From NCBI RefSeq assembly GCF_000021965.1, contig NC_011832.1:2025242-2089241 (forward strand): a DNA stretch of 64,000 bases, in the 5' to 3' direction. Source of the DNA: Methanosphaerula palustris E1-9c. Its GTDB lineage: Archaea > Halobacteriota > Methanomicrobia > Methanomicrobiales > Methanospirillaceae. Below, piece by piece: positions 1-64,000 of the stretch (positions are counted from its first letter, which is position 1; each line of letters starts with the position of its first letter). The notes under the pieces were generated by a model, which was not told the origin of the DNA, made no database searches, and saw only the letters and a program-made list of their open reading frames with translations. The translations under genes and the position numbers were made by a program.

Positions 1-217
1 GCTGTCATCGACGATGTCACCCCGTGGAGAGGTAGCGATGATCGTCGCTCTGATCGGGCTGAATGCCGGTATCATCGACCAGGGCATCTATGTTGTCCTC
101 GTGATCATGAGTCTGCTGACGACGGTGATCACGCCCATCATCTATCGGAACTGGTTCTACCGGGGAGAATACGGCACCTATGACGCCAGTGGAGCCTGCA
201 TCGATGCAGGGGAGTGA
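1..217 (+). CDS. Cation/proton antiporter, C-terminal end (partial)
   Basis: The reading frame is open from base 2 and stops at 217, so only the last ~71 residues are visible; the 5' part lies outside the window. A PRGE motif is followed by a hydrophobic stretch, a Gly-Ile-Ile-Asp loop, a second hydrophobic helix and a Thr-Pro-Ile-Ile end, which is the pattern of the last two membrane helices of Kef/Na+-H+ exchanger (CPA) proteins. The role would be Na+ or K+ exchange for protons across the cytoplasmic membrane. It sits 116 bp upstream of a P-type cation ATPase on the same strand, so both may serve ion homeostasis. The ion cannot be told from this fragment. Confidence 0.75.
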   Translation, partial: LSSTMSPRGEVAMIVALIGLNAGIIDQGIYVVLVIMSLLTTVITPIIYRNWFYRGEYGTYDASGACIDAGE

Positions 218-332
218 ACCGTGGGGCGATCGGGGCGCCGCCAGGTGAACTGGAATCAAAGAGAAGGTATCGTATCCGGCGGCCCCTGGAGCACGCGATC
301 CATGAGCCCCTGCCCGGTCCGCGAGGCCGAAG

Positions 333-3068
333 GTGATGGAGATACCTTCATATTTCATTGGATTCAGTATCTGGCCTATGTGGGGGAGGCAGGCAGTACT
401 GGAGACGATCGCGTGGCATGTGTTCGACCGGACCACGCTCCTCGAACGGCTCAGGTCGAACGCCGCAGGCCTGAGCGACGAGGAAGCGGCCCGCCGACGG
501 CAACGGTTCGGGCCGAACCGGCTCCCTGAGCGAGCTCCGCCGTCACTCCTCCTTCTCATCTTCAACCAGTTCAAGAGCCCCCTGATCTACATCCTCCTGA
601 TCGCGGCCGGCATCTCCCTGGCGGTTGGGGACGCCACGGACACTGTCTTCATCCTGATCGTGGTGCTGGTGAACACGGCCGTTGGGACCATCCAGGAATG
701 GAAGGCCGAACAGAGCGCCCATGCGCTCCGCAGCCTGCTGACAACCAGTTCGACGATCCTTCGTTCGGGAAGAACCGAAGAGGTACCGGCCGAGGATCTG
801 GTCCCCGGCGATGTCGTCCTCCTCGAATCAGGCCGGCGTCTCCCCGCGGATCTCAGGCTCCTCGAGGCCCAGAACCTCTGGATCGACGAGTCCCTACTGA
901 CGGGCGAGTCGGTCGCGGTCGAGAAGGGGACCGGGGAGGGACTCCCCCCCGAGACCCCGGTCGCCGACCGGTGGACCATGGCCTTCGCCGGCAGCACGGT
1001 CACGTCCGGGCGGACCGCCGGGATCGTTGTGGCCACAGCCGGATATACACAGATGGGCCAGATCGCGACCTCCATCGCCCAGGTCGAAGGTGCGAAACCG
1101 CCCCTCGTGCTCAGGATGGAACAGTTCTCTCAGAAGATCATCATCGCCGTCGTCGGCGCCGGCGCCCTCCTCGGCGCGATCGCGTACGTTCGGGGCATGC
1201 CCCTCGTCGAGGTCGTCTTCTTCGTTGTGGCCCTCGCGGTCTCTGCCATCCCCGAGGGGCTGCCGGTCGCGCTCACAGTCGTGCTCTCGATCGCTGCCTC
1301 ACGCATGGCACGGCGGAATGTGATCGTCCGGCGGATGACCGCGGTCGAGAGCCTCGGGAGCTGCACCTGCATCGCGAGCGACAAGACCGGGACTCTCACC
1401 GTCAATGAGCAGACCCTCGCGAGAATCTGGCTCCCGACCGGCTCGCTCCACCCTGTGACCGGCACCGGGTACACGGGCGAGGGAATGGTCGAGGGCGCCC
1501 CGGGGGAGGAGGACCTCCTCGTCCGGTTCGGGATCGCCGCGATCCTCGCGAACGAGGCCGATCTCGAACAGGCCAACGGTCGTTGGCGGAACCATGGCGA
1601 CTCGATCGACATCGCGTTTCTCGCCATCGGATACAAACTCGGGCTCGATCCTGCGGTCGTCCGGGCGTCGACACCCATCATCCACCGGATCCCCTACGAG
1701 TCCGAGCGACGGTACGCCGCGGCCATGGTAGAGACGAACGGCGAACGGCGGATGGTCGTGAAAGGTGCCCTTGAGAACCTCCTGCCCCACTGCACCGCGA
1801 TGGCGACGCCACATGGTCCGGTCCCCCTCGACCGTCGCCTGGTCGAGCAGGCCGCCGGATCGCTCTCGACCGGGGGGTTCCGGGTACTCGCCGTCGCCGA
1901 GGGCGAGGTCACAGGGGACTGGGAAGCTGGCCTCCCCCCGCTCGTCTTCCTCGGGCTCGCCGGGTTCATCGACCCCATAAGACCGGACGCGGCCGACGCG
2001 ATAGCAGAGTGCCAGGAGGCCGGGATCCGAGTCGTGATGGTGACCGGCGATCACCCGGCCACGGCGCTCGCGATCGCCCGGGCCCTTGGTATCGCCGAGA
2101 AGGACGAGGAGGTGGCGACCGGCACCGACCTCGAAGCGCTCGGCTCGATCGAGGTGCCGGCCTATCTCGACCGGGTCGGGTCGGCAACGGTCTTCGCCCG
2201 GGTCGCCCCGCTTCAGAAGCTTGCGATCGTCGAGGCGCTGCTCAAACTCGGCCATTTCGTGGCCGTGACCGGCGACGGGGTCAACGACGCCCCGGCCCTT
2301 CGACGGGCGAACATCGGGGTCGCGATGGGCTCGGGGACGGACATAGCAAAGGACACAGCCTCGATGATCGTGGTCGACGACCGGTTCAGTTCGATCGTCG
2401 CCGGGATCGAGGAAGGGCGGTTCGCCTACGATAACGTCCGGAAGGTCACCTATCTCCTGGTCTCGACCGGGGCGGCCGAGGTGTTTCTCTTCCTCCTCTC
2501 CACCATCGCCGTCCTTCCCCTCCCCCTCACCGCGATCCAGATCCTCTGGCTCAACCTCGTCACCAACGGGATCCAGCACGTCGGCCTTGCCTTCGAGCCG
2601 GGCGAAACCGGGGCGATGCAGCGACCGCCACGACCGCCTGAGCAGGGGCTCTTCGATCGGTTAATGCTCGAAGAGACCCTGATCGCCGCCGCGACCATGA
2701 GTATGGCCGGGTTCGCGGTCTGGGCCTGGCTGCTTGGAACGGGAATGGACGAGGGCCCGGCCCGAACCCTGCTCCTCGTCCTCTTCGTGCTCTTCGAGAA
2801 CTTCCAGGTCTTCAACGCCCGGTCCGAGACGATGTCCGCGTTCCGTATCCCGCCCTCCCGCAACCCCTTCCTGGTCCTCACGGTGATCGGGGCCGCGCTG
2901 GTCAATGCCGCGGCGATGTATACACCCGTGCTGGCCGGGGTTCTCCGGATCGATCCGATCAGCCCGGCGGCCTGGGGGGTGCTGATCGCGATCGCAGCCT
3001 TGATCCTGGTCGTGATGGAGGTGTACAAGCGGCTCCGCCACCCGACCGGCGGGCTGCCGGCATCATGA
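333..3068 (+). CDS. P2-type cation-transporting ATPase
   Basis: Full-length (911 aa) P-type ATPase. Visible motifs are an N-terminal cation-ATPase domain, the actuator TGES (190-193), the helix-4 PEGLP motif (307-311), the phosphorylated Asp350 in DKTGT, and GDGVNDAP from 647. The helix-6 signature reads LNLVTNG, so Asn745 stands where SERCA-type Ca2+ pumps have an Asp; helix-5 Glu716 is kept. That argues against a canonical two-site Ca2+ pump, and Na+ or another cation is possible. The start is uncertain: GTG 333 is followed at once by ATG 336, and ATG 378 lies closer to the family consensus (ETIAWH). Downstream of the antiporter end; a transmembrane ion pump of the cytoplasmic membrane. Confidence 0.93.
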   Translation: MMEIPSYFIGFSIWPMWGRQAVLETIAWHVFDRTTLLERLRSNAAGLSDEEAARRRQRFGPNRLPERAPPSLLLLIFNQFKSPLIYILLIAAGISLAVGDATDTVFILIVVLVNTAVGTIQEWKAEQSAHALRSLLTTSSTILRSGRTEEVPAEDLVPGDVVLLESGRRLPADLRLLEAQNLWIDESLLTGESVAVEKGTGEGLPPETPVADRWTMAFAGSTVTSGRTAGIVVATAGYTQMGQIATSIAQVEGAKPPLVLRMEQFSQKIIIAVVGAGALLGAIAYVRGMPLVEVVFFVVALAVSAIPEGLPVALTVVLSIAASRMARRNVIVRRMTAVESLGSCTCIASDKTGTLTVNEQTLARIWLPTGSLHPVTGTGYTGEGMVEGAPGEEDLLVRFGIAAILANEADLEQANGRWRNHGDSIDIAFLAIGYKLGLDPAVVRASTPIIHRIPYESERRYAAAMVETNGERRMVVKGALENLLPHCTAMATPHGPVPLDRRLVEQAAGSLSTGGFRVLAVAEGEVTGDWEAGLPPLVFLGLAGFIDPIRPDAADAIAECQEAGIRVVMVTGDHPATALAIARALGIAEKDEEVATGTDLEALGSIEVPAYLDRVGSATVFARVAPLQKLAIVEALLKLGHFVAVTGDGVNDAPALRRANIGVAMGSGTDIAKDTASMIVVDDRFSSIVAGIEEGRFAYDNVRKVTYLLVSTGAAEVFLFLLSTIAVLPLPLTAIQILWLNLVTNGIQHVGLAFEPGETGAMQRPPRPPEQGLFDRLMLEETLIAAATMSMAGFAVWAWLLGTGMDEGPARTLLLVLFVLFENFQVFNARSETMSAFRIPPSRNPFLVLTVIGAALVNAAAMYTPVLAGVLRIDPISPAAWGVLIAIAALILVVMEVYKRLRHPTGGLPAS

Positions 3069-3169
3069 CCGGCATGCGAACCTGCGAGCCGGGCGTCAGC
3101 GGTCAGCACCCCGATTCTCGATCTGCCGATCATCGGTAGACGCAACAGAACCGGTTCCCGAAGAATTCC

Positions 3170-3175
3170 TTTATA
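3170..3175 (+). promoter_or_regulatory. TATA box for the DUF2115 gene at 3220
   Basis: TTTATA lies about 26 nt before a likely transcription start near 3198. A GAGAGG ribosome-binding sequence follows at 3203-3208. This arrangement favours ATG 3220 over GTG 3211 as the start codon. Confidence 0.5.
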
Positions 3176-3219
3176 CCAATCGTCGCCGAGAGATCTTCAC
3201 CTGAGAGGCAGTGCGTGGT

Positions 3220-3894
3220 ATGACCATCCATCGATTTCCGTTCCTGAATAAGACCAGAAGAGATACCCCAGCGGCCGGGATGATCCGGGAGGAGTGCGAT
3301 CTTCTCGCCGGCCCGGCCACGAGAGGCGAACTCGGCACCGCCCTGGCCGCGATCGTGCTGCTGTACACCCCCGCCGACATCAGGCAGATGCAGAGGAACT
3401 TCAAGACGAAGATCAGGGATATCGACGAGGATTACCGGGAACCGCTCTATCTGAAGGTGACCGAGCACCTCCTCGGCACCTACCAGCAGATCCGGCTCCT
3501 CTCCCAGCAGGGGGCGTTCTCGCGGATGGACATCCCCGTCAGCCCGGAGAACAGCCGGTACTGGGCGATGGTCGCCGCCGCATGCAGCGCCCGGGCAGAA
3601 GAGAAGGGCCCGCGACTGGCGTTCCTCAACTACCTGCTCGCCGGCTTCTGCATCTTCGTCCTCGATGAACCCGCCCACCCGGTCGGCACGCCCTTCCCGG
3701 GCGGCGACACCGTCGAATGCGAAGACGGGATCTACTACTGCCCGGTCAGGGAGAAGTCCAGCGAGATCGATGCAGGGTTCTGCGGGTTCTGCCCTGCCCT
3801 GCAGACGCCCGAGGCCGGCTACATCTCGCGGGGGGCGAGCGAGCACCGGAAGCAGGCCTACATCGACCATTACTTCCACAACTACAACGGGTGA
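3220..3894 (+). CDS. DUF2115 (UPF0305) family protein, copy 1
   Basis: A 224-aa protein of the methanogen DUF2115/UPF0305 family, function unknown. The family signature is in the C-terminal half: a hydrophobic stretch ending FIFVLDEP, then HPVGTPFPGG, then YYCPVREK, then a Cys pair (GFCGFCPA). The Cys-containing tail may bind metal or be redox active, which is inference. A second, diverged family member lies at 15727-16362 on the other strand. ATG 3220 was preferred over the upstream GTG because of RBS spacing and the TATA box. Monocistronic by appearance; the next gene has its own promoter. Confidence 0.88.
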   Translation: MTIHRFPFLNKTRRDTPAAGMIREECDLLAGPATRGELGTALAAIVLLYTPADIRQMQRNFKTKIRDIDEDYREPLYLKVTEHLLGTYQQIRLLSQQGAFSRMDIPVSPENSRYWAMVAAACSARAEEKGPRLAFLNYLLAGFCIFVLDEPAHPVGTPFPGGDTVECEDGIYYCPVREKSSEIDAGFCGFCPALQTPEAGYISRGASEHRKQAYIDHYFHNYNG

Positions 3895-3938
3895 ACGCGG
3901 GGCCGGACCGGGCAGACCGGAACGGTTCTACCAGAACG

Positions 3939-3946
3939 GTTATTCA
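3939..3946 (+). promoter_or_regulatory. TATA-like element for the iminopeptidase/ABC ATPase operon
   Basis: GTTATTCA is centred about 26 nt upstream of ATG 3969, with no clear ribosome-binding sequence between. The transcript is therefore probably leaderless. Confidence 0.35.
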
Positions 3947-3968
3947 TCCGCGAACACAATTTTGAAAT

Positions 3969-4886
3969 ATGCACACCGGGCCAGGGACTGATGAGAACAG
4001 AGAGCAGCGTGACGAGGAAGGGTTCATCCAGACCCCGGATGGAAAGGTCTGGTACCGGATCGTCGGTGGGGGATCCGCTGGAATACCACTGCTGGTCCTG
4101 CACGGCGGCCCGGGGTTTCCGCATGACTATCTGGAACCGCTCGAGGCCCTGGCAGACGAGCGGCCGGTGATCTTCTACGACCAGCTCGGCTGCGGCCGGT
4201 CCGACCGGCCGGACGACCCGTCCCTCTGGACGATCGAGCGGTATGTCGACGAGGTGGCGGCGGTCAGGGAGGCGCTCGGGCTGAAGGCGGTCCACCTGCT
4301 CGGGCAGTCGTGGGGGACGATGCTGGCGGTGGCCTACCTGGTCCGGGAAGGGCCGACCGGGATCGTCAGTGCAGTCCTCTCTGCCCCCTATATCAGCACA
4401 CCACGCTGGATCGCCGACCAGCGGGCATACCTCGCAGCGATGACCGAGTCAGTGCAGGAGGCGGTCAGGGTCCACGAGGCTTCAGGAGACTTTGCTGCGC
4501 CAGCCTATCAAGAGGCGATGACGGCCTACTACCAGGAGCATCTCTGCCGCCTCGAAACACGGCCAGATTGTCTGCAACGGAGTATGGACGGTAGCAGTGC
4601 AGCGATCTACGCACAGATGTGGGGGCCGAGCGAGTTCACCGTGACCGGGACACTCCGGACAGCAGACCTGACCGACCGCCTGCCCTCGCTGACGATCCCG
4701 GTCCTCTATACCTGCGGGGAGTTCGATGAGGCGACGCCGGCTACCACCCGGTTCTATCAGGAGCTGACCCCCGATGCCGGGATGATCGTCTTGGCCGGCG
4801 CCTCGCATCAGCACCATCTGGAAGAGCCGGAGCAGTTCCTCGCCGCGGTCCGCCGGTTCCTGGCTGCCGCTGAAGAGCGGCGATGA
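3969..4886 (+). CDS. pip: Proline iminopeptidase-type alpha/beta hydrolase
   Basis: A 305-aa alpha/beta hydrolase of the proline iminopeptidase (peptidase S33) family, which removes N-terminal proline or other residues from short peptides in the cytoplasm. It has the oxyanion HGGPG motif (45-49), the nucleophile elbow GQSWG with Ser114, the acid Asp253 in GEFDE, and His280 in GASHQ. No signal peptide is visible. Archaeal relatives (tricorn factor F1 type) finish peptides released by the proteasome or tricorn. Its stop overlaps the start of the next gene (ATGA at 4883-4886), so the two are co-translated. Substrate range is not readable from sequence. Confidence 0.88.
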   Translation: MHTGPGTDENREQRDEEGFIQTPDGKVWYRIVGGGSAGIPLLVLHGGPGFPHDYLEPLEALADERPVIFYDQLGCGRSDRPDDPSLWTIERYVDEVAAVREALGLKAVHLLGQSWGTMLAVAYLVREGPTGIVSAVLSAPYISTPRWIADQRAYLAAMTESVQEAVRVHEASGDFAAPAYQEAMTAYYQEHLCRLETRPDCLQRSMDGSSAAIYAQMWGPSEFTVTGTLRTADLTDRLPSLTIPVLYTCGEFDEATPATTRFYQELTPDAGMIVLAGASHQHHLEEPEQFLAAVRRFLAAAEERR

Positions 4887-6253
4887 CCACCTGGCAGCAG
4901 ATCCTCCCGACCCTGCTCGAAAACCTGGACCTGAAGGGGGCGGCGATCGACCGGCGACGGGTGACCTGGGGGACCACCGCTTACCTGGTGCCGGCCTTCG
5001 ACCGCTCGGCCCTCCAGTTCTCGCTCCCGGTGCTCATTCCCCGCATACTCACCGATGAACTCCCGCTCGACCCCCGGGGGGTGGACGGGGCGGTCGCCTG
5101 TCTGATCGAGCAGTGCAAAACGAAGGCACGGAACCAGCCAGATCCTGGACTCGACCCGTTGACCGGGAAAGGAACACAGTTCCCGCAAAGGTATCAGGCG
5201 ATCACCGAGCCGTACTCGCTGATACACTCCCCTGCCCTGATCGGGGAGGGGCTCTGGAAGGCGGGGAGCCAGAACTATGCCGACGCCGACGGCATTCACC
5301 TGACCCTGACCGGGGCTCTCCGATACGGCCTGCCGGATGAACCCGGCGAACAACGGCGGGTCGTCGAGGAGCTCGCGGCCCTGATCCAGGGAGTCGCCGG
5401 GGCCGTCGACCGGGTGCCGCTCCGCCTCCTCGAACGGGAATGGATCAACGCCCTCGATCAGCGGCTCCTCCGGGACCAGCTGCCGGCGCTGGGGCTCGTC
5501 TCGTTCATCGGCGACGGGACCCGGCCGGCCCGGCAGTGTACCGACGCCCGCTGCTTCTTCCGGGTCGCCGGGATCAAGGCCGGGGTCCATGTCCCGTTCA
5601 CCTGCCCGCCGAAACTGGGCCCAGTCGAAGTGGAACTGCCGGCCAGCCACCAGGTGATCGCCGGCCTCGGGGTCAGGGAGCGGGAGGTACTGGCGATCAT
5701 CGGGTCCAACGGACAGGGGAAGTCGACCATGCTCCAGGCCGTGATCGCCGGTGTCGACGATCACCAGCTCGGTGACGGCCGGGAGCATGTGATCACAAGA
5801 ACCGAGCCCGCCATCGCCGAGGCCGGGTCGACCGAGTTGCGAGGGACCGACCTGAGCCTCTTCTTTCGAGCCCTCCCTCCCGGGATGAGTGGGACACCGG
5901 AGGCCGCGTTCGGCCAGGGAAGCGGCTCGATGGGGATGGCCTCGCAGATCCAGCAGGCGATCGCCGGGGAGGCACCCCTGCTCGTCTTCGATGAGGATCG
6001 ATCGGCTGCCAACCTGCTGGTGCCAGGCTGCCTCTCGGGTTCAAAGGTCCGGGTGCTCTCGACCCTGCTCGCCGAGGAGCGGGAACTCCTGGGGGTGACG
6101 GCACTTGTCTTCACGGCCGGAACCCTCGACATCCTGGTCGCCCAGGCGGACCGGATCCTGGTGCTGGACGGTCACCAGGCGACGGCGATCGAGCGAGCCG
6201 CCTATCGCAAACGGTTGAAAGATTATCTCTCGATGGTGCTGGAAACGCTCTGA
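4883..6253 (+). CDS. ABC-class ATPase (PF09818-like)
   Basis: A 456-aa predicted ATPase of the ABC class, soluble and not a transporter. A poorly characterised N-terminal half (to ~250) precedes a nucleotide-binding core with Walker A GSNGQGKST (274-282) and Walker B LLVFDED with Asp370-Glu371. The family (PF09818 type) is usually longer, near 550-570 aa, so this is a short version. Function in the family is unknown; RNA- or nucleotide-related roles have been guessed. It overlaps the iminopeptidase by 4 nt, implying coupled expression. A copy of its last codons plus the downstream promoter recurs at 7969-8044, as part of the neighbouring tandem duplication. Confidence 0.82.
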   Translation: MTTWQQILPTLLENLDLKGAAIDRRRVTWGTTAYLVPAFDRSALQFSLPVLIPRILTDELPLDPRGVDGAVACLIEQCKTKARNQPDPGLDPLTGKGTQFPQRYQAITEPYSLIHSPALIGEGLWKAGSQNYADADGIHLTLTGALRYGLPDEPGEQRRVVEELAALIQGVAGAVDRVPLRLLEREWINALDQRLLRDQLPALGLVSFIGDGTRPARQCTDARCFFRVAGIKAGVHVPFTCPPKLGPVEVELPASHQVIAGLGVREREVLAIIGSNGQGKSTMLQAVIAGVDDHQLGDGREHVITRTEPAIAEAGSTELRGTDLSLFFRALPPGMSGTPEAAFGQGSGSMGMASQIQQAIAGEAPLLVFDEDRSAANLLVPGCLSGSKVRVLSTLLAEERELLGVTALVFTAGTLDILVAQADRILVLDGHQATAIERAAYRKRLKDYLSMVLETL

Positions 6254-6267
6254 AACAATTCAGCTCC

Positions 6268-6275
6268 TTTTAGAA
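6268..6275 (+). promoter_or_regulatory. TATA-like element of solute-binding protein copy 1
   Basis: TTTTAGAA sits 35 nt before ATG 6303. The same element occurs at 8011-8018, 34 nt before copy 2, inside a duplicated upstream segment. Confidence 0.4.
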
Positions 6276-6302
6276 ACCCCAACACCATTCCATTAACGAA
6301 CA

Positions 6303-7775
6303 ATGATGAAGCGTGGATGGTATATGGTTGCAGGCGCCCTGCTCGTCGTTCTGATGATCGGAGCCGGGTGCACGACAGTAAAGAACGAAACCGGAGATAA
6401 ACTGGTCTTCTACACCGATCAGTATCCTCCCTTCAGTAGCCAGGAGAACGGCACGCCAACCGGGATCATGGTCGACATGCTGAACTCGACGATGACAGAG
6501 ATGGGCAGGGGGCCGGCCGACATCAAGGTCACCTGCTGGACCAGTGCCTATCAGACTGTCCTCTCCACCCAAAATACGGTGCTCTTTTCGACCACACGCA
6601 CCTCTGATCGTGAGCAGCTCTTCAAGTGGGCCGGCCCGGTCCTGACCGATAAGGTGGTGGCCTTCTCCTACCGCGAACGACCGGTCGTGGTGAACAGCAC
6701 CGCCGATCTGAAACGCTACCGGATCGGAGCGGAGGAGAACGACGCAGTCATCGGGAACCTCCTTTCCCTCGGGGTTCCGAAGGAGCAGATCGTGACCGCT
6801 CCAGACCCCCAGACCATGATCAGGCAGGTCCAGAACGGCTCGACCGACCTCTTCGCCTATGGAGAGGAAGCCGGTAACTACTGGATCGCACAGTCCGGGA
6901 CCAGTTCAGGCCTCTTCTCAACAGTCGTCACCATCAGGGAGGACCCGGTCTATTACGCGTTCAACCGGAACACCTCGGACCAGACCGTCCAGGCCTTCCA
7001 GCAGGCCCTCAACCGGTCTATCCAGTCCGATCTCGACCGGGTTCTCGATGCAAATCTGCCCGAGCGTAGCCTCGCCCGGCTCAATTATCTGACTGAAGAG
7101 TCCCGGCCGTACAACTTCGTGGCGAACGGGACCGTGCAGGGGATCTCGGTCGATCTCCTCAACGCGACGCTCTCCCGGCTCGGTGTCCCGGCGAATGCCA
7201 CATCAGTCAGGATCGTCCCCTGGAATGAGGGGTATACAGATACACTGACGAAGAACGATACGGTCCTCTTCGCGACCGCCCGAAACCCTGAACGTGAGAA
7301 CCTCTTCCTGTGGGCAGGACCGATCGGGCGGCACGATTATGTTCTCTTTGCGGACAGGACCAGAAATATCTCGATCTCGACCGATGCCGACCTCGCCCGG
7401 TACCGGATCGGAGCCGTCACTGGTGACGTCGGAGTCAAGTACCTGGCCGACCATGGTGTCCCAAAAGATCGGCTGGTGCTCGATGCCAATGCAACAACAG
7501 GGGTTCAGCGACTCGCCTCCGGAGAGATCGACCTCTTCGCCGATTCCATGGAGCCCAACCAGACGGAACTGAACAGCACGGTCGCGAATTCGGAACGGTT
7601 CCAGAATGTATACACCATCGGGGGGAGCGAACTCTACTATGCATTCAACCGGAATGTCTCGCCAGAGCTGGTCAGGGCCTTCCAGCGGGGGCTCGATAGC
7701 GTGAAGAACGAGAAGGATACGAGCGGGGTCTCGGACTACGAACGGATCATGGAAAAGTACGCAGGGGTCAGGTGA
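6303..7775 (+). CDS. Tandem-domain family 3 solute-binding lipoprotein (truncated copy)
   Basis: A 490-aa exported protein. A basic N-terminus and hydrophobic core lead to a lipobox-like IGAGC with Cys23, so it is probably lipid-anchored outside the membrane. Two successive SBP family 3 (amino-acid-binding-like) domains follow, about 32-255 and 265-490, each starting with an LxFYTxxYPP/ARPYNF strand and a QGIxVDLL segment and ending with YYAFNRN. No ABC permease genes are nearby, so it may sense rather than import. It is about 142 residues shorter than its neighbour at 8045 because a 31-bp difference shifts the frame into a TGA right after GVR; the lost Cache tail survives as debris downstream. 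Confidence 0.85.
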   Translation: MMKRGWYMVAGALLVVLMIGAGCTTVKNETGDKLVFYTDQYPPFSSQENGTPTGIMVDMLNSTMTEMGRGPADIKVTCWTSAYQTVLSTQNTVLFSTTRTSDREQLFKWAGPVLTDKVVAFSYRERPVVVNSTADLKRYRIGAEENDAVIGNLLSLGVPKEQIVTAPDPQTMIRQVQNGSTDLFAYGEEAGNYWIAQSGTSSGLFSTVVTIREDPVYYAFNRNTSDQTVQAFQQALNRSIQSDLDRVLDANLPERSLARLNYLTEESRPYNFVANGTVQGISVDLLNATLSRLGVPANATSVRIVPWNEGYTDTLTKNDTVLFATARNPERENLFLWAGPIGRHDYVLFADRTRNISISTDADLARYRIGAVTGDVGVKYLADHGVPKDRLVLDANATTGVQRLASGEIDLFADSMEPNQTELNSTVANSERFQNVYTIGGSELYYAFNRNVSPELVRAFQRGLDSVKNEKDTSGVSDYERIMEKYAGVR

Positions 7776-7996
7776 CCGCACCCGTCGACCAGGCCGGAAC
7801 CGACCCTGCCGGTAACCCGACCGACTTCAACTTCTTCACCAGGATGACCATCTCCTGGTTTGCAGATGGGTGCCACAAACGGGACAACGTGGTCTGGCGC
7901 CGGCACCTTCAGATGATGCCCGGCCAGAATCCACTGGGAGGATTGTCAGGGACCAAACGATCCACCTGTCTCTCGAAGGTGCTCGAAGCGCTCTGA
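7776..7996 (+). pseudogene. Decayed Cache-domain tail plus copied end of the ABC ATPase gene
   Basis: An open stretch (frame beginning GTG 7772) encodes fragments matching the Cache domain of the gene at 8045: VTAPVDQ...TDPAGN against VTALINR...TDLAGD, then PTDFNFF and RDNVV against PTDFNLF and RDYVV. About 240 bp of the domain centre is missing. From 7969 the sequence instead matches the last codons of the ABC ATPase gene and its stop (GGTGCT..GAA.CGCTCTGA). It is thus a composite relic, not a working gene. No ribosome-binding site precedes it. Confidence 0.75.
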
Positions 7997-8010
7997 AACA
8001 ATTTCGCTAC

Positions 8011-8018
8011 TTTTAGAA
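8011..8018 (+). promoter_or_regulatory. TATA-like element of solute-binding protein copy 2
   Basis: TTTTAGAA lies 34 nt before ATG 8045, in a segment (7969-8044) that repeats 6226-6302, including the CATTAACGAACA stretch just before the start. Confidence 0.4.
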
Positions 8019-8044
8019 GCCCCCGCATCATTTCATTAACGAAC

Positions 8045-9943
8045 ATGATGAAGCGTGGATGGTATATCATCGCAGGCGCCCTGCTCGTCGTTCTGATGAT
8101 CGGTGCGGGCTGCACAACAGTAAAGACAGAGACACAAGATAACCTGACCTTTTACACCGAGCAGTATCCCCCGTACAACTACCTGGAGAACGACACACCG
8201 ACCGGGATCATGGTCGACATGCTGAACTCGACGATGAAGGAGATGGGCAAGGGACCGGCCGATATCCGGGTCGCCTGCTGGACCAGCGCCTACCAGACCG
8301 TGCTCACCACACCGAACACGGTGCTCTTTGCGACCTCGCGCACCTCTGACCGTGAATCGCTCTTCAAGTGGGCCGGCCCGGTCCTGACTGAGAAGGCGGT
8401 GGTCTTCTCCTACCGCGAACGACCGGTCGTCGTGAACGGGACCGATGATCTGAAACACTACCGGATCGGAGTGGAGGCCGACGATGCAGCAATCGGAAAG
8501 CTCCTCGACCAAGGGGTCCCGAAGGACCAGATTGTGATCGCCCCCGACCCCCTGACGATGATCCAGCAGACCCAGAACGGCACGACCGACCTCTTCGCTT
8601 ACGGCGAGGGAGCCGGCCACTTCTGGATCGCACAGTCAGGGACCCGGCCCGGCCTCTTCTCGACGGTCGCCACCATCGGGGAGGATCCGGTCTATTATGC
8701 GTTCAACCGGAACACCTCGGACCAGACGGTCCAGGCCTTCCAGCAGGCCCTCAACCAGACCACCCAGAAGGATCTCGATCAGATTCTCGCCAAATACCTG
8801 CCAGAGTACGGCCTCGCCCGGCTCAATTATCTGACCGAAGAGGCCAGGCCGTACAACTTTGAGGCGAATGGGACCGCGCAGGGGATCTCGGTCGACCTTC
8901 TCAGGGCTGCCCTCTCCAGGCTCGATGTTCCGGAAAATGCCACCTCCGTCAGGGTCGTCCCCTGGACGGAAGGGTATGCGAGTGCACAAAACAACAGCAG
9001 TACAGTCCTCTTCTCAACCTCACGGACCCCTGACCGGGAGAACCTCTTCCAGTGGGCCGGGCCGATCGGGCGAAATGACTACGTCCTCTTTGCAGATCAG
9101 ACCAGAAAGATCACGATCACGAACACCACCGACCTCACCCGGTATCGGATCGGTGCCGTCACCGATGACATCACGGTCCAGTACCTGGCCGACCATGGTG
9201 TGACAAAGGATCGGTTGATCCTCGATTCCGATGCTGCATCAGCGGCCAGGCGGCTCGCCTCAGGGGAGACCGATCTCTTTGCCTATGCAGCGCTCCCGGG
9301 CCGGCTGGTGCTGAACAGCACGGTATCTGATCCGGAACGGTTCCAGGAGGTATACACCATCGGGGGAGGCGACTTCTATTATGCATTCAACCGGAATGTT
9401 TCACCCCTGCTGGTCAGCGCTTTCCAGCACGGCCTCGACGACGTGAAGAACCAGAAGGACCAGAACGGAGTCTCGGACTATGAACGGATCATGTACAGGT
9501 ATACCGCGGTCAGGTCTTCGACCTCGGGGGTGAACGAAAGCCAGGTGACCGCTCTCATCAACCGGACTAGCACCGATCTGGCTGGTGACGCAACTGGAAC
9601 GCTTCGGCGGATCAATGCCGGCGAGGCCCCGTACCGCGACCAGACTCAGAAAGACCTCTACGTCTTCGTCTACGACACGAATGTGACGATGGTCGCCCAT
9701 GCTGACAACCCGACACTGGTCGGGACGAACTACCACAACAAGACTGATGTCACTGGCTATCCATTCCGCGACCGGATCGTGCAGGGGGCGTTGAAGAACA
9801 CCACCGGCTGGGTCGACTATGTCTACACGAACCCGACCGACTTCAACCTCTTCAACAAGACGACTTATTACCGACTGGTTCGCGGGAGCGACAATCGGGA
9901 CTACGTGGTCTGTGCCGGCACCTTCAAGGAGAACTCAACCTGA
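8045..9943 (+). CDS. Lipoprotein with two solute-binding domains and a Cache domain
   Basis: A 632-aa paralogue of the preceding gene, complete at the 3' end. A lipobox-like IGAGC near residue 23 is followed by two SBP family 3 domains (~32-255, ~265-490) and a C-terminal Cache-like extracellular sensing domain from ~495, with the typical DLYVFVYDTNVTMVAH strand pair and YxNKTDVTG loop. There is no transmembrane helix after the Cache domain and no kinase or chemoreceptor output, so if it signals it must act through a partner. The soluble histidine kinase 108 bp downstream is a candidate by position only. Many NxT/NxS sites suggest surface glycosylation. Confidence 0.85.
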   Translation: MMKRGWYIIAGALLVVLMIGAGCTTVKTETQDNLTFYTEQYPPYNYLENDTPTGIMVDMLNSTMKEMGKGPADIRVACWTSAYQTVLTTPNTVLFATSRTSDRESLFKWAGPVLTEKAVVFSYRERPVVVNGTDDLKHYRIGVEADDAAIGKLLDQGVPKDQIVIAPDPLTMIQQTQNGTTDLFAYGEGAGHFWIAQSGTRPGLFSTVATIGEDPVYYAFNRNTSDQTVQAFQQALNQTTQKDLDQILAKYLPEYGLARLNYLTEEARPYNFEANGTAQGISVDLLRAALSRLDVPENATSVRVVPWTEGYASAQNNSSTVLFSTSRTPDRENLFQWAGPIGRNDYVLFADQTRKITITNTTDLTRYRIGAVTDDITVQYLADHGVTKDRLILDSDAASAARRLASGETDLFAYAALPGRLVLNSTVSDPERFQEVYTIGGGDFYYAFNRNVSPLLVSAFQHGLDDVKNQKDQNGVSDYERIMYRYTAVRSSTSGVNESQVTALINRTSTDLAGDATGTLRRINAGEAPYRDQTQKDLYVFVYDTNVTMVAHADNPTLVGTNYHNKTDVTGYPFRDRIVQGALKNTTGWVDYVYTNPTDFNLFNKTTYYRLVRGSDNRDYVVCAGTFKENST

Positions 9944-10008
9944 GGGTTCACCCCCCTCTTCCCAGCCGGGGGTGGTCTGGTCGAATATGCCTGAGGGAGA
10001 GGAAAAAC

Positions 10009-10016
10009 ATTATATC
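10009..10016 (+). promoter_or_regulatory. TATA box of the histidine kinase gene
   Basis: ATTATATC is centred about 40 nt upstream of ATG 10052. The predicted transcription start near 10038 lies downstream of ATG 10025, which rules that codon out. Confidence 0.5.
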
Positions 10017-10051
10017 TATTATCTTTGCCGTTCAATGCAGGTTCAGGTCAG

Positions 10052-12640
10052 ATGATCGCACAATACCATATCCTCTATGTCGATGACGAACCCTCTCTGC
10101 TCGAAGTAGGCAGGATCTTCCTGGAGAGATACAAGGATTTCACCATAACGACCGCACTGAACGCACCTGAAGCGATCCAGATGCTCGAACAGGAGAACTT
10201 CGATGCTATCATCTCCGATTATCAGATGCCAGGGATGAATGGTATCGAGTTCCTCATCGAAGTGCGGACACGGTTCGGATCGATCCCGTTCATTCTCTTC
10301 ACTGGCAGGGGACGCGAGGAGGTGGTCATCCAGGCCATCAATAATGGTGCGGACCATTATCTCCAGAAGGGCGGGGAACCGGTCTCACAGTTCGCAGAAC
10401 TTGGACACAAGGTCAGACTGGCAGTCCAGCAGCGACGTGCAGAGGCAAGCATCCGGGATCATGAACGCCGGGAAGCCGACATTCTCAACTTTCTGCCTGA
10501 TCCCACGTTTGCCATCGATACCCGGGGAGTGGTGATCGCCTGGAATCGGGCCATGGAAAAGATGACCGGTGTCAGCGCCGCAGAAATGCTGGGAAAAGGG
10601 AAGTATGAGTATGCGATCCCATTCTATCATGAACGCCGGCCTGGTTTAATCGACCTCATCCTTCACGACGATCCAACCGTCGCAGCCCGATACCCTACCA
10701 TGAAGAGGAACGGAGAGACGATCGTTGGAGAATCGATAAGTTCGGCCCTCTTCAACGGCAAGAGAGCGAAGATATGGTTCACCGCAGCCCCCCTCTACAA
10801 TAATTTAGGTGTCATCACAGGGGCCATCGAATCGATCCGGGATGTCACCGAGATCAAACGGACTGAAGAGGAACTCCTCAAGAAGAACGACGAACTCTGC
10901 GCCTCATATGAACAGATAACCGCGACTGAGGAGGAACTCCGGGCCAACCTGGATGAACTGTCCCGACAGGAGCAGGCGCTGCGGGAGAGCGACAGACGGG
11001 TCAGACAGAAACTGGAGAGTCTCCTCGCCCCCGAGGATACCACGGATTCGCTGGACCTTGGGGACCTCATCGATACCGAGACCCTTCTACTGCTCATGAC
11101 TGATATCACCAGGCTGACCGGTGTGATCACGGCGATCCTCGACACGAAAGGAAATGTGCTCGTGGCCTCTGGCTGGCAGGAGATCTGTACCAGATTCCAC
11201 CGGGCCAACCCGGTGACTGCCGGTTTCTGTACCGAGAGCGACCTCCATCTTGCCAACAATTTGAAACAGGGGGAATATGTAGCCTACAAGTGCAGAAATA
11301 ACCTCTGGGATGTGGTGACGCCCCTCTATATCGGCGATAAACACATGGGCAACATCTTCATGGGCCAGTTCATCTATGACGATGAGGTCGTCGACGAATC
11401 CATCTTCATCGAGCAGGCGCTGAAGTACGGGTTCGATCGGGACGAATATTTAGCGGCGTATCACCGTGTTCCCCGGATCAGCAGGGAGAGAGTCGATGAA
11501 CTGATGGGGTATCTGGTGAAACTTACGAGTTTCATATCCCGACTCAGTTATAGTAACCTCAAACTCGCCAGGACGGTGAAGGAACGGGACGACCTGCTTG
11601 GATATCTGCATAAGAGCGAAGATAAGTTCAGAACCCTCGTGGAGAACATTCCACAGAAGATCTTCATAAAGGACAGGGATTACCGATATGTCTCGAGCAA
11701 TGAAAAGTTCGCCCAGGACTTTGGGATTCATGCCGACGAGATCGTGGGGAGATCGGACACCGACCTCTTTTCGCCAGAGTTCGCTGCCAAGTACCATGCC
11801 GATGACATCAGGGTGATGGAGACAGGACAGACAGAGGAGTTTGAAGAGATTTATCGTCTGGAAGGAAGAGATATCTGGATCCATACGATTAAGACCGTCG
11901 TGCGAGATAAGAATGGCGAGATCACCGGGGTGCTCGGTGCTTTCTGGGACATCACCGAACGTAAGCGGGCCGAAGAGGCGCTGCATCTGGCAAACAGGAA
12001 ACTTACCCTTCTCTCAAGCCTCACCAGGCATGATATCACCAATCAGCTCACCGTGCTGATGGGGTACCTGGCCATCCTCAGAATGGAACTATTCGATCCT
12101 GGACTCGATGATGCTTTTCTAAAAATTTCGACCACATTACAGCGAATTTCCACCATGATTCTGTTCACCAGAGAATACGAGGCAATCGGTGTCATGGCTC
12201 CGGTCTGGCAGAACATCCATTCACTCGTCGACACTGCAGCCGTACAGACACCGTTCGGACAGGTCGAACTGAAGAATGATCTCCCGGCCGACCTGGAGGT
12301 GTTCGCCGACCCGCTGGTTGTCAAGGTATTTTATAATCTGGTGGACAATTCGGTGCGGTACGGCGGGAAGATCACGATCATCCGGTTCTCTGTTCAGGAA
12401 CTTGGTGATGATCTGGTTGTCGTCTGTGAAGACGACGGCGAAGGTATCGTTCCAGAGGAGAAGGAGATGATCTTCGAGCATGGTTTTGGGAAGAACACCG
12501 GACTTGGTCTCTCCCTCTCAAAGGAGATTCTCGATATCACCGGCATCACCATTCGCGAGACCGGTGAACCGGGAGAAGGGGCACGGTTCGAGATGATAGT
12601 GCCCAGAGGGGGGTACCGTTTTGAGTCAGGTACTCGTTAG
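10052..12640 (+). CDS. Hybrid sensor histidine kinase (REC-PAS-PocR-PAS-HATPase)
   Basis: A soluble 862-aa signalling protein without membrane helices. In order: a receiver domain (1-120) with Asp56 in SDYQMPGMNG; a PAS domain (~145-265) ending in DVTEIKRTEEE; a coiled coil (~270-330); a PocR-type ligand-binding domain (~330-505) with FCTESD and MGNIFMGQF; a second PAS (~520-640) ending in WDITERKRAEE; and a kinase core with an H-box-like RHDITNQL (His660) and the HATPase G-box GFGKNTGLGLSLSKEI. The H-box of the RHDI..QL type is common in methanogen kinases. REC at the N-terminus means it is probably itself phosphorylated. No cognate output regulator is adjacent. Confidence 0.88.
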   Translation: MIAQYHILYVDDEPSLLEVGRIFLERYKDFTITTALNAPEAIQMLEQENFDAIISDYQMPGMNGIEFLIEVRTRFGSIPFILFTGRGREEVVIQAINNGADHYLQKGGEPVSQFAELGHKVRLAVQQRRAEASIRDHERREADILNFLPDPTFAIDTRGVVIAWNRAMEKMTGVSAAEMLGKGKYEYAIPFYHERRPGLIDLILHDDPTVAARYPTMKRNGETIVGESISSALFNGKRAKIWFTAAPLYNNLGVITGAIESIRDVTEIKRTEEELLKKNDELCASYEQITATEEELRANLDELSRQEQALRESDRRVRQKLESLLAPEDTTDSLDLGDLIDTETLLLLMTDITRLTGVITAILDTKGNVLVASGWQEICTRFHRANPVTAGFCTESDLHLANNLKQGEYVAYKCRNNLWDVVTPLYIGDKHMGNIFMGQFIYDDEVVDESIFIEQALKYGFDRDEYLAAYHRVPRISRERVDELMGYLVKLTSFISRLSYSNLKLARTVKERDDLLGYLHKSEDKFRTLVENIPQKIFIKDRDYRYVSSNEKFAQDFGIHADEIVGRSDTDLFSPEFAAKYHADDIRVMETGQTEEFEEIYRLEGRDIWIHTIKTVVRDKNGEITGVLGAFWDITERKRAEEALHLANRKLTLLSSLTRHDITNQLTVLMGYLAILRMELFDPGLDDAFLKISTTLQRISTMILFTREYEAIGVMAPVWQNIHSLVDTAAVQTPFGQVELKNDLPADLEVFADPLVVKVFYNLVDNSVRYGGKITIIRFSVQELGDDLVVVCEDDGEGIVPEEKEMIFEHGFGKNTGLGLSLSKEILDITGITIRETGEPGEGARFEMIVPRGGYRFESGTR

Positions 12641-12923
12641 ATATAACCTATTGCTGGAATGAGAAACGGAGAGGACGCCTTTTTATCCTTTGTCCGTGCA
12701 GATGAGGTCAGATGCCGATCCATCCAGACCCGGGTCTCGTCACCTACAACCGTGACATCTCAACAATCTCCCAGCCACTCAGACGAGCGTGATCTCTTTT
12801 TCTCCCCATCCCTCAATCAGGGTGGAACCAACTGATGATCATCGAGCGTCATCGGGGGGTTGAATGCCGGGACAAGTGCATCTCTGATAAATTGTGTCAG
12901 AAATTGGAAAAAATAGGTTCGGT
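12641..12923. other. Intergenic region with a promoter-like element and a 26-codon ORF
   Basis: TTTTTATCC at 12680-12688 lies about 26 nt before ATG 12712, which opens a 26-codon frame ending at TGA 12792. The spacing suits a leaderless transcript, but the peptide matches nothing I recognise. It may be a microprotein or the stub of a lost gene. The rest appears featureless. Confidence 0.25.
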
Positions 12924-15257
12924 TCAGCCTCTCTGGGCAAAGGTGATCCAGTTGATGTTGACAAAGTCGGTCGGGAACGAAAGCTTCAGCCGGTGGGTGC
13001 CGGCCGGCAGGATGACCGGCACCGAGACGGTTCGGAAGATCGGCCAGTCGCCGGTGTTCGGGACGGTCACGGTCGCGACCGGCGTCGTCTCATCGTCGAC
13101 ATACACCAGGACAGATGAACCGGCGTGGGATGAAGCCACCCGGAAGCCGGCGTCGTAGGTGCCGGCGGTGCTGACGTGCACCGTGTACGCGAGCCACTCG
13201 CCGGAACGGATCCAGCCGACATTCGGACTGTGATCGGTATCGAGCTGCTCGATGTCGACGTCGTCATGACGGTAGATCCCGCCTTCGTTTCCGGCGGTGG
13301 TGTCATGGTAGGCGACACCCTCACCGCCGAGGTCATAGTCCTCGGCCTGCAGCGTCCCGGGGATCGTGTGCGGACCGTAGTATGCCGAGCCAGTCGCGGT
13401 CGGAGCGACTGTCGTACCTGTCGGAGCACCAGTGGTGTTCGTTGGTACCGGGGTGACGGTTGCAGTCGGAACCATCGTCGTCGGTACAGTCGTGGTGTTC
13501 AACGGCGCCGGTGTTGTCGGAGTCGGCATGACCGGGGAGGTGACATTGATGTACTGATCGACTGTCTTCACCTGGGACCCGTTCGAACCGATCGCATAGA
13601 AAGAGACGGTGTACAGGCCAGCCTTGTTATAAACATGGATCGGCTCCTTGTCGAACGAAGTCCCCCCGTCCCCGAACTGCCAGTAATAATACTGGACCGA
13701 GCCGTTCACCGACTCGTTGAACTGCACGGCGAGCGGGGCGAGGCCGGCCGTCACGTTCGCCGAGAACCCGACCGTCGGCGGGTCGGTGACCGTAATGTAC
13801 CCCGGCTTCTGCGAGTAGACGCTGCCATAATTCACACCAGAGGCGACCAGCGTCACGGTGTAGGAGCCCGGGGTTGTGTAGGTGTGGACCGGGTTCTGCT
13901 CGGTCGAGGTCGTGCCGTCGCCGAACTGCCACTGGTACCCGCTCGCTCCGGTGGATTGATCAGTGAACTGCACGGTGAACGGCGTCCGGCCGGCGGTCGC
14001 ATTGGCCGTGAAGTTGGCAGCCGGCACCGTGTTGACGATGATACACCGGTACTGGATCGCCATATCGCTCCCCCACCCGTTCGATGCGGTCAGGGCCACG
14101 TTGTAGGCACCGGTCTGGTTGTAGATGTGGGTCGGGTTCTGCTCGGTTGAAGTACTTCCGTCCCCGAAGTCCCACGTCCAGGCGGTCGGCGAGCCGGCGG
14201 ACTGATCCAGGAACCGGACCGAATACGGGGCCTGGCCGACATGGCCGAAGGCGTAGAAGCCGGCGGTGACTGTCGGGGGCCAGAAACGAAGCGGGTAACG
14301 ATCGATATTGCCTGTTCCGATGGTATACGGATCGTCGCAGAAGCCGTCGTTGTTGATATCCGGATCAGTCTGGGAGAAACCGGTCCCATCCGGCGTACCC
14401 CAGAAGTTACCACCGATCGTTGGACCGCCCATGATGTCGGGACCTGCTGTCCGGTCGATGTTCCAGATGTTGGTGCTGTCGTGACCTGCTACGAAAACAT
14501 TCTGAAGGTTGTTGAAGTAGTTGTTATAGATGGTATTTCCAGATCCACCACCTACGACCAGCCCACAGGTCATACTGTTGATGATGGAATTCCCTTTCAC
14601 GATATTATTGTTCGAATCTGAGATCAGGATACCATACACGTTGCCGGTGAAGGTGTTCTCACAGATCGTATTCTGGTCACAGTCTCCGCTCATGTAGATA
14701 CCAGGCAGGCAGCCGGTGAAGGTGTTCTTACTGATAGTGTTTGAACGACATGAATCGAGAAGGTAGATACCTATTCCATCGCTGAAGGTGTTGCCCGAGA
14801 TGGTGTTCTCCGTACAATTATTGGAGAGAAAAATATCCATTCCGTTGCCGGTCATGGCGACACCCTGTACCGTACAACCCCGGGAATTAAAGAAGACGAT
14901 CCCATAGGTCAAGTTGTCCAGGTTCACATTCTTGATGGTGACGTTGGAGAGCTGGACGGTCGGGGATTCACCCTCCGGGTTGACAACGATACCGGTACCC
15001 TCCTGGTCATACATCGCATGGATCGTATGGCCCTGGCCGTCAAGGACGACATCGGATGCATTGATCACAATCAGCGGTTCCCCGGAACCGTAGGTGAGAT
15101 CATTCATGAGTTCGTAGGTGCCGGACTCGTTGATGAACACCCGATCCGGACCATACACAGGCGTACTCGCCCCAGTTGGAACGATCAACAGCAGAAGACA
15201 GACCGCTGCCAGCAGGATCAGCAGCGCCCGATTCATCTCTCGAACTTTTAACATCAT
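12924..15257 (-). CDS. Secreted NosD/beta-helix, PKD and CBM6 surface protein
   Basis: A 777-aa secreted protein. A signal peptide (hydrophobic 11-26) precedes a right-handed parallel beta-helix of the NosD/periplasmic copper-binding type (~40-325, repeated N.I..N.F..N and GIYL turns). Three PKD domains follow (~329-405, 408-485, 487-572), each with WxFGDG(T/S) and a P.H.Y...G.Y.V motif, then a Thr/Pro-rich linker with VPT repeats, and a C-terminal CBM6-like carbohydrate-binding module (~624-777) with LQAEDYD and a GEWLAYTV strand. It probably decorates the cell envelope or binds external polysaccharide. The PKD-CBM6 part is nearly repeated in the genes at 52294 and 54995. AGAGGT sits 6 nt before ATG 15257. 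Confidence 0.85.
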   Translation of the reverse strand: MMLKVREMNRALLILLAAVCLLLLIVPTGASTPVYGPDRVFINESGTYELMNDLTYGSGEPLIVINASDVVLDGQGHTIHAMYDQEGTGIVVNPEGESPTVQLSNVTIKNVNLDNLTYGIVFFNSRGCTVQGVAMTGNGMDIFLSNNCTENTISGNTFSDGIGIYLLDSCRSNTISKNTFTGCLPGIYMSGDCDQNTICENTFTGNVYGILISDSNNNIVKGNSIINSMTCGLVVGGGSGNTIYNNYFNNLQNVFVAGHDSTNIWNIDRTAGPDIMGGPTIGGNFWGTPDGTGFSQTDPDINNDGFCDDPYTIGTGNIDRYPLRFWPPTVTAGFYAFGHVGQAPYSVRFLDQSAGSPTAWTWDFGDGSTSTEQNPTHIYNQTGAYNVALTASNGWGSDMAIQYRCIIVNTVPAANFTANATAGRTPFTVQFTDQSTGASGYQWQFGDGTTSTEQNPVHTYTTPGSYTVTLVASGVNYGSVYSQKPGYITVTDPPTVGFSANVTAGLAPLAVQFNESVNGSVQYYYWQFGDGGTSFDKEPIHVYNKAGLYTVSFYAIGSNGSQVKTVDQYINVTSPVMPTPTTPAPLNTTTVPTTMVPTATVTPVPTNTTGAPTGTTVAPTATGSAYYGPHTIPGTLQAEDYDLGGEGVAYHDTTAGNEGGIYRHDDVDIEQLDTDHSPNVGWIRSGEWLAYTVHVSTAGTYDAGFRVASSHAGSSVLVYVDDETTPVATVTVPNTGDWPIFRTVSVPVILPAGTHRLKLSFPTDFVNINWITFAQRG

Positions 15258-15320
15258 ACCTCAACCTCTCTGACCTGAAACCCAATCGTACAGGATACGT
15301 TAAAAATCGACCAGTCAGCA

Positions 15321-15326
15321 TATAAC
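15321..15326 (-). promoter_or_regulatory. TATA box of the NosD-PKD-CBM6 gene
   Basis: Read on the minus strand, TTATAT lies about 65 nt before ATG 15257, which predicts a leader of ~35 nt containing the AGAGGT ribosome-binding sequence. Confidence 0.45.
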
Positions 15327-15521
15327 ACGTTCGAATTGGACGAGGATTCCATCCGCCTGACAAATAAGAAATTCTCATCTGCCCACGCATAATTGAGGTA
15401 CAAAAGATGATCAAAAACTTTACAGATCCGTTCAGCAGAGGGAGATACGTTGACGATCGTATCGATCAGGGGAAGAGAACGTCGATGATGCGGCTGGATC
15501 ATTGCAGATTATTCTGCCCTA

Positions 15522-15720
15522 TTAACCGATCGGAGGGACCGGGTGGGTCGCGGTGGCAGGCAGGGTCACCAGAGCGGCATTGAGGTACTGCTCGATCGTC
15601 TTCGTCCGAGCCCTGTTCGAACCGATTGCTGAAAGAGAGATGGCGTACCTGCCTGCCACATCATAGACATGGACCAGGTTCCTATTCAAACGAGGTCGCC
15701 CCATCGCCAGCAGAGATCTG
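15522..15720 (-). pseudogene. PKD-domain gene fragment (frameshifted)
   Basis: On the minus strand the sequence encodes GDGATSFE, an in-frame TAG where the intact paralogues have an Arg codon, and then, one frame over, LVHVYDVAGRYAISLSAIGSN and a KTIEQYLN end. This matches the third PKD domain of the gene at 52294 (GDGATSFDREPIHVYNVAGRYTVSLYAIGSN). A single extra base relative to GAACCGATCCAT explains the frame change. It is followed by a Pro/Thr stub and a stop. It lies directly behind the DUF2115 gene and upstream of the intact PKD gene, so it is a leftover of an earlier copy. Confidence 0.75.
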
Positions 15721-15726
15721 ACCTGT

Positions 15727-16362
15727 CTACATCCCTTCGATCTGCTCGGCCGGGCAGAAGTTGCAGATCGAGAACGGCAGGTCCTTCTCCTTATCCCGGA
15801 TCGGACAGAGGAATCGTCGCCCCTCCTCTTTGACGAAGAACCCGCCCGGGAACGGCATCCCGACCGGGTGGCCGGGCCGACCGAGGACGAAGATCATGAA
15901 CCCGGTCATCAGGTAGTAGAAGAGCCGGTGCCGGGGGGTCCGGAGATGCCCGGAGACCCCCGGCCGTTCGTCATCTGAACGGAGGCAGCTGGCCGGGATC
16001 ATCGCGAGGAAATCGGCGAAGAGGGTTGGGTCGGCGATCGGGGTCTGCATCCGCAAGAAAGCACCCGACCGGTGCATCAGGAGCAGATGATGATGAGCCC
16101 CGAAGATCTGGGCCGTGAAGTACGGATCGATCGCCTCCCGGTACGGCGACGGAAGGGCGGCCACCTCCCGGCGCAGGTGACCGCCGATCACCTGCAGTTC
16201 AAAGACCGAGTACGAAAGGGCAACCTCGGCGATCAGAGCCCCGAGCTCCCCGCGGGTGGAGGCACCCGAGAGGCGTGCACAGGTCTCTGCGATCGCGTCG
16301 AAGGCCTGCTGGTCTGATGGTGTTAGCCGGCCATGGGGGACCGGGACGGCGACAGTCTCCAT
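15727..16362 (-). CDS. DUF2115 (UPF0305) family protein, copy 2
   Basis: A 211-aa member of the DUF2115 family with the same C-terminal signature as copy 1 at 3220: FMIFVLGRPGHPVGMPFPGG, then FLCPIRDKEKD and a Cys pair in CNFCPAEQ. The N-terminal half is diverged. It starts 41 nt beyond the stop of the ATPase-GNAT gene on the same strand, so it may be the last gene of the partner-switching/acyl operon or have its own promoter. Function unknown; the conserved Cys residues suggest metal binding or redox chemistry (inference). Confidence 0.88.
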   Translation of the reverse strand: METVAVPVPHGRLTPSDQQAFDAIAETCARLSGASTRGELGALIAEVALSYSVFELQVIGGHLRREVAALPSPYREAIDPYFTAQIFGAHHHLLLMHRSGAFLRMQTPIADPTLFADFLAMIPASCLRSDDERPGVSGHLRTPRHRLFYYLMTGFMIFVLGRPGHPVGMPFPGGFFVKEEGRRFLCPIRDKEKDLPFSICNFCPAEQIEGM

Positions 16363-16403
16363 GCGTGAAGAGATCTCTCTCCCTCGGAGAAAAAAAGGGT
16401 TCC

Positions 16404-17885
16404 CTATCCGGACTGGGGATCGTGAAGCCGGATGTACTCGAGCAGTTCCTTCGAGAAGTCGGACTCGAGTCGAAGGGCCTGGTAATCGATGACGATCCCG
16501 TTCAGGTACTGCATCAGCAGCTGAGCGCCGCCGGCGCCGGTCGGGATGATGCCGGTGAAGATGAATCCAAGATCCTCGAGCAGACCGGCAGCCGATGCTG
16601 CTGCAGGGTCACTGAGGTCCAAACTCGCCTCGATCACCTGCACCCCCTCCCGCTTCAACCGGATCACCTCATGCCTGACCGCCATGGAGAGATCAGCACC
16701 AAACCGGGAGAAGTGGATGGAGGCTACGAGCATCCCGGTCTTGATCACGCTCTGCAGTTCCGTTCTGACGGCATCATCGAGGAATTGACCCGGTGCGATC
16801 GTTGCCGGAAGGCCGATATCAGCACAGATCGCCCCGACCATCCTGGCATGGACTGAGGGTGGATAGAGGGTGACCGCCTCCGGTGAAACCAGATACTTGC
16901 AGGCGATGGCAACCGATTCACGCTGCGCCAGATCCTCTGCGATCCGGTGGAAGGAGAGGGTGGCCGGCGCATGGGCCAGCAGGAACCCGGAGGTGTGGTA
17001 GCCGAGCTTGTGGAAGACATGCTGCGAGATCGTGTGAGCGGTGACCGGCTGGCTGAAGAGGCAGGTCAGTCCCTGTTCCCGACCCACCTGTTCAAGGAAC
17101 GTGACCAGACGGGGGACGACCGCATGACCCCGGTACCGGCACTTCGTGGCCGCGATCGCCACCTCGGCAGACCCCGGGTCGAGCGGGTCGAAGACCAGCG
17201 CCACATGCCCGGCCACGTCACCGGTTCCCGTAACCGCTACCGCAGAGATGAGCGAACCTTCATGGTTCATCGCCCGGAGACGGTCCGGGTAATAGATATG
17301 CTCGTACACGTACGAGTAGCCGTAGGCATCGTAGACACACCGGGCCACCTCGACCGCCTCCACAGGATCCATCAGCCGTATCGCGATCTCCCCGGGGTCG
17401 GTGACGACGACATCGTCGGTCTGCACCGGGTGCCCCGCTCCTTCAAAGATAGAGGCATGCGGCAGGTACCGGACAAAACGGGTCTCCTTCCCCCCGTTCC
17501 CAAGGTTACAGAACTCCATCTCATCCATCAGGTGCCGGATCAGGTGACTGCCCAGCCCGGACGAGGCGGTCTTACCGTCCGGGTCCGGTCGAAAGTCGGG
17601 GATCTGTTCAGGATCGAACGGAAGACCGGTGTCATGGATCCGGATCTCCAGCCCGGTCGGGGTGATGACCCCCGTCAGACCGCAGACTCCTCCCCCCTCC
17701 GGATAGGCGTGGGTGATCACATTGGAGACCGCCTCCTCGACGGCCACCTCGATCCGCTGCCGGTCACGCTGATCGAACCCGGCAAGTTCTGCGATATCGC
17801 TGACCAGATGAAGGGCCATCGGCAGGTACTGCGGCTCTGCCGGAACCTGTAACTGGCAGCGATCACGATCGTCGGTCTTCATCAC
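16404..17885 (-). CDS. RsbW-like ATPase fused to a GNAT-type domain
   Basis: A 493-aa fusion. Residues 1-145 are a HATPase_c_2 anti-sigma/serine-kinase domain: N-box EEAVSNVITHAYPEG, then HDTGLPFDP and SSGLGSHLIRHLMDE. A GNAT acyltransferase-like domain follows (~190-330, AIAATKCRYRGHAV as the acyl-CoA-binding turn). A C-terminal part (~335-493) looks like a second, degenerate GNAT-like or cyclic domain. Such ATPase-GNAT fusions are known but uncharacterised. Its start overlaps the stop of the PaaK-like gene by 4 nt, so it is translated as part of that operon. It could be an output that reads the STAS protein and modifies or binds an acyl product. Confidence 0.78.
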   Translation of the reverse strand: MMKTDDRDRCQLQVPAEPQYLPMALHLVSDIAELAGFDQRDRQRIEVAVEEAVSNVITHAYPEGGGVCGLTGVITPTGLEIRIHDTGLPFDPEQIPDFRPDPDGKTASSGLGSHLIRHLMDEMEFCNLGNGGKETRFVRYLPHASIFEGAGHPVQTDDVVVTDPGEIAIRLMDPVEAVEVARCVYDAYGYSYVYEHIYYPDRLRAMNHEGSLISAVAVTGTGDVAGHVALVFDPLDPGSAEVAIAATKCRYRGHAVVPRLVTFLEQVGREQGLTCLFSQPVTAHTISQHVFHKLGYHTSGFLLAHAPATLSFHRIAEDLAQRESVAIACKYLVSPEAVTLYPPSVHARMVGAICADIGLPATIAPGQFLDDAVRTELQSVIKTGMLVASIHFSRFGADLSMAVRHEVIRLKREGVQVIEASLDLSDPAAASAAGLLEDLGFIFTGIIPTGAGGAQLLMQYLNGIVIDYQALRLESDFSKELLEYIRLHDPQSG

Positions 17886-19162
17886 TGACCCTCCTTCAGC
17901 CGATGGTCAACGATCCGCCGCAACTTTCCGGTCCTCGGATTGACGATCAGATCGCCATGCTCGATCCACTCGATCGCCAGGGGATGGACCAGGCCGTCCC
18001 TGAGGAGATCGTTGAACATCGGTCGACCCTGATAGACTGCAGCCCGGACCCTCTCCGTCAGGGATGCCGGCACTGCAGCACCCTGCCGGCTGGCGATCCG
18101 GAGGGTCAGCAGGTCGCGCCGGTCCTGGTGAGTCACGACCAGTTGAAACCCGGTCACCTCGATCGTCTGGTTGAAGCCGGCCAGGATAGCATGGATATCG
18201 TCGTAGTTCAGCGTCATCGGCCCGACGCGGGCACCCTCCTCAGACCGGCCGAGCAGCCGGAACCGCCGATCGGGCGTACCGGGTGCGTCCACCCAGACAC
18301 CACGGTCGCCGGCCGGGTACCGGATCACCGGCATCAGCAGCCGGGTCAGGTTGGTGACCACCACCCGCCCCTCCCGTCCGACCTCGTCGATCGGGAGGCC
18401 GGTGGTGTCATCGACGATCTCGATGATACTGGAGTCGCCGAAGGTCCGGTGTTCATTGAATCCGCAGGAGGGGTCGCCATAGCCGATATGCCCGGCGTCG
18501 ACGCTCGCGTAGCCGACGGTCAGCACCGAGATCCCCGGAAAGACCTGGGCGAGGAGATCCCGCTGGTCGGGATACATCGCCTCGCCGCCATAGTAACACC
18601 GGTCGATCGAGAGGCTGATCCCCTGGTCGCGGACATACTCGGCCAGGTGGAGGAGGGTGGTCGGCACCCCGAGCAGCACGTTGACTTTGTAGTCCTGCAG
18701 GGTGTGAACGATGAACTCGAATGGTGCAGCCCCGCCTATGGGAAAAGTCAGCACATTCGCCGCTGAGTTCTGCAGCGAGTCGTTCAGGAAGATGAAACTG
18801 GTATACAGTTCCCCGGCATAGAAGAGGTTCGCGATCCGGTCCCTATCGGCGATGGAGTTTTTGGCCAGACCGGCACCGAAGACCCGGGTGAACTCTGTCC
18901 ACTCCTCCTTGGTGTAGACCGTGAACTTCGGCTGGCCGGTCGTCCCGCCGCTCTTGTAGAGGTAGCCCCCATCGACCCCAAGTGGCGAAGTCATGACGCT
19001 GCTCTCTGACTGGCCATGACCCTCCCAGTATGCCGTCTGGTCGATGACCGGCAGGTCGGCAATCTTCCAACCATCAGTGGGGACGTCGCTGTACAGGTCA
19101 CGATAGAACGGGGAATGTTCGCGGGCATACCCGACCACATGGTCGAGAGAGTAGATCGTCAT
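17882..19162 (-). CDS. PaaK-like AMP-forming ligase (adenylating enzyme)
   Basis: A 426-aa adenylate-forming enzyme related to phenylacetate-CoA ligase. The P-loop-like SGGTTGQPK (71-79) binds ATP, and later GYASVDAGHIGY and a YPAGDRGV segment match the A4-A5 region. It should activate a carboxylic acid as its acyl-AMP and pass it to CoA or a protein thiol. ATG 19162 overlaps the TGA of the upstream gene (4 nt); a longer frame upstream runs through that gene's coding sequence and is not credible as a start. PaaK-like proteins in methanogens are sometimes called coenzyme F390 synthetase, but the LuxC/LuxE neighbours argue for acyl or aryl acid activation. Confidence 0.8.
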   Translation of the reverse strand: MTIYSLDHVVGYAREHSPFYRDLYSDVPTDGWKIADLPVIDQTAYWEGHGQSESSVMTSPLGVDGGYLYKSGGTTGQPKFTVYTKEEWTEFTRVFGAGLAKNSIADRDRIANLFYAGELYTSFIFLNDSLQNSAANVLTFPIGGAAPFEFIVHTLQDYKVNVLLGVPTTLLHLAEYVRDQGISLSIDRCYYGGEAMYPDQRDLLAQVFPGISVLTVGYASVDAGHIGYGDPSCGFNEHRTFGDSSIIEIVDDTTGLPIDEVGREGRVVVTNLTRLLMPVIRYPAGDRGVWVDAPGTPDRRFRLLGRSEEGARVGPMTLNYDDIHAILAGFNQTIEVTGFQLVVTHQDRRDLLTLRIASRQGAAVPASLTERVRAAVYQGRPMFNDLLRDGLVHPLAIEWIEHGDLIVNPRTGKLRRIVDHRLKEGQ

Positions 19163-21672
19163 GCCTGCACCTCCCGCCGATCGATGATCGTTTTGAGTTT
19201 CCCGCTGTTGGCGATCCGCTCGAACACCGATGCAGCGACCGGTTCGATGAAGAGGTCGGTGGTCTTGAATTCGACGACCGATAGGGACAGTTCGGGGTAC
19301 TGATCGAGCAACATCTGGCGTACGACCCCGGCGTCGAGGCCGCTGCCCACATCGATCCTGACCGTGATCTGCTCCTGTCCTCCCTTCAGGTCGAGGAGGA
19401 GCTGGACCTCGCCGGCATAGGCGAGGTGCTCGGTCAGCAGGTTCACGAACTTCCGGTAGTTCAGGAACGGACCGCCCGACCGGAAGACATCCCCGTGCCG
19501 GCCCATCAGTTCGAACCGCGGACTCTTCCGGCCGCACGGACACGGACCGGGCACCCACCGTCCGGTGTCGCCGATCTCGTACCTCACGATCTGCTGACCG
19601 TGCCGCTGCCGGGAGGTCAGAATCAGCCGTCCGACCTCGTCGCCGACGACCGGTTCGTCGGCGTCAAGCTTTTGGATCTCCAGCCACTGGTTCGCGGTCA
19701 TCAGGTGGTGGACCCCGCCCTCGCAGTGCGGGCAGGCGAAGGCCAGCGGACCGGCGTCGTTGGAACCGTAGACCGCCGACCTGATTATTTCGATCCCGAA
19801 TTCTTCGCGGAGATGCGTCACCTGGGCGGCGGTGAAGTGCTCGCCGCCGTAGAAGATCTTCTTCACCCCGCCGTACTCTTTGAGGAGGGCCCCGTGCTCC
19901 TCGAAGAGGGCGTTCAGGTAGACCGGGATCCCGAGGAGGGTGTTCACCCGGTACTTGACGATCGCCTCGGCGACCTCCCTGGTCTCGGGGACGGCCGTCA
20001 TCGGGAACTGGATCGCCCCGAGGTCCTCAAGGATGGTGAAGAAACTGATGAACCCGCCGTACAGGTGGCCGGCGTTGAAGAGGTTGATGCACCGGTCGGT
20101 GGCCGGATCGAGCCCGGCCGCAAAGAGGCCGTCGGCCGCCGCCGCCATCTGGTCCCGGTAGTCCTGGTACGAGAAGATCGAGAGCTTCGGCGCCCCGGAA
20201 CTCCCCCCGCTCTTGAACGAGAGATGCTCGGTCCTGGGGTCCACCATGATATGATGGAAATCATCCTTGGTCATCACCGGCGTCCCCTCAGGCAGGAACG
20301 GAGCGGTCGGGGCGACGAACTCGGCGAGCGAGGCCACTCCGTCACCGAGCGAGCCCGGATCGACCGAGACCCGCCGGGAGTACCGCTGCAGGGCGTAGAC
20401 CCCGTCATGCGGTTCACCAGGGTACGATGAGAAGGTCCTACCCGGCTGCCGGATCCGGTCAGCCCCAGCTGCGATCAGCAGGGATGAGAGCGGGGCCACC
20501 TCCTCCCGGGTACACCCGAGGGTCACGGTCTGCAGGTATGCACGCATCGGACGGAGGGTACTGACGATCCGGTCCCTGGTCAATGGTTTGATCCAGAGGG
20601 TCCGGAAGAGCGGCGATGGGCGGAGTCCGGGCTCCGGGTCGATCAGCAGTCGCCAGCTCCGGTCGGCCGGTTCGACCACGGCCCCGTGGTCCAGGCAGCC
20701 CTCCAGCCTGACCAGTTCGGTGACCGTCGTCACCTCGGCGGCCTCGGCCCGGTCGGGGAGGGTCCGGGGGAAGGTCGGGGCGACCGTGGTCAGCACCTTC
20801 CCGAGCCGGTCGGCAAACACCTGCAGATCGGCAGGGTCGCTCGTCTCCAGGTACAGGCACTGGGGACTCGAACAGGCCTGCTGCTCGAGGATACAGACCT
20901 CCTCTGCAACGCCTTTGAGAAGGGCCGGATCGGTTCCGGCCGCTGCGGTCAGGTACGAGAAGGAGATCCGGTGTCCCCAGACGATCATCTCGGTGCCGCG
21001 AGGAGCCTCCTTCTTCACCGCGTCGACGGTCTCCTCCCCCCCCCAGACCGCAATACCGTCGGCCAGGGCGAAGAGATCGTGAAGGGCTCCCTGATCCTGC
21101 GAGGAGAGCGGAAGGACGTAGATGAACGGGGCCAGCGAGCCGGTCTGGTCGGCGTCGACGAGCGCCTGCAGCAGCACCTGCGGGAACCTGCCGCTCTTTC
21201 TGCTCGTCTTGAGCAGGTTGATGTTGCCGGCGAGCAGCCCTTCGATGACGCTGAGCGGACCGACCGTCGGGACGTTGGCCGGGGCCAGGTGCACCAGCAC
21301 CCCGAGTGGAGCCCAGCCCTCGAAGACCGGTTCGGTGAAGGTCACCCGCCGGATGGCGAACGGGTCGACGCCGCCCAGTTCGCGGCGCAATTTCTGCTCG
21401 AGGTTCTCCTTCGCAAGGAACCGGCCGATCGTCGCCAGGGTCTGGTCTGCTTCAGCAGGTGGGAGACCGGTCTCGATCAGGGCCTGCTGCAGGTCTGGAA
21501 CGGTGCCGGCCAGGATCGCCGTACCGAGTCGGTCGGCCGCAGCCAGGAGAACCATGGGATTCAAACGGAGGGCGAGGTCGTCTGCCAGCAGAGCCAGCAG
21601 GGTTTTGAGCAGTTCCGGGAGTTCGGCAGCGTCGCGGATCGCTCCACGCCAGAGCATCGGTGCAGCGGTCAT
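19159..21672 (-). CDS. LuxC-like acyl reductase fused to PaaK-like ligase
   Basis: An 837-aa two-enzyme fusion. Residues ~1-455 resemble LuxC, the NADPH-dependent acyl-CoA/acyl-protein reductase that makes an aldehyde: APANVP (131-136), GN(I/L)NLLKTS (149-157) and the catalytic Cys267 in EQQACSSPQ. Residues ~456-837 are a PaaK/LuxE-like adenylating domain with FKSGGSSGAPK (486-496) and a Cys-rich CPHC/CPCG pair. The fusion would activate an acid and reduce it to the aldehyde in one chain. It overlaps both neighbours by 4 nt. No luciferase (luxAB) gene is in the window, so the aldehyde is not obviously for light production. Confidence 0.82.
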   Translation of the reverse strand: MTAAPMLWRGAIRDAAELPELLKTLLALLADDLALRLNPMVLLAAADRLGTAILAGTVPDLQQALIETGLPPAEADQTLATIGRFLAKENLEQKLRRELGGVDPFAIRRVTFTEPVFEGWAPLGVLVHLAPANVPTVGPLSVIEGLLAGNINLLKTSRKSGRFPQVLLQALVDADQTGSLAPFIYVLPLSSQDQGALHDLFALADGIAVWGGEETVDAVKKEAPRGTEMIVWGHRISFSYLTAAAGTDPALLKGVAEEVCILEQQACSSPQCLYLETSDPADLQVFADRLGKVLTTVAPTFPRTLPDRAEAAEVTTVTELVRLEGCLDHGAVVEPADRSWRLLIDPEPGLRPSPLFRTLWIKPLTRDRIVSTLRPMRAYLQTVTLGCTREEVAPLSSLLIAAGADRIRQPGRTFSSYPGEPHDGVYALQRYSRRVSVDPGSLGDGVASLAEFVAPTAPFLPEGTPVMTKDDFHHIMVDPRTEHLSFKSGGSSGAPKLSIFSYQDYRDQMAAAADGLFAAGLDPATDRCINLFNAGHLYGGFISFFTILEDLGAIQFPMTAVPETREVAEAIVKYRVNTLLGIPVYLNALFEEHGALLKEYGGVKKIFYGGEHFTAAQVTHLREEFGIEIIRSAVYGSNDAGPLAFACPHCEGGVHHLMTANQWLEIQKLDADEPVVGDEVGRLILTSRQRHGQQIVRYEIGDTGRWVPGPCPCGRKSPRFELMGRHGDVFRSGGPFLNYRKFVNLLTEHLAYAGEVQLLLDLKGGQEQITVRIDVGSGLDAGVVRQMLLDQYPELSLSVVEFKTTDLFIEPVAASVFERIANSGKLKTIIDRREVQA

Positions 21673-22841
21673 AGCGCCTCCCGCTGCAACAGTTCAGCAG
21701 CAGCCACGGCACAACTCCGGTTCTTGGAGACGCCGGCCCTGCCGAGCACTTCGAAGTACGGGGTCTCGAGCCCGCAGGGACAATCGTGATGCATCACTGC
21801 AAGGTCGCCCATCAGCACGCTGACGGCCGGCACCGAGGTGGTGTGCGGAGTGATGAAGTGGAGGAAGCCTGGTTCTCCGTCATCCAGGGGCTCAAGGGTG
21901 GTGACATCCCGGATCAGCACCCGCGACCAGACCGGCTGATGGAGATGGTGATGGGAGCACTCCACGTATGGGACCGAGTGCTCGACCGAACCGTAACCCT
22001 CGCGACAGCGATCGTCGGGGATGCCGAGGCGATCGGTGATCAGTGCGTACAGATCCAATTTTGGAATCTGTTCGCCGGCCGCCCCCTTCCAGCCGCCGCC
22101 TAAGAATACCAGCGAGTCCGGCGGGAGGGTGACGGAGAGGCCGAGGTCGCGCATCCGCACCAGCGTGAAGTACAGGAACGAAGGGAACCCGAAGATCCGC
22201 ACCGGCAGTCCCTCGTCTGCATACTCCTGCAGGGTCCGGATCGCCCCGAAGAGGTCGAACTCGTGCGAACCGGTGCCGGTGGCCCTGAGCGCAAAGGTGA
22301 CCCTGGCTTCCTGGGCGAACTTGCAGAGGAAGGTGTTGGTATGCGAGGTCCCGAGGCGGGAGGCAGCGGCCGGTTCATAGGCATAGAGCAGGTAGTTGGT
22401 CGGCTGGTTGGGTTTTATCCATTCATAATACGAGAAGATGGCGGCCACCATCCCCTGCCCCGAGAGGAGGGTAAAGGGATCATAGAACATCTGACTCTTC
22501 TGCCCGGTGGTCCCTGATGAGGTGAGCGAGGAGCAGAGGGTCGACCGGTCGACAGAGAGCAGTTCATGCGTCTTGAAGAAGTTGGCATGAACCATCGGGA
22601 TCCTGGCCAGGTCTCGAATCCTGGTGATCTTAAGCGGGTCGATCTGTTTGGATTCGAGCAGCGCCGCAAAGAACGGCGAGCGTTGTTGATGCCAGAGCAA
22701 TATCTCCTGCATCGCCCGGATGAAGAGGGTGTCCTGTTCAGGGCCGGTTCTATAGGGGTCTCTGCTGTTGCAGAGTAACTGTACAGATGCCAGCGCAGCC
22801 GGGTCCGGCACCATCAGAGGTTTTGTTCGTTGAGTGTTCAT
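21669..22841 (-). CDS. LuxE-like acyl-protein synthetase
   Basis: A 390-aa member of the LuxE/acyl-protein synthetase family (PF04443 type), which adenylates a carboxylic acid and holds the acyl group on a Cys near its C-terminus before transfer to LuxC. The nucleotide motif SLTSSGTTGQKS is at 105-116, and EGYGSVEHSVPYVEC and CPCGLETPYFEVLGRAG are the later core motifs. Cys377, 14 residues from the end, sits where Vibrio LuxE carries its acylated Cys (inference from position). The first enzyme gene after the transporter; 4-nt overlaps on both sides place it in the same operon as LuxC-PaaK. Confidence 0.82.
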   Translation of the reverse strand: MNTQRTKPLMVPDPAALASVQLLCNSRDPYRTGPEQDTLFIRAMQEILLWHQQRSPFFAALLESKQIDPLKITRIRDLARIPMVHANFFKTHELLSVDRSTLCSSLTSSGTTGQKSQMFYDPFTLLSGQGMVAAIFSYYEWIKPNQPTNYLLYAYEPAAASRLGTSHTNTFLCKFAQEARVTFALRATGTGSHEFDLFGAIRTLQEYADEGLPVRIFGFPSFLYFTLVRMRDLGLSVTLPPDSLVFLGGGWKGAAGEQIPKLDLYALITDRLGIPDDRCREGYGSVEHSVPYVECSHHHLHQPVWSRVLIRDVTTLEPLDDGEPGFLHFITPHTTSVPAVSVLMGDLAVMHHDCPCGLETPYFEVLGRAGVSKNRSCAVAAAELLQREAL

Positions 22842-24082
22842 GCTTGATTCTCCTGTGAAGTTGGTTTGGGTTGAGAGACTTTCGGTATGACGAGAACCGC
22901 CAGCGAAACGACGATCGCGGCACCGCTGTTCAGAAGGATGACGGCGTTGATCGGGCTGGTCCCGGTCAGAAATCCGTTGAGCAGATAGGTCAGCGGGACG
23001 ACAGCCACGCAGACCATCGACAGCACCGCAAAGAACCGCCCCTTCATCGCCGGGGGGACCACGGCCTGGAAGAGGGAGAGAGCCATCGTATTCACGATGG
23101 CGATCGCCACGCCGGCACCGATCATCTCCACGGCATAGATGTACCGATCCGCCGAAAGACCGATCGCAGCCTCCATCAGTCCGAGCAGCAGCATCCCGGC
23201 AAAGATCAGCGGATAGGTGTGCATGGGGGTTCGGCGGCTGAAACTGAAGTACAGGGCGGTCAACCCGGACCCCGCAGCCAGGCAGGCCTCGAAGATAGCC
23301 ACCCAGGTGACCGACGCCTGCATCAGGTCATTGACGATCATCGGGATGAAGAGGAGGAGCGGGGCCGAGAAGAAGTTGAAGACCCCGAAGAGCCCCATCA
23401 GGTAGAGCAGAGGCCGGTGGGAGGTGAGGAAGGCGAACCCCTCCCGAAGCTGCTCGATATAGGGGGCCGCTGTGGCTACAGGCGGGATGTTCACCCGAAT
23501 CGAGAGGATGAGAAGGAACGAAGCGCAGAACGAGAGCGCGTTGAAGAGAAATGCTCCGGCGACCCCATAGATCGCCATCAGCACACCCCCGAGCAGGGCT
23601 CCGAAGATACTGGAGAGGTAGACGACACTGGAGTCGACGGCCACGGCTGCTGCGAGGTGATCCCCATCGACCAGTTGCTGCAACGAAGAACTGACCGATG
23701 CCTCGAAGAGCGGAACAAAGACCGCGATGAAGAAGGTGATCAGGTACAGCACCGGCAGGGTCAACGTCCCGGTCGCAATCAACAGAAAGAGCAGGGCGGC
23801 CAGGCACCCCCTGCAGAGGTCGGCCAGGAGCATACACTTCCTCCGGTCGAACCGATCGACAAGGGTGCCCATGAACGGTCCGAAGAGGACGATCGGGATG
23901 AGGTTCAGGGCCATCAGGATCCCGAGGTTGATCCGGCTCTCTGCATCACCCTGAGAGATCACCCACCAGGCCAGGGCGATCGTGAAGAACTTGTCCCCGA
24001 TCGAGGAGATCAGCCGTCCTGCAAAGAGGTGACGGAAGTCCCGGAAGAGAACGAGTGGATGATTGCTGGAGAGGAACGCCAT
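22838..24082 (-). CDS. Major facilitator superfamily transporter (DHA3-like)
   Basis: A 414-aa membrane protein with about 12 hydrophobic helices. The N-terminal FRDFRHLFAGRLISSIGDKFFTIAL start and the LVDRFDRRK loop between helices 2 and 3 are typical of the DHA3 (macrolide/enterobactin exporter-like) MFS group. It likely exports, or less likely imports, a small molecule across the cytoplasmic membrane. Its position between the RsbW-like ATPase (1-nt gap) and LuxE (4-nt overlap) suggests the substrate is the product or precursor of the acyl-activating enzymes downstream. No substrate can be named from sequence. Confidence 0.85.
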   Translation of the reverse strand: MAFLSSNHPLVLFRDFRHLFAGRLISSIGDKFFTIALAWWVISQGDAESRINLGILMALNLIPIVLFGPFMGTLVDRFDRRKCMLLADLCRGCLAALLFLLIATGTLTLPVLYLITFFIAVFVPLFEASVSSSLQQLVDGDHLAAAVAVDSSVVYLSSIFGALLGGVLMAIYGVAGAFLFNALSFCASFLLILSIRVNIPPVATAAPYIEQLREGFAFLTSHRPLLYLMGLFGVFNFFSAPLLLFIPMIVNDLMQASVTWVAIFEACLAAGSGLTALYFSFSRRTPMHTYPLIFAGMLLLGLMEAAIGLSADRYIYAVEMIGAGVAIAIVNTMALSLFQAVVPPAMKGRFFAVLSMVCVAVVPLTYLLNGFLTGTSPINAVILLNSGAAIVVSLAVLVIPKVSQPKPTSQENQA

Positions 24083-24083
24083 A

Positions 24084-24503
24084 TCAGACCCTGTTGAGCG
24101 CGATCGCCAGCGTCAGGATGTTCTGATCGTGATCCCGCCGGTAATGAACCTCGTCCATCATCCGCCGAACCAGCAGGATCCCGAGACCCCCGACCGGCCG
24201 ATGGTCCAGGTCAGCGGTACAATCCGGTTCGGGGACAGCGCAGGGATCGAACGGAACACCCAGGTCCGTGATCTCGACGATAAAACGGCCGGCTGTCACC
24301 GAGGTGCTGACCGTCACCGTCGCCGGAGGAACCTGGTAGGCATAGGTGCAGATGTTCACCACCGCCTCCTCCACAGCCAGTTGCAGGTGCATCAGGCGGG
24401 CAGGATGAAGACCTGCCTCCTCTGCCGCCCTGGTGACAAAATCGATGACTGCCGGGACGATCGACGGATCGCCGACGAAGGTCTCTGCATCAGATACCCC
24501 CAT
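24084..24503 (-). CDS. RsbW-like anti-sigma/serine kinase ATPase
   Basis: A 139-aa stand-alone HATPase_c_2 protein like RsbW/SpoIIAB. It has the N-box EEAVVNICTYAY, the G1 box ITDLGVPFDP and a G2-like GGLGILLVRRMMDE. In bacteria such proteins phosphorylate a STAS antagonist and sequester a partner (partner switching). Here the partner is probably not a sigma factor, since archaea have none; the neighbouring transporter or acyl enzymes, or the ATPase-GNAT protein, are candidates. It starts exactly after the STAS gene stop, so STAS and kinase are produced together. Confidence 0.85.
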   Translation of the reverse strand: MGVSDAETFVGDPSIVPAVIDFVTRAAEEAGLHPARLMHLQLAVEEAVVNICTYAYQVPPATVTVSTSVTAGRFIVEITDLGVPFDPCAVPEPDCTADLDHRPVGGLGILLVRRMMDEVHYRRDHDQNILTLAIALNRV

Positions 24504-24836
24504 TCAGGGCACCCCCCTGCAGGCCTCTTCCACGGTCGAATAGATATCAAAGAGGGTATCAAATCCTGCCACGGACAGCACCTCCTCCACCAGTCCGCCG
24601 GGGGCCGCCAGCACCAGGGTTCCCCCCAGTGACTGTTGCCGTCGTTGGGCAAGCAACAGACTGCGCAGCCCGGCACTGCTGATATAGACAAGACCCGATA
24701 GGTCGAGAACCTGTCGACCGCCACTGATCCATCGGTCACCTGCTGCATCAAACTCGGGAGCAGTCAGCGTATCCAGCCGTCCATCGACCCGGATCAGACT
24801 GCACCCATTCTGGTTTACTTCAGTTATCTTCATCAT
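24504..24836 (-). CDS. STAS-domain anti-sigma antagonist-like protein
   Basis: A 110-aa single STAS domain like RsbV/SpoIIAA. The conserved LDLSGLVYISSAGLRSLL contains the Ser-Ser pair in which one Ser is normally phosphorylated by the RsbW kinase and dephosphorylated by the SpoIIE-type phosphatase. ATG 24836 (or 24833) is preferred over upstream codons because GGTGA lies 4 nt before it, at the very end of the phosphatase gene, whose TGA is 2 nt away. It is thus coupled to both phosphatase and kinase, completing a three-protein switch. Confidence 0.88.
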   Translation of the reverse strand: MMKITEVNQNGCSLIRVDGRLDTLTAPEFDAAGDRWISGGRQVLDLSGLVYISSAGLRSLLLAQRRQQSLGGTLVLAAPGGLVEEVLSVAGFDTLFDIYSTVEEACRGVP

Positions 24837-24838
24837 CG

Positions 24839-26194
24839 TCACCTTACATATCCAGCCTCTGGCCGGCTGATGGCACACAGCGTGATATCATCGCTCTGGG
24901 GAAGAGCGCCCTCATAAGTCAGCACTGCATCAAATATCGCCGACACCACGTCCTCTGCAGTCCGGCCCTTCTGTTCTGAGAGGACCTTGCAGAGGTGCTG
25001 CATGGAGAAGAATTCCCCATCGATCCCCTCTGCCTCAGTGACCCCATCGGTGTACAGCAGCAGAGCGCTCCCCTCCGGCAGCATCGCCTCCTGATCGAGA
25101 TAGGCTGTCGTCTCCCGGATACCAATTGGCGGGGCCTTTACGCAGGTGAGAGGGGTGACCGTCCCGGCCCGGTCCAGCAGGTACGGTGGGAGGTGCCCCG
25201 CCGAGGCGTAGGTGATCCGGCCGGTGCTGATCGTCACCACCCCGCAGAAGATGGTCACAAACATCATCGCTTCATTGTTTCTGCAGAGATGCCGGTTCAC
25301 CTCGGCGAGCACCTGCGAAGGCGTTGCTTCCGGCACAGCCTCGGACCTGATCAGCGAGGCGGTCATCGCCATGAACAGGGCTGCCGGCACCCCCTTCCCG
25401 GAGACATCCCCAACGGTAACAAAGACCTGATCGTCCCCGACCAAGAAGTAGTCATAGAAGTCACCGCCGACCTCCAGCGCCGGCTCCAGTCTCCCGGCCA
25501 CCTGCATCGCGGTCCAGGAGAGGGGACCTGCCGGAAGACCGGCCCGCTGAATCCGCCGGGCCACCGAGAGTTCACCCTCCAGGCGTCCCTGGGATGCGAG
25601 TACGGACCGCTCATGCGTAACATTCCCCAGCATCAGCACGAAGATCGCCATCCCGATCGCATTCACCAGCATGATCGGGATCACCGAGACCGCAAGGACA
25701 TGCACCGTCTGGTCAAGTGGGTCGGCGAAGAGGAGATCGAAGCAGGTCCTGACCACCTCGACCAGCACGGCCAGCAGCATAGCCTCGATCAGACTCACCG
25801 GTCTACCCTGTCGGCGGAACCAGACCATTCCCCAGATCAGCCCTGCTGCCATCGGCCCGAGGGTCCCCCCGAGCGCCATGAATCCTCCCTCCCCGTAACG
25901 GAACAATCCGCCGATGATCCCGGCTCCGAGCCCGACCCAGGGCCCTGCCAGCAACCCTGCAAACGCTGGTCCGATGTCTCTGACACTGAGGATCGCACCC
26001 TCATAGGGGACGCCCGCCAGGGTGCCATAGATCGAGAAGACCCCGCAGATCAGCATGATCAGCAGCCGATTCTTCAGGGTGAACTGCCGGTCAACGATCG
26101 CAGCATACAGTTGGGACCGGGTCAGCAGGTACGTGACCACGATCAGGACCGACATCCCTTCGACGAGATTCACAATGAGATCGATTTCAGTCAT
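24839..26194 (-). CDS. Membrane SpoIIE/RsbU-type PP2C phosphatase with 5TM sensor
   Basis: A 451-aa protein. The N-terminal ~190 residues hold about six hydrophobic helices with the DIGPAFAGLLAGPWVGLGAG pattern of the 5TM/LytS-like sensor domain. The C-terminal PP2C-like SpoIIE domain (~215-445) keeps GGDFYDY, VGDVSGKG, TDGVTEA and the final QSDDITL, which supply the metal-binding Asp residues. It should dephosphorylate the STAS protein in response to a membrane or small-molecule signal. It is the first gene of the operon, with GAGGGG 7 nt before ATG 26194. Promoter elements upstream (26195-26344) are weak; an ATAGTAC-like stretch near 26263 is possible. Confidence 0.88.
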   Translation of the reverse strand: MTEIDLIVNLVEGMSVLIVVTYLLTRSQLYAAIVDRQFTLKNRLLIMLICGVFSIYGTLAGVPYEGAILSVRDIGPAFAGLLAGPWVGLGAGIIGGLFRYGEGGFMALGGTLGPMAAGLIWGMVWFRRQGRPVSLIEAMLLAVLVEVVRTCFDLLFADPLDQTVHVLAVSVIPIMLVNAIGMAIFVLMLGNVTHERSVLASQGRLEGELSVARRIQRAGLPAGPLSWTAMQVAGRLEPALEVGGDFYDYFLVGDDQVFVTVGDVSGKGVPAALFMAMTASLIRSEAVPEATPSQVLAEVNRHLCRNNEAMMFVTIFCGVVTISTGRITYASAGHLPPYLLDRAGTVTPLTCVKAPPIGIRETTAYLDQEAMLPEGSALLLYTDGVTEAEGIDGEFFSMQHLCKVLSEQKGRTAEDVVSAIFDAVLTYEGALPQSDDITLCAISRPEAGYVR

Positions 26195-26344
26195 GTCGAT
26201 CCCCTCGAAGAGTCATCGGCCACTCCGTTCAGACAATCGGCATGATGTAGACTCTGTGGAGTACTATGCCAGAACAGAAGAACACAACCCAGTTCTTAAT
26301 TGAGCCCTGAAGATATTGAAAGGTGTTGCTTTGGATTTAGGGGG

Positions 26345-26851
26345 TCACACCTCCCCTACAGTGGAGACGGGGATCACCTTCACTTCACATCCGCGGTCAC
26401 CCAGACACCGGGCCCGCACAAACCGGAGGGTGAAGGCGGGGTTGAGTCTCTGGACTGCAGGGATCATGAAGGCCAGGCAGCGGGCCGAACACTGGGCAGG
26501 GCTGGCACAGACCTCTTCGGCACATTCGAGAAGAGAACAATCACGGATCAGGATCACCGCAAGATCCTTGCGGCTGGTCAGATGTTCATACCGGATCCGG
26601 GGGCCGAAGAAGATCGTAACGATCGTCATCAGGGTTTCGGCGATCTCGGCAGCCGTGGCTCTCTTCAGGTTGAACATCGAGGCCACCTCCACTGCCCGCT
26701 CTGCCACGACAAGCCAGACCGACATCTCCAAACGGTCAAAGGAGTTGCCGACAGCCGAACGGAAGAGACGATCATAGATCGCCGGAAGTGTAGCGGAGAG
26801 TTCGGCTGCGATCTGCCACTTCTGTGCATCTGATAGAAGATCCTGGTTCAT
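26345..26851 (-). CDS. Cys-rich small protein of methanogen sensor/output type
   Basis: A 168-aa soluble protein. The C-terminal half has seven Cys residues (CSLLEC, EVC, QC, RC, ARC, GCEV) with spacing reminiscent of 4-vinyl-reductase-like and methanogen output domains that bind a metal or ligand; this is a weak resemblance, not a firm family call. GAGGG lies 7 nt before ATG 26851, and the gene starts 27 nt after the Lon-like protease stop, so the two are probably co-transcribed with the upstream thioredoxin. Function unknown; a redox-linked role fits the context. Confidence 0.55.
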   Translation of the reverse strand: MNQDLLSDAQKWQIAAELSATLPAIYDRLFRSAVGNSFDRLEMSVWLVVAERAVEVASMFNLKRATAAEIAETLMTIVTIFFGPRIRYEHLTSRKDLAVILIRDCSLLECAEEVCASPAQCSARCLAFMIPAVQRLNPAFTLRFVRARCLGDRGCEVKVIPVSTVGEV

Positions 26852-26878
26852 AATATACCCTCAGAGAACCCCCGATCA

Positions 26879-27808
26879 TCAGGTGGCCAGCCTGACCAGG
26901 TCGTCGATCGTGTCCACATACTCCACCCGGATGCCAATCGTCGACTCGATATACTGCTTTGTATCGACCTGGTACGGGACTTGCTGCAGAACATGGAACC
27001 CATAGTACTGCTGTTCTTCTCCTCTGAACAGAGTGAGTTCGCTATTTTCGCGCGAAAGTAGAAGGAGTGTCTTGCCACTAGCCTTTGCAGCGGTCGCCTT
27101 CTCAACGACCCCGCCGATCGCACCGATCTGTCCGTTCTCATCGATGGTTCCGGTCGCGGTCACATCCTGACGGACCGGCCTCTGATCGAGGACAGAGATG
27201 AGCAGGAGGGTCATCAGGGCGCCGGCGCTTGGACCGTTCACCTCCGGCACCCGATCATCAGCCACGATCGAGATGATCGCATCACTTTCAGATAGGTTGG
27301 TCCCGGTACGATTCTCTGCCACAGCGACAGCAGTGTTCGCAGCGTCCTGGAAGACCTCCCCCATCAGGGGCGAGGTCTGGACCAACACCCTCCCCCGACC
27401 GGGGGTCACCTCGACAGAGATGTTGATCATCGATCCTTCAGAGATGGTCTGACGGGTGATGAACCGGCCGCTCTGATTCAGGACTGTCCGCTGCATCACC
27501 GCCGGGGCCATCAACGACGCCGTCCCCGATATACCAGCAGAACTAACCCCACTATCGTTCACCTGATAAGCCGTGGAGGTCTGCAGATGCGAGCGGTAGA
27601 AGGCAAGTTGTGACGCAGCCTGCTCTGCGCTCAGATTACTCTGGTCAAGCTGGGTCTGAAGTTCTGCATTCGACGCTTCAAGCGAGGTCAGCCGCTCTTC
27701 AACCTGATGACTTCCACCCTGCTCTGAGGTGAAGAGCATGGTGACCAGGGATATGTTGACAATCAGAGAGACGACCAGGACCAGTGATATGAGTCTGGAA
27801 GCTTGCAT
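26879..27808 (-). CDS. Membrane-anchored Lon-like (S16) serine protease
   Basis: A 309-aa protein with one N-terminal membrane helix (5-27), a coiled coil (~35-75) and a C-terminal Lon protease domain without an AAA+ ATPase. The catalytic Ser194 in NGPSAG and Lys237 in GGVVEKATAAK are 43 residues apart, as in Lon proteases. The protease domain should face outward if the helix is a signal anchor. ATP-independent archaeal Lon-like proteins of this design are known but poorly characterised. It lies 42 nt after the thioredoxin gene and 27 nt before the Cys-rich protein, all on one strand, which suggests a small stress or redox operon. Confidence 0.82.
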   Translation of the reverse strand: MQASRLISLVLVVSLIVNISLVTMLFTSEQGGSHQVEERLTSLEASNAELQTQLDQSNLSAEQAASQLAFYRSHLQTSTAYQVNDSGVSSAGISGTASLMAPAVMQRTVLNQSGRFITRQTISEGSMINISVEVTPGRGRVLVQTSPLMGEVFQDAANTAVAVAENRTGTNLSESDAIISIVADDRVPEVNGPSAGALMTLLLISVLDQRPVRQDVTATGTIDENGQIGAIGGVVEKATAAKASGKTLLLLSRENSELTLFRGEEQQYYGFHVLQQVPYQVDTKQYIESTIGIRVEYVDTIDDLVRLAT

Positions 27809-27850
27809 AGTGACACCTGTTGTGATGAGTTTCTTTCTTCTGGATGTGAT

Positions 27851-28273
27851 TCAGGCATACCCTGATATCTCATAATCGATCTCTGTAGAGTTCGTGGCAC
27901 ATTCATTTCCATAGAGTAGAAATTCCTCGATCTGCCGTTTGATGATCGCAGGGTAGACGGCCCCGACCAGTTCCTTCACCGGTTTTCCCTTGCAGAAGAA
28001 CTTGAAGGTCGGGGTCGACCGGATCCCGAACCGTTCCACAACACGGGGATTCTGCCCGACCTCGATGGTCGCAAAGAGGACCCGATCGGAGAACTCCCCA
28101 GCATACTCCCGGATATAGGGAGTGATCGTCCTGCAGTGCTGACAGGTGGCACTCTGGAAGATGACGAACGTCGGCCCGTCATGCATCTCGATCAGTTGTG
28201 TAAAGGTCTGATCGTTCACACTGACCAGCAGATCTTTCTGCTCCCCGGATCTCACCAGATCGCCGTCGTCCAT
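27851..28273 (-). CDS. Thioredoxin-family protein
   Basis: A 140-aa thioredoxin fold protein with the active site TCQHCR (Cys44, Cys47), unlike the usual WCGPC, and the cis-Pro motif STPTFKFF. A C-terminal extension with one more Cys (NECATN) is unusual. It should catalyse dithiol/disulfide exchange in the cytoplasm; a role on the Lon-like operon partners is inference. GAGGT sits 8 nt before ATG 28273, and a TATA box is at 28310-28316. First gene of the thioredoxin/protease/Cys-rich run. Confidence 0.85.
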   Translation of the reverse strand: MDDGDLVRSGEQKDLLVSVNDQTFTQLIEMHDGPTFVIFQSATCQHCRTITPYIREYAGEFSDRVLFATIEVGQNPRVVERFGIRSTPTFKFFCKGKPVKELVGAVYPAIIKRQIEEFLLYGNECATNSTEIDYEISGYA

Positions 28274-28700
28274 TCTGGTACCTCATCTGCTCCATATAGA
28301 TGACCTGGGATATATGTGTTCTCCGAACAGTGCTGTGTTGCACAACTCGAACATGTCCTCATCTCAAAAAAATTAGAATTACGGCGTCTCCATCAGTTAT
28401 TCATGATAAAAAAAGAATGATCGGAACAGGCGCACATTGATTCCTCAATCCATTCTGCCGTATTGAATCTGATCTTTAATCGAATAAGGCTGTTTTTACC
28501 AATTTCTCCAGTGATAAATACCATTCTGTTCGATAACGTTGTTGAGGATTTGGATACATTCCCAAAATCTCCCAGGATCAATCCATCCAATCAGGACGGA
28601 TGATACCCGGAAAAGGTTCTTCGGGAGTACATCAAAACCGTCTGTCGTGAATCAATCGTTGACACAGCATTTAGCAGTACAACAAATGGAGTTGATTTGA
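28274..28700. other. AT-rich intergenic region
   Basis: It contains the divergent start regions of the thioredoxin gene (minus) and the RAM-domain gene (plus). A 65-codon minus-strand frame at 28393-28590 has no recognisable family or ribosome-binding site and was not called. The base composition turns clearly AT-rich here relative to the flanks. Confidence 0.4.
28310..28316 (-). promoter_or_regulatory. TATA box of the thioredoxin operon
   Basis: On the minus strand, CATATATCCC lies about 38 nt before ATG 28273. It predicts a short leader that contains GAGGT. Confidence 0.45.
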
Positions 28701-28937
28701 ATGGCAAACGCATATTTGAAAATTGATATCGAAACGGGAAAAGAGAAGGAAGTAAAAACTGCATTGAAAAAGATTACCGGAGTAAAAAGTGCAGACTTTG
28801 TAACAGGATCGCAGGATCTCGTGGCGTTGGTCGAAGGTAAAAATTATGAAGAGATCGTGACCCAAACGCTGGAAGAGATCAGGAAGGTGAAGGGGATTAA
28901 AAAGACGGTTACAGACTTTGTGTTTGAATGGGCTTGA
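28701..28937 (+). CDS. Stand-alone Lrp/AsnC ligand-binding (RAM) domain protein
   Basis: A 78-aa protein consisting only of the AsnC-type effector-binding (RAM) domain: AYLKIDIETGKEKEV, then GVKSADFVTGSQDLVALVEG and a TDFVFEW end. It lacks the DNA-binding helix-turn-helix, so it cannot act as a normal Lrp regulator. Stand-alone RAM proteins bind amino acids or co-assemble with full-length Lrp proteins. GGAGT is 9 nt before ATG 28701. Codon use is AT-rich (many AAA and GAA). A T-run at 28946-28950 could terminate transcription. Confidence 0.85.
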   Translation: MANAYLKIDIETGKEKEVKTALKKITGVKSADFVTGSQDLVALVEGKNYEEIVTQTLEEIRKVKGIKKTVTDFVFEWA

Positions 28938-28974
28938 TCTTCTAATTTTTAAGTACGGTAGGTTAAAAAGAAAA

Positions 28975-29014
28975 CGCCCTGATCTCCGATGAACCTATGA
29001 AAGAGGACAGGGCG
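28975..29014 (+). ncRNA. Possible structured RNA or hairpin
   Basis: CGCCCTG (28975-28981) pairs with CAGGGCG (29008-29014). An AT/GA internal loop and CTC/GAG continue the stem, leaving a loop rich in GATGAA. It follows the RAM gene and its T-run. It may be a stable 3' structure or a small RNA; no known riboswitch or C/D-box order fits. Confidence 0.2.
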
Positions 29015-29111
29015 ATTTCAATAACCAATTATGTGTGTTATCTTAACGATAGAGAGGAGTGTTTTAAAGTACTCTTGGTTTTTTAATAACACATTGTTGA
29101 CTGTTACATGG

Positions 29112-29339
29112 TTAAAAAAACACATTCTTGTTATCTCCGTATCCCCATGAAGTGCCTTTTTTATGATAACACGTTTCGCAGGCATATGTGTGAAGATCCT
29201 CAATATCCTGGCCCGATATATTTCGGTGAGACAGTACCATATGGTTTTTATGAGAACCTGACCAGTGCAGATACAGCACAAAGATTTGCGATGCCCGCCG
29301 TCGGACTGGAACTAGGGCCATGGTGAGTGATGTTCTCAT
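29112..29339 (-). pseudogene. Possible degenerate zinc-ribbon ORF
   Basis: A 75-codon frame ends with the protein-like segment DIEDLHTYACETCYHKKG then TSWGYGD. A partner Cys pair (CCIC) exists only in another frame, which suggests a frameshifted small zinc-ribbon gene. It has no clear ribosome-binding site. The identification is tentative. Confidence 0.25.
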
Positions 29340-29349
29340 AATCTTCGGG

Positions 29350-29460
29350 ATGGATAATGCACTCAGGCCATTCAGACAAACAACTGCGACATTCCTTGGA
29401 GATACCCTTGAAGAATATCACAATTTCCTGAGGTTCTATCAGAATATGCAGAAATTATAA
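29350..29460 (+). pseudogene. 36-codon protein-like fragment
   Basis: ATG 29350 opens a frame reading MDNALRPFRQTT... LEEYHNFLRFYQNMQKL and stops at 29460. The composition looks like the end of a real protein, possibly a transposase or integrase, but no start signal or upstream continuation is seen. It is likely debris. Confidence 0.2.
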
Positions 29461-29489
29461 GTATTTATAAAAATGACATACTAGAGTAA

Positions 29490-29503
29490 TTCACAATTGT
29501 GAA
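29490..29503. promoter_or_regulatory. Perfect palindrome TTCACAATTGTGAA (candidate operator)
   Basis: A 14-bp perfect palindrome, 20 nt downstream of a TATA-like TTTATAA and ~150 nt before the PP-loop thiolase. A 13/14 match occurs at 33120-33133, upstream of the cysteine desulfurase. Such a dyad is typical of a dimeric repressor site. Confidence 0.45.
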
Positions 29504-29656
29504 CTCAACTCGGGGACCTCATGAATACCTGACGCAAGTCCACAACAAGGAAAAGATGAGTGGAAACGTCATCCATTCCACTCCGATGAGTTTACCATTA
29601 AATACACGATTTCCTGCGGTTAGAATATCCCTCTGCCAGCAGGAGTGAGAATCATT

Positions 29657-30295
29657 ATGAAGCTTATATCTCTGATCTCGGGAGGAATCGACTCACCAGT
29701 GGCGACGTATCTCATGATCTGTCGCGGCGTTGAGATCGTGGCGGTCCACATGGACAACCGCCCCTTTACCGATGAAAAAAACCTGGACAAGACCCTGAAC
29801 CTGGTCCGACACCTCAGGACACTGACCGGCACACCGATCAGGACCTACGTGGTTCCTCACGGACCAAATCACACCACCATTGCACGGAACTGCAATCGTC
29901 ACCTGCACTGCCTCTTCTGCCGGAGGATGATGTACCGGATCGCAGAACAGATTGCAGAAAAAGAAGGTGCTGACGGGATCCTGACCGGTGAGTCGGTAGG
30001 GCAGGTGGCCTCGCAGACTCTCCAGAACCTTTCGGTAGTGAACCGGGCCATAAAATATCCAGTCATCCGCCCTCTCATTGGTTTTGACAAGGTCGAGATC
30101 ATTGAGATCGCCCGCACGATCGGTACGTACGAGATCTCCACGCTCCCCGGCCTCTGCTGCACCATCGTTCCCAAACACCCCTCGACTGCCGCAAAGCTGG
30201 AAGATGTCCTCAATGAGGAGAGCAAAATTGATATCGATTCTCTGGTAGAAAAATCTCTGGAAGGGATGTATGTATTCGGTCCTGAAACCCTGTAA
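29657..30295 (+). CDS. ThiI-like PP-loop sulfurtransferase without THUMP domain
   Basis: A 212-aa protein that is essentially the PP-loop ATPase domain of ThiI: SGGIDSPVA (8-16) adenylates the substrate. It has Cys85-x2-Cys88 (HCLFCRR) and Cys167-Cys168 after it. A CxxC plus a third Cys about 80 residues later matches the cysteine set of archaeal PP-loop thiolases that carry an Fe-S cluster (inference). The N-terminal NFLD and THUMP tRNA-binding domains of true ThiI are absent, so the substrate may not be tRNA. AGGAGTGAG is 8 nt before ATG 29657. It overlaps the next small gene and faces a ThiF/SufS pair, suggesting a joint sulfur-transfer pathway. Confidence 0.85.
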   Translation: MKLISLISGGIDSPVATYLMICRGVEIVAVHMDNRPFTDEKNLDKTLNLVRHLRTLTGTPIRTYVVPHGPNHTTIARNCNRHLHCLFCRRMMYRIAEQIAEKEGADGILTGESVGQVASQTLQNLSVVNRAIKYPVIRPLIGFDKVEIIEIARTIGTYEISTLPGLCCTIVPKHPSTAAKLEDVLNEESKIDIDSLVEKSLEGMYVFGPETL

Positions 30296-30587
30296 AACAT
30301 CGGCCGCATTCGAAGCAATTCCACGGGATCGTTTCAGTCTTGACCTTGACCTCTGTGAGGAGATCCTGAAAGAGGTCTGCACGATTGTTGTCCATGCAGG
30401 AATTATGTTGATCGTAAGCGATCAGTGCGAGATCTCAATTCATAAGGACGGACGGCTCATCCTCAAGACAGACTCGGGAGAAGTTGCCCGCGAACAGACC
30501 GGGCGCATTGCCGGATGGCTGGAAGGAACACCTGCGATACGGAAGCACAGGGATTCAGGATCTCAAAAAAGGAACCTCCAGAAATAG
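30270..30587 (+). CDS. Small protein matching the C-terminal domain of the ThiF-like protein
   Basis: A 105-aa protein whose residues ~22-88 align with the last ~65 residues of the E1-like protein encoded convergently at 30647-31717. The shared core is EISIHKDGRLILK here and EISIFRDGRAIIK there, each preceded by an (L)xEV...H...ML strand pair. ATG 30270 lies 26 nt inside the end of the PP-loop gene, with GGAAGG just before it, so translation is probably coupled. The domain has no name I can give; a docking or carrier role in sulfur transfer is inference. The last ~17 residues are basic and probably unstructured. Confidence 0.65.
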   Translation: MYSVLKPCKTSAAFEAIPRDRFSLDLDLCEEILKEVCTIVVHAGIMLIVSDQCEISIHKDGRLILKTDSGEVAREQTGRIAGWLEGTPAIRKHRDSGSQKRNLQK

Positions 30588-30646
30588 GAAAAGAGAAGGT
30601 CCGACAAATAAAGAACGGATCTTCTGGATCCGGCACTGCAATTGAT

Positions 30647-31717
30647 CTAGAGCCCTATGTACCGTGCATAAACGGAACGGGCCATAGCCTCGTCTTTGGT
30701 TCCTTTGATGATCGCCCTTCCGTCACGGAATATTGAGATCTCTTCGGTTCCGGTCCGGAATGTGAGCATGTATGGGTGGAGACGTACCTCGCCAAGACGG
30801 GAGAGACGGATCTCAAGGTCTTCAAGAGTGATCTCCATCTGGGATGAGGGGATGATCTGGATCGCGTCTCTCCCACAGAGTGATGTTACCATCTCCCGGG
30901 AGACCGCATCCAGGAAATCCCTCTGACCCTGTACGCAACACGGACAGTCTGGTTGTCTCCCAACCGCCACTCGATCGAACGTGTTCCGCCATCCATCAAT
31001 ATATACCATGTACGAGATCTCATCCTTCGGGTCGAACTGCCCCGTCAGGATCTGGTAAGCGAGGGTACACTCAATAGAGGCGATGAGAGGAGGCATCGTA
31101 TTTAAGACACCTGCAATGTCGCACGTCTGCAACAGGCCGGGTCCGGGAAGCGAAGGAACGAGACACCGGAAACAGGGAGTTTTGCCCGGCAGGATGGGCA
31201 TCACCATGCCCCCGGTCCCGACAACGCCGGCATAGATCCAGGGGATGCTATGCTTTACGCAGATATCGTTGATGAGGAAACGGGTCTGGAGGTTGTCGGT
31301 TCCATCCAGAACCACGTTCGCTCCTGATAGGAGTTTTTCGGCATTTGATATGTTGAAATCTGTTACATGTGCCTCAATCTCAATGGAAGAATTGATCTTT
31401 CGCAGGATCTCAGCAGCGGCAACAGCCTTTGGGCGGTTCAGATCTTCCTCGCTGTACAGGATCTGCCGCTGCAGGTTGTGCAGCTCCACCAGATCACGAT
31501 CGATCAAAACTACCTGTCCGATACCCGCCCGCACCAGTGAGTTGGCCACGGAACTTCCTGTTGCTCCAAGACCCACAATGACTGCCCGGCTCTCTTTGAA
31601 TCGGCGTTGCCCCTCTGTCCCAATCTCAGGAAGGATGATCTGGCGGCAGTAACGGTTCTTCGTCGAATTCTGGGAATCCAGAACGGATCCGGTTTCATCT
31701 TTTTCTGTGAGTGTCAC
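30647..31717 (-). CDS. ThiF/MoeB/HesA-family E1-like adenylyltransferase
   Basis: A 356-aa E1-like enzyme that would adenylate the C-terminal Gly of a ThiS/MoaD-like sulfur carrier. It has the nucleotide motif GLGATGS (49-55), IDRDxVExxNLxRQ (72-85), candidate zinc ligands Cys182/Cys185 and Cys258/Cys261, and the catalytic-type Cys199 in LQTCDIAG. An extra C-terminal domain (~290-356) is shared with the small protein at 30270. It starts 33 nt after the cysteine desulfurase stop on the same strand, so they are likely co-transcribed. No sulfur-carrier gene is visible here; a SAMP or ThiS protein elsewhere may be the substrate. Confidence 0.88.
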   Translation of the reverse strand: MTLTEKDETGSVLDSQNSTKNRYCRQIILPEIGTEGQRRFKESRAVIVGLGATGSSVANSLVRAGIGQVVLIDRDLVELHNLQRQILYSEEDLNRPKAVAAAEILRKINSSIEIEAHVTDFNISNAEKLLSGANVVLDGTDNLQTRFLINDICVKHSIPWIYAGVVGTGGMVMPILPGKTPCFRCLVPSLPGPGLLQTCDIAGVLNTMPPLIASIECTLAYQILTGQFDPKDEISYMVYIDGWRNTFDRVAVGRQPDCPCCVQGQRDFLDAVSREMVTSLCGRDAIQIIPSSQMEITLEDLEIRLSRLGEVRLHPYMLTFRTGTEEISIFRDGRAIIKGTKDEAMARSVYARYIGL

Positions 31718-31750
31718 CCAGTCATCTCCTCTTCACCCGATTGTCAGATG

Positions 31751-32935
31751 TTAAAAATCCCCAGCAATTTTCCTGACGGTGTCCACGAGCAGCTCCGCGT
31801 CTTCGATCGTGTTATAGCAGTGCAGACTTGCCCGAACCGTGCCGTCGGTCAGGTTCAGGAGTTGCATAAGGGGCATGCAACAGTGATGACCAGATCGTAC
31901 CATCACATTTGCCTCCCCGTCAAGCATAACAGCAACGTCATGGGGATTGAGCCCCTTGACGGCAAACGAGATGACCCCGATCCGGTTCCCTGCCGGCCCG
32001 GGTCCAAAAACCTCCACGTTCTCTATCCCGGTAAGATTTTTGATGATATACCGGGTGATCTGCTGCTCGTGGTTCTGGATATTCTCCATACCAAGCGCGT
32101 TCAGGTAATCGACTGCACGGGCGAGACCGATAGCCCCCGCTATATTCGGGGTTCCCGCCTCGTAACGTTCATATCCGTCGGTGAGGGTGTAATCCTCGGC
32201 AGTGACCCGCTCCACGCTCCCGCCACCCACAAGCAGGGGTTCAAGGCAGGGAGTCTTCATGTAAAGTACTCCAGTACCGGTGGGGCCGAGCATCTTGTGC
32301 CCTGAGAAACAGAGGAAATCACAGCCTAAGCGTTCCACATCCACCGGAATGTGAGGGACCGATTGTGACCCGTCAACGAGAAGAAGCGCCCCGTAATTCT
32401 GGCAGATTTTTGCAAACTCGCTGATGGGCACGACATTTCCCAGTACATTCGAAGCCTGACTGATAGCAACGAGCCGGGTCTGCTTTGTGATGATTGCCTC
32501 AAGGGCGGCCGGATCCAGGGTGCCGTCCCGTGCAGGAGTCAGGAGCTGGAGATCAATCCCATAACGGTTGCGAAGACGCATCCAGGGAAGGAGATTACTA
32601 TGATGTTCAAGGAGTGTGGTAATTACCTGATCTCCCTTCTGCCACGCGAGTCCTGACGCAACCGTATTGATTGCCTCGGTGGAGTTACGGGTAAAGACCA
32701 GTTCACCTTCCTGAGCATGAATGAATTTCCGAACCTTCTGGTGGGCATCCCTGTACTTCTGAGAGGCCTGCTGGGCGATCCGATGGACCCCCCGGCCGGC
32801 ATTTGCCCGGTATTTGTGCTCGTACTCAAGCATCGCCTCAAGTACCGGCTCCGGCGAGAGGCTCGTGGCTGCACTGTCCAGGTAGCATACCTCAGAAAGA
32901 AGGGGGAAATCGTTGCGGATATTATCAAAAGTCAT
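31751..32935 (-). CDS. sufS: SufS/CsdA-type cysteine desulfurase
   Basis: A 394-aa PLP enzyme of the group II cysteine desulfurases: EHHSNLLPW (110-118), the PLP-binding Lys214 in SGHKMLGPTG, and the persulfide Cys352 in RSGHHCCMP. It takes sulfur from cysteine as an enzyme-bound persulfide and passes it to acceptors for Fe-S clusters or thiolation. Many methanogens lack this enzyme, so its presence with a ThiF-like E1 and a PP-loop thiolase in an AT-rich segment may reflect transfer. Two palindromes lie upstream (32946-32959 and 33120-33133). Confidence 0.92.
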   Translation of the reverse strand: MTFDNIRNDFPLLSEVCYLDSAATSLSPEPVLEAMLEYEHKYRANAGRGVHRIAQQASQKYRDAHQKVRKFIHAQEGELVFTRNSTEAINTVASGLAWQKGDQVITTLLEHHSNLLPWMRLRNRYGIDLQLLTPARDGTLDPAALEAIITKQTRLVAISQASNVLGNVVPISEFAKICQNYGALLLVDGSQSVPHIPVDVERLGCDFLCFSGHKMLGPTGTGVLYMKTPCLEPLLVGGGSVERVTAEDYTLTDGYERYEAGTPNIAGAIGLARAVDYLNALGMENIQNHEQQITRYIIKNLTGIENVEVFGPGPAGNRIGVISFAVKGLNPHDVAVMLDGEANVMVRSGHHCCMPLMQLLNLTDGTVRASLHCYNTIEDAELLVDTVRKIAGDF

Positions 32936-32945
32936 AGAACCTCGA

Positions 32946-32959
32946 TCAGGGATCCCTGA
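32946..32959. promoter_or_regulatory. Palindrome TCAGGGATCCCTGA just upstream of sufS
   Basis: A perfect 14-bp dyad ending 10 nt before ATG 32935. It lies within the expected leader and could be an operator or a hairpin near the ribosome-binding site. Confidence 0.3.
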
Positions 32960-33119
32960 AAAAAAACCATGAACCGTAGTCTATCAATGATGACCATTGA
33001 AGAACTCCGATCTGTTTCCGGCATTGTCGTTCAGGTAATCCTTTTGATACATTACTGGGTGTTCTCCCGGGCAGTCAGGGAGCATAGTCCCCTGAGATGG
33101 TGGTTGTACACTATATGAA

Positions 33120-33133
33120 TTCACAATTGTTAA
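33120..33133. promoter_or_regulatory. Near-palindrome TTCACAATTGTTAA (candidate operator)
   Basis: It matches 13 of 14 bases of the palindrome at 29490-29503 and overlaps a CTATATGAA TATA-like element. It lies about 185 bp upstream of sufS. Confidence 0.4.
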
Positions 33134-33457
33134 TATTTTGCACCTCGGCTGTTAAATGACTGATTTTATCATTATGGGAAAGTAATGCAATTCAACCCCT
33201 GAACACATTCTGCTGGATCATAAGGAGTGCAATAACGACAGAATTCCAGAGAAGATAATAATTGACCTTAACTTCCCTTTATTTATCGATCGATCTCGTG
33301 ATATGAACACGTTCTGGAACTTCATTCTCAACCAGAATTCAGTCGGGTATCAAAACCCGCATCAATGTATCACAACGATCCAGTGGATCTCAAAATCGAG
33401 CAGAATGTGTTCGAGAACGGGATGATCTGGGGGTATGGACCAGAGGTAATAAAAAAA

Positions 33458-33961
33458 TTATTTTTTGAGGGGGTTATCGAGACTGAGCGCAGAGCTCTGT
33501 GACGGCCACTCCGCCCGCCTGAAACTGAGGTCTGGACCGCTCGCACTGGTGGTCTCCTGGGTACCGTTATACACCCGCTTCACCAGGGCGGTCCCATTAT
33601 TCAAGACGGCCATGGTCAGGACCCGCGACTCGTTGCTGGTCGGACCCAGGTATGAAAGGTTCACCAGACCATTGGACCCCGTCTGTTCCCAGTGTCCGAT
33701 ACGGTCGACGAAGGTATCGTTGGTCGAACCTGCCGTGGAACGGAACCGCATCTGTGCAGTTCCATTTTCCTGGAACTGGATCAGAATGTTCTGAGAGTCT
33801 CCGGACTCTACCCATGAACCGATGATCGCCGTCTCTGACTGATTAACGGTCTGGTTTTCGGTCTGATTTCCAGTATGATTGGCATCGGTCCCCTGACTGG
33901 TGCACCCTGCTGAGAGAAAGAGCAGGACCAGCAGTATTGCAAGTGAATAGATCGTCTTCAT
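33458..33961 (-). CDS. Small secreted lipoprotein, lipocalin-like
   Basis: A 167-aa protein with a hydrophobic signal and lipobox LSAGC (Cys20), so probably lipid-anchored outside. A Thr/Asn/Gln-rich linker (NQT repeats, likely glycosylated) leads to a beta-rich domain with IIGSWVESG...IQFQENGTAQ and RIGHWEQTG, the pattern of lipocalin-like/DUF5004-type small domains. ATG 33961 was chosen because it places the signal peptide correctly and GGAGG precedes it. Function unknown. An A/T-rich tract at 33450-33468 lies at its end. Confidence 0.75.
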   Translation of the reverse strand: MKTIYSLAILLVLLFLSAGCTSQGTDANHTGNQTENQTVNQSETAIIGSWVESGDSQNILIQFQENGTAQMRFRSTAGSTNDTFVDRIGHWEQTGSNGLVNLSYLGPTSNESRVLTMAVLNNGTALVKRVYNGTQETTSASGPDLSFRRAEWPSQSSALSLDNPLKK

Positions 33962-34048
33962 GATCCTCCAGATCACTCTGTTCCCCACGTACTAGGAGTT
34001 AACCCGGGTTGAACGAAAAATGCAGGACCTCCCAGCTGTCAACCCTTG

Positions 34049-35200
34049 TCAGGCCCGTTCGATGAGTCGCCGAAGCAGCGGCTTCTTCACCTCGATAGCC
34101 CCGGCAGGGCAGAGTTCCTGACAGCAGAAGCAGGCGATGCATCGACTCTGATCGATCATCGGATAGTCCCCGACCTTCATCGTGATCGCCTCAGGCGGAC
34201 AGTTGTCGCGGCAGGTGCCGCACCGGGTGCACCGAGCCCGGTCGACCACCGGCCTGGTTCCGAGGACTCTGCGTGCACAGGAGAGGACGAACGGTGGAAC
34301 CCTCGCCAGGCTCATTGAGGAGGGCATTTTGAAGTCTGCAATGGTAAAGAGCGCCGGGTCAGGGCCGGCGATGGCGATCTGATCGAACGAAGAGGGCCCA
34401 ACACCCCGATCTGCCGCCTCCTTGACGGTTGGAAGGCAGAGCGGATCGAACCCGATCACCGACGCGGCCACAAAGTCGATCGCCGGCGAGCTCGTCCCTG
34501 CGAACAACAACCCGATCGCACGGGGGGTGCCATGCGAGGGGCCGTTCCCCTCCATCCCGACCACTGCATCCATGATCACCAGCGTCGGGGGGACGACCTG
34601 GTGGAGGTCGAGGAGGAGCTCAGCGAACTGCGCGATATTGTTGCCGGTATGGAGATGATAGGCCGCCTTCTTCACCCCAGGGATGAACCCGTACAGCACC
34701 TTCACGGCCCCGGTCATCCCCGTCAGCTGGTGAGTCTTCAGTTTCGGAAGGGTGATCACCACATCCACCTGATCCACCACCGCAGCCACCGTGAACCGAC
34801 GGAACGTCTTCGCCTGGTCGGAGGAGCGGTCGACGGTCTGATCATCGAAGAAGATGGACTCGCAGCCGGTCTCCTCGATCACCTGCGCAATCCCGGTCCG
34901 TTTGAGCAGGGCCCGATACGATGCCGGGGTGTTTCGTCCGCCAGGTGAGTCCCCGACCAGCGGTATAGCCCCGATCTGATACACCTGCTCGACCACGGCC
35001 CGCACCAGGGCCGGGTTCGTGGTGACTGCAGCGGAGGGATCGTACGAGGAGAGGAGGTTCAGTTTGATCAGCACCCGATCTCCGGGGTGAACAAATGCAG
35101 CGAGTCCACCGAGGGGTTCGAGGACCGTGGTGAGAGCAGCCCTGACCTCATCGAGGTCATAGGACTGACAGGGAGTCAGAGAGACAGTATACGAAGCCAT
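34049..35200 (-). CDS. DUF362 protein with C-terminal 2[4Fe-4S] ferredoxin domain
   Basis: A 383-aa protein. Residues ~1-300 are the DUF362 domain (GDRVLIKLNLLS, VGDSPGG, LPKLKTH, KAAYHLH, MDAVVGMEGNGP). Residues ~320-375 hold two 4Fe-4S motifs, CTRCGTCRDNCP and CIACFCCQELCP. The DUF362-ferredoxin family is uncharacterised; a redox enzyme or metal-centre role is likely. ATG 35200 lies 16 nt beyond the dacZ stop, so it is the last gene of the fum-kor-suc-dacZ run, where ferredoxin chemistry fits the Kor complex. A longer upstream frame overlaps dacZ and is not needed. Confidence 0.85.
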   Translation of the reverse strand: MASYTVSLTPCQSYDLDEVRAALTTVLEPLGGLAAFVHPGDRVLIKLNLLSSYDPSAAVTTNPALVRAVVEQVYQIGAIPLVGDSPGGRNTPASYRALLKRTGIAQVIEETGCESIFFDDQTVDRSSDQAKTFRRFTVAAVVDQVDVVITLPKLKTHQLTGMTGAVKVLYGFIPGVKKAAYHLHTGNNIAQFAELLLDLHQVVPPTLVIMDAVVGMEGNGPSHGTPRAIGLLFAGTSSPAIDFVAASVIGFDPLCLPTVKEAADRGVGPSSFDQIAIAGPDPALFTIADFKMPSSMSLARVPPFVLSCARRVLGTRPVVDRARCTRCGTCRDNCPPEAITMKVGDYPMIDQSRCIACFCCQELCPAGAIEVKKPLLRRLIERA

Positions 35201-35216
35201 GTGAACAACCGTCGGA

Positions 35217-36014
35217 TCATGGCGGTATCGAGACATCAGACCGGAGCGAGAGCTGGCAGATCCCGTCCCGATAGAGCCGTACAATACCCCCGCTCTCGGA
35301 GATGATAATACCTGCGACCGGGAGCAGTTTGGTGATCGCAGCTACTGCCCGGTGCCGGCCGCCGAGGCCCCCTGGGAGCGTGACCGAACGTGAGTCCACG
35401 TCCATATACCGCCCTGCCGCGAGCACAGATCCGTCCCGGTCGAGTACGAAGATCCCGTCGAGCTGGGCGAACTCTTTCACCGATTCCCAGTTTTCATGCT
35501 TCATAACCGAGGTGATCTCCCGTGGATGCCCCCAGTAGGGGTTCAGGATCAACTGGTGCGAGTTGGCCAGGATCAGATCGCCGTCGCCAATGATGAAGGC
35601 CGTTCCGACGGCCCTTCCTTCCCGCCCTTCAGCCCCAATCTCCATTGCAAGCGTGAGCGCAGCCTTCATCACCGGCATCGGCACGATCGAACCGAATGAC
35701 TCCAGATCGATCACCCCAGCCGCTTCCTCGATCGAATAAACCAGGATCGCGTGGGAAAAGACGCCAACAAGAGTCCCTTCGGTGAGATCTTTCTCCAGCG
35801 AGACCTGAACCGCAGCGTCACGGATATGCTGCCGGACCGACTCCAGAGCCTGATGCATCGTCAGATCCTTCCAGATATCCAGATATCCCTCATCCGCCCA
35901 GAAGACCTCGACCGATGAAGAATACGGGGTTCGCGGCAGAAAAGCGATCACCCCAACGGCATGGATCGCTTCAGCGAGTTCGATACCCTTTCGGAGCATC
36001 AACTCCGTGCTCAT
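35217..36014 (-). CDS. dacZ: Diadenylate cyclase (c-di-AMP synthase)
   Basis: A 265-aa DacZ-type enzyme that makes cyclic di-AMP from two ATP. The DisA_N catalytic core has the Asp-Gly motif at 186-187 (QLDGIF) and the Arg-His-Arg motif at 220-222 (GGRHRAVAAI), with LPGGLGGRH before it. No membrane helices. ATG 36014 overlaps the TGA of sucD (36011-36013), fixing the start and placing dacZ inside the central-carbon operon. In euryarchaea c-di-AMP is tied to osmotic balance; in some Firmicutes it inhibits pyruvate carboxylase. Its link to 2-oxoglutarate metabolism here is suggestive. Confidence 0.9.
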   Translation of the reverse strand: MSTELMLRKGIELAEAIHAVGVIAFLPRTPYSSSVEVFWADEGYLDIWKDLTMHQALESVRQHIRDAAVQVSLEKDLTEGTLVGVFSHAILVYSIEEAAGVIDLESFGSIVPMPVMKAALTLAMEIGAEGREGRAVGTAFIIGDGDLILANSHQLILNPYWGHPREITSVMKHENWESVKEFAQLDGIFVLDRDGSVLAAGRYMDVDSRSVTLPGGLGGRHRAVAAITKLLPVAGIIISESGGIVRLYRDGICQLSLRSDVSIPP

Positions 36015-36877
36015 AGCAGGTTCCGGATGAGACATGGGATCTCTGATGGCCTCTGGGCAACCGTCACCCCCTGGTTCTGCAGATGCCGGATCTTGGACCC
36101 GGCATCCCCCTCACCGCCTTCGACGATAGCGCCGGCATGCCCCATCCGCTTGTCTGGCGGGGCCGATACCCCGGCGATGTAGGCGACGATCGGCAGGTCG
36201 GTGGATGCCGCCCCCTCCTGCTCGAGCGCACCGCCGACCTCTCCGACCAGGACGACGGCCCTGGTCTCGGGATCCTCTTCGAACCGATCGAGCAGGTCGA
36301 CGAAGGTCTGCCCGATCACCGGGTCGCCCCCGATCCCGACGACCGTGCTCTGGCCGATCCCGGCCCGGGTCAGTTCATCGACGATCTCATAGGTGAGGGT
36401 CCCGCTGCGTGAGATCACGCCGACATGCCCCCGTGTGAAGAGATGGGCCGGCATGATCCCGAGTTTCACCTCGCCGGGCGAGAGGAGGCCCGGACAGTTC
36501 GGACCGATGACGGCACAGTCATGCAGTTTGGCATAGGCGACCGCCTTCATCGTATCGTGGACCGGGATATGCTCGGTGATCGCGACAACGAGTTCGAGGC
36601 CGGCCGAGGCCGCCTCCATGATCGAATCGCCCGCCGCCTTCCCCGGGACGAAGAGGACACTGGCCGTCGCATCGTGCTCGGCGAGCGCCTCATGGACGCT
36701 GTTGTACACCGGCACTCCATGCACCTCCTGGCCGCCCCTGCCAGGCGTGACCCCGGCCACAACCCCCCGGCCCCCGACCGAACGAGCGTACTCGTTCATC
36801 AGGTTGATGTGAAACGCCCCCTGTTTGCCGGTCGCACCCTGCACGATCACGCCGAGGGATTTATCGCCATAGATCAT
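36011..36877 (-). CDS. sucD: Succinyl-CoA synthetase alpha subunit
   Basis: A 288-aa alpha subunit: CoA-binding Rossmann fold with [11 protein letters not shown] near the N-terminus, [15 protein letters not shown] and the phosphohistidine loop [10 protein letters not shown] near residue 250. With SucC it interconverts succinate + CoA + NTP and succinyl-CoA, here probably in the direction of succinyl-CoA for the reductive TCA arm. Start and stop overlap sucC and dacZ by 4 nt each. Confidence 0.94.
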
Positions 36878-37956
36878 CGTGTCGCCTCCACGGCGGCGGC
36901 GACCGCTTCGTCCATACTTTCATACATCTGGTATCCATGTGCTGCAAGCAATGCCTTCCCCTCAGCTTCGTTGGTCCCCGCCATTCTGACGATCACCCGC
37001 TGGGAGACCCCAGCACTGATGATCCCCCTGGCCACCTCATCACACCGGGTGATTCCCCCGAGCAGGTTCACGATGATCACCTGCACCTGGGGTGCGCCGG
37101 CGAGGAGCTGGACCGCAAACCGGACCCGTTCCTGGTCTGCACCCCCGCCGACATCGAGGAAGTTCGCGGCCTTCCCCTCATAATACTCGATCAAATCCAG
37201 CGTAGCCATCGTCAGCCCGGCGCCGTTCCCGACCACCCCGATGGAGCCGTCGAGCTCGACATAGGAGAAACCATGCTGCTCTGCTTCACGCTCCCGGGGC
37301 GTCAGGTCGCGGTTCTGGGTGATCCCCTGCCGCCAGAGGGCGTTGTCGTCGATGATCAGTTTGGCATCGGCCGCATAGACCCCCCGTGTGGTCGTGACCA
37401 GGGGATTGATCTCTGCGAGCAGGGCGTCCTTGTTGTTGAAGACATGCCAGAGGGTGTTGATGACCGTGCCCAGTTCCTTCGGAGCATCACCGAGCAGGTC
37501 GCGGATCACGAACGCCGGCAGATCGGTCATCAACCGGGGTACATTGACCCGCCGGATCGCATCTGAGGAGGCCGCTGCGGTCGCCTCGATATCAACCCCG
37601 CCGGCATCGGCAAAGAGAAGGATCGGCTGTTTTGTCGACCGGTCGATGGCGATCGAGAGGAAGTATTCATGGGTGATCGGGAGCTGCTCCTCGACCAGCA
37701 CCTGGTCCACCGGCAATCCTTTGATCGTCCGTCCAAAGAGGTCGGTCGCCGTTGCAGTTGCTTCTGCTGCCGGACAGAGCAATATCCCGCCGGCCTTTCC
37801 ACGGCCGCCGACATCCACCTGCGCCTTCAACACCACCTTGTCGGCGGGCATCGCAACACTCGTTATCTCTTCAGGGGACGTGATCACAACCCCACGCGGG
37901 ACCTGGATCCCTGCCGCACCAAATATCCTCTTTGCTTCGTATTCACGCAGTTTCAT
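36874..37956 (-). CDS. sucC: Succinyl-CoA synthetase beta subunit
   Basis: A 360-aa ATP-grasp beta subunit: MKLREYEAKRIF start, VGGRGKAGG phosphate-contact loop, LVEEQLP, EINPLV and the late GNGAGLTMATLD and LLGGITRCDEVA segments. It is slightly shorter than the ~380-390 aa of bacterial SucC. It forms the nucleotide-dependent half of succinyl-CoA synthetase with SucD. Four-nt overlaps with korC and sucD tie it to the operon. Confidence 0.94.
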   Translation of the reverse strand: MKLREYEAKRIFGAAGIQVPRGVVITSPEEITSVAMPADKVVLKAQVDVGGRGKAGGILLCPAAEATATATDLFGRTIKGLPVDQVLVEEQLPITHEYFLSIAIDRSTKQPILLFADAGGVDIEATAAASSDAIRRVNVPRLMTDLPAFVIRDLLGDAPKELGTVINTLWHVFNNKDALLAEINPLVTTTRGVYAADAKLIIDDNALWRQGITQNRDLTPREREAEQHGFSYVELDGSIGVVGNGAGLTMATLDLIEYYEGKAANFLDVGGGADQERVRFAVQLLAGAPQVQVIIVNLLGGITRCDEVARGIISAGVSQRVIVRMAGTNEAEGKALLAAHGYQMYESMDEAVAAAVEATR

Positions 37957-38501
37957 GCATGTTCCTCTGATCGTTCCCCTGATCCATAGTCAAATCCCAG
38001 CCTCAAAGCCCGAAGGTTCGATTCCTCGGTTCCTTTCGGGACACTGTCCAGGACGGCACGTTCAATCGCGTCCCTGCTGACCACGCCGGTGGCAGCCACC
38101 AGCGCGCCGAGCATCACGATGTTGGCGAAGATCGTCTTCCCGAGGATCGTCCGTGCGGACTCTGTCGCCGGCACCTCGATGTACCGGCAGGCAGGCCGGC
38201 TGTGGACGAGCCCTGCATCCAGCAGCATTGTCGCCCCCTCGGGGGCAGTAGCACCATACTTCTCGAACCCTTCCTGTGACATGATCACAAAGAGGTCCGG
38301 GTTCGCGACCTTGGGGTACAGGATCTGCTGATCGTCGATGACGACCGCACTCATCGAGGCCCCGCCCCGTGCCTCCGGGCCATAAACCTGGGTCTGAACG
38401 GCAAAGGTGTGATCGTACATCACCGCAGCCCGTCCGACGATCACCGCTGAGAGGATGATCCCCTGGCCCCCGAAACCCGAGAACCTCACTTCGTGGCGCA
38501 T
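37953..38501 (-). CDS. korC: 2-oxoglutarate:ferredoxin oxidoreductase gamma subunit
   Basis: A 182-aa gamma subunit of the 2-oxoacid:ferredoxin oxidoreductase family: VRFSGFGGQGIILSA, QVYGPEARGG and FANIVMLGA. The start ATG 38501 shares one base with the korB stop; a longer frame running through korB was rejected. The whole KorABCD complex reductively carboxylates succinyl-CoA to 2-oxoglutarate with reduced ferredoxin, for glutamate synthesis. Confidence 0.92.
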   Translation of the reverse strand: MRHEVRFSGFGGQGIILSAVIVGRAAVMYDHTFAVQTQVYGPEARGGASMSAVVIDDQQILYPKVANPDLFVIMSQEGFEKYGATAPEGATMLLDAGLVHSRPACRYIEVPATESARTILGKTIFANIVMLGALVAATGVVSRDAIERAVLDSVPKGTEESNLRALRLGFDYGSGERSEEHA

Positions 38502-39286
38502 CAGTGCACCCCGGTGACGGTCCGCTGCCGATGAACGATCTCGCCGACCACGAAACTGTCCGGCGGGATCGGGATTCCCTCGGCGACCATCCGGTCGTAC
38601 TTCTGTTTCAGCAGGGCCTGGGACTTCATCTGATCGATCATCGCAGCCACATCCCGCAGTTTGTTCTTCCGGCCGAAGTTGGTCGGACACTGGGCACGCA
38701 CCTCGATGAATGAGAAGCCCGGGGTCTCGAGCCCGACCCTGATGGCACGAGTCAGCTCCTTGACATGGTAGGTGGTCCAGCGGGCCACGTAGTTCGCCCC
38801 GGCTGCCACGGCCAGTTCGGTCAGGTCGAAGGCCGGCTCGCAGGCGCCGTACGGCGTCGTTGAAGTGAGCGCCCCGCAGGGTGTCGTCGGCGAGCCCTGC
38901 CCCCCAGTCATCCCGTAGATCTGGTTGTTCATGCAGACCACCGTCATGTCGACGTTCCGCCGGCAGGCATGGATGAAGTGGTTCCCGCCGATGGCGGCCA
39001 GATCGCCGTCGCCGGTGAAGACGATCACATGCAGCCGTGGAGCGGCCAGTTTCACCCCGGTGGCGAACGCGAGCGCCCGACCGTGGGTGGTGTGGAGCGA
39101 GTCGGTCTGGATGTACCCCGGCGCCCGGGACGAGCAGCCGATCCCGGAGACGAAGACCGTATCCTCCTTCTTCCAGCCCATCTCCTCGACGGCCCCGAGG
39201 GTGCAGTTGATGATCGTGCCGTTGCCGCAGCCGGCACAGTAGATGTGCGGAAGCCGGTCCTGCCGGTACCAGTCCATAAAGGTCAT
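38501..39286 (-). CDS. korB: 2-oxoglutarate:ferredoxin oxidoreductase beta subunit (TPP-binding)
   Basis: A 261-aa beta subunit with the thiamine-diphosphate motif GDGDLAAIGGNHFIHA...N and the Cys motif HIYCAGCGNG that helps bind an Fe-S cluster. The GQGSPTTP stretch is typical of Kor rather than Por. Catalyses decarboxylation/carboxylation at TPP with KorA. It overlaps korA by 4 nt. Confidence 0.92.
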   Translation of the reverse strand: MTFMDWYRQDRLPHIYCAGCGNGTIINCTLGAVEEMGWKKEDTVFVSGIGCSSRAPGYIQTDSLHTTHGRALAFATGVKLAAPRLHVIVFTGDGDLAAIGGNHFIHACRRNVDMTVVCMNNQIYGMTGGQGSPTTPCGALTSTTPYGACEPAFDLTELAVAAGANYVARWTTYHVKELTRAIRVGLETPGFSFIEVRAQCPTNFGRKNKLRDVAAMIDQMKSQALLKQKYDRMVAEGIPIPPDSFVVGEIVHRQRTVTGVH

Positions 39287-40392
39287 AATTCCTCCTTTGC
39301 TGCCAGGAAGGCCGCTTCCAGTTCTGCAGGCGTATGCAGTTCCCCGCCGATCTTGCCGATTGCCCTGACCGGCTGACAGACATGCCGCTCGACCTCGCGG
39401 GCGATCTGACCGAGGTTCAGTTCTGGGACCAGGAAGATCCTGGCCTCTTTGAACTCGGCGAAGGCCTCTTCCGGGAACGGCCAGACCATCTTCAACCGGA
39501 GAACACCGATCATCTCCTCAGGGTGATCCTGCACCAACTGTTGCACAGTCCGTGCCGGGGAGCCGTAACAGATGAAGACCACCTCGGCGTCGGGGTTGAT
39601 CACCTCGTACTCGGCGATCCGGTGACGCTGCGACTCCACCTTCTGGCAGAGCCGGGTGACCAGCGCCGCATGGATGGCTGGGTTTGTGGTCGCCGGATAT
39701 CCACGCTCATCATGGGTGAGGCCGGTCACATGGGCCCCGTGCCCTTCCCCAAACGTGGGGAAGCCGGGGACCATCTTCTCGCCGGCATGGAAGGGGAGGG
39801 CATCCGCCGCAAGTTGTGTTCTCGTCACGGTCGTGACCGAATCCGGGATCTCAATCCGCTCCCGCATATGCCCGATCACCTCGTCGGCCATCAGAAAGAC
39901 CGGAACCCGGAACTCCTCGGAGAGGTTGAAGGCCAGGACGGTCAGGTCGTACATCTCCTGCACGCTCGCCGGGGAGAGGGCGATGATGCTGTAGTCCCCG
40001 TGCGAGCCGAACCTGACCTGCATCATATCCCCCTGCCCGGTCATCGTCGGCTGGCCGGTGGAGGGGCCGCCTCGCTGGATATTCACGACCACGCACGGGG
40101 TCTCGGTCATCACGGCGTAGCCGATGTTCTCCATCATCAGCGAGAAGCCCGGACCGCTCGTCGCGGTCATCGCCTTCGCCCCGGTCCAGGAAGCCCCGAT
40201 GATCGAGGCCATCGAGCCGAGCTCGTCCTCCATCTGGATGAAGACCCCTCCGGTCTTCGGAAGCTTCCGGGCCATATGCTCGGCGATCTCGGTGGACGGC
40301 GTGATCGGGTAACCACCAAAGAAGCGGCACCCGGCCGCCAGCGCCCCCTCTGCACAGGCGATGTTTCCCTGCATAAACTCAATCTTCGTCAA
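39283..40392 (-). CDS. korA: 2-oxoglutarate:ferredoxin oxidoreductase alpha subunit
   Basis: A 369-aa alpha subunit: FMQGNIACAEGALAAGC, GGYPITPSTEIAE, IGASWTGAKAMTATSGPGFSLM and NIQRGGPSTGQPT, all characteristic of the 2-oxoglutarate branch of the 2-oxoacid oxidoreductases. It pairs with KorB to form the active site. 4-nt overlaps with korD and korB. Confidence 0.93.
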   Translation of the reverse strand: MTKIEFMQGNIACAEGALAAGCRFFGGYPITPSTEIAEHMARKLPKTGGVFIQMEDELGSMASIIGASWTGAKAMTATSGPGFSLMMENIGYAVMTETPCVVVNIQRGGPSTGQPTMTGQGDMMQVRFGSHGDYSIIALSPASVQEMYDLTVLAFNLSEEFRVPVFLMADEVIGHMRERIEIPDSVTTVTRTQLAADALPFHAGEKMVPGFPTFGEGHGAHVTGLTHDERGYPATTNPAIHAALVTRLCQKVESQRHRIAEYEVINPDAEVVFICYGSPARTVQQLVQDHPEEMIGVLRLKMVWPFPEEAFAEFKEARIFLVPELNLGQIAREVERHVCQPVRAIGKIGGELHTPAELEAAFLAAKEEL

Positions 40393-40661
40393 AACTCGAC
40401 CTCCACCTTATGCGGTTCGCTCGGCTTCTCGTCGACCCATGAGATCGCCTGGTCAGGGCAGGTCATCTGGCACATGCCGCAGAGTGTCCGTCCGTACATC
40501 TTCTGCAGCCGGCAGTTGGTGCACCGCTCCGGCCGATCGAGATCAGGCACCAGAACCCCCCGCCAGTTAGCCTTCTTTCCAGACGTAAAGATCCGATATG
40601 GACAGACCATCGTACAGAGATTGCATCCCTTGCAGCGGTTTTGATCGATCACCAGTTTCAT
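40389..40661 (-). CDS. korD: 2-oxoglutarate:ferredoxin oxidoreductase delta (ferredoxin) subunit
   Basis: A 90-aa ferredoxin subunit. The first cluster motif is CKGCNLCTMVCP; the second is spread, CTNC...LCGMCQMTCP, with an insert between the Cys pairs. It passes electrons from external ferredoxin to KorAB. Spacing to fumB is 47 nt and it overlaps korA by 4 nt. Confidence 0.9.
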   Translation of the reverse strand: MKLVIDQNRCKGCNLCTMVCPYRIFTSGKKANWRGVLVPDLDRPERCTNCRLQKMYGRTLCGMCQMTCPDQAISWVDEKPSEPHKVEVEF

Positions 40662-40708
40662 GGATCAGGTCCCTTGCTCATTATTGCATCGCAGATATGA
40701 AAAAAGGT

Positions 40709-41281
40709 TCAGATACTTCCATCGCTCTTGCTTCCGCATCGACCCCCGATCAGCGCGGCTGCCCGCCTGGCTGCCCCTGCGGCCACCGCGGCGAAGAGGT
40801 CTCCGCCGGCAGCGTCGATCCCGACGACCAGCGGGAGGTGATCGAGTTCGATCGCCCAGACCGCCTCGGCCATCCCAAGATCTGGATAGAAGACCCCTGT
40901 GAGGTGCATATGAGTGGCGGCAAGGGCGGCACAGCCCCCGGTGAAGGCGAGGTATACTCCCCGGCCCCGCAACTGTTCGACCACCTGCGACCCCATACCT
41001 CCCTTCCCGATCAGGACCCGGACCCCTTTATCGAGGAGAAAACCGGAGAGGTCGTTCATCCGTGCCGAGGTGGTCGGCCCTGCGGCGATCACCCGGTCAT
41101 GACTGATCACTGGTCCGCAGTGGTAGATCGCAGCCCCGACCGGGTCGAACGGGATCCCCTCATCCATCATCCGGAGGTGTGCCTCGTCGCGGGCTGTATA
41201 GACCATGCCCGAGAGCGTGACCCGGTCGCCGGCTACGAGGGAGAGGAACTCGTCCCCGAGCGGCGTTCTGAGATCGACCAT
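40709..41281 (-). CDS. fumB: Fumarase class I, beta subunit
   Basis: A 190-aa C-terminal-type fumarase subunit. AAGPTTSARMND is the family motif that contacts substrate, followed by LIGKGGMG and FTGGCAALAA. With the alpha subunit it hydrates fumarate to malate or the reverse. ATG 41281 shares a base with the fumA stop; the longer upstream frame lies within fumA. Followed after 47 nt by korD. Confidence 0.9.
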   Translation of the reverse strand: MVDLRTPLGDEFLSLVAGDRVTLSGMVYTARDEAHLRMMDEGIPFDPVGAAIYHCGPVISHDRVIAAGPTTSARMNDLSGFLLDKGVRVLIGKGGMGSQVVEQLRGRGVYLAFTGGCAALAATHMHLTGVFYPDLGMAEAVWAIELDHLPLVVGIDAAGGDLFAAVAAGAARRAAALIGGRCGSKSDGSI

Positions 41282-42129
41282 CAGTCGACCTCCACCACGA
41301 TGGTCGCCCGCCGGTTCGCCCAGCACTGGACGTTCACCGCCACCGGCAGCGAGGCCGTGTGGCAGGCACCCTTCTTCATTTTTACAGCAAGGACGGATGT
41401 TTTCCCCCCGAGCCCCATCGGCCCGATACCAAGCGTGTTCAGTGTATCGCAAAGTCCCTGCTCAAACAGGTCCATTCGGTCGATCGGCTGCAGCAACGCC
41501 TCCTTCGCGAGGGCGGCAACCTCATCAAAGGTCCCGCCGATCCCGATGCCGATCACCAGCGGCGGGCAGGGGCGGCTCCCGGCCTCCAGCACCGTCTTCA
41601 CGACGAACTCCTCGATCCGGTCCTTCTGCGAGGGGAGGAGCATCGCGATCTGCGAGGTATTCTCTGCGCCGGCCCCCTTCGGAAGGACGGTGATCGAGAG
41701 GGTAGCCCCTGGTCTGACATGGATCGCCGGCATCCCCTCACCAGTGTTATCCCCGGAGTTCACCCGGGTGATTGGGTCGACCACATTCGGTCGGAGGGGA
41801 ACCTCAGCAGTTGCCCTCCGGACTCCTGCCCGAACGGCATCATAGAGTTCCTCGGTCAGCGGGACGGTCGGGGGGATCGTCATATAGACCACCAGCACCC
41901 CGGTGTCCTGGCAGAGCGGCACCTGATACTTCTCCGCACAGGCGAGGTTATCAAGGATGTTCTCCAGTTCACCCAGCGCTACAGGGTCGAGTTCATTTTT
42001 TTTACGGGCCTTTTTAAGCACATGCTTCACATCCTCCGGCAGGTAAATCACGGCCTTCCGGCAGGCACTCACGGTCGCCTCGGTGACCTTGGTATACAGG
42101 GCCTGAGAGGCTGCTTTTGTACGCTGCAT
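41281..42129 (-). CDS. fumA: Fumarase class I, alpha subunit
   Basis: A 282-aa [4Fe-4S] hydro-lyase alpha subunit: LCQDTG with the first cluster Cys (family motif), VGIGIGGTFDEVA and GLGGKTSVLAVKM, and further Cys in CPPLV and CHTASLPV. Oxygen-sensitive fumarase typical of methanogens. First gene of a ten-gene minus-strand run to the DUF362 protein; a TATA box lies at 42154-42161. Confidence 0.92.
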   Translation of the reverse strand: MQRTKAASQALYTKVTEATVSACRKAVIYLPEDVKHVLKKARKKNELDPVALGELENILDNLACAEKYQVPLCQDTGVLVVYMTIPPTVPLTEELYDAVRAGVRRATAEVPLRPNVVDPITRVNSGDNTGEGMPAIHVRPGATLSITVLPKGAGAENTSQIAMLLPSQKDRIEEFVVKTVLEAGSRPCPPLVIGIGIGGTFDEVAALAKEALLQPIDRMDLFEQGLCDTLNTLGIGPMGLGGKTSVLAVKMKKGACHTASLPVAVNVQCWANRRATIVVEVD

Positions 42130-42153
42130 CTGGTACTGAAATAGGAGGCGATC

Positions 42154-42161
42154 GTTAATAA
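42154..42161 (-). promoter_or_regulatory. TATA box of the fum-kor-suc-dacZ operon
   Basis: TTATTAAC on the minus strand, about 29 nt before ATG 42129, so the transcript probably has almost no leader. Confidence 0.45.
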
Positions 42162-42229
42162 GGCACCGGGAAACAATGCCGACATGTACTTATCTGGGAC
42201 TGGCAGAGTAGTACCCCAGGGAATAGATT

Positions 42230-42577
42230 ATGCCACGGGAAATGAACAGTCGGGACTGGGAGATCTTAAAAGTGCTGGCACCAGAGTACGAATCACCAAC
42301 CTGTGCCGGCTCTGGTCATGCCTTCCAGTCGATCCTGCCCCCGCTTTCGAACCACTTCGCAGCCGATGAACGAGACTTCGAAGAGCGGCTCAGACGATTG
42401 AACACCGAGGACCTGCAATACCTCGTCGACCATATCCTCGACGGATCTGAAAGCCTCGGGTGCGTCCAGGATGAGGACATCGAGACCCTGATCACCCTGG
42501 TAGGCGAGCGGATCTCCCACGAGGCCGCTCAGAGCGTCTTCTCCTATTACTCCTCTTCCGGGGCCTGCGAACGGTAG
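42230..42577 (+). CDS. Hypothetical small protein
   Basis: A 115-aa acidic, mainly helical protein with no family I recognise. It has a DWEILK segment, then NHFAADERDFEERLRRLNTEDLQYLVDHILDG, and an ITLVGERIS helix. Its last 31 nt overlap the end of the cation diffusion facilitator gene on the other strand, so the two are convergent. ATG 42230 is chosen for length; the ribosome-binding site is weak. Codon use resembles its neighbours, which supports a real gene. Confidence 0.6.
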   Translation: MPREMNSRDWEILKVLAPEYESPTCAGSGHAFQSILPPLSNHFAADERDFEERLRRLNTEDLQYLVDHILDGSESLGCVQDEDIETLITLVGERISHEAAQSVFSYYSSSGACER

Positions 42578-43533
42578 TCTGTCGTCCGATCATTGCAGAG
42601 GGAGTCACAGTTTCTGCACTCGCCGTCGCAGGGCTCGACATGGATCGTCACCGTCGACCGGGGCAGGGCGTTACGGAGATCCTTCTCCAGGTGATCGGCC
42701 AGGGCATGCCCTTTCTCGACGGTCTGATTCTTCGAGACACTGAGATGGAGCTCGATGAACCGGTCCGGGCCTGACCTCCTGGTTCGCAGGGCATGGAAAT
42801 CTGCGTACTGGGTGCAGTGGCCGGCGATGATCCCCCGGATCTGCTCCTCTTCTCCATCGGAGAGCCGGTGATCGACGAGGTCGGAGAGCGACCGGGTGGT
42901 CAGGTCATAGGCGGCTTTTATGATGAAGCAGGCCACCACGATCGCGACCACCGAATCGAGGATCAGGATCCCGGTCAGTTTGATCAGGATCAGCCCGACA
43001 AAGACACCGAGCGATGTGTAGACGTCGGTCCGCAGGTGCATCGCATCGCTGGCCAGAGCGATGGACTCAGTCCTCTTCGCCACCTTCATCAGCCGGTTCG
43101 AGACATACAGGTTAGCGATCCCGGAGATCAACATCACCAGCATGCCGGCGCCAATCCCCTCGACCAGCAGCGTCTCCCCGCCACCCATCAGTTTGATGAC
43201 GGCCTCGCGGATGATCATCGCGGCTGCGACGAAGATCAGGATCGCCTCGATGAACCCGGAGAGATCCTCGATCTTACCATGGCCGAACTGGTGGAGACTG
43301 TCAGGGGGTTCGCTCGATTTTCTGACCGCAAAGAAGGCGATCACCGCGGCCACCAGATCGATCCCCGAGTGGATCGCTTCTGATATGATACTGACCGAAC
43401 CGATGGCAGTGCCGACGACGATCTTCATCAACACCAGAAAGGAGTTCGAGATGACTGAGAGCCATGCAATCCTCTGTTTCTCTCTGTCAGAGGATATCCG
43501 CTCCGGGGAGAGACCCTCTGTAACGATCGCCAT
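42547..43533 (-). CDS. Cation diffusion facilitator (CDF) metal/proton antiporter
   Basis: A 328-aa CDF protein: six membrane helices (~22-205), metal-site motifs SEAIHSGIDLVAA in helix 2 and DAMHLRTDVYTS in helix 5, and a cytoplasmic C-terminal ferredoxin-like domain (~215-300) ending in a Cys-rich tail (CDGECRNCDSLC) that is unusual and may bind metal. It exports Zn2+, Fe2+ or Mn2+ in exchange for protons. It lies 45 nt beyond the Ppx stop on the same strand, so it may be the last gene of the polyphosphate operon, whose product chelates metals. Confidence 0.88.
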   Translation of the reverse strand: MAIVTEGLSPERISSDREKQRIAWLSVISNSFLVLMKIVVGTAIGSVSIISEAIHSGIDLVAAVIAFFAVRKSSEPPDSLHQFGHGKIEDLSGFIEAILIFVAAAMIIREAVIKLMGGGETLLVEGIGAGMLVMLISGIANLYVSNRLMKVAKRTESIALASDAMHLRTDVYTSLGVFVGLILIKLTGILILDSVVAIVVACFIIKAAYDLTTRSLSDLVDHRLSDGEEEQIRGIIAGHCTQYADFHALRTRRSGPDRFIELHLSVSKNQTVEKGHALADHLEKDLRNALPRSTVTIHVEPCDGECRNCDSLCNDRTTDYRSQAPEEE

Positions 43534-43578
43534 AACTATAGAAGAATGGGTTCCGGGAAGAAAGGTCTTGTGGAGGCT

Positions 43579-45150
43579 TCAGTTATGGAAACCATCCATC
43601 TCCCTGACCACCTCGATCCGCAGCCGTTCTCCAAGCACCTTCTGAACCGTCCGCTTCTCGCGCTCCACCCCCCAGATTTCGAGATGACAGTCACCCTTGC
43701 AGGTGATCCGGAGAGTCAACCTCTTTTCGCCGGTCCTCAGAAACCTGACAGTCCTGACCAGTCCGATATGGGTTCGGTCCAGGCTCTCGGCCAGCCGAAG
43801 GAGAGCACCGAGCACCTGCACCGTCCGGAGATACTGTGGTTCGAGCCCTGAAGAAACCCGTCCCCTGGTGACCAGCACCTTCTTACGGTGAAGGCCGGCG
43901 ATGGAGGCGATGATCAGAATCTCCTGCTGATCGAAGCCGAGCAGATCAGCATTGGCGATCAGATACTGGGAATGTGCCTGGTGATTCGTGAACGACACGA
44001 ACGAACCGATGTCATGCAGATAAGCAGCATACCCAAGCAGTTCCTCCTCAAAGGATCCGAAGGAGTGCACCCCTACCTTCCGAGACGAAAGGAAGAGAGC
44101 GGAAGCGAGATCCCGGATATGGATGGCATGGACCTGGTTGATCCTGCAGGCATCACCTAAGGAGATGATGCTCTGCTGCCGCACCGAGTGATCGCCCGGG
44201 GTCTGCCGCTTTTCCATATAATCGACCAGCAGCCCGTCTCGCAGTCCCCGGCTCGTGATGATGATCTCCGGAAGTTCAAGCACCTGCATCAGGGTCTCAA
44301 TGATCGCAGCTCCGGGAACGATGATATCGGACCGTTCAGGGTTGATCCCGGGGATCTTTCGCCGTTCCTCGACAGAGAGACCGCAGAGCCGGGTGGCCAC
44401 CTTTACAAGATCCGGGCATAGAAGCACCTGGGATGCGTTCTGCTCCTGCGGATGGAACATCCGGGCGGCGATCTCGGCCAGGTTCTGAAGAGTGCCGGAA
44501 CTTCCAAAGGTCCGGTTGATCGGGTAATCCTTCAACTCCAGGACCACCCGCCCCCCTTCTTCGAGGATATGCTCCCGGATCTTTCCATACTCCTTCTGCG
44601 TAATTATTCCGTGTTTATCCTTTGGGGGAAAGAGGGAGGAGAGACGGATCGAGCCGAGGTTGAGGGAGTACAGGGCCTTATATCCGGATCCGGTCCCGAC
44701 CGAGAGTTCGGTCGAACCGCCCCCGATATCGATGAAGAGTGCCGTCTGATCACCAAGATCAATCCCGGATCGTATCCCCAGGTAGATCAGACGGGCCTCC
44801 TCGCGCCCGGCAATCACCCTGACGGGAAGATCGGCCTCAGTGGCGAGCCGGTTCAGAAAGACCTGCTGATTACGTGCCTCCCGGGTGGCCGAGGTGGCGA
44901 CCGCCTCGAACTCGGTCGCCCGAAACGAACGGGCGAGATCGACGAAGGTGCGGCAGACCAGCACCGCACGGTCCATAGCGGCCTCGCTGAGTTGATCGCC
45001 GGGGAACTCCCCCTCCCCGAGCCTGACCACCTCCTTCTGTTCACTCAACACCGAATACCCGCCGCCGGCACCCAGCCGGACCACCAGCAGACGGATCGAG
45101 TTGGTCCCGATATCGATGAACGCGACGACCTGTTCTGAATCGTGGATCAT
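43579..45150 (-). CDS. ppx: Exopolyphosphatase / Ppx-GppA phosphatase
   Basis: A 523-aa Ppx/GppA protein. The ASKHA fold is seen in IDIGTNSIRLLVV and IDIGGGSTELS, with an HD-like C-terminal domain (~320-523; YLHDIGSF). It removes phosphate from the end of polyphosphate or pppGpp. ATG 45150 shares its first base with the stop of the HD gene; upstream codons would run into that gene. Part of a five-gene polyphosphate operon. Confidence 0.9.
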   Translation of the reverse strand: MIHDSEQVVAFIDIGTNSIRLLVVRLGAGGGYSVLSEQKEVVRLGEGEFPGDQLSEAAMDRAVLVCRTFVDLARSFRATEFEAVATSATREARNQQVFLNRLATEADLPVRVIAGREEARLIYLGIRSGIDLGDQTALFIDIGGGSTELSVGTGSGYKALYSLNLGSIRLSSLFPPKDKHGIITQKEYGKIREHILEEGGRVVLELKDYPINRTFGSSGTLQNLAEIAARMFHPQEQNASQVLLCPDLVKVATRLCGLSVEERRKIPGINPERSDIIVPGAAIIETLMQVLELPEIIITSRGLRDGLLVDYMEKRQTPGDHSVRQQSIISLGDACRINQVHAIHIRDLASALFLSSRKVGVHSFGSFEEELLGYAAYLHDIGSFVSFTNHQAHSQYLIANADLLGFDQQEILIIASIAGLHRKKVLVTRGRVSSGLEPQYLRTVQVLGALLRLAESLDRTHIGLVRTVRFLRTGEKRLTLRITCKGDCHLEIWGVEREKRTVQKVLGERLRIEVVREMDGFHN

Positions 45151-45746
45151 CACCGCACCTTCCAGGTGACGCTGCACGTCTTTTCGGTGACCCGGGTCAG
45201 CAGGTCGAGTTTATGCATCCGGGAGGCCATCACCCGTTGATCGGGCACCGGGCCGGAGCACTGGATCACGATCTGGTCCCGCTCGATTCTGCATCGGACT
45301 TCTCTGACCAGCGATGCATGGGCGGTGTCCAGTTCATCGGCGACCCTGATCAGGGCGGCAAGCCAGCACACCTTCTTCTGATCCCCCCCGGAGAGTCCCC
45401 CATAGAGCGGGTGCTTCTCCGGGTCGGGCAGGGCACGCCGGTGGTATCGGGCGATCAGCGCGACCAGCAGGCGCTGGTTCTCATCGAACGAGAGCGTCCG
45501 GTCACGGAGGATCAGATCACAGCTCAGTTTATGATGCCCCTTCCTCCCTGCAGACCAGCCGATGTCATGGAGGATGCAGGCAGCCCAGAGCAGGTCCCAT
45601 TCTGGCTCTGCATAGTGATGCAGCATCTGTAGTTCGTCGAAGAGGGAGGTGGCGACCGCTGCCACCTGGATGTCATGGGCACTACCCCGGTGATGGGATG
45701 CAGCAAAGGAGAGGATGCCGGCAGAAGAACCGGGCTGTTCACTCAT
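45150..45746 (-). CDS. HD-domain protein of the Ppx C-terminal type
   Basis: A 198-aa HD phosphohydrolase-like protein: AACILHDIGWSAGRKGHHKLS carries the HD metal ligands, and LAALIRVADELDTAH is a further Asp-containing helix. It resembles the C-terminal domain of exopolyphosphatases but stands alone. It is probably a regulator or accessory of polyphosphate or nucleotide hydrolysis. It overlaps the CHAD gene by 4 nt and ppx by 1 nt. Confidence 0.82.
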   Translation of the reverse strand: MSEQPGSSAGILSFAASHHRGSAHDIQVAAVATSLFDELQMLHHYAEPEWDLLWAACILHDIGWSAGRKGHHKLSCDLILRDRTLSFDENQRLLVALIARYHRRALPDPEKHPLYGGLSGGDQKKVCWLAALIRVADELDTAHASLVREVRCRIERDQIVIQCSGPVPDQRVMASRMHKLDLLTRVTEKTCSVTWKVR

Positions 45747-47788
45747 GAGTCTGGCTCCTCATGAGAGCGATTCCCAGGGTCTGCAGGGATTACCGTATCC
45801 AGAGCTGGCTGAACAAGGAGGTGCTGGTTGGGCGCTGATCCCGGCAGACCACGTTCAATGCTGGCCCTGATTACAGGCTCGCGGTCATAAGCGATCTGGA
45901 AGTGGCAGAGGTCGTAGGGTTCGAGTTGCAGGAGGGCATAACTGGCCCGATTGTCATTTCCGGTCGGTGTCCCGACACTCCCGGGATTGATAAATCGGAC
46001 CCCATCGACGATCGTCGAGAACTGCTGGTGGGAGTGGCCGACGATCACGATATCCGCCCCGGCTGCCCGGCCGAGCTCACTGAATCGGACAGCAGACGTC
46101 GATACAGTCAGCAGTTCCCTGGGGTCGAGCGGGGAGGCATGGGTCACGAGCAGACGAGTGGACCTGACCATGAACCGCAGTTCTTCAGGGAGATCGGCGA
46201 GATAGGTCCGGTTCTCCGCAGAGAGTGCCTCCCAGGTCCAGATGGCCAGATTCCGGCCCTTTCCCTTCGGGTGCTTACCAGTCTGGACCGAGAGCACCTT
46301 CCGCTCGGCATTTCCCTTGATATCGATCGATTCGGCCCTTCGGAGCCTGCTGACCACCTCGTCAGGGAATGGACCGCCACCGACCATATCGCCGGCATTG
46401 ATCACCACCGAAGCCCCCCGCTGGACTGCATCGGAGAGGACCACCTCCAGCGCCGGAAGGTTGGCATGGACATCAGCGATCAACGCGATCCTGACCGGCC
46501 CCTTCCGCTCTGCTGCACGGGCCAGGGGAGCGGGCGGGGACTGGACACTCTCAAGCGCAGTACCCAGGGTATCCCGGAGTTTATCCCAGAAGAGTTCCTT
46601 CTTCAGTTCGTCCCAGTAGGTCACGAAATCGGTGTACACCAGATTCCGTCTCCCCTGTCGCTCCTCACGGAGACGGGTGATGCCAGGCTCGATGAGCGAG
46701 AAGAACTCCGCATGTCCGAAGTAAGTCTCGGTCCGCTGCCTCTCCTCGACGAGGAAGCGTGGTAAGGATTCGATCCAGACATCGCAGTCATGCATGTCGC
46801 CGAGCAGTTCCTGTAACTGCTTGACTGCTTTCAACTCCCCTTTCAGGCCTCCGGGATAGAGCAGGGCGAAGGTCTCCATCGTGTACCGCAGGTGTTTGGC
46901 AGCCTTTCGCATCTCATGATGTTCGGTGATAAGATCTGGACGAGGCACGGAGGATTCATGATCGAAGATCTCCAGGACCCGAAGCTGGATCGCGTTGTAT
47001 GCCCGTTGATAGACATCGGCGGTGTGGATATCCACCTGATCCCGCTTTCCGGTGACGGCGATCATCCTGACCCGCCGCTGCATCTCCCTCACCACCCCGC
47101 GCTCTTCAAGCAGGTCGAGCGCCTCGATCACCTGCGGCTGCAGGGCCTCCCGCCGCTGCTGAAGACGAAGCAACAGGCACTCGATCCCCTGTTGACCAGC
47201 AGAAAATGATCGTTCCTCCTCTGGTGGAGGGAGGGGAGGGGCTTTCTCCACAGCAGGCTCCCCGGTGACGGTGATCGCTGTCGAAACCCGACGGAGCATC
47301 TGCCAGAGAGCACCGAGCAGCCCGGGTTGAGGAAGTGGAACCGACGGAGGAAGGGCTATCGGTTCGGGTTCTTCCGGCTTATCCGGCGGCCGCTGTTGAT
47401 TGAGGGGTCGGATCATGCTGGCTGATGAACCGGAAGCCGACCCACGGATCCCCTGCAGGTACTGATCGAGGAACGCGATCTGGACGTCGGCATCCCGTGC
47501 CTCACCGAGTGCCTGGGTGATCGCCTTGATGGACGAGAGCCACCGACGGTATTCGGTCTTTGTATAACAGTCCACAAAGAGGGGGAGGGCCGCTCGAAGA
47601 CGACGAGTGGCCACCCGCATTCGGTGGATGTACTCGATATCCACACCCGCTCTGACCCCACCGGCCTCTGCGGCGAAGGCCACGATCAGGTCGGCCAGGT
47701 AGGTGGCCCCAAAGACACAGTACCCTGCGTCTGCTCTGGGGATCTCGACATGCCGGCTCCTCCGGGGCTGGCGGCGTTTAGGTGGCAT
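45743..47788 (-). CDS. CHAD domain fused to a calcineurin-like phosphoesterase
   Basis: A 681-aa fusion. Residues ~20-415 form a CHAD domain (VDIEYIHRMRVATRRLRAAL, GEARDADVQ, HEMRKAAKHLRY), a helical polyphosphate-binding module, with a variable Pro-rich insert (~125-185). Residues ~426-640 are a YfcE/MJ0936-type metallophosphoesterase: LIADVHANLPALE, NAGDMVGGGP, GNAER, THASP and GHSHQQF supply the metal ligands. It may bind polyphosphate and cleave a phosphodiester or monoester near it. Overlaps ppk (11 nt) and the HD gene (4 nt). Confidence 0.88.
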   Translation of the reverse strand: MPPKRRQPRRSRHVEIPRADAGYCVFGATYLADLIVAFAAEAGGVRAGVDIEYIHRMRVATRRLRAALPLFVDCYTKTEYRRWLSSIKAITQALGEARDADVQIAFLDQYLQGIRGSASGSSASMIRPLNQQRPPDKPEEPEPIALPPSVPLPQPGLLGALWQMLRRVSTAITVTGEPAVEKAPPLPPPEEERSFSAGQQGIECLLLRLQQRREALQPQVIEALDLLEERGVVREMQRRVRMIAVTGKRDQVDIHTADVYQRAYNAIQLRVLEIFDHESSVPRPDLITEHHEMRKAAKHLRYTMETFALLYPGGLKGELKAVKQLQELLGDMHDCDVWIESLPRFLVEERQRTETYFGHAEFFSLIEPGITRLREERQGRRNLVYTDFVTYWDELKKELFWDKLRDTLGTALESVQSPPAPLARAAERKGPVRIALIADVHANLPALEVVLSDAVQRGASVVINAGDMVGGGPFPDEVVSRLRRAESIDIKGNAERKVLSVQTGKHPKGKGRNLAIWTWEALSAENRTYLADLPEELRFMVRSTRLLVTHASPLDPRELLTVSTSAVRFSELGRAAGADIVIVGHSHQQFSTIVDGVRFINPGSVGTPTGNDNRASYALLQLEPYDLCHFQIAYDREPVIRASIERGLPGSAPNQHLLVQPALDTVIPADPGNRSHEEPDS

Positions 47789-49931
47789 GGTGCCAGGCCC
47801 CCCGGTGTGCGATCAGCCACTCCTGTGAATCGATCCGTTCATCTCCGGGTTTCGGAACGACCCGCCGGTACCTGCCATCGGGCTGCAATTCCCTGGCCTT
47901 GACATTGTCCTTCAGGTGGATCGGCAGGATCAGATCGATGATCACCCGTTTTATTTCAGGATCCTCAACCGGGAAAAGCGTCTCCACACGCCGGTTCAGG
48001 TTCCTCGGCATCATATCTGCCGACCCCAGGTAGACCTCGGGATCATCACCGTTTTTAAAGTAGTAAATGCGGGCGTGCTCAAGAAACCGACTGATGATCG
48101 AGGTGACGCGGATCGTCTCGCTGACCCCAATAATCCCAGGACGGAGTGAGCAGAGTCCGCGGATATTCAGATCTATCGTCACACCGACCTGCGAGGCACG
48201 GTAGAGCGCCTGAACCACTTCCTCATCCAGCAGGCCATTCAGCTTGAACGCAATATAGCCGTCGCCATGTTGAAGGTGCCGCTCCCGTTCCCGTTCGATT
48301 CTGGCTATGATCTCCCGACGAAGCCCACACGGGGCGACCAGCAGTTTCTGGAAGTGATCCATGTCGGCGTACCCGGTCAACGCATTGAAGAGAGCAGCCA
48401 TATCGGCGGCGATGATCCGGTCGCAGGTGAAGTACCCGAGGTCCCCGTAGATCCTGGTCGTAACGGCGTTGTAGTTGCCGGAACTCAGATGACAGTAGGT
48501 GACGATACCATCCCGTTCACGCTTCACGATCATGCAGAGTTTTGAATGCACTTTCAACCCAACCAGCCCATAGACCACATGCACCCCCTCCTGTTCGAGC
48601 TTGCGAGCCCAAATTATATTGTTCTTCTCATCGAACTTGGCCTTCAGTTCGACCAGCACCGCCACCTGTTTCCCGTTCTGTCGTGCCTCAAGCAGGGCGT
48701 CGATAATAGGAGAGCCCTGATCGATCCGGTAGAGGGTCATCTTGATGGCGATCACATCCGGGGATCGGGCCGCCTGGAAGAGCAGATCGATCACCGGAGC
48801 GAAACTGTCGTAGGGGTGGTAGAGGAGCACGTTCTGATGCTGTAATGATGAGAGGAGGTCCTTATCTCCGGCAAGGGAGAGCGGGATCTCTGGCAGAAAC
48901 GGGCGGTCGTGCAGGTCAGGACGTGGCAGACCGGCCAGTTGCCAGAGGTCGACCAGTGCGAGCGGTCCGTCCCACCCATAGATGTGATGCGGAGTGAGAT
49001 TGAGCTGCTGGGCCAGCATCTCCCTGACACTGTCAGGCATCGACGAATCCACCTCGAGGATCACCGGCGAGCCGGCACGCCTGGTCTCGACACTCTCCTC
49101 GACAGCCGTCAGCAGGTCCGGGGCCTCGTCCATCACGATCTGCACCTCTGCATCGCGGGTCACCCGGAAGAGATATGACGCCGTCACCGTGTACCCAGGG
49201 AAGAGCAGGTCCAGATTGGCGGCGACCAGGTCCTCCAACATCACCAGGTCGGTGGTCTTATGGAGAGCGATCTGCTGCAGGGTGCGTCCCTGCTCGGGCA
49301 CCTCCACAAAGCGGTGGATGCCGGCACCCGGGATTTTGACCCGTGCACAGTGATGGAATCCAGCGCTGTCCCGCACCACCACGGCCAGGTTCAGACAGAT
49401 ATTGGAGATGAACGGGAACGGATGGCAGACGTCCACGGCGAGCGGGGTCAGCACCGGGGCGATCATCTCGCGGAAATATTTCCTGAGAACATCCTGATCT
49501 GCTTTGTTCATGTCAGCGACCCGATGTATCCGGATCCCGACCTGATGCAGGGCAGGGAGAAGTTCCTGCCAGCACCGGGAGTACGCCTCGAACAGGTGTT
49601 GAATCTCGACCCGGATCGCATCGATCTGCTCTCCAGGGCTCATCCGATCTGGCGGGGCGGCAAGTGCACCCCGATCGAGCTGACGCTCCAGACCGGAGAC
49701 CCTGACCATGCAGAACTCGTCAAGGTTGGATCCACAGATCGCCAGGAACTTCACCCGTTCGAGCAGCGGCTGGGAAGGATCTTCTGCCTCTTCGAGGATC
49801 CGCCAGTTCAGGGCGAGCCAGCTCATCTCCCGGTTGATGTACAGGGAGGGGTCGTCGAGTTCGGGGGGGTGATTGATCTCCGGGACAGCATCATTCTTAA
49901 CAGATGCATGTTCCCCATCACCATCCATCAT
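47778..49931 (-). CDS. ppk1: Polyphosphate kinase (Ppk1 family), copy A
   Basis: A 717-aa Ppk1-type kinase that polymerises the gamma phosphate of ATP into polyphosphate, reversibly. Domains N, H, C1 and C2 are all present: LYINREMSWLALNWR at the start, the autophosphorylated-type His462 in VHSKLC, and His619 in LEHARIYYF, with GSADMMPRNL after it. It overlaps copy B by 4 nt and the CHAD gene by 11 nt. The two kinases are clearly paralogous but well diverged. Confidence 0.93.
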   Translation of the reverse strand: MMDGDGEHASVKNDAVPEINHPPELDDPSLYINREMSWLALNWRILEEAEDPSQPLLERVKFLAICGSNLDEFCMVRVSGLERQLDRGALAAPPDRMSPGEQIDAIRVEIQHLFEAYSRCWQELLPALHQVGIRIHRVADMNKADQDVLRKYFREMIAPVLTPLAVDVCHPFPFISNICLNLAVVVRDSAGFHHCARVKIPGAGIHRFVEVPEQGRTLQQIALHKTTDLVMLEDLVAANLDLLFPGYTVTASYLFRVTRDAEVQIVMDEAPDLLTAVEESVETRRAGSPVILEVDSSMPDSVREMLAQQLNLTPHHIYGWDGPLALVDLWQLAGLPRPDLHDRPFLPEIPLSLAGDKDLLSSLQHQNVLLYHPYDSFAPVIDLLFQAARSPDVIAIKMTLYRIDQGSPIIDALLEARQNGKQVAVLVELKAKFDEKNNIIWARKLEQEGVHVVYGLVGLKVHSKLCMIVKRERDGIVTYCHLSSGNYNAVTTRIYGDLGYFTCDRIIAADMAALFNALTGYADMDHFQKLLVAPCGLRREIIARIERERERHLQHGDGYIAFKLNGLLDEEVVQALYRASQVGVTIDLNIRGLCSLRPGIIGVSETIRVTSIISRFLEHARIYYFKNGDDPEVYLGSADMMPRNLNRRVETLFPVEDPEIKRVIIDLILPIHLKDNVKARELQPDGRYRRVVPKPGDERIDSQEWLIAHRGAWHHAT

Positions 49932-52180
49932 CGCTTTCCCTTCCCCTTTATCCGGACAGAACCCGTCCCCGTCAGGGGCGGCACAGAGAGCGGCGAGAAG
50001 GTCTGCAGTACCTCATCCTTCTCGATCAGCGGGTACCACTGCCCGCGATGATCGATCATCCACTGCTGCGTATCAAACGGCGTATCCCCATCCTCCGGAA
50101 GCACCCGGCAGTAGGTGCCGTCCGGGAGGAGTTTCCGCGCCTTGGCGGTGTCCCTGAGGTGGACCATCAGGATATCCTCGACGATCACAGCCAGGAGGCG
50201 TTTATCCTGGATCGGAAAGAGGATCTCGACCCTCCGATCGAGGTTTCTGGGCATCAGGTCTGCAGACCCGACCAGCACCTCTTCATCACCGCCATTCCGG
50301 AAGTAATACATCCGAGCATGCTCGAGGAATCTGCCGACGATCGAGGTGACCGTGATCGTCTCGCTGATTCCAGGCAGACCCGGCCGCAGACAACAGATGC
50401 CACGGACCTGCAGGTCGATCCTGACCCCAGCCTGCGAAGCACGATAGAGCGCAAGGATGCAGGCCCGGTCGACCAGTGCGTTCATCTTGAATGCAATATA
50501 TCCGTCACCATGCTCCTGATGGCGGACGATCTCCCGCTCGATCCGCTGCAGGATACCATCCCGGATCGTGACCGGCGCGACCAGTAGTTTTCGGTACGAG
50601 GTGATCCGGGCGTACCCGGTCAGGAAGTTGAAGAGATCGGAGATATCGGCACCAATCTCCGTGCTGGCGGTCATGAGACCGATATCGGTGTACACCCTGC
50701 TGGTCCCGGCATTGTAGTTGCCTGTTCCAAGGTGGATATACCGTACAATCCCCTGCTTCTCACGGCGGACCACCAGGCAGACCTTGGCATGGACCTTGAT
50801 CCCGACCAGTCCGTAGACCACGTGTACCCCGGCACGTTCAAGGGCTCGTGCCCAGCCGATGTTGTTCTCTTCATCGAACCGGGCTTTCAGTTCGATCAGG
50901 GCAGTCACCTGTTTCCCGTTCTCACGGGCCTCCATCAGGGCGTCGACGATCGGGGAGTTGGAACCGACCCGGTACAGGGTCATCTTGATGGCCAGCACGT
51001 CCGGATCGGTAGCCGCCTGCTGGAGGAACGTGATCACCGGACCGAAACTGTCGTACGGGTGATAGAGCAGGAGATCCCCGCGCTGAATCACGGGAAAGAT
51101 CGGCTGATCATGGGAGAGAGAAGGAGGAATTGATGGATGGAACGGCGGATCCTGCAGGTCCGGGCGGTTCAGGCCTGCCAGCATCATCATATCTGCCATC
51201 CCGATCGGTTCGTCGAGGCGGTAGATCATGTCCGGGCTGATCCCGAGATGACGGACGACCATCGAACAGATCGCTTCCGGCGTCCTCCGATCCATCTCGA
51301 TCCTGACCGGGGAACCGACCCTCCGCATCTCCATGCTCTCCTCGATGGCGGTCATCAGGTCGGAGGCCTCGTCCTCCTCAATCTCAAGGTCTGCATTCCG
51401 GGTCACCCGGAACGGGTAGGCGGCGACGACCCGGAGGCCCGGGAAGAGCAGGTCCAGGTTGGCAGCGATCAGGTCCTCGAGCAGCACATAATGATGCTCA
51501 CCGCCCCCCAGGCTCTGGGTGACGTTCTTCTCTGCACGGAACTCGATCAGTCGCGGGAAGAGACCGACCGGAATCTTCAACCGGGCAAAGCAGTCCCCCT
51601 CCTCTGGATCCTCCACCAGGATCGCCAGGTTCAGCGAGAGGTTGGAGATGAATGGAAACGGGTGCGAGGTATCGAAGGCGAGTGGGGTCAACACCGGGAA
51701 GATCTCCCGCTCAAACATGGCCCGTAAGGACTCCTTCCGGTCAGATGAGAGGGAACTATAGGAATGGATATGGATCCCGGATGCAGCCAGCTGCGGCTTC
51801 ACCTGCTGATGCCAGCAGTCCATCTGCTCCATGAGCTGCGGCAGGAGCAACGCCCGGATCTCGTTGAGCTGGGAAAAGGCGGTCATCCCGTCGGGAGGGC
51901 GTTCGACGACCCGTTCATGAAGCAGTCGCTGCAGGCCGGCGACCCGTATCATGAAGAACTCGTCGAGGTTGGTTGCGAAGATGGCCAGGAACTTCACCCG
52001 TTCGAGGAGCGGGTGGGTCTGGTCGAGGGCTTCCTCAAGTACCCGCCGGTTGAAGGCGATCCAGCTCAGTTCCCTGTTAAAGAAGAGGGCACGTTCCTCA
52101 TCACTCCCTTCAGATATGAACTCTGAACCTGTTGACTGCTGTTGAGATGGTGTGATCATAATATCGTCCACTGCCGGCAT
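49928..52180 (-). CDS. ppk1: Polyphosphate kinase (Ppk1 family), copy B
   Basis: A 750-aa Ppk1 paralogue with the same layout: FFNRELSWIAFNRR, His464 in VHAKVC, His621 in LEHARMYYF, GSADLMPRNL. Both active-site His residues are intact, so it should be active. It has an N-terminal extension of ~25 residues compared with copy A. ATG 52180 or ATG 52159 could be the start; the TATA box at 52218-52225 permits both. First gene of the polyphosphate operon. Confidence 0.93.
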   Translation of the reverse strand: MPAVDDIMITPSQQQSTGSEFISEGSDEERALFFNRELSWIAFNRRVLEEALDQTHPLLERVKFLAIFATNLDEFFMIRVAGLQRLLHERVVERPPDGMTAFSQLNEIRALLLPQLMEQMDCWHQQVKPQLAASGIHIHSYSSLSSDRKESLRAMFEREIFPVLTPLAFDTSHPFPFISNLSLNLAILVEDPEEGDCFARLKIPVGLFPRLIEFRAEKNVTQSLGGGEHHYVLLEDLIAANLDLLFPGLRVVAAYPFRVTRNADLEIEEDEASDLMTAIEESMEMRRVGSPVRIEMDRRTPEAICSMVVRHLGISPDMIYRLDEPIGMADMMMLAGLNRPDLQDPPFHPSIPPSLSHDQPIFPVIQRGDLLLYHPYDSFGPVITFLQQAATDPDVLAIKMTLYRVGSNSPIVDALMEARENGKQVTALIELKARFDEENNIGWARALERAGVHVVYGLVGIKVHAKVCLVVRREKQGIVRYIHLGTGNYNAGTSRVYTDIGLMTASTEIGADISDLFNFLTGYARITSYRKLLVAPVTIRDGILQRIEREIVRHQEHGDGYIAFKMNALVDRACILALYRASQAGVRIDLQVRGICCLRPGLPGISETITVTSIVGRFLEHARMYYFRNGGDEEVLVGSADLMPRNLDRRVEILFPIQDKRLLAVIVEDILMVHLRDTAKARKLLPDGTYCRVLPEDGDTPFDTQQWMIDHRGQWYPLIEKDEVLQTFSPLSVPPLTGTGSVRIKGKGKR

Positions 52181-52217
52181 CCTATCGTTGGTTGCTGATC
52201 TATAGAGACATTGTTGG

Positions 52218-52225
52218 TTATATAG
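52218..52225 (-). promoter_or_regulatory. TATA box of the polyphosphate operon
   Basis: CTATATAA on the minus strand, predicting transcription from about 52193, 12 nt before ATG 52180. Confidence 0.5.
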
Positions 52226-52293
52226 GATTCGGATTTCAGGATGGGCAATTCCTTTGAACGATGAAGCCAGGCGGCTAGATAAAAATAAGGGAG

Positions 52294-54654
52294 TTATTCG
52301 ACTCCTCGTGAGGTGAAGGTGATCCAGTTGATGTTGACGTTGTCGGTCGGGAATTTCAACACCAGCCGGTGCTGGCCGGCCGGCAGGGGTATGGATACCA
52401 AAATGGTCTTAAAGATCTGCCAGTCACCGGTGTTCGGGACAGAAACATTCGCTACAGGGGTCGTACCGTTGTCGACATATACCAGAATTGACGACCCGAA
52501 GTGGGACGAGGCGACCCTGAACCTGGCATCGTAGGTACTGGTCGAATAGGTGCCGACCGTGCTGACGTTCACCGTATATCCTAGCCATTCGCCGGAACGG
52601 ATCCAGCCGACATTCGGCGAGCCGTCGGTGTCGAGCTGTTCGATATCGACATCGTCATGCCGGTAGACGCCACCCTCGTTGCCGGCGGTGGTGTCGTGGT
52701 AGGCGACGCCCTCACCACCGAGGTCGTAGTCCTCGGCCTGTAAGGTCCCGGGGATGTTATGCGGGCCGTTGTACGGGCTACCGGTCACCGTCGGTACGAT
52801 CGTTGTGACTGTCGGAACCAGTGTGGTGTTCGTCGGCACAGGAGTCAGGGTCATGGTCGGCACCTGCGTTGTCGGCACTGGTGTGGTGTTCACCGGCGCC
52901 GGGGTTGTGGGGGTTGGGGTGATCGGTGAGATGACATTGATGTAGTCCTCGACCGTCTTCTCCTGTGTTCCGTTCGAGCCGATCGCGTAGAGCGAAACGG
53001 TGTACCTGCCGGCTACGTTATAGACATGGATCGGTTCCCGGTCGAACGAAGTCGCACCGTCACCGAACTGCCAGTAATAATACTGGACCGAGCCAGTGAT
53101 CGACTCGTTGAACTGCACGGCGAGCGGGAAGAGGCCGGCCGTCACATTCGCAGAGAACCCGACCGTCGGCGGATCGGTCACCGTGATGTACCCGGACTTC
53201 TCCGTGAAGACGCTCCCATAATCTCCACTGGTGATGGTGAGCGTTACAGAGTAGGTACCCGGGTGCGAATAGGTATGGACCGGGTTTTTGTCGGCCGAGG
53301 TCGTACCGTCGCCGAACTGCCACTGGTACCCACTCGCATCAGAGGACTGGTCGGTGAACTGCACCGTGAACGGCGTCTGACCGGCCGTCGCATTGGATGT
53401 GAAGTTAGCCACCGGCACGGTGTTGACGATGATGCACCGATATTGAATCGCGGTGTCGCTTGCCAGATCGTTCGAAGCGGTCAGCGCCACATTGTAGGCA
53501 CCCGTGTTGTTGTAGATATGGGTCGGGCTCTGCTCGGTCGAGGTTGAACCATCACCGAAGTCCCAGTGCCAGGCGGTCGGCGAACCGACGGACTGATCCA
53601 GAAACCGAACAGGGTACGGGGCCTGGCCGATATGGCCGATGGCATAAAAGCCCGCGGATATGGTTGGTGTCGGCGCCCTGACCACCCCGAACCTCTGGAT
53701 TCTGTTGTTACCGGTATCGGCCGCGAATACAGTGCCTGTGGAGTCCACGGCAACATCAGAAGGGCGATTGAATGCTCCCGATCCCTGGCCTGAATGGGGA
53801 GCCGTGTTCCCCAGACTCCCAAGGGGAAGACCGGCCGCGTTGAAGATCTGGATCCGGTTGTTGTCCGTATCGGCGACGTAGACGTTATCATCGCCATCCA
53901 CACCGATATCAGTGGGGGCCCAAAACTCTGTTGCATTCGAACCATGAACTCCATCAGCCCTGCCCCAGGTGGCAAGCCACGTACCGTTTGAGGTAAACTT
54001 TCTGATCTGGTTAGAGTTGAAGTATGAGATATAGACATTATTATTGCTGTCTACAGCGACCCCCAGCGGGTTTTTCTTTCCACCAGGACTCCAATTGTTG
54101 ATGAGATCCCCAGATGGGGCGAATTCCTGCACCTGGCCCAATCCACCTTCATAATTATAGACTTCGGCCACGAAGACATGGCCACTACGGTCCACAGCAA
54201 CACCATAGGGATCCCCACCAGAGGTGTTCCATTCATCAACGAAGTCACCGTTCGACGTGAATTTCAGAATCCGGTTGCTTTCTAAATCAGACACATAGAC
54301 GTTGGCACCTGTCGGGTCCACTGCAATTCCAACCGGATACCAGAAATCCCCAGTATTCCCAACAGGGTTGCTCCAATTCTTGACGAATATTCCATCAGAT
54401 GTGAACTTCTGAACCTGATGGTTCGCGGAGTCGGAGACGTAAACAGAACCGGCGTCATCCACTGCAACAGAACCTGGCGCATGTAACCCACCGCCTAGAC
54501 TTCCGATTTCAGTCCCGTTCCACTGCAGGGAATAAGGAAGTGGGTTTAATGCCCCGACAACTCCGACTCCTGATAACAGAAGCAGCAGGACACATATTAC
54601 AAAAAATATTCGCATTCTATTGAATAATCTCATCCGAACTGCTTGAAACCTCAT
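52294..54654 (-). CDS. Secreted NHL-repeat, PKD and CBM6 surface protein
   Basis: A 786-aa secreted protein. A signal peptide (~14-35) leads to six NHL-type beta-propeller repeats (~45-320; recurring VAVDxxGxVYVSD.N..IQKF patterns), then three PKD domains (~328-405, 410-488, 491-578), a Val-Pro-Thr linker and a C-terminal CBM6-like module (~621-786). The PKD-CBM6 half nearly repeats the genes at 12924 and 54995, while the N-terminal sensing or binding module differs. Likely a cell-surface protein for adhesion or polysaccharide binding. GAGGT is 7 nt before ATG 54654. Confidence 0.86.
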   Translation of the reverse strand: MRFQAVRMRLFNRMRIFFVICVLLLLLSGVGVVGALNPLPYSLQWNGTEIGSLGGGLHAPGSVAVDDAGSVYVSDSANHQVQKFTSDGIFVKNWSNPVGNTGDFWYPVGIAVDPTGANVYVSDLESNRILKFTSNGDFVDEWNTSGGDPYGVAVDRSGHVFVAEVYNYEGGLGQVQEFAPSGDLINNWSPGGKKNPLGVAVDSNNNVYISYFNSNQIRKFTSNGTWLATWGRADGVHGSNATEFWAPTDIGVDGDDNVYVADTDNNRIQIFNAAGLPLGSLGNTAPHSGQGSGAFNRPSDVAVDSTGTVFAADTGNNRIQRFGVVRAPTPTISAGFYAIGHIGQAPYPVRFLDQSVGSPTAWHWDFGDGSTSTEQSPTHIYNNTGAYNVALTASNDLASDTAIQYRCIIVNTVPVANFTSNATAGQTPFTVQFTDQSSDASGYQWQFGDGTTSADKNPVHTYSHPGTYSVTLTITSGDYGSVFTEKSGYITVTDPPTVGFSANVTAGLFPLAVQFNESITGSVQYYYWQFGDGATSFDREPIHVYNVAGRYTVSLYAIGSNGTQEKTVEDYINVISPITPTPTTPAPVNTTPVPTTQVPTMTLTPVPTNTTLVPTVTTIVPTVTGSPYNGPHNIPGTLQAEDYDLGGEGVAYHDTTAGNEGGVYRHDDVDIEQLDTDGSPNVGWIRSGEWLGYTVNVSTVGTYSTSTYDARFRVASSHFGSSILVYVDNGTTPVANVSVPNTGDWQIFKTILVSIPLPAGQHRLVLKFPTDNVNINWITFTSRGVE

Positions 54655-54994
54655 AATTCTAACCTCAGTGTTACCGTGGGTAAGCGTGGCATTGAATTAG
54701 AATCGGAGATGAGGTACCTTAAATTCTTCGATTTGATTCGTATGATTTGTTATTTTTGATTGTCCCCCATTCAAATCAACAATTTCCTGATCCTTACACG
54801 AAAAACGGTATAATGAGATGAGAAGTCGGACACCCAAGGAATTCATTTTTTTTAGAGAGCAAAACCAAAATATCCCTGATTCTGGAATAGTTTCCCTGCC
54901 AGAACAGCCGGCTACAGGGCCGGTGAGAGGTAACACCCGGTCAAGAGTTACCGGCAACGGCTGAGCCGGACTGGATACAGAAAAACGAGAGGAA
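54655..54994. other. Intergenic region between two PKD-CBM6 genes
   Basis: It holds the promoter of the NHL gene (a TTTAAGG-like element near 54716 on the minus strand) and, at 54860-54960, a segment that resembles 57740-57830 (ATCCCT.ATTC...TCCCT.GCCAG...GCCGGC). That segment is perhaps a terminator of the gene at 54995. No coding sequence is seen. Confidence 0.35.
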
Positions 54995-57517
54995 TTATAC
55001 CCCGCCATTCTGGGCGAAGGTGATCCAGTTGATGTTGGCAAAGTCAGTCGGGAACTTCAACACCAGCCGGTGCTGCCCGGCCGGCAGGGTCACCGGCACC
55101 TGGACGGTCTGGAAGGTCAGCCAGTCGCCGGTGTTCGGGACGTTTACCGTCGCGACGGGGGTACTCCCACCATCGACATACACCTGGACCGTTGAGCCGC
55201 TGTGGGAGGACGCGACCCGGAACCCGGCATCATAGGTGCCGGTAGCATTTACGTTCACGGTGTACGCGAGCCATTCACCGGCACGGATCCACCCGACGTT
55301 CGGACTTCTGTCAGTGTCGAGCACCTCGATGTCGACATCGTCATGCCGGTAGACCCCACCCTCGTTGCCGGCGGTGGTGTCATGGTAGGCGATACTCTCC
55401 CCGCCGAGGTCGTAATCCTCGGCCTGCAGGGTGCCCGGAATGGTGTGCGGGCCGTTGTAGGCCGAACCGGTAACGGTTACCGTCGGTGAGACGGTCACAG
55501 TCGGGGAGACAGTCGGTGTCGTGACCGGGACCGCCGGCACGGTTACAGTGAGGATCTTTGTCGAGTATCCTGCCCCATTGGTCGCAGTCTGTTTGATCGT
55601 ATAGGTGCCGGCCTGCCAGTAGGTGTATTGGAAGTTCGGATACGCGGTGGTCGTGCCGTCACCGAGGTCGAACTGCACCGAGGTTGCATTCACTGCGGTG
55701 CTGGTCACCTGAATAGCGAGCGAACCCGGGCCTCCCTGTGAGGTTATGGTGAAGTTCGCCACTGGCAGGTCCCGCTCAGTCGGGGTTGGTGTCACGGTCG
55801 TCGTGACGGTCGGTGTAGGAATCACCGGCGAGGTGACGTTGATATAATTTTCTACCGTCTTCACCTCCGTCCCGTTCGAACCGACCGCATAGAGGGAGAC
55901 GGTGTACTGACCGGCCTCGCTATAGATGTGAACCGGGTTCGGCTCGTTCGAGGTTGCATGGTCGCCGAACTGCCAGAAGAAGTACCGGGCCGAGCCGTTC
56001 GTCGACTCGGTGAACTGCACGGCAAGTGGGGAGGGTCCCCTGGTCACATTCGATGAAAACCCGATCGTTGATGGGTTGCTCACCGAAATGTATCCTGGCT
56101 TCTCCACGAAGACACTGCCATACTCTCCCCGGGAGACGACCTGAGTCACGGTGTAGGTGCCCGGCTGTGTATAGGTGTGGACCGGGTTCTGTTCGGTCGA
56201 CGTTGTGCCGTCACCAAACTGCCACTCGAAGGACTCCGCACCGGTTGACAGGTCCGTGAACTGCACGGTGAAGGGTGTCGACCCCGAGGTCGCATTAGCC
56301 GTGAAGTTCGCCACCGGCACGGTGTTCACAACGATGCATCGGGACTTAGTGCAGATGTCGGTCGCCCAATCGTTTGCCGTGATCAGGAAGACAGTGTACA
56401 CACCGGTCCTGGTGTAGACATGGGTCGGGTTCTGCTCGGTGGAGGTGGTGCCGTCCCCGAAGTCCCATCTCCAGATAGTTGGAGAACCGGTCGACTGGTC
56501 CAGGAACCGGACCGAGAACGGGGCCTGACCGACATGGCCGGAGGCCAGGAAGTCCGCAGTGAAGATCGGGGTGAGCTCGATATTATAGAGGTAATCTTCA
56601 CCCAAACTAATCAGAGATAACCCGGTAGAGTAGGGTTCATATCCATCTTTCTCTGCAGTCAGGTACAGACCGGGAATTTGAGATTCGACACCGGCGTCAC
56701 GCAGTTTTTTATCTGAACCGGAGTTCGCATCTGTAATTTGAAGAACGTAATATCCCTGACTGTTCGATACCCCTGAGGCAAGGACCGGTTCCGATGAACT
56801 TATGATGAGGGAGACGTGCGCATCCGGGAGAGGTTTGCCCGTAATTTTGTCGGTTACGAAACCGGCAAAGATGGGGTAGAGTTCGATCGTTCCGATATCC
56901 TTCGACCCGCGCTGCAGATCCCCTTCCGTGACAGAGACGTCGGTGTAATTATCCCGATAGATCCCTGCCGCCCAGACGTCCAGATTCGCTTTCCCTTCGA
57001 TAACCCAGGCGTCAGGGAGGGTGAAGCTCCCATCTGCCTGGGAGACAGTCGAGGGGCCGTAATCAAAATTATAGATCACCACATTCGACAGGGGAAGGCC
57101 GGTGAAGTGATCGACGACTTTACCGGTCAGATTCACCGTCGGCATCGGATCGATCGTGAACGTGCCGTTCCATTTGACCCCGGGATCGGTTCCGTTCGCA
57201 GCCCATACCTCCCAGCTGCCTGGGACTTTATTCAGAAGGTCGAAGTATCCGGTGATGGTGGTTCCATCCAGTTCTTCACTGGAGGCGGAGATGTTCGTCT
57301 GGCCGGCCATCGCAAGCCAGACCGTGGGTGTCCCGGAGAATCCGGTGCAGTTGAGGGTGAAGGAAACCCAGGTATTGTTGGCCATAGCATGGTCTGGGGT
57401 GCAGTCGATGATGGACGGGGTCACGGGATCCGCCGTCGCCGATGCGATCATCAGCAGGCATGAGACGATGACCAGCATAATCAGCGGCCAGGTCATTCTT
57501 TTGAGTAGATCTGTCAT
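54995..57517 (-). CDS. Secreted carboxypeptidase-regulatory-like, PKD and CBM6 surface protein
   Basis: An 840-aa secreted protein. A signal peptide (~8-28) precedes an Ig-like N-terminal domain, two carboxypeptidase-regulatory-like domains (~125-310; NLTGKVVDHFTGLPLSNVVIY and GFVTDKITGKPLPDAHV), three PKD domains like those of its paralogues (~316-393, 396-477, 479-567), a fourth, different PKD domain (~580-657; QFDLGDGTTTA), a linker, and a CBM6-like module (~682-840). GAGGA is 8 nt before ATG 57517. The N-terminus is unique to this copy, so the family exchanges heads on a common tail. Confidence 0.86.
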   Translation of the reverse strand: MTDLLKRMTWPLIMLVIVSCLLMIASATADPVTPSIIDCTPDHAMANNTWVSFTLNCTGFSGTPTVWLAMAGQTNISASSEELDGTTITGYFDLLNKVPGSWEVWAANGTDPGVKWNGTFTIDPMPTVNLTGKVVDHFTGLPLSNVVIYNFDYGPSTVSQADGSFTLPDAWVIEGKANLDVWAAGIYRDNYTDVSVTEGDLQRGSKDIGTIELYPIFAGFVTDKITGKPLPDAHVSLIISSSEPVLASGVSNSQGYYVLQITDANSGSDKKLRDAGVESQIPGLYLTAEKDGYEPYSTGLSLISLGEDYLYNIELTPIFTADFLASGHVGQAPFSVRFLDQSTGSPTIWRWDFGDGTTSTEQNPTHVYTRTGVYTVFLITANDWATDICTKSRCIVVNTVPVANFTANATSGSTPFTVQFTDLSTGAESFEWQFGDGTTSTEQNPVHTYTQPGTYTVTQVVSRGEYGSVFVEKPGYISVSNPSTIGFSSNVTRGPSPLAVQFTESTNGSARYFFWQFGDHATSNEPNPVHIYSEAGQYTVSLYAVGSNGTEVKTVENYINVTSPVIPTPTVTTTVTPTPTERDLPVANFTITSQGGPGSLAIQVTSTAVNATSVQFDLGDGTTTAYPNFQYTYWQAGTYTIKQTATNGAGYSTKILTVTVPAVPVTTPTVSPTVTVSPTVTVTGSAYNGPHTIPGTLQAEDYDLGGESIAYHDTTAGNEGGVYRHDDVDIEVLDTDRSPNVGWIRAGEWLAYTVNVNATGTYDAGFRVASSHSGSTVQVYVDGGSTPVATVNVPNTGDWLTFQTVQVPVTLPAGQHRLVLKFPTDFANINWITFAQNGGV

Positions 57518-57913
57518 GGTTCATTCCTCGTTGTATCTATCTATGGTGAAAACAGGGTTGGACCTGATACCTGGATCAATGACAAACAACCATATATGGA
57601 CATCGAAATGATTATCAATAAAATGCAGCATATGAACAGTCTTTTTTTAATTGAACCCACCCAGATCCACGATTCTGTGATATTTGAGTGAAAATCGTCT
57701 CAAAGAACACAAATACCAAAAATTAAAAATTTTAAAGAACTCGAACAGATAATCCCTCATTCGAGAACTATCCCTCTGCCAGCCGAAGGAGCCGGCCCCG
57801 GGACTCACGCATTGTCAGAAGTCACCGGGATGATCAGTCGTTCCAATTCCCTATGAGTTCCTGCAATGCAGGTATTATTACAATTGAACAGACGACGTCA
57901 CCACCTCGAATCA
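57518..57913. other. Intergenic region with promoter and possible terminator
   Basis: CATATATGG at 57591-57599 (minus) is the probable TATA box of the gene at 54995, giving a ~50-nt leader. A segment at 57740-57830 resembles 54860-54960 and may end the Mut7-C transcript. The middle is AT-rich and apparently empty. Confidence 0.4.
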
Positions 57914-58471
57914 TCAATCAGAATTGCAGAACCGCACGGAGCAGATCGTGGAGAGTCGCTGCTGCAGGTCGTCGCCGTGCGACCCCTGCCAGTACAGCCG
58001 ACCGCAGTGGTGACACCAGAAGAACAGGATCCCCACCTGGTCGGCGGGGGCATACGTGGCGGCGGAGGCGACCTGCTCGACGGTGGCCGGGGAGAGGAGA
58101 CCATTGCAGAGCGGACAGCGGGAAGTAACGACCTGCGGGGTCACCAGCCCAAGTGCGGTCAGCTGCCTGACCTGATCGAGCACATCGTCCGAGCGGATCA
58201 GCACGGCCCTGTTCTTTCCCCGCCGGGCCAGTTCATGGTCGCGGGTCAGTAGCACCCGCCCCTCTTCTCCTGCGAGCGAGAGAAGGAATGTGTCCTCCTT
58301 CGGATCCCCGACAGGGAACGAGTTCGCACTGAGGGTATCATAGCCCATGCACCGGAGGTACCGGGTCAGCGTGCCGAGCATCCGGTCGACCAGGAACCGC
58401 GACCTCCCCGTCTCTGAATCACGGATGCCGGATCTCGCTGACGTATTCGATCGCCTCGCCACAGGCGGCAC
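57914..58471 (-). CDS. Mut7-C RNase-domain (DUF82) protein
   Basis: A ~185-aa protein with the PIN-like Mut7-C fold: RFLVDRMLGTLTRYLRCMGYDT, LLTRDHELA, and a zinc-ribbon-like Cys pattern CPLCNG...CHHCGRLYW. Expected to be an RNase or nucleic-acid-binding protein. The start is uncertain because it must lie upstream of RFLVD and thus inside the radical SAM gene; ATG 58471 or GTG 58462 gives a ~53-nt overlap. Confidence 0.82.
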   Translation of the reverse strand: MPPVARRSNTSARSGIRDSETGRSRFLVDRMLGTLTRYLRCMGYDTLSANSFPVGDPKEDTFLLSLAGEEGRVLLTRDHELARRGKNRAVLIRSDDVLDQVRQLTALGLVTPQVVTSRCPLCNGLLSPATVEQVASAATYAPADQVGILFFWCHHCGRLYWQGSHGDDLQQRLSTICSVRFCNSD

Positions 58472-59438
58472 ATCGGTGCCCGTCGAGTCCCCGGACCCGG
58501 ACCGTATACCCGTTTCGCTCGATCAACAGGGCATGACAGGCCGGGCAGTAGGTGTTCTGGTACTGATGATCCCCCACGTTTCCCAAATACGGGTACCGCA
58601 GACCGAGCGCCCGTGCCCGCTCATAGATTCGCTCCAGCGTCTCCACCGGCGTCGGCCCACGGTCCCGCATCCGGTAGTCAGGGTGAAACCGGGTGAAGTG
58701 CATCGGGGTGTCGGCCCCCAGGTGCTCGATCACCCAGGTAATCAACCCATCCATCTCCTCGACGCTGTCATTCTCGCCTGGGATCACCAGCGTGACCGTC
58801 TCGACATGGAGGCCAAGCTCCCTGGCGAGGGCGGCGGCGTCCAGAACCGGTTGCAGTTTTGCTCCGCAGACGGTCCGGTAGAACTGGTCGGAGAACGCCT
58901 TGATGTCGACCCGGAACGCATCGAGGGACGGTGCCAGTTCTCGGAGCGCCTCCTCGGTGATGTAGCCATTGGTCACGTACACCGTCCCCAGCCCCCGGGC
59001 ATGGGCGAGCTTTCCCATGTCGAGGGTGTATTCATACCACATCGTCGGCTCGTTGTAGGTCCATGACACCGAACTGCAGGCCGCCCCCAGCGCCCGTTCG
59101 ACCCCCACCTCGGGGGCGAGATCCCGGAGGAGAGGACTCTTCAGCGAGGCCCGTGAGATCGCCCAGTTCTGGCAGTTCTGGCAGTGAAAATTGCACCCGA
59201 TCGAACCGAGCGAGTACGACAGCGTCCCGGGAAGAAAATGGAAGAGTGGTTTCTTCTCGATCGGATCGATCGCTTCGGAGCTGACCCTGCCGTAACTGGC
59301 CGCATACAGGACCCCCCCTGCATTGACCCTGACCCCGCAGATCCCCTGCCTGGCCAGGCCGATATGACAGCGATGGCTGCAGAGCGAGCAGTCGACGGTC
59401 CGCTCCACACCCCTGGAGTACATCAGAGCCTGATGCAT
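58419..59438 (-). CDS. Radical SAM protein of the AmmeMemoRadiSam type
   Basis: A ~339-aa radical SAM enzyme. The cluster motif is GCNFHCQNCQNW (CxxxCxxC), with an N-terminal CSLCSHRCHI and a C-terminal CPACHALLIE...CAACGE zinc-like pair. This is the PflA-like radical SAM of the AMMECR1/Memo/radical SAM system; its substrate is unknown. ATG 59438 is chosen over GTG 59450 because the TATA box at 59468-59475 places the transcript start near 59446. It overlaps the Mut7-C gene. Confidence 0.85.
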   Translation of the reverse strand: MHQALMYSRGVERTVDCSLCSHRCHIGLARQGICGVRVNAGGVLYAASYGRVSSEAIDPIEKKPLFHFLPGTLSYSLGSIGCNFHCQNCQNWAISRASLKSPLLRDLAPEVGVERALGAACSSVSWTYNEPTMWYEYTLDMGKLAHARGLGTVYVTNGYITEEALRELAPSLDAFRVDIKAFSDQFYRTVCGAKLQPVLDAAALARELGLHVETVTLVIPGENDSVEEMDGLITWVIEHLGADTPMHFTRFHPDYRMRDRGPTPVETLERIYERARALGLRYPYLGNVGDHQYQNTYCPACHALLIERNGYTVRVRGLDGHRCAACGEAIEYVSEIRHP

Positions 59439-59467
59439 GGTATCAAGCACCTGATTGGTGAGTCGGG

Positions 59468-59475
59468 TATTTATA
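59468..59475 (-). promoter_or_regulatory. TATA box of the radical SAM gene
   Basis: TATAAATA (minus strand) lies 30-37 nt before ATG 59438, squarely between the zinc-ribbon stop and the radical SAM start, so this gene is transcribed on its own. Confidence 0.55.
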
Positions 59476-59477
59476 CT

Positions 59478-59621
59478 TCAGTCCTGTTCTTCCTCATCAA
59501 CCTCGATGATCAGCGATCCCCGGTACTTGCATTTCTTGCAGACATAGACCTGCCCGATATACCCGCCTGCGACCTGATAGATATCCGGAGAGCCACAGAC
59601 CGGGCACTGAAAGCGCTTCAA
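59478..59621 (-). CDS. Small zinc-ribbon protein (47 aa)
   Basis: A 47-residue protein with FQCPVCGSPD near the start and VCKKCKYRGS later, two CxxC pairs typical of a zinc ribbon, and an acidic tail (EVDEEEQD). The start is probably TTG 59621: a TTTATTAG TATA-like box at 59646-59653 predicts transcription near 59624, so the message may be leaderless. Divergent from the UMP kinase gene. Possibly a nucleic-acid- or protein-binding factor; too short for a firm role. Confidence 0.7.
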   Translation of the reverse strand: MKRFQCPVCGSPDIYQVAGGYIGQVYVCKKCKYRGSLIIEVDEEEQD

Positions 59622-59624
59622 CAG

Positions 59625-59653
59625 ATATATCTGGATACCTCACCACTAATAAA
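59625..59653. promoter_or_regulatory. Divergent promoters of zinc-ribbon and UMP kinase genes
   Basis: ATATAT at 59625-59630 is a TATA box for pyrH (plus), ~30 nt before ATG 59659. TTTATTAG at 59646-59653 (minus) serves the zinc-ribbon gene. The two transcripts start within ~35 bp of one another. Confidence 0.45.
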
Positions 59654-59658
59654 CTGGC

Positions 59659-60363
59659 ATGAAGAAGCTCGTGATGGCCCTCGGGGGGTCGGTGCTGGTC
59701 CCCTCCCTTGAGTCCAACAATATCGCTGCATACGTATCGATTTTAAAGAAGATCGGATCCGAGCACCAGGTCTTTGTCGTGGTCGGAGGTGGAGGAGAGG
59801 CCCGCCGGTATATCGGTGTAGCCCGTGATCTCGGCATCGACGAGGCCACCTCTGATGAACTCGGAATCCTGGTGACCCGCCTGAACGCGACACTGCTGAT
59901 CGCCGCGCTCGGTGACGCGGCCTATCCAAGGGTCGCAGAGAGTCATACCGAGGCGAAAGCCTTTGCAGAGTCGAAGAAGATCGTCGTGATGGGCGGGATC
60001 ACCCCCGGGCAGACCACCGACGCGGTATCGGCGGTGCTCGCCGAACGGGTGCAGGCGGACCTGCTCGTGAACGTCACCTCGGTGCCGGGAATCTACTCGG
60101 CAGACCCGAAAAAAGACGCTGCAGCCGTCAGATACAATGAACTGACCCCACAGCAACTCCTCGGGATCATTCAGAACGATCGGCTCGACGCCGGCTCGAA
60201 CTCGATCATCGACATCGTGGCCGCCAAGGTGATCGAGCGATGCAGCATCCCTATGCTGGTGATCGACGGGAAATGTCCGGAGAACCTGCTCCATGCGCTC
60301 TTTGAAGGGACCTTCACCGGGACCATTGTCAGCGAAACTGCATGCAGGCCGCTCCCGCTCTGA
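59659..60363 (+). CDS. pyrH: UMP kinase (archaeal type)
   Basis: A 234-aa amino-acid-kinase-fold enzyme: MALGGSVL, VVGGGGEARRY, then DELGILVTRLNA, GGITPGQTTDAV and ADLLVNVTSVPGIYSADP. It phosphorylates UMP to UDP in pyrimidine synthesis; archaeal enzymes of this length form hexamers. Followed by tRNA-Pro and nth on the same strand. Confidence 0.92.
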   Translation: MKKLVMALGGSVLVPSLESNNIAAYVSILKKIGSEHQVFVVVGGGGEARRYIGVARDLGIDEATSDELGILVTRLNATLLIAALGDAAYPRVAESHTEAKAFAESKKIVVMGGITPGQTTDAVSAVLAERVQADLLVNVTSVPGIYSADPKKDAAAVRYNELTPQQLLGIIQNDRLDAGSNSIIDIVAAKVIERCSIPMLVIDGKCPENLLHALFEGTFTGTIVSETACRPLPL

Positions 60364-60489
60364 ATATCACTTAAAAAGTCATTTTTTCTTCCATCTTCCC
60401 AGATATTCAGAACGACAGGTGCAACCATTCCGGCGCCAGAGAAAGCGGCAGGTTTTTGTACTGAGCAGATGACATATATGAGAACAGGC

Positions 60490-60564
60490 GGGATAGTAGG
60501 GTAGCCTGGTCCATCCTAGAGCGTTTGGGACGCTTTGACGGCAGTTCGAATCTGCCCTATCCCA
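60490..60564 (+). tRNA. tRNA-Pro (anticodon TGG)
   Basis: A 75-nt cloverleaf: acceptor GGGATAG/CTATCCC with discriminator A, D-stem GGGT/ATCC, anticodon stem GAGCG/CGCTT with loop TTTGGGA (TGG, reads CCA), variable TGAC, and T-stem GGCAG/CTGCC around TTCGAAT. CCA is not encoded. Confidence 0.92.
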
Positions 60565-60605
60565 TCGAGATCTTCTTTTGTGTTGAAATTCAAAACCGAT
60601 ACTGT

Positions 60606-61244
60606 ATGGACCGCGTCACCGCAGCTTGGATCTATGATACACTCGCCGAACATTACCCTGACGCGTGTACACCGCTCCCGTTCTTTCACAGCCCGTTCCA
60701 GGTTTTGATCCTGACGATCCTCTCGGCCCAGACCACCGACCAGGCCGTGGATAAGATCCGGCCGGCCCTCTTCGCCCGCTATCCGACCCCGGCGGATCTG
60801 GCCGCCGCTGACGTACACGAGGTCGAGAAGATCATCCACAGTACCGGGTTCTATCGGGTCAAGGCCCGGCACATCATCAGCACCGCAGCCATGCTGGTCA
60901 ACCGGTTCGGAGGGACCATACCCTCAACGATGGAGGAACTGCTCCTCCTTCCCGGGGTCGGCAGAAAGACCGCGAACATTCTCCTCTTCCACGCCCTCGG
61001 CATCAACGCAGGGATCGCTGTCGACACCCATGTCAAACGACTGGCAGGCCGGCTCGGTCTCACCACCCGAATCGAGCAGGATCTGATCGAGCAGGATCTG
61101 ATGAATCTGTACCCACAGGAACGATGGGGAGACCTGACTGACATCATGATCGCCCACGGGCGTCGGTGCTGCACGGCTATAAATCCTCATTGTGGAGTAT
61201 GCCCGGTCAGCAACGTCTGTCCGTTCTATCAGCAGACCCGGTGA
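60606..61244 (+). CDS. nth: Endonuclease III (DNA glycosylase/AP lyase)
   Basis: A 212-aa bifunctional glycosylase of base-excision repair. The helix-hairpin-helix LPGVGRKTAN contains the catalytic Lys121; Asp140 lies in VDTHVKRL. The C-terminal Cys set C-x6-C-x2-C-x5-C (CTAINPHCGVCPVSNVC) holds a [4Fe-4S] cluster. ATG 60606 is used; a longer frame would start inside the tRNA gene. Confidence 0.94.
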   Translation: MDRVTAAWIYDTLAEHYPDACTPLPFFHSPFQVLILTILSAQTTDQAVDKIRPALFARYPTPADLAAADVHEVEKIIHSTGFYRVKARHIISTAAMLVNRFGGTIPSTMEELLLLPGVGRKTANILLFHALGINAGIAVDTHVKRLAGRLGLTTRIEQDLIEQDLMNLYPQERWGDLTDIMIAHGRRCCTAINPHCGVCPVSNVCPFYQQTR

Positions 61245-61260
61245 ACAGTACCGGAAAAGA

Positions 61261-61273
61261 TTTTATTATTTTT
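61261..61273 (+). terminator. T-rich terminator of nth
   Basis: TTTTATTATTTTT lies 17 nt after the nth stop and before the convergent phosphate transporter gene, as expected for archaeal termination on a T tract. Confidence 0.45.
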
Positions 61274-61288
61274 AAGGATCGCTGACAA

Positions 61289-62464
61289 TCAGCCGAAGAC
61301 GATCATCAACAGGTGATAGAAGCAGAACGCAACGGTCGCTGAAGCCGGGATCGTGATGATCCAGGTTGCGACGATCTCTCTGACCACCCCCCACTTCACG
61401 GCAGAGTAGCCACGGGTGGCCCCGATCCCCATGATCGAGCCGGTGATCGAATGGGTCGACGAGACCGGGATCCCGAACAGCGTTACAAAGAAGAGGACGA
61501 AACCTCCGCCGGTTTCGGCACAGAACCCCTGGTACGGGAGCAGTTTGGTGATCTTATGCCCCATTGTCTCGATCACCCGTCGCCCCCCAAGGAAGGTGCC
61601 GAGCGAGATTGCAGCAGATGAGATGAGGATCACCCAGATCGGCACCGCAAACTCGGTGAGGATCCCATTGGCAACCAGCAGGGCTGTGATCACGCCCATC
61701 GCATGTTGAGCGTCATTGGATCCATGGTTCACCGAGTAGAAGGCGGAAGAGACGACCTGCAACTTCTTGAATATTTTATTCATCCTGGCCGCATTCTTCT
61801 TCCGGCAGAGCCGGATCAACACGGCACCAAAGCAGAACGTGACCAGGAACCCAAGCGACGGGGCGATGACCATAAAGACCAGGATCGCAAGGAGCCCGGA
61901 GAGCTTCAACACCCCGGCTGCCACCAGCAGCGGGATGGCGACCACGAACCCGAAGAACCCGCCGATCTTCAGGTACTGGTAGATGCTGTTTCCGAGCAGC
62001 TTTCCGATAATTCCAAAGATGATCGCTCCAAGGACAGCTCCCACCGCAATGGAGATGAAAAGAGACTGAAGCGTTATAATACTCGGCCAGATCACCGAAC
62101 CAAGACCCTCCTTGGCCAGGGCGGCACCGATCAGGCCGCCGACCATCGCATGGGTGCTTGAGATCGGTATCCCAAAGTGAGTGGTGAAGAAGACCCAGGA
62201 GACAGCACTGATCATTGCAGCGAGGATCAGCATCGTTGAGATCAGACCCGGCTCGATCAGTCCGCTGCCGACCGTCTTCGCAACCGCCGTGGTGAATAAG
62301 AGGGGACCGACAAGGTTGAAGAACGCGGCCATCGTAACGGCCTGCAATGGGGTGAGGACCCTCGTCGCAATCACCGTGGAGATCGCATTGGCCGCATCGT
62401 TCATCCCGTTGACAAAGTTCAGAAGTAGGGCAAAGAAGATACCTGCAATGAGAAAGGAGTCCAT
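61289..62464 (-). CDS. pit: Low-affinity inorganic phosphate transporter (Pit family)
   Basis: A 391-aa membrane protein with the two Pit signature motifs: FALLLNFVNGMNDAANAIST in the first half and SAFYSVNHGSNDAQHAMG in the second, plus PISSTHA and PVSSTHS repeats. It imports phosphate with protons or cations. It starts 4 nt after the DUF47 gene; together with the polyphosphate operon this points to phosphate storage. Confidence 0.92.
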   Translation of the reverse strand: MDSFLIAGIFFALLLNFVNGMNDAANAISTVIATRVLTPLQAVTMAAFFNLVGPLLFTTAVAKTVGSGLIEPGLISTMLILAAMISAVSWVFFTTHFGIPISSTHAMVGGLIGAALAKEGLGSVIWPSIITLQSLFISIAVGAVLGAIIFGIIGKLLGNSIYQYLKIGGFFGFVVAIPLLVAAGVLKLSGLLAILVFMVIAPSLGFLVTFCFGAVLIRLCRKKNAARMNKIFKKLQVVSSAFYSVNHGSNDAQHAMGVITALLVANGILTEFAVPIWVILISSAAISLGTFLGGRRVIETMGHKITKLLPYQGFCAETGGGFVLFFVTLFGIPVSSTHSITGSIMGIGATRGYSAVKWGVVREIVATWIITIPASATVAFCFYHLLMIVFG

Positions 62465-62468
62465 GCCA

Positions 62469-63098
62469 TCACGAATGCCTGATTACAATATCAGAGAGCA
62501 CATTGGCCACATCCTCACAACGATCCGTGGCCTGTTCGAGATTCTCATAGACATCCTTCAATTTAATGATGGTGAGCGGGTCGCTACCCCGGAAGAGTTC
62601 GGTCAGCGCATGCCCGAGCACCTCGTCGGCGACGTTCTCAAGCCGGTTCAATTCGATACACCGGGCTTCGATCGACTGCACGTCCTTCATCGATCGTATA
62701 CCCTTCACAGCAGTCTGCATCTCGGTCGCGCTGAGCTGGATCAACTTTGAGAACTGACGCATCGGAGAGTCAGTTGCCGGAATCCCATAGTTGTGGAGTT
62801 GTTGCACGGTCCCTTCGATACAGTCGATGACATCATCCATCGCCGTCGCCAGGCGGGAGATCTCCTCGGGTTCAAGCGGAGTGATAAAAGTCCGGTTCAG
62901 CCCCTCATAGATCGCATGGGTGATCCGGTCGCCCTCATGCTCGAGTTCCTTCATATGCTGACTCTTTGCACCAAGGTCAGTATAATCGTTCATCAGTTCG
63001 ACCAGGGCATTGGCCGCTTCAACAACCGTCCCTACCATCTCCTCGAACAGGTCAAAGAACTCTTTATCCTGCGGAATTAACCATTGTCTGAGATCCAC
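62469..63098 (-). CDS. DUF47 (PhoU-like) phosphate transport partner
   Basis: A 209-aa helical protein of the DUF47/UPF0111 family, almost always next to Pit transporters and structurally like PhoU: FFDLFEEMVGTVVEAA, EHEGDRITHAIYEGLNRTFITPLE and DRCEDVANVLSDIV. It probably regulates Pit. First gene of a two-gene unit; a CATAATAAG TATA-like element lies near 63120. Confidence 0.88.
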   Translation of the reverse strand: MDLRQWLIPQDKEFFDLFEEMVGTVVEAANALVELMNDYTDLGAKSQHMKELEHEGDRITHAIYEGLNRTFITPLEPEEISRLATAMDDVIDCIEGTVQQLHNYGIPATDSPMRQFSKLIQLSATEMQTAVKGIRSMKDVQSIEARCIELNRLENVADEVLGHALTELFRGSDPLTIIKLKDVYENLEQATDRCEDVANVLSDIVIRHS

Positions 63099-63135
63099 GG
63101 TACACCACGAAGAACCTTATTATGAGAAAAATATG

Positions 63136-63156
63136 AAAGCCGGCAATGCCGGCTTT
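63136..63156 (-). terminator. Hairpin downstream of tRNA-Ala
   Basis: AAAGCCGGC/GCCGGCTTT, a perfect 9-bp stem with a 3-nt loop, begins 4 nt after the tRNA and is followed by a T-rich stretch (minus strand). It could end tRNA-Ala transcription just before the DUF47 promoter. Confidence 0.5.
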
Positions 63157-63160
63157 ATGA

Positions 63161-63232
63161 TGGACCGAGCGGGAATTGAACCCGCGGCCTCTACCATGCC
63201 AAGGTAGCGATCTACCCCTGATCTATCGGCCC
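63161..63232 (-). tRNA. tRNA-Ala (anticodon GGC)
   Basis: A 72-nt cloverleaf on the minus strand: acceptor GGGCCGA/TCGGTCC with the G3-U70 wobble pair that identifies alanine tRNAs, D-stem GATC/GATC, anticodon stem CTACC/GGTAG with loop TTGGCAT (GGC, reads GCC), and T-stem GCGGG/CCCGC around TTCAATT. CCA is not encoded. Confidence 0.93.
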
Positions 63233-63264
63233 AGGAGATACACTATTAGATAACATTCCATCAG

Positions 63265-63270
63265 TTATAA
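63265..63270 (-). promoter_or_regulatory. TATA box of tRNA-Ala
   Basis: TTATAA on the minus strand, about 35 nt before the mature 5' end of the tRNA. Confidence 0.45.
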
Positions 63271-63396
63271 GAATTGGCGTCCATCGCTCTCCGGAGGTGG
63301 ACAGCAGAGATGACATCAGCAAGGTTCATGTGCATCAGAGACAGAGATCTCTCTGATGAGAGCGGAAGCACGATCTGCCTGGAGAAGGGTGGAATA

Positions 63397-64000
63397 ATGG
63401 TGAAAATCGGTGTACACGTTTCGATTGCTGGATCGATCGCACGGGCGGTCGAACGGGCGATGGCGATCGACTGCGACACCTTCCAGATCTTCTCGCGCAA
63501 CCCCCGCGGATGGACCTTCAAGCCGCTGGCAGAGGAGGATGCGGCCCTTTTTCAGGGGGCGCTCGGTACTTCCGGGATCGGGCCGGCGGTGGTGCATATG
63601 CCTTACCTTCCAAACCTCGCCTCCCCAAAAGAGGAGATCTGGAGAAAATCCGTTGAGGCCCTGACAGAGGAACTGCATCGATGCAGTATGCTGGACGTCC
63701 CATACCTGGTCACCCACCTCGGCCACCACATGGGTGAGGGAATCGGGGCCGGAGAAGGGCGGGTGCAACAGGCCATCGACGCCGCATTCAGCCAGAGTGA
63801 TCCGGGCAGCAGCAGGGTGATGCTCCTGCTTGAGAACACGGCAGGTGAGAAGAACAGTGTCGGATCCCGGTTTGAAGAGATAGGCAGAATCAGGGAGTCC
63901 TGCAGCGACCCGGACCGCATCGGCGTCTGCATGGACACCTGCCACGCCTTTGCAGCAGGGTACGATCTCCGGAACGAGGTGGGACTCAGCCGTACTCTCG
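63397..64000 (+). CDS. nfo: Endonuclease IV (partial, 5' part)
   Basis: The first 201 residues of an AP endonuclease IV: VKIGVHVSIAGSIARAVERA, then FQIFSRNPRGW, and later HMPYLPNLASP, VTHLGHHMGEG, LLENTAGEKN and CMDTCHAFAAGYDL. The visible His, Glu and Asp residues form the trinuclear zinc site. It cuts DNA at abasic sites and partners functionally with Nth nearby. The gene runs off the window's end. GGTGGA precedes ATG 63397. Confidence 0.93.
   Translation, partial: MVKIGVHVSIAGSIARAVERAMAIDCDTFQIFSRNPRGWTFKPLAEEDAALFQGALGTSGIGPAVVHMPYLPNLASPKEEIWRKSVEALTEELHRCSMLDVPYLVTHLGHHMGEGIGAGEGRVQQAIDAAFSQSDPGSSRVMLLLENTAGEKNSVGSRFEEIGRIRESCSDPDRIGVCMDTCHAFAAGYDLRNEVGLSRTL

Follow-up and report, generated by a model that had tools for sequence, protein, structure and literature searches.

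Partner switching among a SpoIIE/RsbU phosphatase, a SpoIIAA/RsbV STAS protein, and a SpoIIAB/RsbW kinase has been described in Bacillus subtilis and its relatives (PMC8256260). On the enzyme side, the LuxC/LuxE fatty acid reductase is represented by a solved structure (7xc6). A leupeptin operon, consisting of leupABCD and an adjacent transporter gene, is described for Klebsiella, Photorhabdus, and Xenorhabdus (PMC8283571, PMC11480411), and the final reduction in leupeptin synthesis is given as ATP- and NADH-dependent (PMC7714073).

Members of these families are brought together in one row of genes in Methanosphaerula palustris E1-9c. The row lies in what is called here the window, namely the whole stretch of 64,000 nucleotides that was analyzed, and the genome from which it comes (one contig of 2,922,917 bases) was also used for the counts given below. 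According to the reading preferred here, to which we give an even chance, the row is an operon for biosynthesis and export that was acquired horizontally from bacteria, and a partner switch gates its acyltransferase.

All eight genes listed in the first-pass annotation, with the domains named there, were found to be intact on the minus strand between positions 16404 and 26194 (Table 1), and the Pfam matches of all eight proteins exceed the curated cut-offs. The very tight packing claimed for them (gaps of 0-2 nt or 4-nt overlaps) was also recovered: the SpoIIE/STAS junction measures 2 or 5 nt, depending on the choice between two tandem ATGs, the STAS/RsbW and RsbW/MFS junctions measure 0 and 1 nt, and the four successive junctions from the MFS gene through the RsbW-GNAT gene are 4-nt overlaps, with every intergenic gap at 5 nt or less. 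Because of these short gaps and overlaps, a single transcript for all eight genes is likely, and the one-operon view is upheld as far as spacing is concerned, since the internal gaps are too short for any ordinary separate promoter. Judged by length, the AT-rich gap upstream of the first gene appears to be the sole site roomy enough for the operon promoter. A scan for sigma-70-type promoters gave matches at chance level; its model is bacterial and not applicable to archaea. No match to the operon was found with the PADLOC models of anti-phage defence.

Table 1. Features of the M. palustris operon and of its surroundings in the window
Feature	Positions	Strand	Basis or remark
NosD/beta-helix protein, 777 aa	12924-15257	-	Three PKD domains and CBM6; likely surface protein
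T7 run, possible archaeal terminator	16390-16396	-	Directly 3' of last stop codon (16396-16390), read from sequence
RsbW-like ATPase fused to GNAT and predicted degenerate GNAT	16404-17885	-	493 aa from GTG, 492 aa from ATG at 17882
Stand-alone PaaK-like adenylating ligase, 426 aa	17882-19162	-	Pfam AMP-binding 5.6e-9; PaaK-type structures matched
LuxC acyl reductase (residues 77-433) fused to PaaK-like adenylation domain (~455-837)	19159-21672	-	Pfam
LuxE-like acyl-protein synthetase, 390 aa	21669-22841	-	Pfam LuxE 5.3e-35
MFS_3 exporter-like transporter, EntS/Mef-like, 414 aa	22838-24082	-	Pfam MFS_3 1.3e-28
Stand-alone RsbW-like ATPase/kinase, 139 aa	24084-24503	-	HATPase_c_2 1e-27
STAS-only protein, anti-anti-sigma type	24504-24836	-	Start 24836 or 24833; Pfam STAS 1.1e-16
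SpoIIE-type PPM phosphatase with N-terminal 5TM-5TMR_LYT membrane sensor, 451 aa	24839-26194	-	Pfam
AT-rich gap upstream of first gene	26195-26344		150 bp; 48% GC vs ~62% in operon
Protein of 168 aa between Lon-like gene and operon	26345-26851	-	No Pfam or NCBIfam match
Lon_C (S16) protease-like protein, hydrophobic N-terminus	26879-27808	-	Same strand, two genes upstream of operon

The first three genes encode a phosphatase, a STAS protein with a phosphorylatable Ser, and a kinase, with catalytic residues intact in alignment, in agreement with the complete partner-switching module proposed earlier. The SpoIIE protein (Pfam SpoIIE 8.4e-54, 5TM-5TMR_LYT 1.9e-36) keeps the Asp motifs GGDFYD, GDVSGKG, YTDGVTEA, and SDDIT; the STAS protein, also above the cut-off for TIGR00377, carries a phospho-acceptor Ser (ISSAGL) that aligns with the Ser of other STAS switches; and the N-box EEAVVN, DLG, and GGLG motifs of the stand-alone RsbW are all intact. 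A genome-wide profile search detected one SpoIIE protein, one STAS-only protein (the other STAS sits within a 681-aa frame), and two strong RsbW-type ATPases, all encoded in this operon, and the remaining RsbW-type matches are weak (no more than ~30 bits) and lie in larger frames. On a native archaeal origin of the trio the evidence is mixed: the STAS protein and the stand-alone RsbW are nearest to trios of Methanomicrobiales, but the SpoIIE phosphatase domain falls outside that clade. The RsbW clusters with stand-alone kinases, apart from the fused domains. Stand-alone STAS, 5TM-SpoIIE, and RsbW modules without Lux genes were common in Methanomicrobiales genomes (L110-L123).

The acyl enzymes retain the residues expected of their families. 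The LuxE protein, whose Pfam match is over the cut-off, matches the LuxE chain of 7xc6, with the C-terminal acyl cysteine of RSCAVAA aligned to the Cys of KGCSLS. In the LuxC-PaaK protein (Pfam LuxC 4.8e-81, AMP-binding 3.7e-10), which likewise belongs to the LuxC family by both Pfam and its catalytic cysteine, Cys267 (QQACSS) aligns with the catalytic QQAC of the solved LuxC and is invariant across a five-sequence alignment. Among NCBIfam models, the MFS protein matches the TIGR00900 H+ antiporter (199 bits, under the cut-off of that model) and an EntS-like one. These domains and cysteines are consistent with the chemistry suggested in the first-pass annotation (acid activation, thioester formation, and reduction, with a probable exporter). 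LuxE and the two PaaK-like domains would adenylate carboxylic or amino acids, the acyl group would pass to the LuxE cysteine and be reduced to an aldehyde by LuxC, the GNAT would acylate an amine, and the MFS protein would export the product.

The last protein of the operon combines an RsbW-like domain (HATPase_c_2 1.7e-23), in which the N-box and G-boxes are kept, with a GNAT domain (Acetyltransf_1 4.6e-7), and its AlphaFold2 model (mean pLDDT 89.5) matches both RsbW/SpoIIAB and GNAT structures. It also has a third part of ~180 aa, a detail absent from the first-pass annotation. When modelled alone, the C-terminal 187 aa match almost exclusively GNAT folds, weakly (best E 3e-4); therefore, the protein is modelled as an RsbW domain, a GNAT, and a degenerate second GNAT. 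By sequence, its solved relatives include the tandem-GNAT proteins MshD (a small-molecule enzyme) and ORF14. The fused RsbW domains form one clade (99/96), apart from the stand-alone kinases; this ATPase domain has degenerated in the Desulfobulbus locus L053 and in archaeal relatives but is intact in M. palustris, and could thus be a second kinase there. In Desulfobacterota, 37 of 345 genomes match the RsbW-GNAT profile, some of them through the GNAT part only, and about 20 sampled proteins are solitary, without partner-switch or Lux neighbours, which implies roles beyond Lux loci. Co-occurrence with SpoIIE is uninformative in Methanomicrobiales, because a SpoIIE match is present in 19 of 21 relatives in any case. 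Literature searches on fusions of RsbW with GNAT, and on operons of the STAS/GNAT/ATP-grasp type, yielded no relevant paper.

Several related arrangements were observed in other methanogens. In two Methanomicrobiales loci (L104, ~8360-11578; L105, ~8490-11811), an RsbW-tandem-GNAT gene is followed by a same-strand transporter gene (MatE by Pfam in L104, a similar protein in L105), with no Lux or SpoIIE genes nearby. A tight row of STAS, tandem GNAT, ATP-grasp ligase, and MFS genes was found in the Methanoregulaceae genome G183 (L108, 5699-9837), from the same family as M. palustris; the row is possibly a second partner-switched acyl/peptide operon. Two STAS genes precede a tandem GNAT in another genome of that family (L109). 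The L108 row may be an independent link between STAS and GNAT, and together the two rows hint that STAS acts with GNAT.

The enzyme core is widespread in bacteria. Relatives of the LuxC-PaaK protein were detected as 356 stretches in bacterial GTDB species genomes, the best 80 of which span Actinomycetota, Pseudomonadota, Bdellovibrionota, Elusimicrobiota, Bacteroidota, Thermodesulfobacteriota, and others. Among the 63 bacterial loci with enough flanking sequence, LuxE and a tandem GNAT were present in all 63, a PaaK ligase in 60, and an MFS gene in 47; since the same core recurs across many bacterial phyla, the combination is far beyond chance. As in these loci, the LuxC-PaaK fusion of M. palustris adjoins LuxE, PaaK, and GNAT. 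Plasmids of Streptomyces and Salmonella also carry the core cluster, and no viral carriage of the LuxC-PaaK family was found. In two Salmonella enterica IncF plasmids (CP054717 and CP053580; L010, 7272-13435, and L011), LuxE, LuxC-PaaK, PaaK, and GNAT genes are accompanied by a short MFS-like remnant and adjoin transposase and recombinase genes, and the GNAT gene is frameshifted or split in L011. No published name or assigned product for the bacterial LuxC-PaaK loci was found in the literature.

The enzyme genes of M. palustris were apparently acquired from bacteria by horizontal transfer, as argued by gene trees, by the identity of its LuxE, LuxC-PaaK, and PaaK proteins to those of Azorhizobium (55-59%), and by the absence of the LuxC-PaaK fusion from the other 392 of 393 sampled Halobacteriota, in which partial LuxC or PaaK matches at threshold were the only hits. 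In the LuxC-PaaK tree, built by a quick method and midpoint-rooted, M. palustris joins Azorhizobium and one Bacteroidota locus, both with RsbW-GNAT fusions (97% SH-aLRT), and in the RsbW-GNAT tree it groups with the Lux-linked proteins of Azorhizobium, Dokdonella, and Lysobacterales (100/99), away from those of Methanomicrobiales. Thus, the enzyme core is already present in bacteria and is no archaeal invention, and its proposed regulation by a switch is the new part.

The distribution of the switch genes provides the main clue to their partner. An RsbW-tagged GNAT is present in ten Lux loci (the window, L013, L014, L023, L025, L045, L053, L159, L161, and L168), in which L045 ends before its GNAT and was counted through its close relative L053. 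SpoIIE occurs in seven of these ten loci, which include related ones and are therefore not independent of one another, and the full adjacent trio of SpoIIE, STAS, and RsbW in six (the window, L023, L025, L045, L053, and L168); in L159, SpoIIE is the first gene and overlaps the MFS gene. With the same profiles, the trio was found in none of the 60 flanked Lux loci without an RsbW domain on the GNAT. In three related Streptomyces/Streptantibioticus loci among these 60, a gene for a PAS/GAF-SpoIIE-HATPase protein lies adjacent, and a few further Streptomyces loci have SpoIIE genes 4.5-7 kb away; Streptomyces genomes are rich in SpoIIE genes. The position of the trio varies, being upstream of the enzymes in Desulfobulbus L053 and downstream in L168, which suggests that the linkage is functional rather than accidental. 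The linkage is not obligatory, because about 20 Desulfobacterota RsbW-GNAT proteins are solitary and Azorhizobium L014 and L161 have no switch genes nearby; none were seen either in L013, which lies on a short contig.

These comparisons also change the earlier picture of the locus. The combination had been regarded as undescribed, but the same gene set without the MFS gene is present in Desulfobulbus (L045/L053) and in another member of the Desulfobacterota (L168), and SpoIIE, STAS, and RsbW genes lie beside the acyl enzymes in Dokdonella and Lysobacterales (L023, L025). Phosphatase/STAS and acyl genes that are never found together would have spoken against a link, and in these five loci they do occur together. 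The proposed comparison of gene order with other Methanomicrobiales had nothing to work on, the fusion being confined to M. palustris within the sampled Halobacteriota. On the other hand, to our knowledge archaea have no bacterial sigma factors, and the argument that the target is something else is sound for an archaeon. In place of the transporter or the acyl-activating enzymes, which had been named as plausible partners, the operon's own RsbW-GNAT acyltransferase is the likely one, because the trio tends to occur where the GNAT is RsbW-tagged and the only switch proteins of the genome are all in the operon.

In the simplest reading, the stand-alone kinase and the RsbW-GNAT protein would exchange STAS. 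The membrane SpoIIE phosphatase would sense a signal and dephosphorylate STAS, the stand-alone RsbW-like kinase would rephosphorylate it, and unphosphorylated STAS would bind the tandem-GNAT protein at its RsbW-like domain and alter the acyltransferase activity, so that the output of the switch would be an enzyme and not a sigma factor, transcription factors being the usual targets of such switch parts in bacteria. That the switch has its target outside the operon, be it a regulator of transcription or some other protein, and is simply co-transcribed with the acyl genes seems quite unlikely: the Lux-free trios of several Methanomicrobiales imply that such modules have other archaeal targets, but the M. 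palustris genome has no further strong RsbW-type protein, and in several bacterial lineages the trio lies next to the enzymes where the GNAT carries an RsbW domain. The GNAT may also act on proteins instead of a small molecule. GNAT control of adenylating enzymes is established, with Pat/AcuA acting on AMP-forming CoA ligases, and a Pat/AcuA-like RsbW-GNAT could acetylate active-site lysines of LuxE, LuxC-PaaK, and PaaK and turn them off, with the switch setting the timing. Three AMP-forming adenylation enzymes do adjoin the RsbW-GNAT gene, and the many solitary Desulfobacterota proteins without biosynthetic neighbours would suit a protein modifier; however, all 63 flanked loci encode a GNAT, mostly without the switch domain, as would suit a biosynthetic step, and the solved tandem-GNAT relatives include the small-molecule enzyme MshD in addition to ORF14, which makes such a regulatory acetyltransferase improbable to about the same degree as a target outside the operon.

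The conserved set of three adenylation domains, an acyl-cysteine carrier, a reductase, a tandem GNAT, and an exporter suggests that an N-acylated aldehyde is made and exported. A long-chain fatty aldehyde or alcohol from a lux-like fatty acid reductase, in place of a peptide-type aldehyde, would agree with the homology of LuxE and LuxC to the luminescence enzymes and with their conserved cysteines, but the two extra PaaK-type domains, the tandem GNAT, and the exporter are conserved parts that would be superfluous for it, and the operon lacks a luciferase (no LuxA/LuxB domain was detected by Pfam among its eight proteins); this product is considered rather unlikely, if a little less so than the two alternatives above. 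For the peptide-type aldehyde, a leupeptin-like N-acylated compound is possibly the best fit by analogy, as a lead and not an identification, and the leupeptin pathway is what we take to be the nearest described chemistry to the M. palustris enzyme set.

The operon bears on what SpoIIE/STAS/RsbW modules control in archaea, which are free of sigma factors. M. palustris holds what seems to be a closed set, in which a phosphatase, a STAS-only protein, a kinase, and an RsbW-tagged enzyme are each encoded once in a single operon, and four purified proteins would therefore suffice for a direct test of the partner. Enzyme-level partner switching may be wider, as is suggested by the occurrence of this architecture in Desulfobulbus, Dokdonella/Lysobacterales, and other Desulfobacterota. 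The broader proposal, that such switching acts directly on a metabolic enzyme (the RsbW-tandem GNAT) in bacteria and, after gene transfer, in a methanogen, which would thereby produce and export a peptide-type aldehyde under the control of a signal, is tentative and somewhat doubtful at present. The family of core enzymes, with its 356 matches in GTDB species genomes and its members on Salmonella and Streptomyces plasmids, may represent an unrecognised class of aldehyde natural-product loci, and production of a bioactive aldehyde by an archaeal member would be unusual, if true.

Compared with the leupeptin operon, which has four biosynthetic genes and an adjacent transporter in ~5.8 kb (K. michiganensis CAV1374, CP011636.1, 315353-321183; PMC8283571), the M. 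palustris set has the same number of genes and a similar total length, the likeness being one of count and length. The leupeptin operon product Ac-Leu-Leu-argininal would need acetylation, ligation, and ATP-/NADH-dependent reduction (PMC7714073), as the M. palustris set may supply. The start of leupA implied by a published primer (MKIAIHN) is unlike that of the M. palustris LuxE, and, unlike M. palustris with its trio, the leupeptin operon has no partner switch described in the available portions of PMC8283571 and PMC11480411. No match was obtained when the leupeptin operon was sought in E. coli genomes, a gammaproteobacterial genome sample, and viral contigs (leupA primer), or with a MukF probe for an Enterobacterales genome. 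With the LuxC/LuxE fatty acid reductase (7xc6), the operon shares the LuxE acyl-carrier Cys and the LuxC QQAC Cys, whereas in M. palustris the LuxC part is joined to a PaaK-like ligase, the operon also encodes another PaaK, a tandem GNAT, and an exporter, and LuxA, LuxB, and LuxD are missing from it. The bacterial LuxE/LuxC-PaaK/PaaK/GNAT/MFS loci (Streptomyces, Massilia, Bacteriovorax, Azorhizobium, Salmonella plasmids, and others) have the same enzyme set, with identity up to 59%, but most of them, unlike M. palustris, have neither an RsbW domain on the GNAT nor the SpoIIE/STAS/RsbW trio. Finally, the same three families as in B. subtilis switching are present, with catalytic and phospho-acceptor residues kept; in contrast to that system, a sigma factor is no possible target in an archaeon, and the operon adds an RsbW-like domain fused to an acyltransferase.
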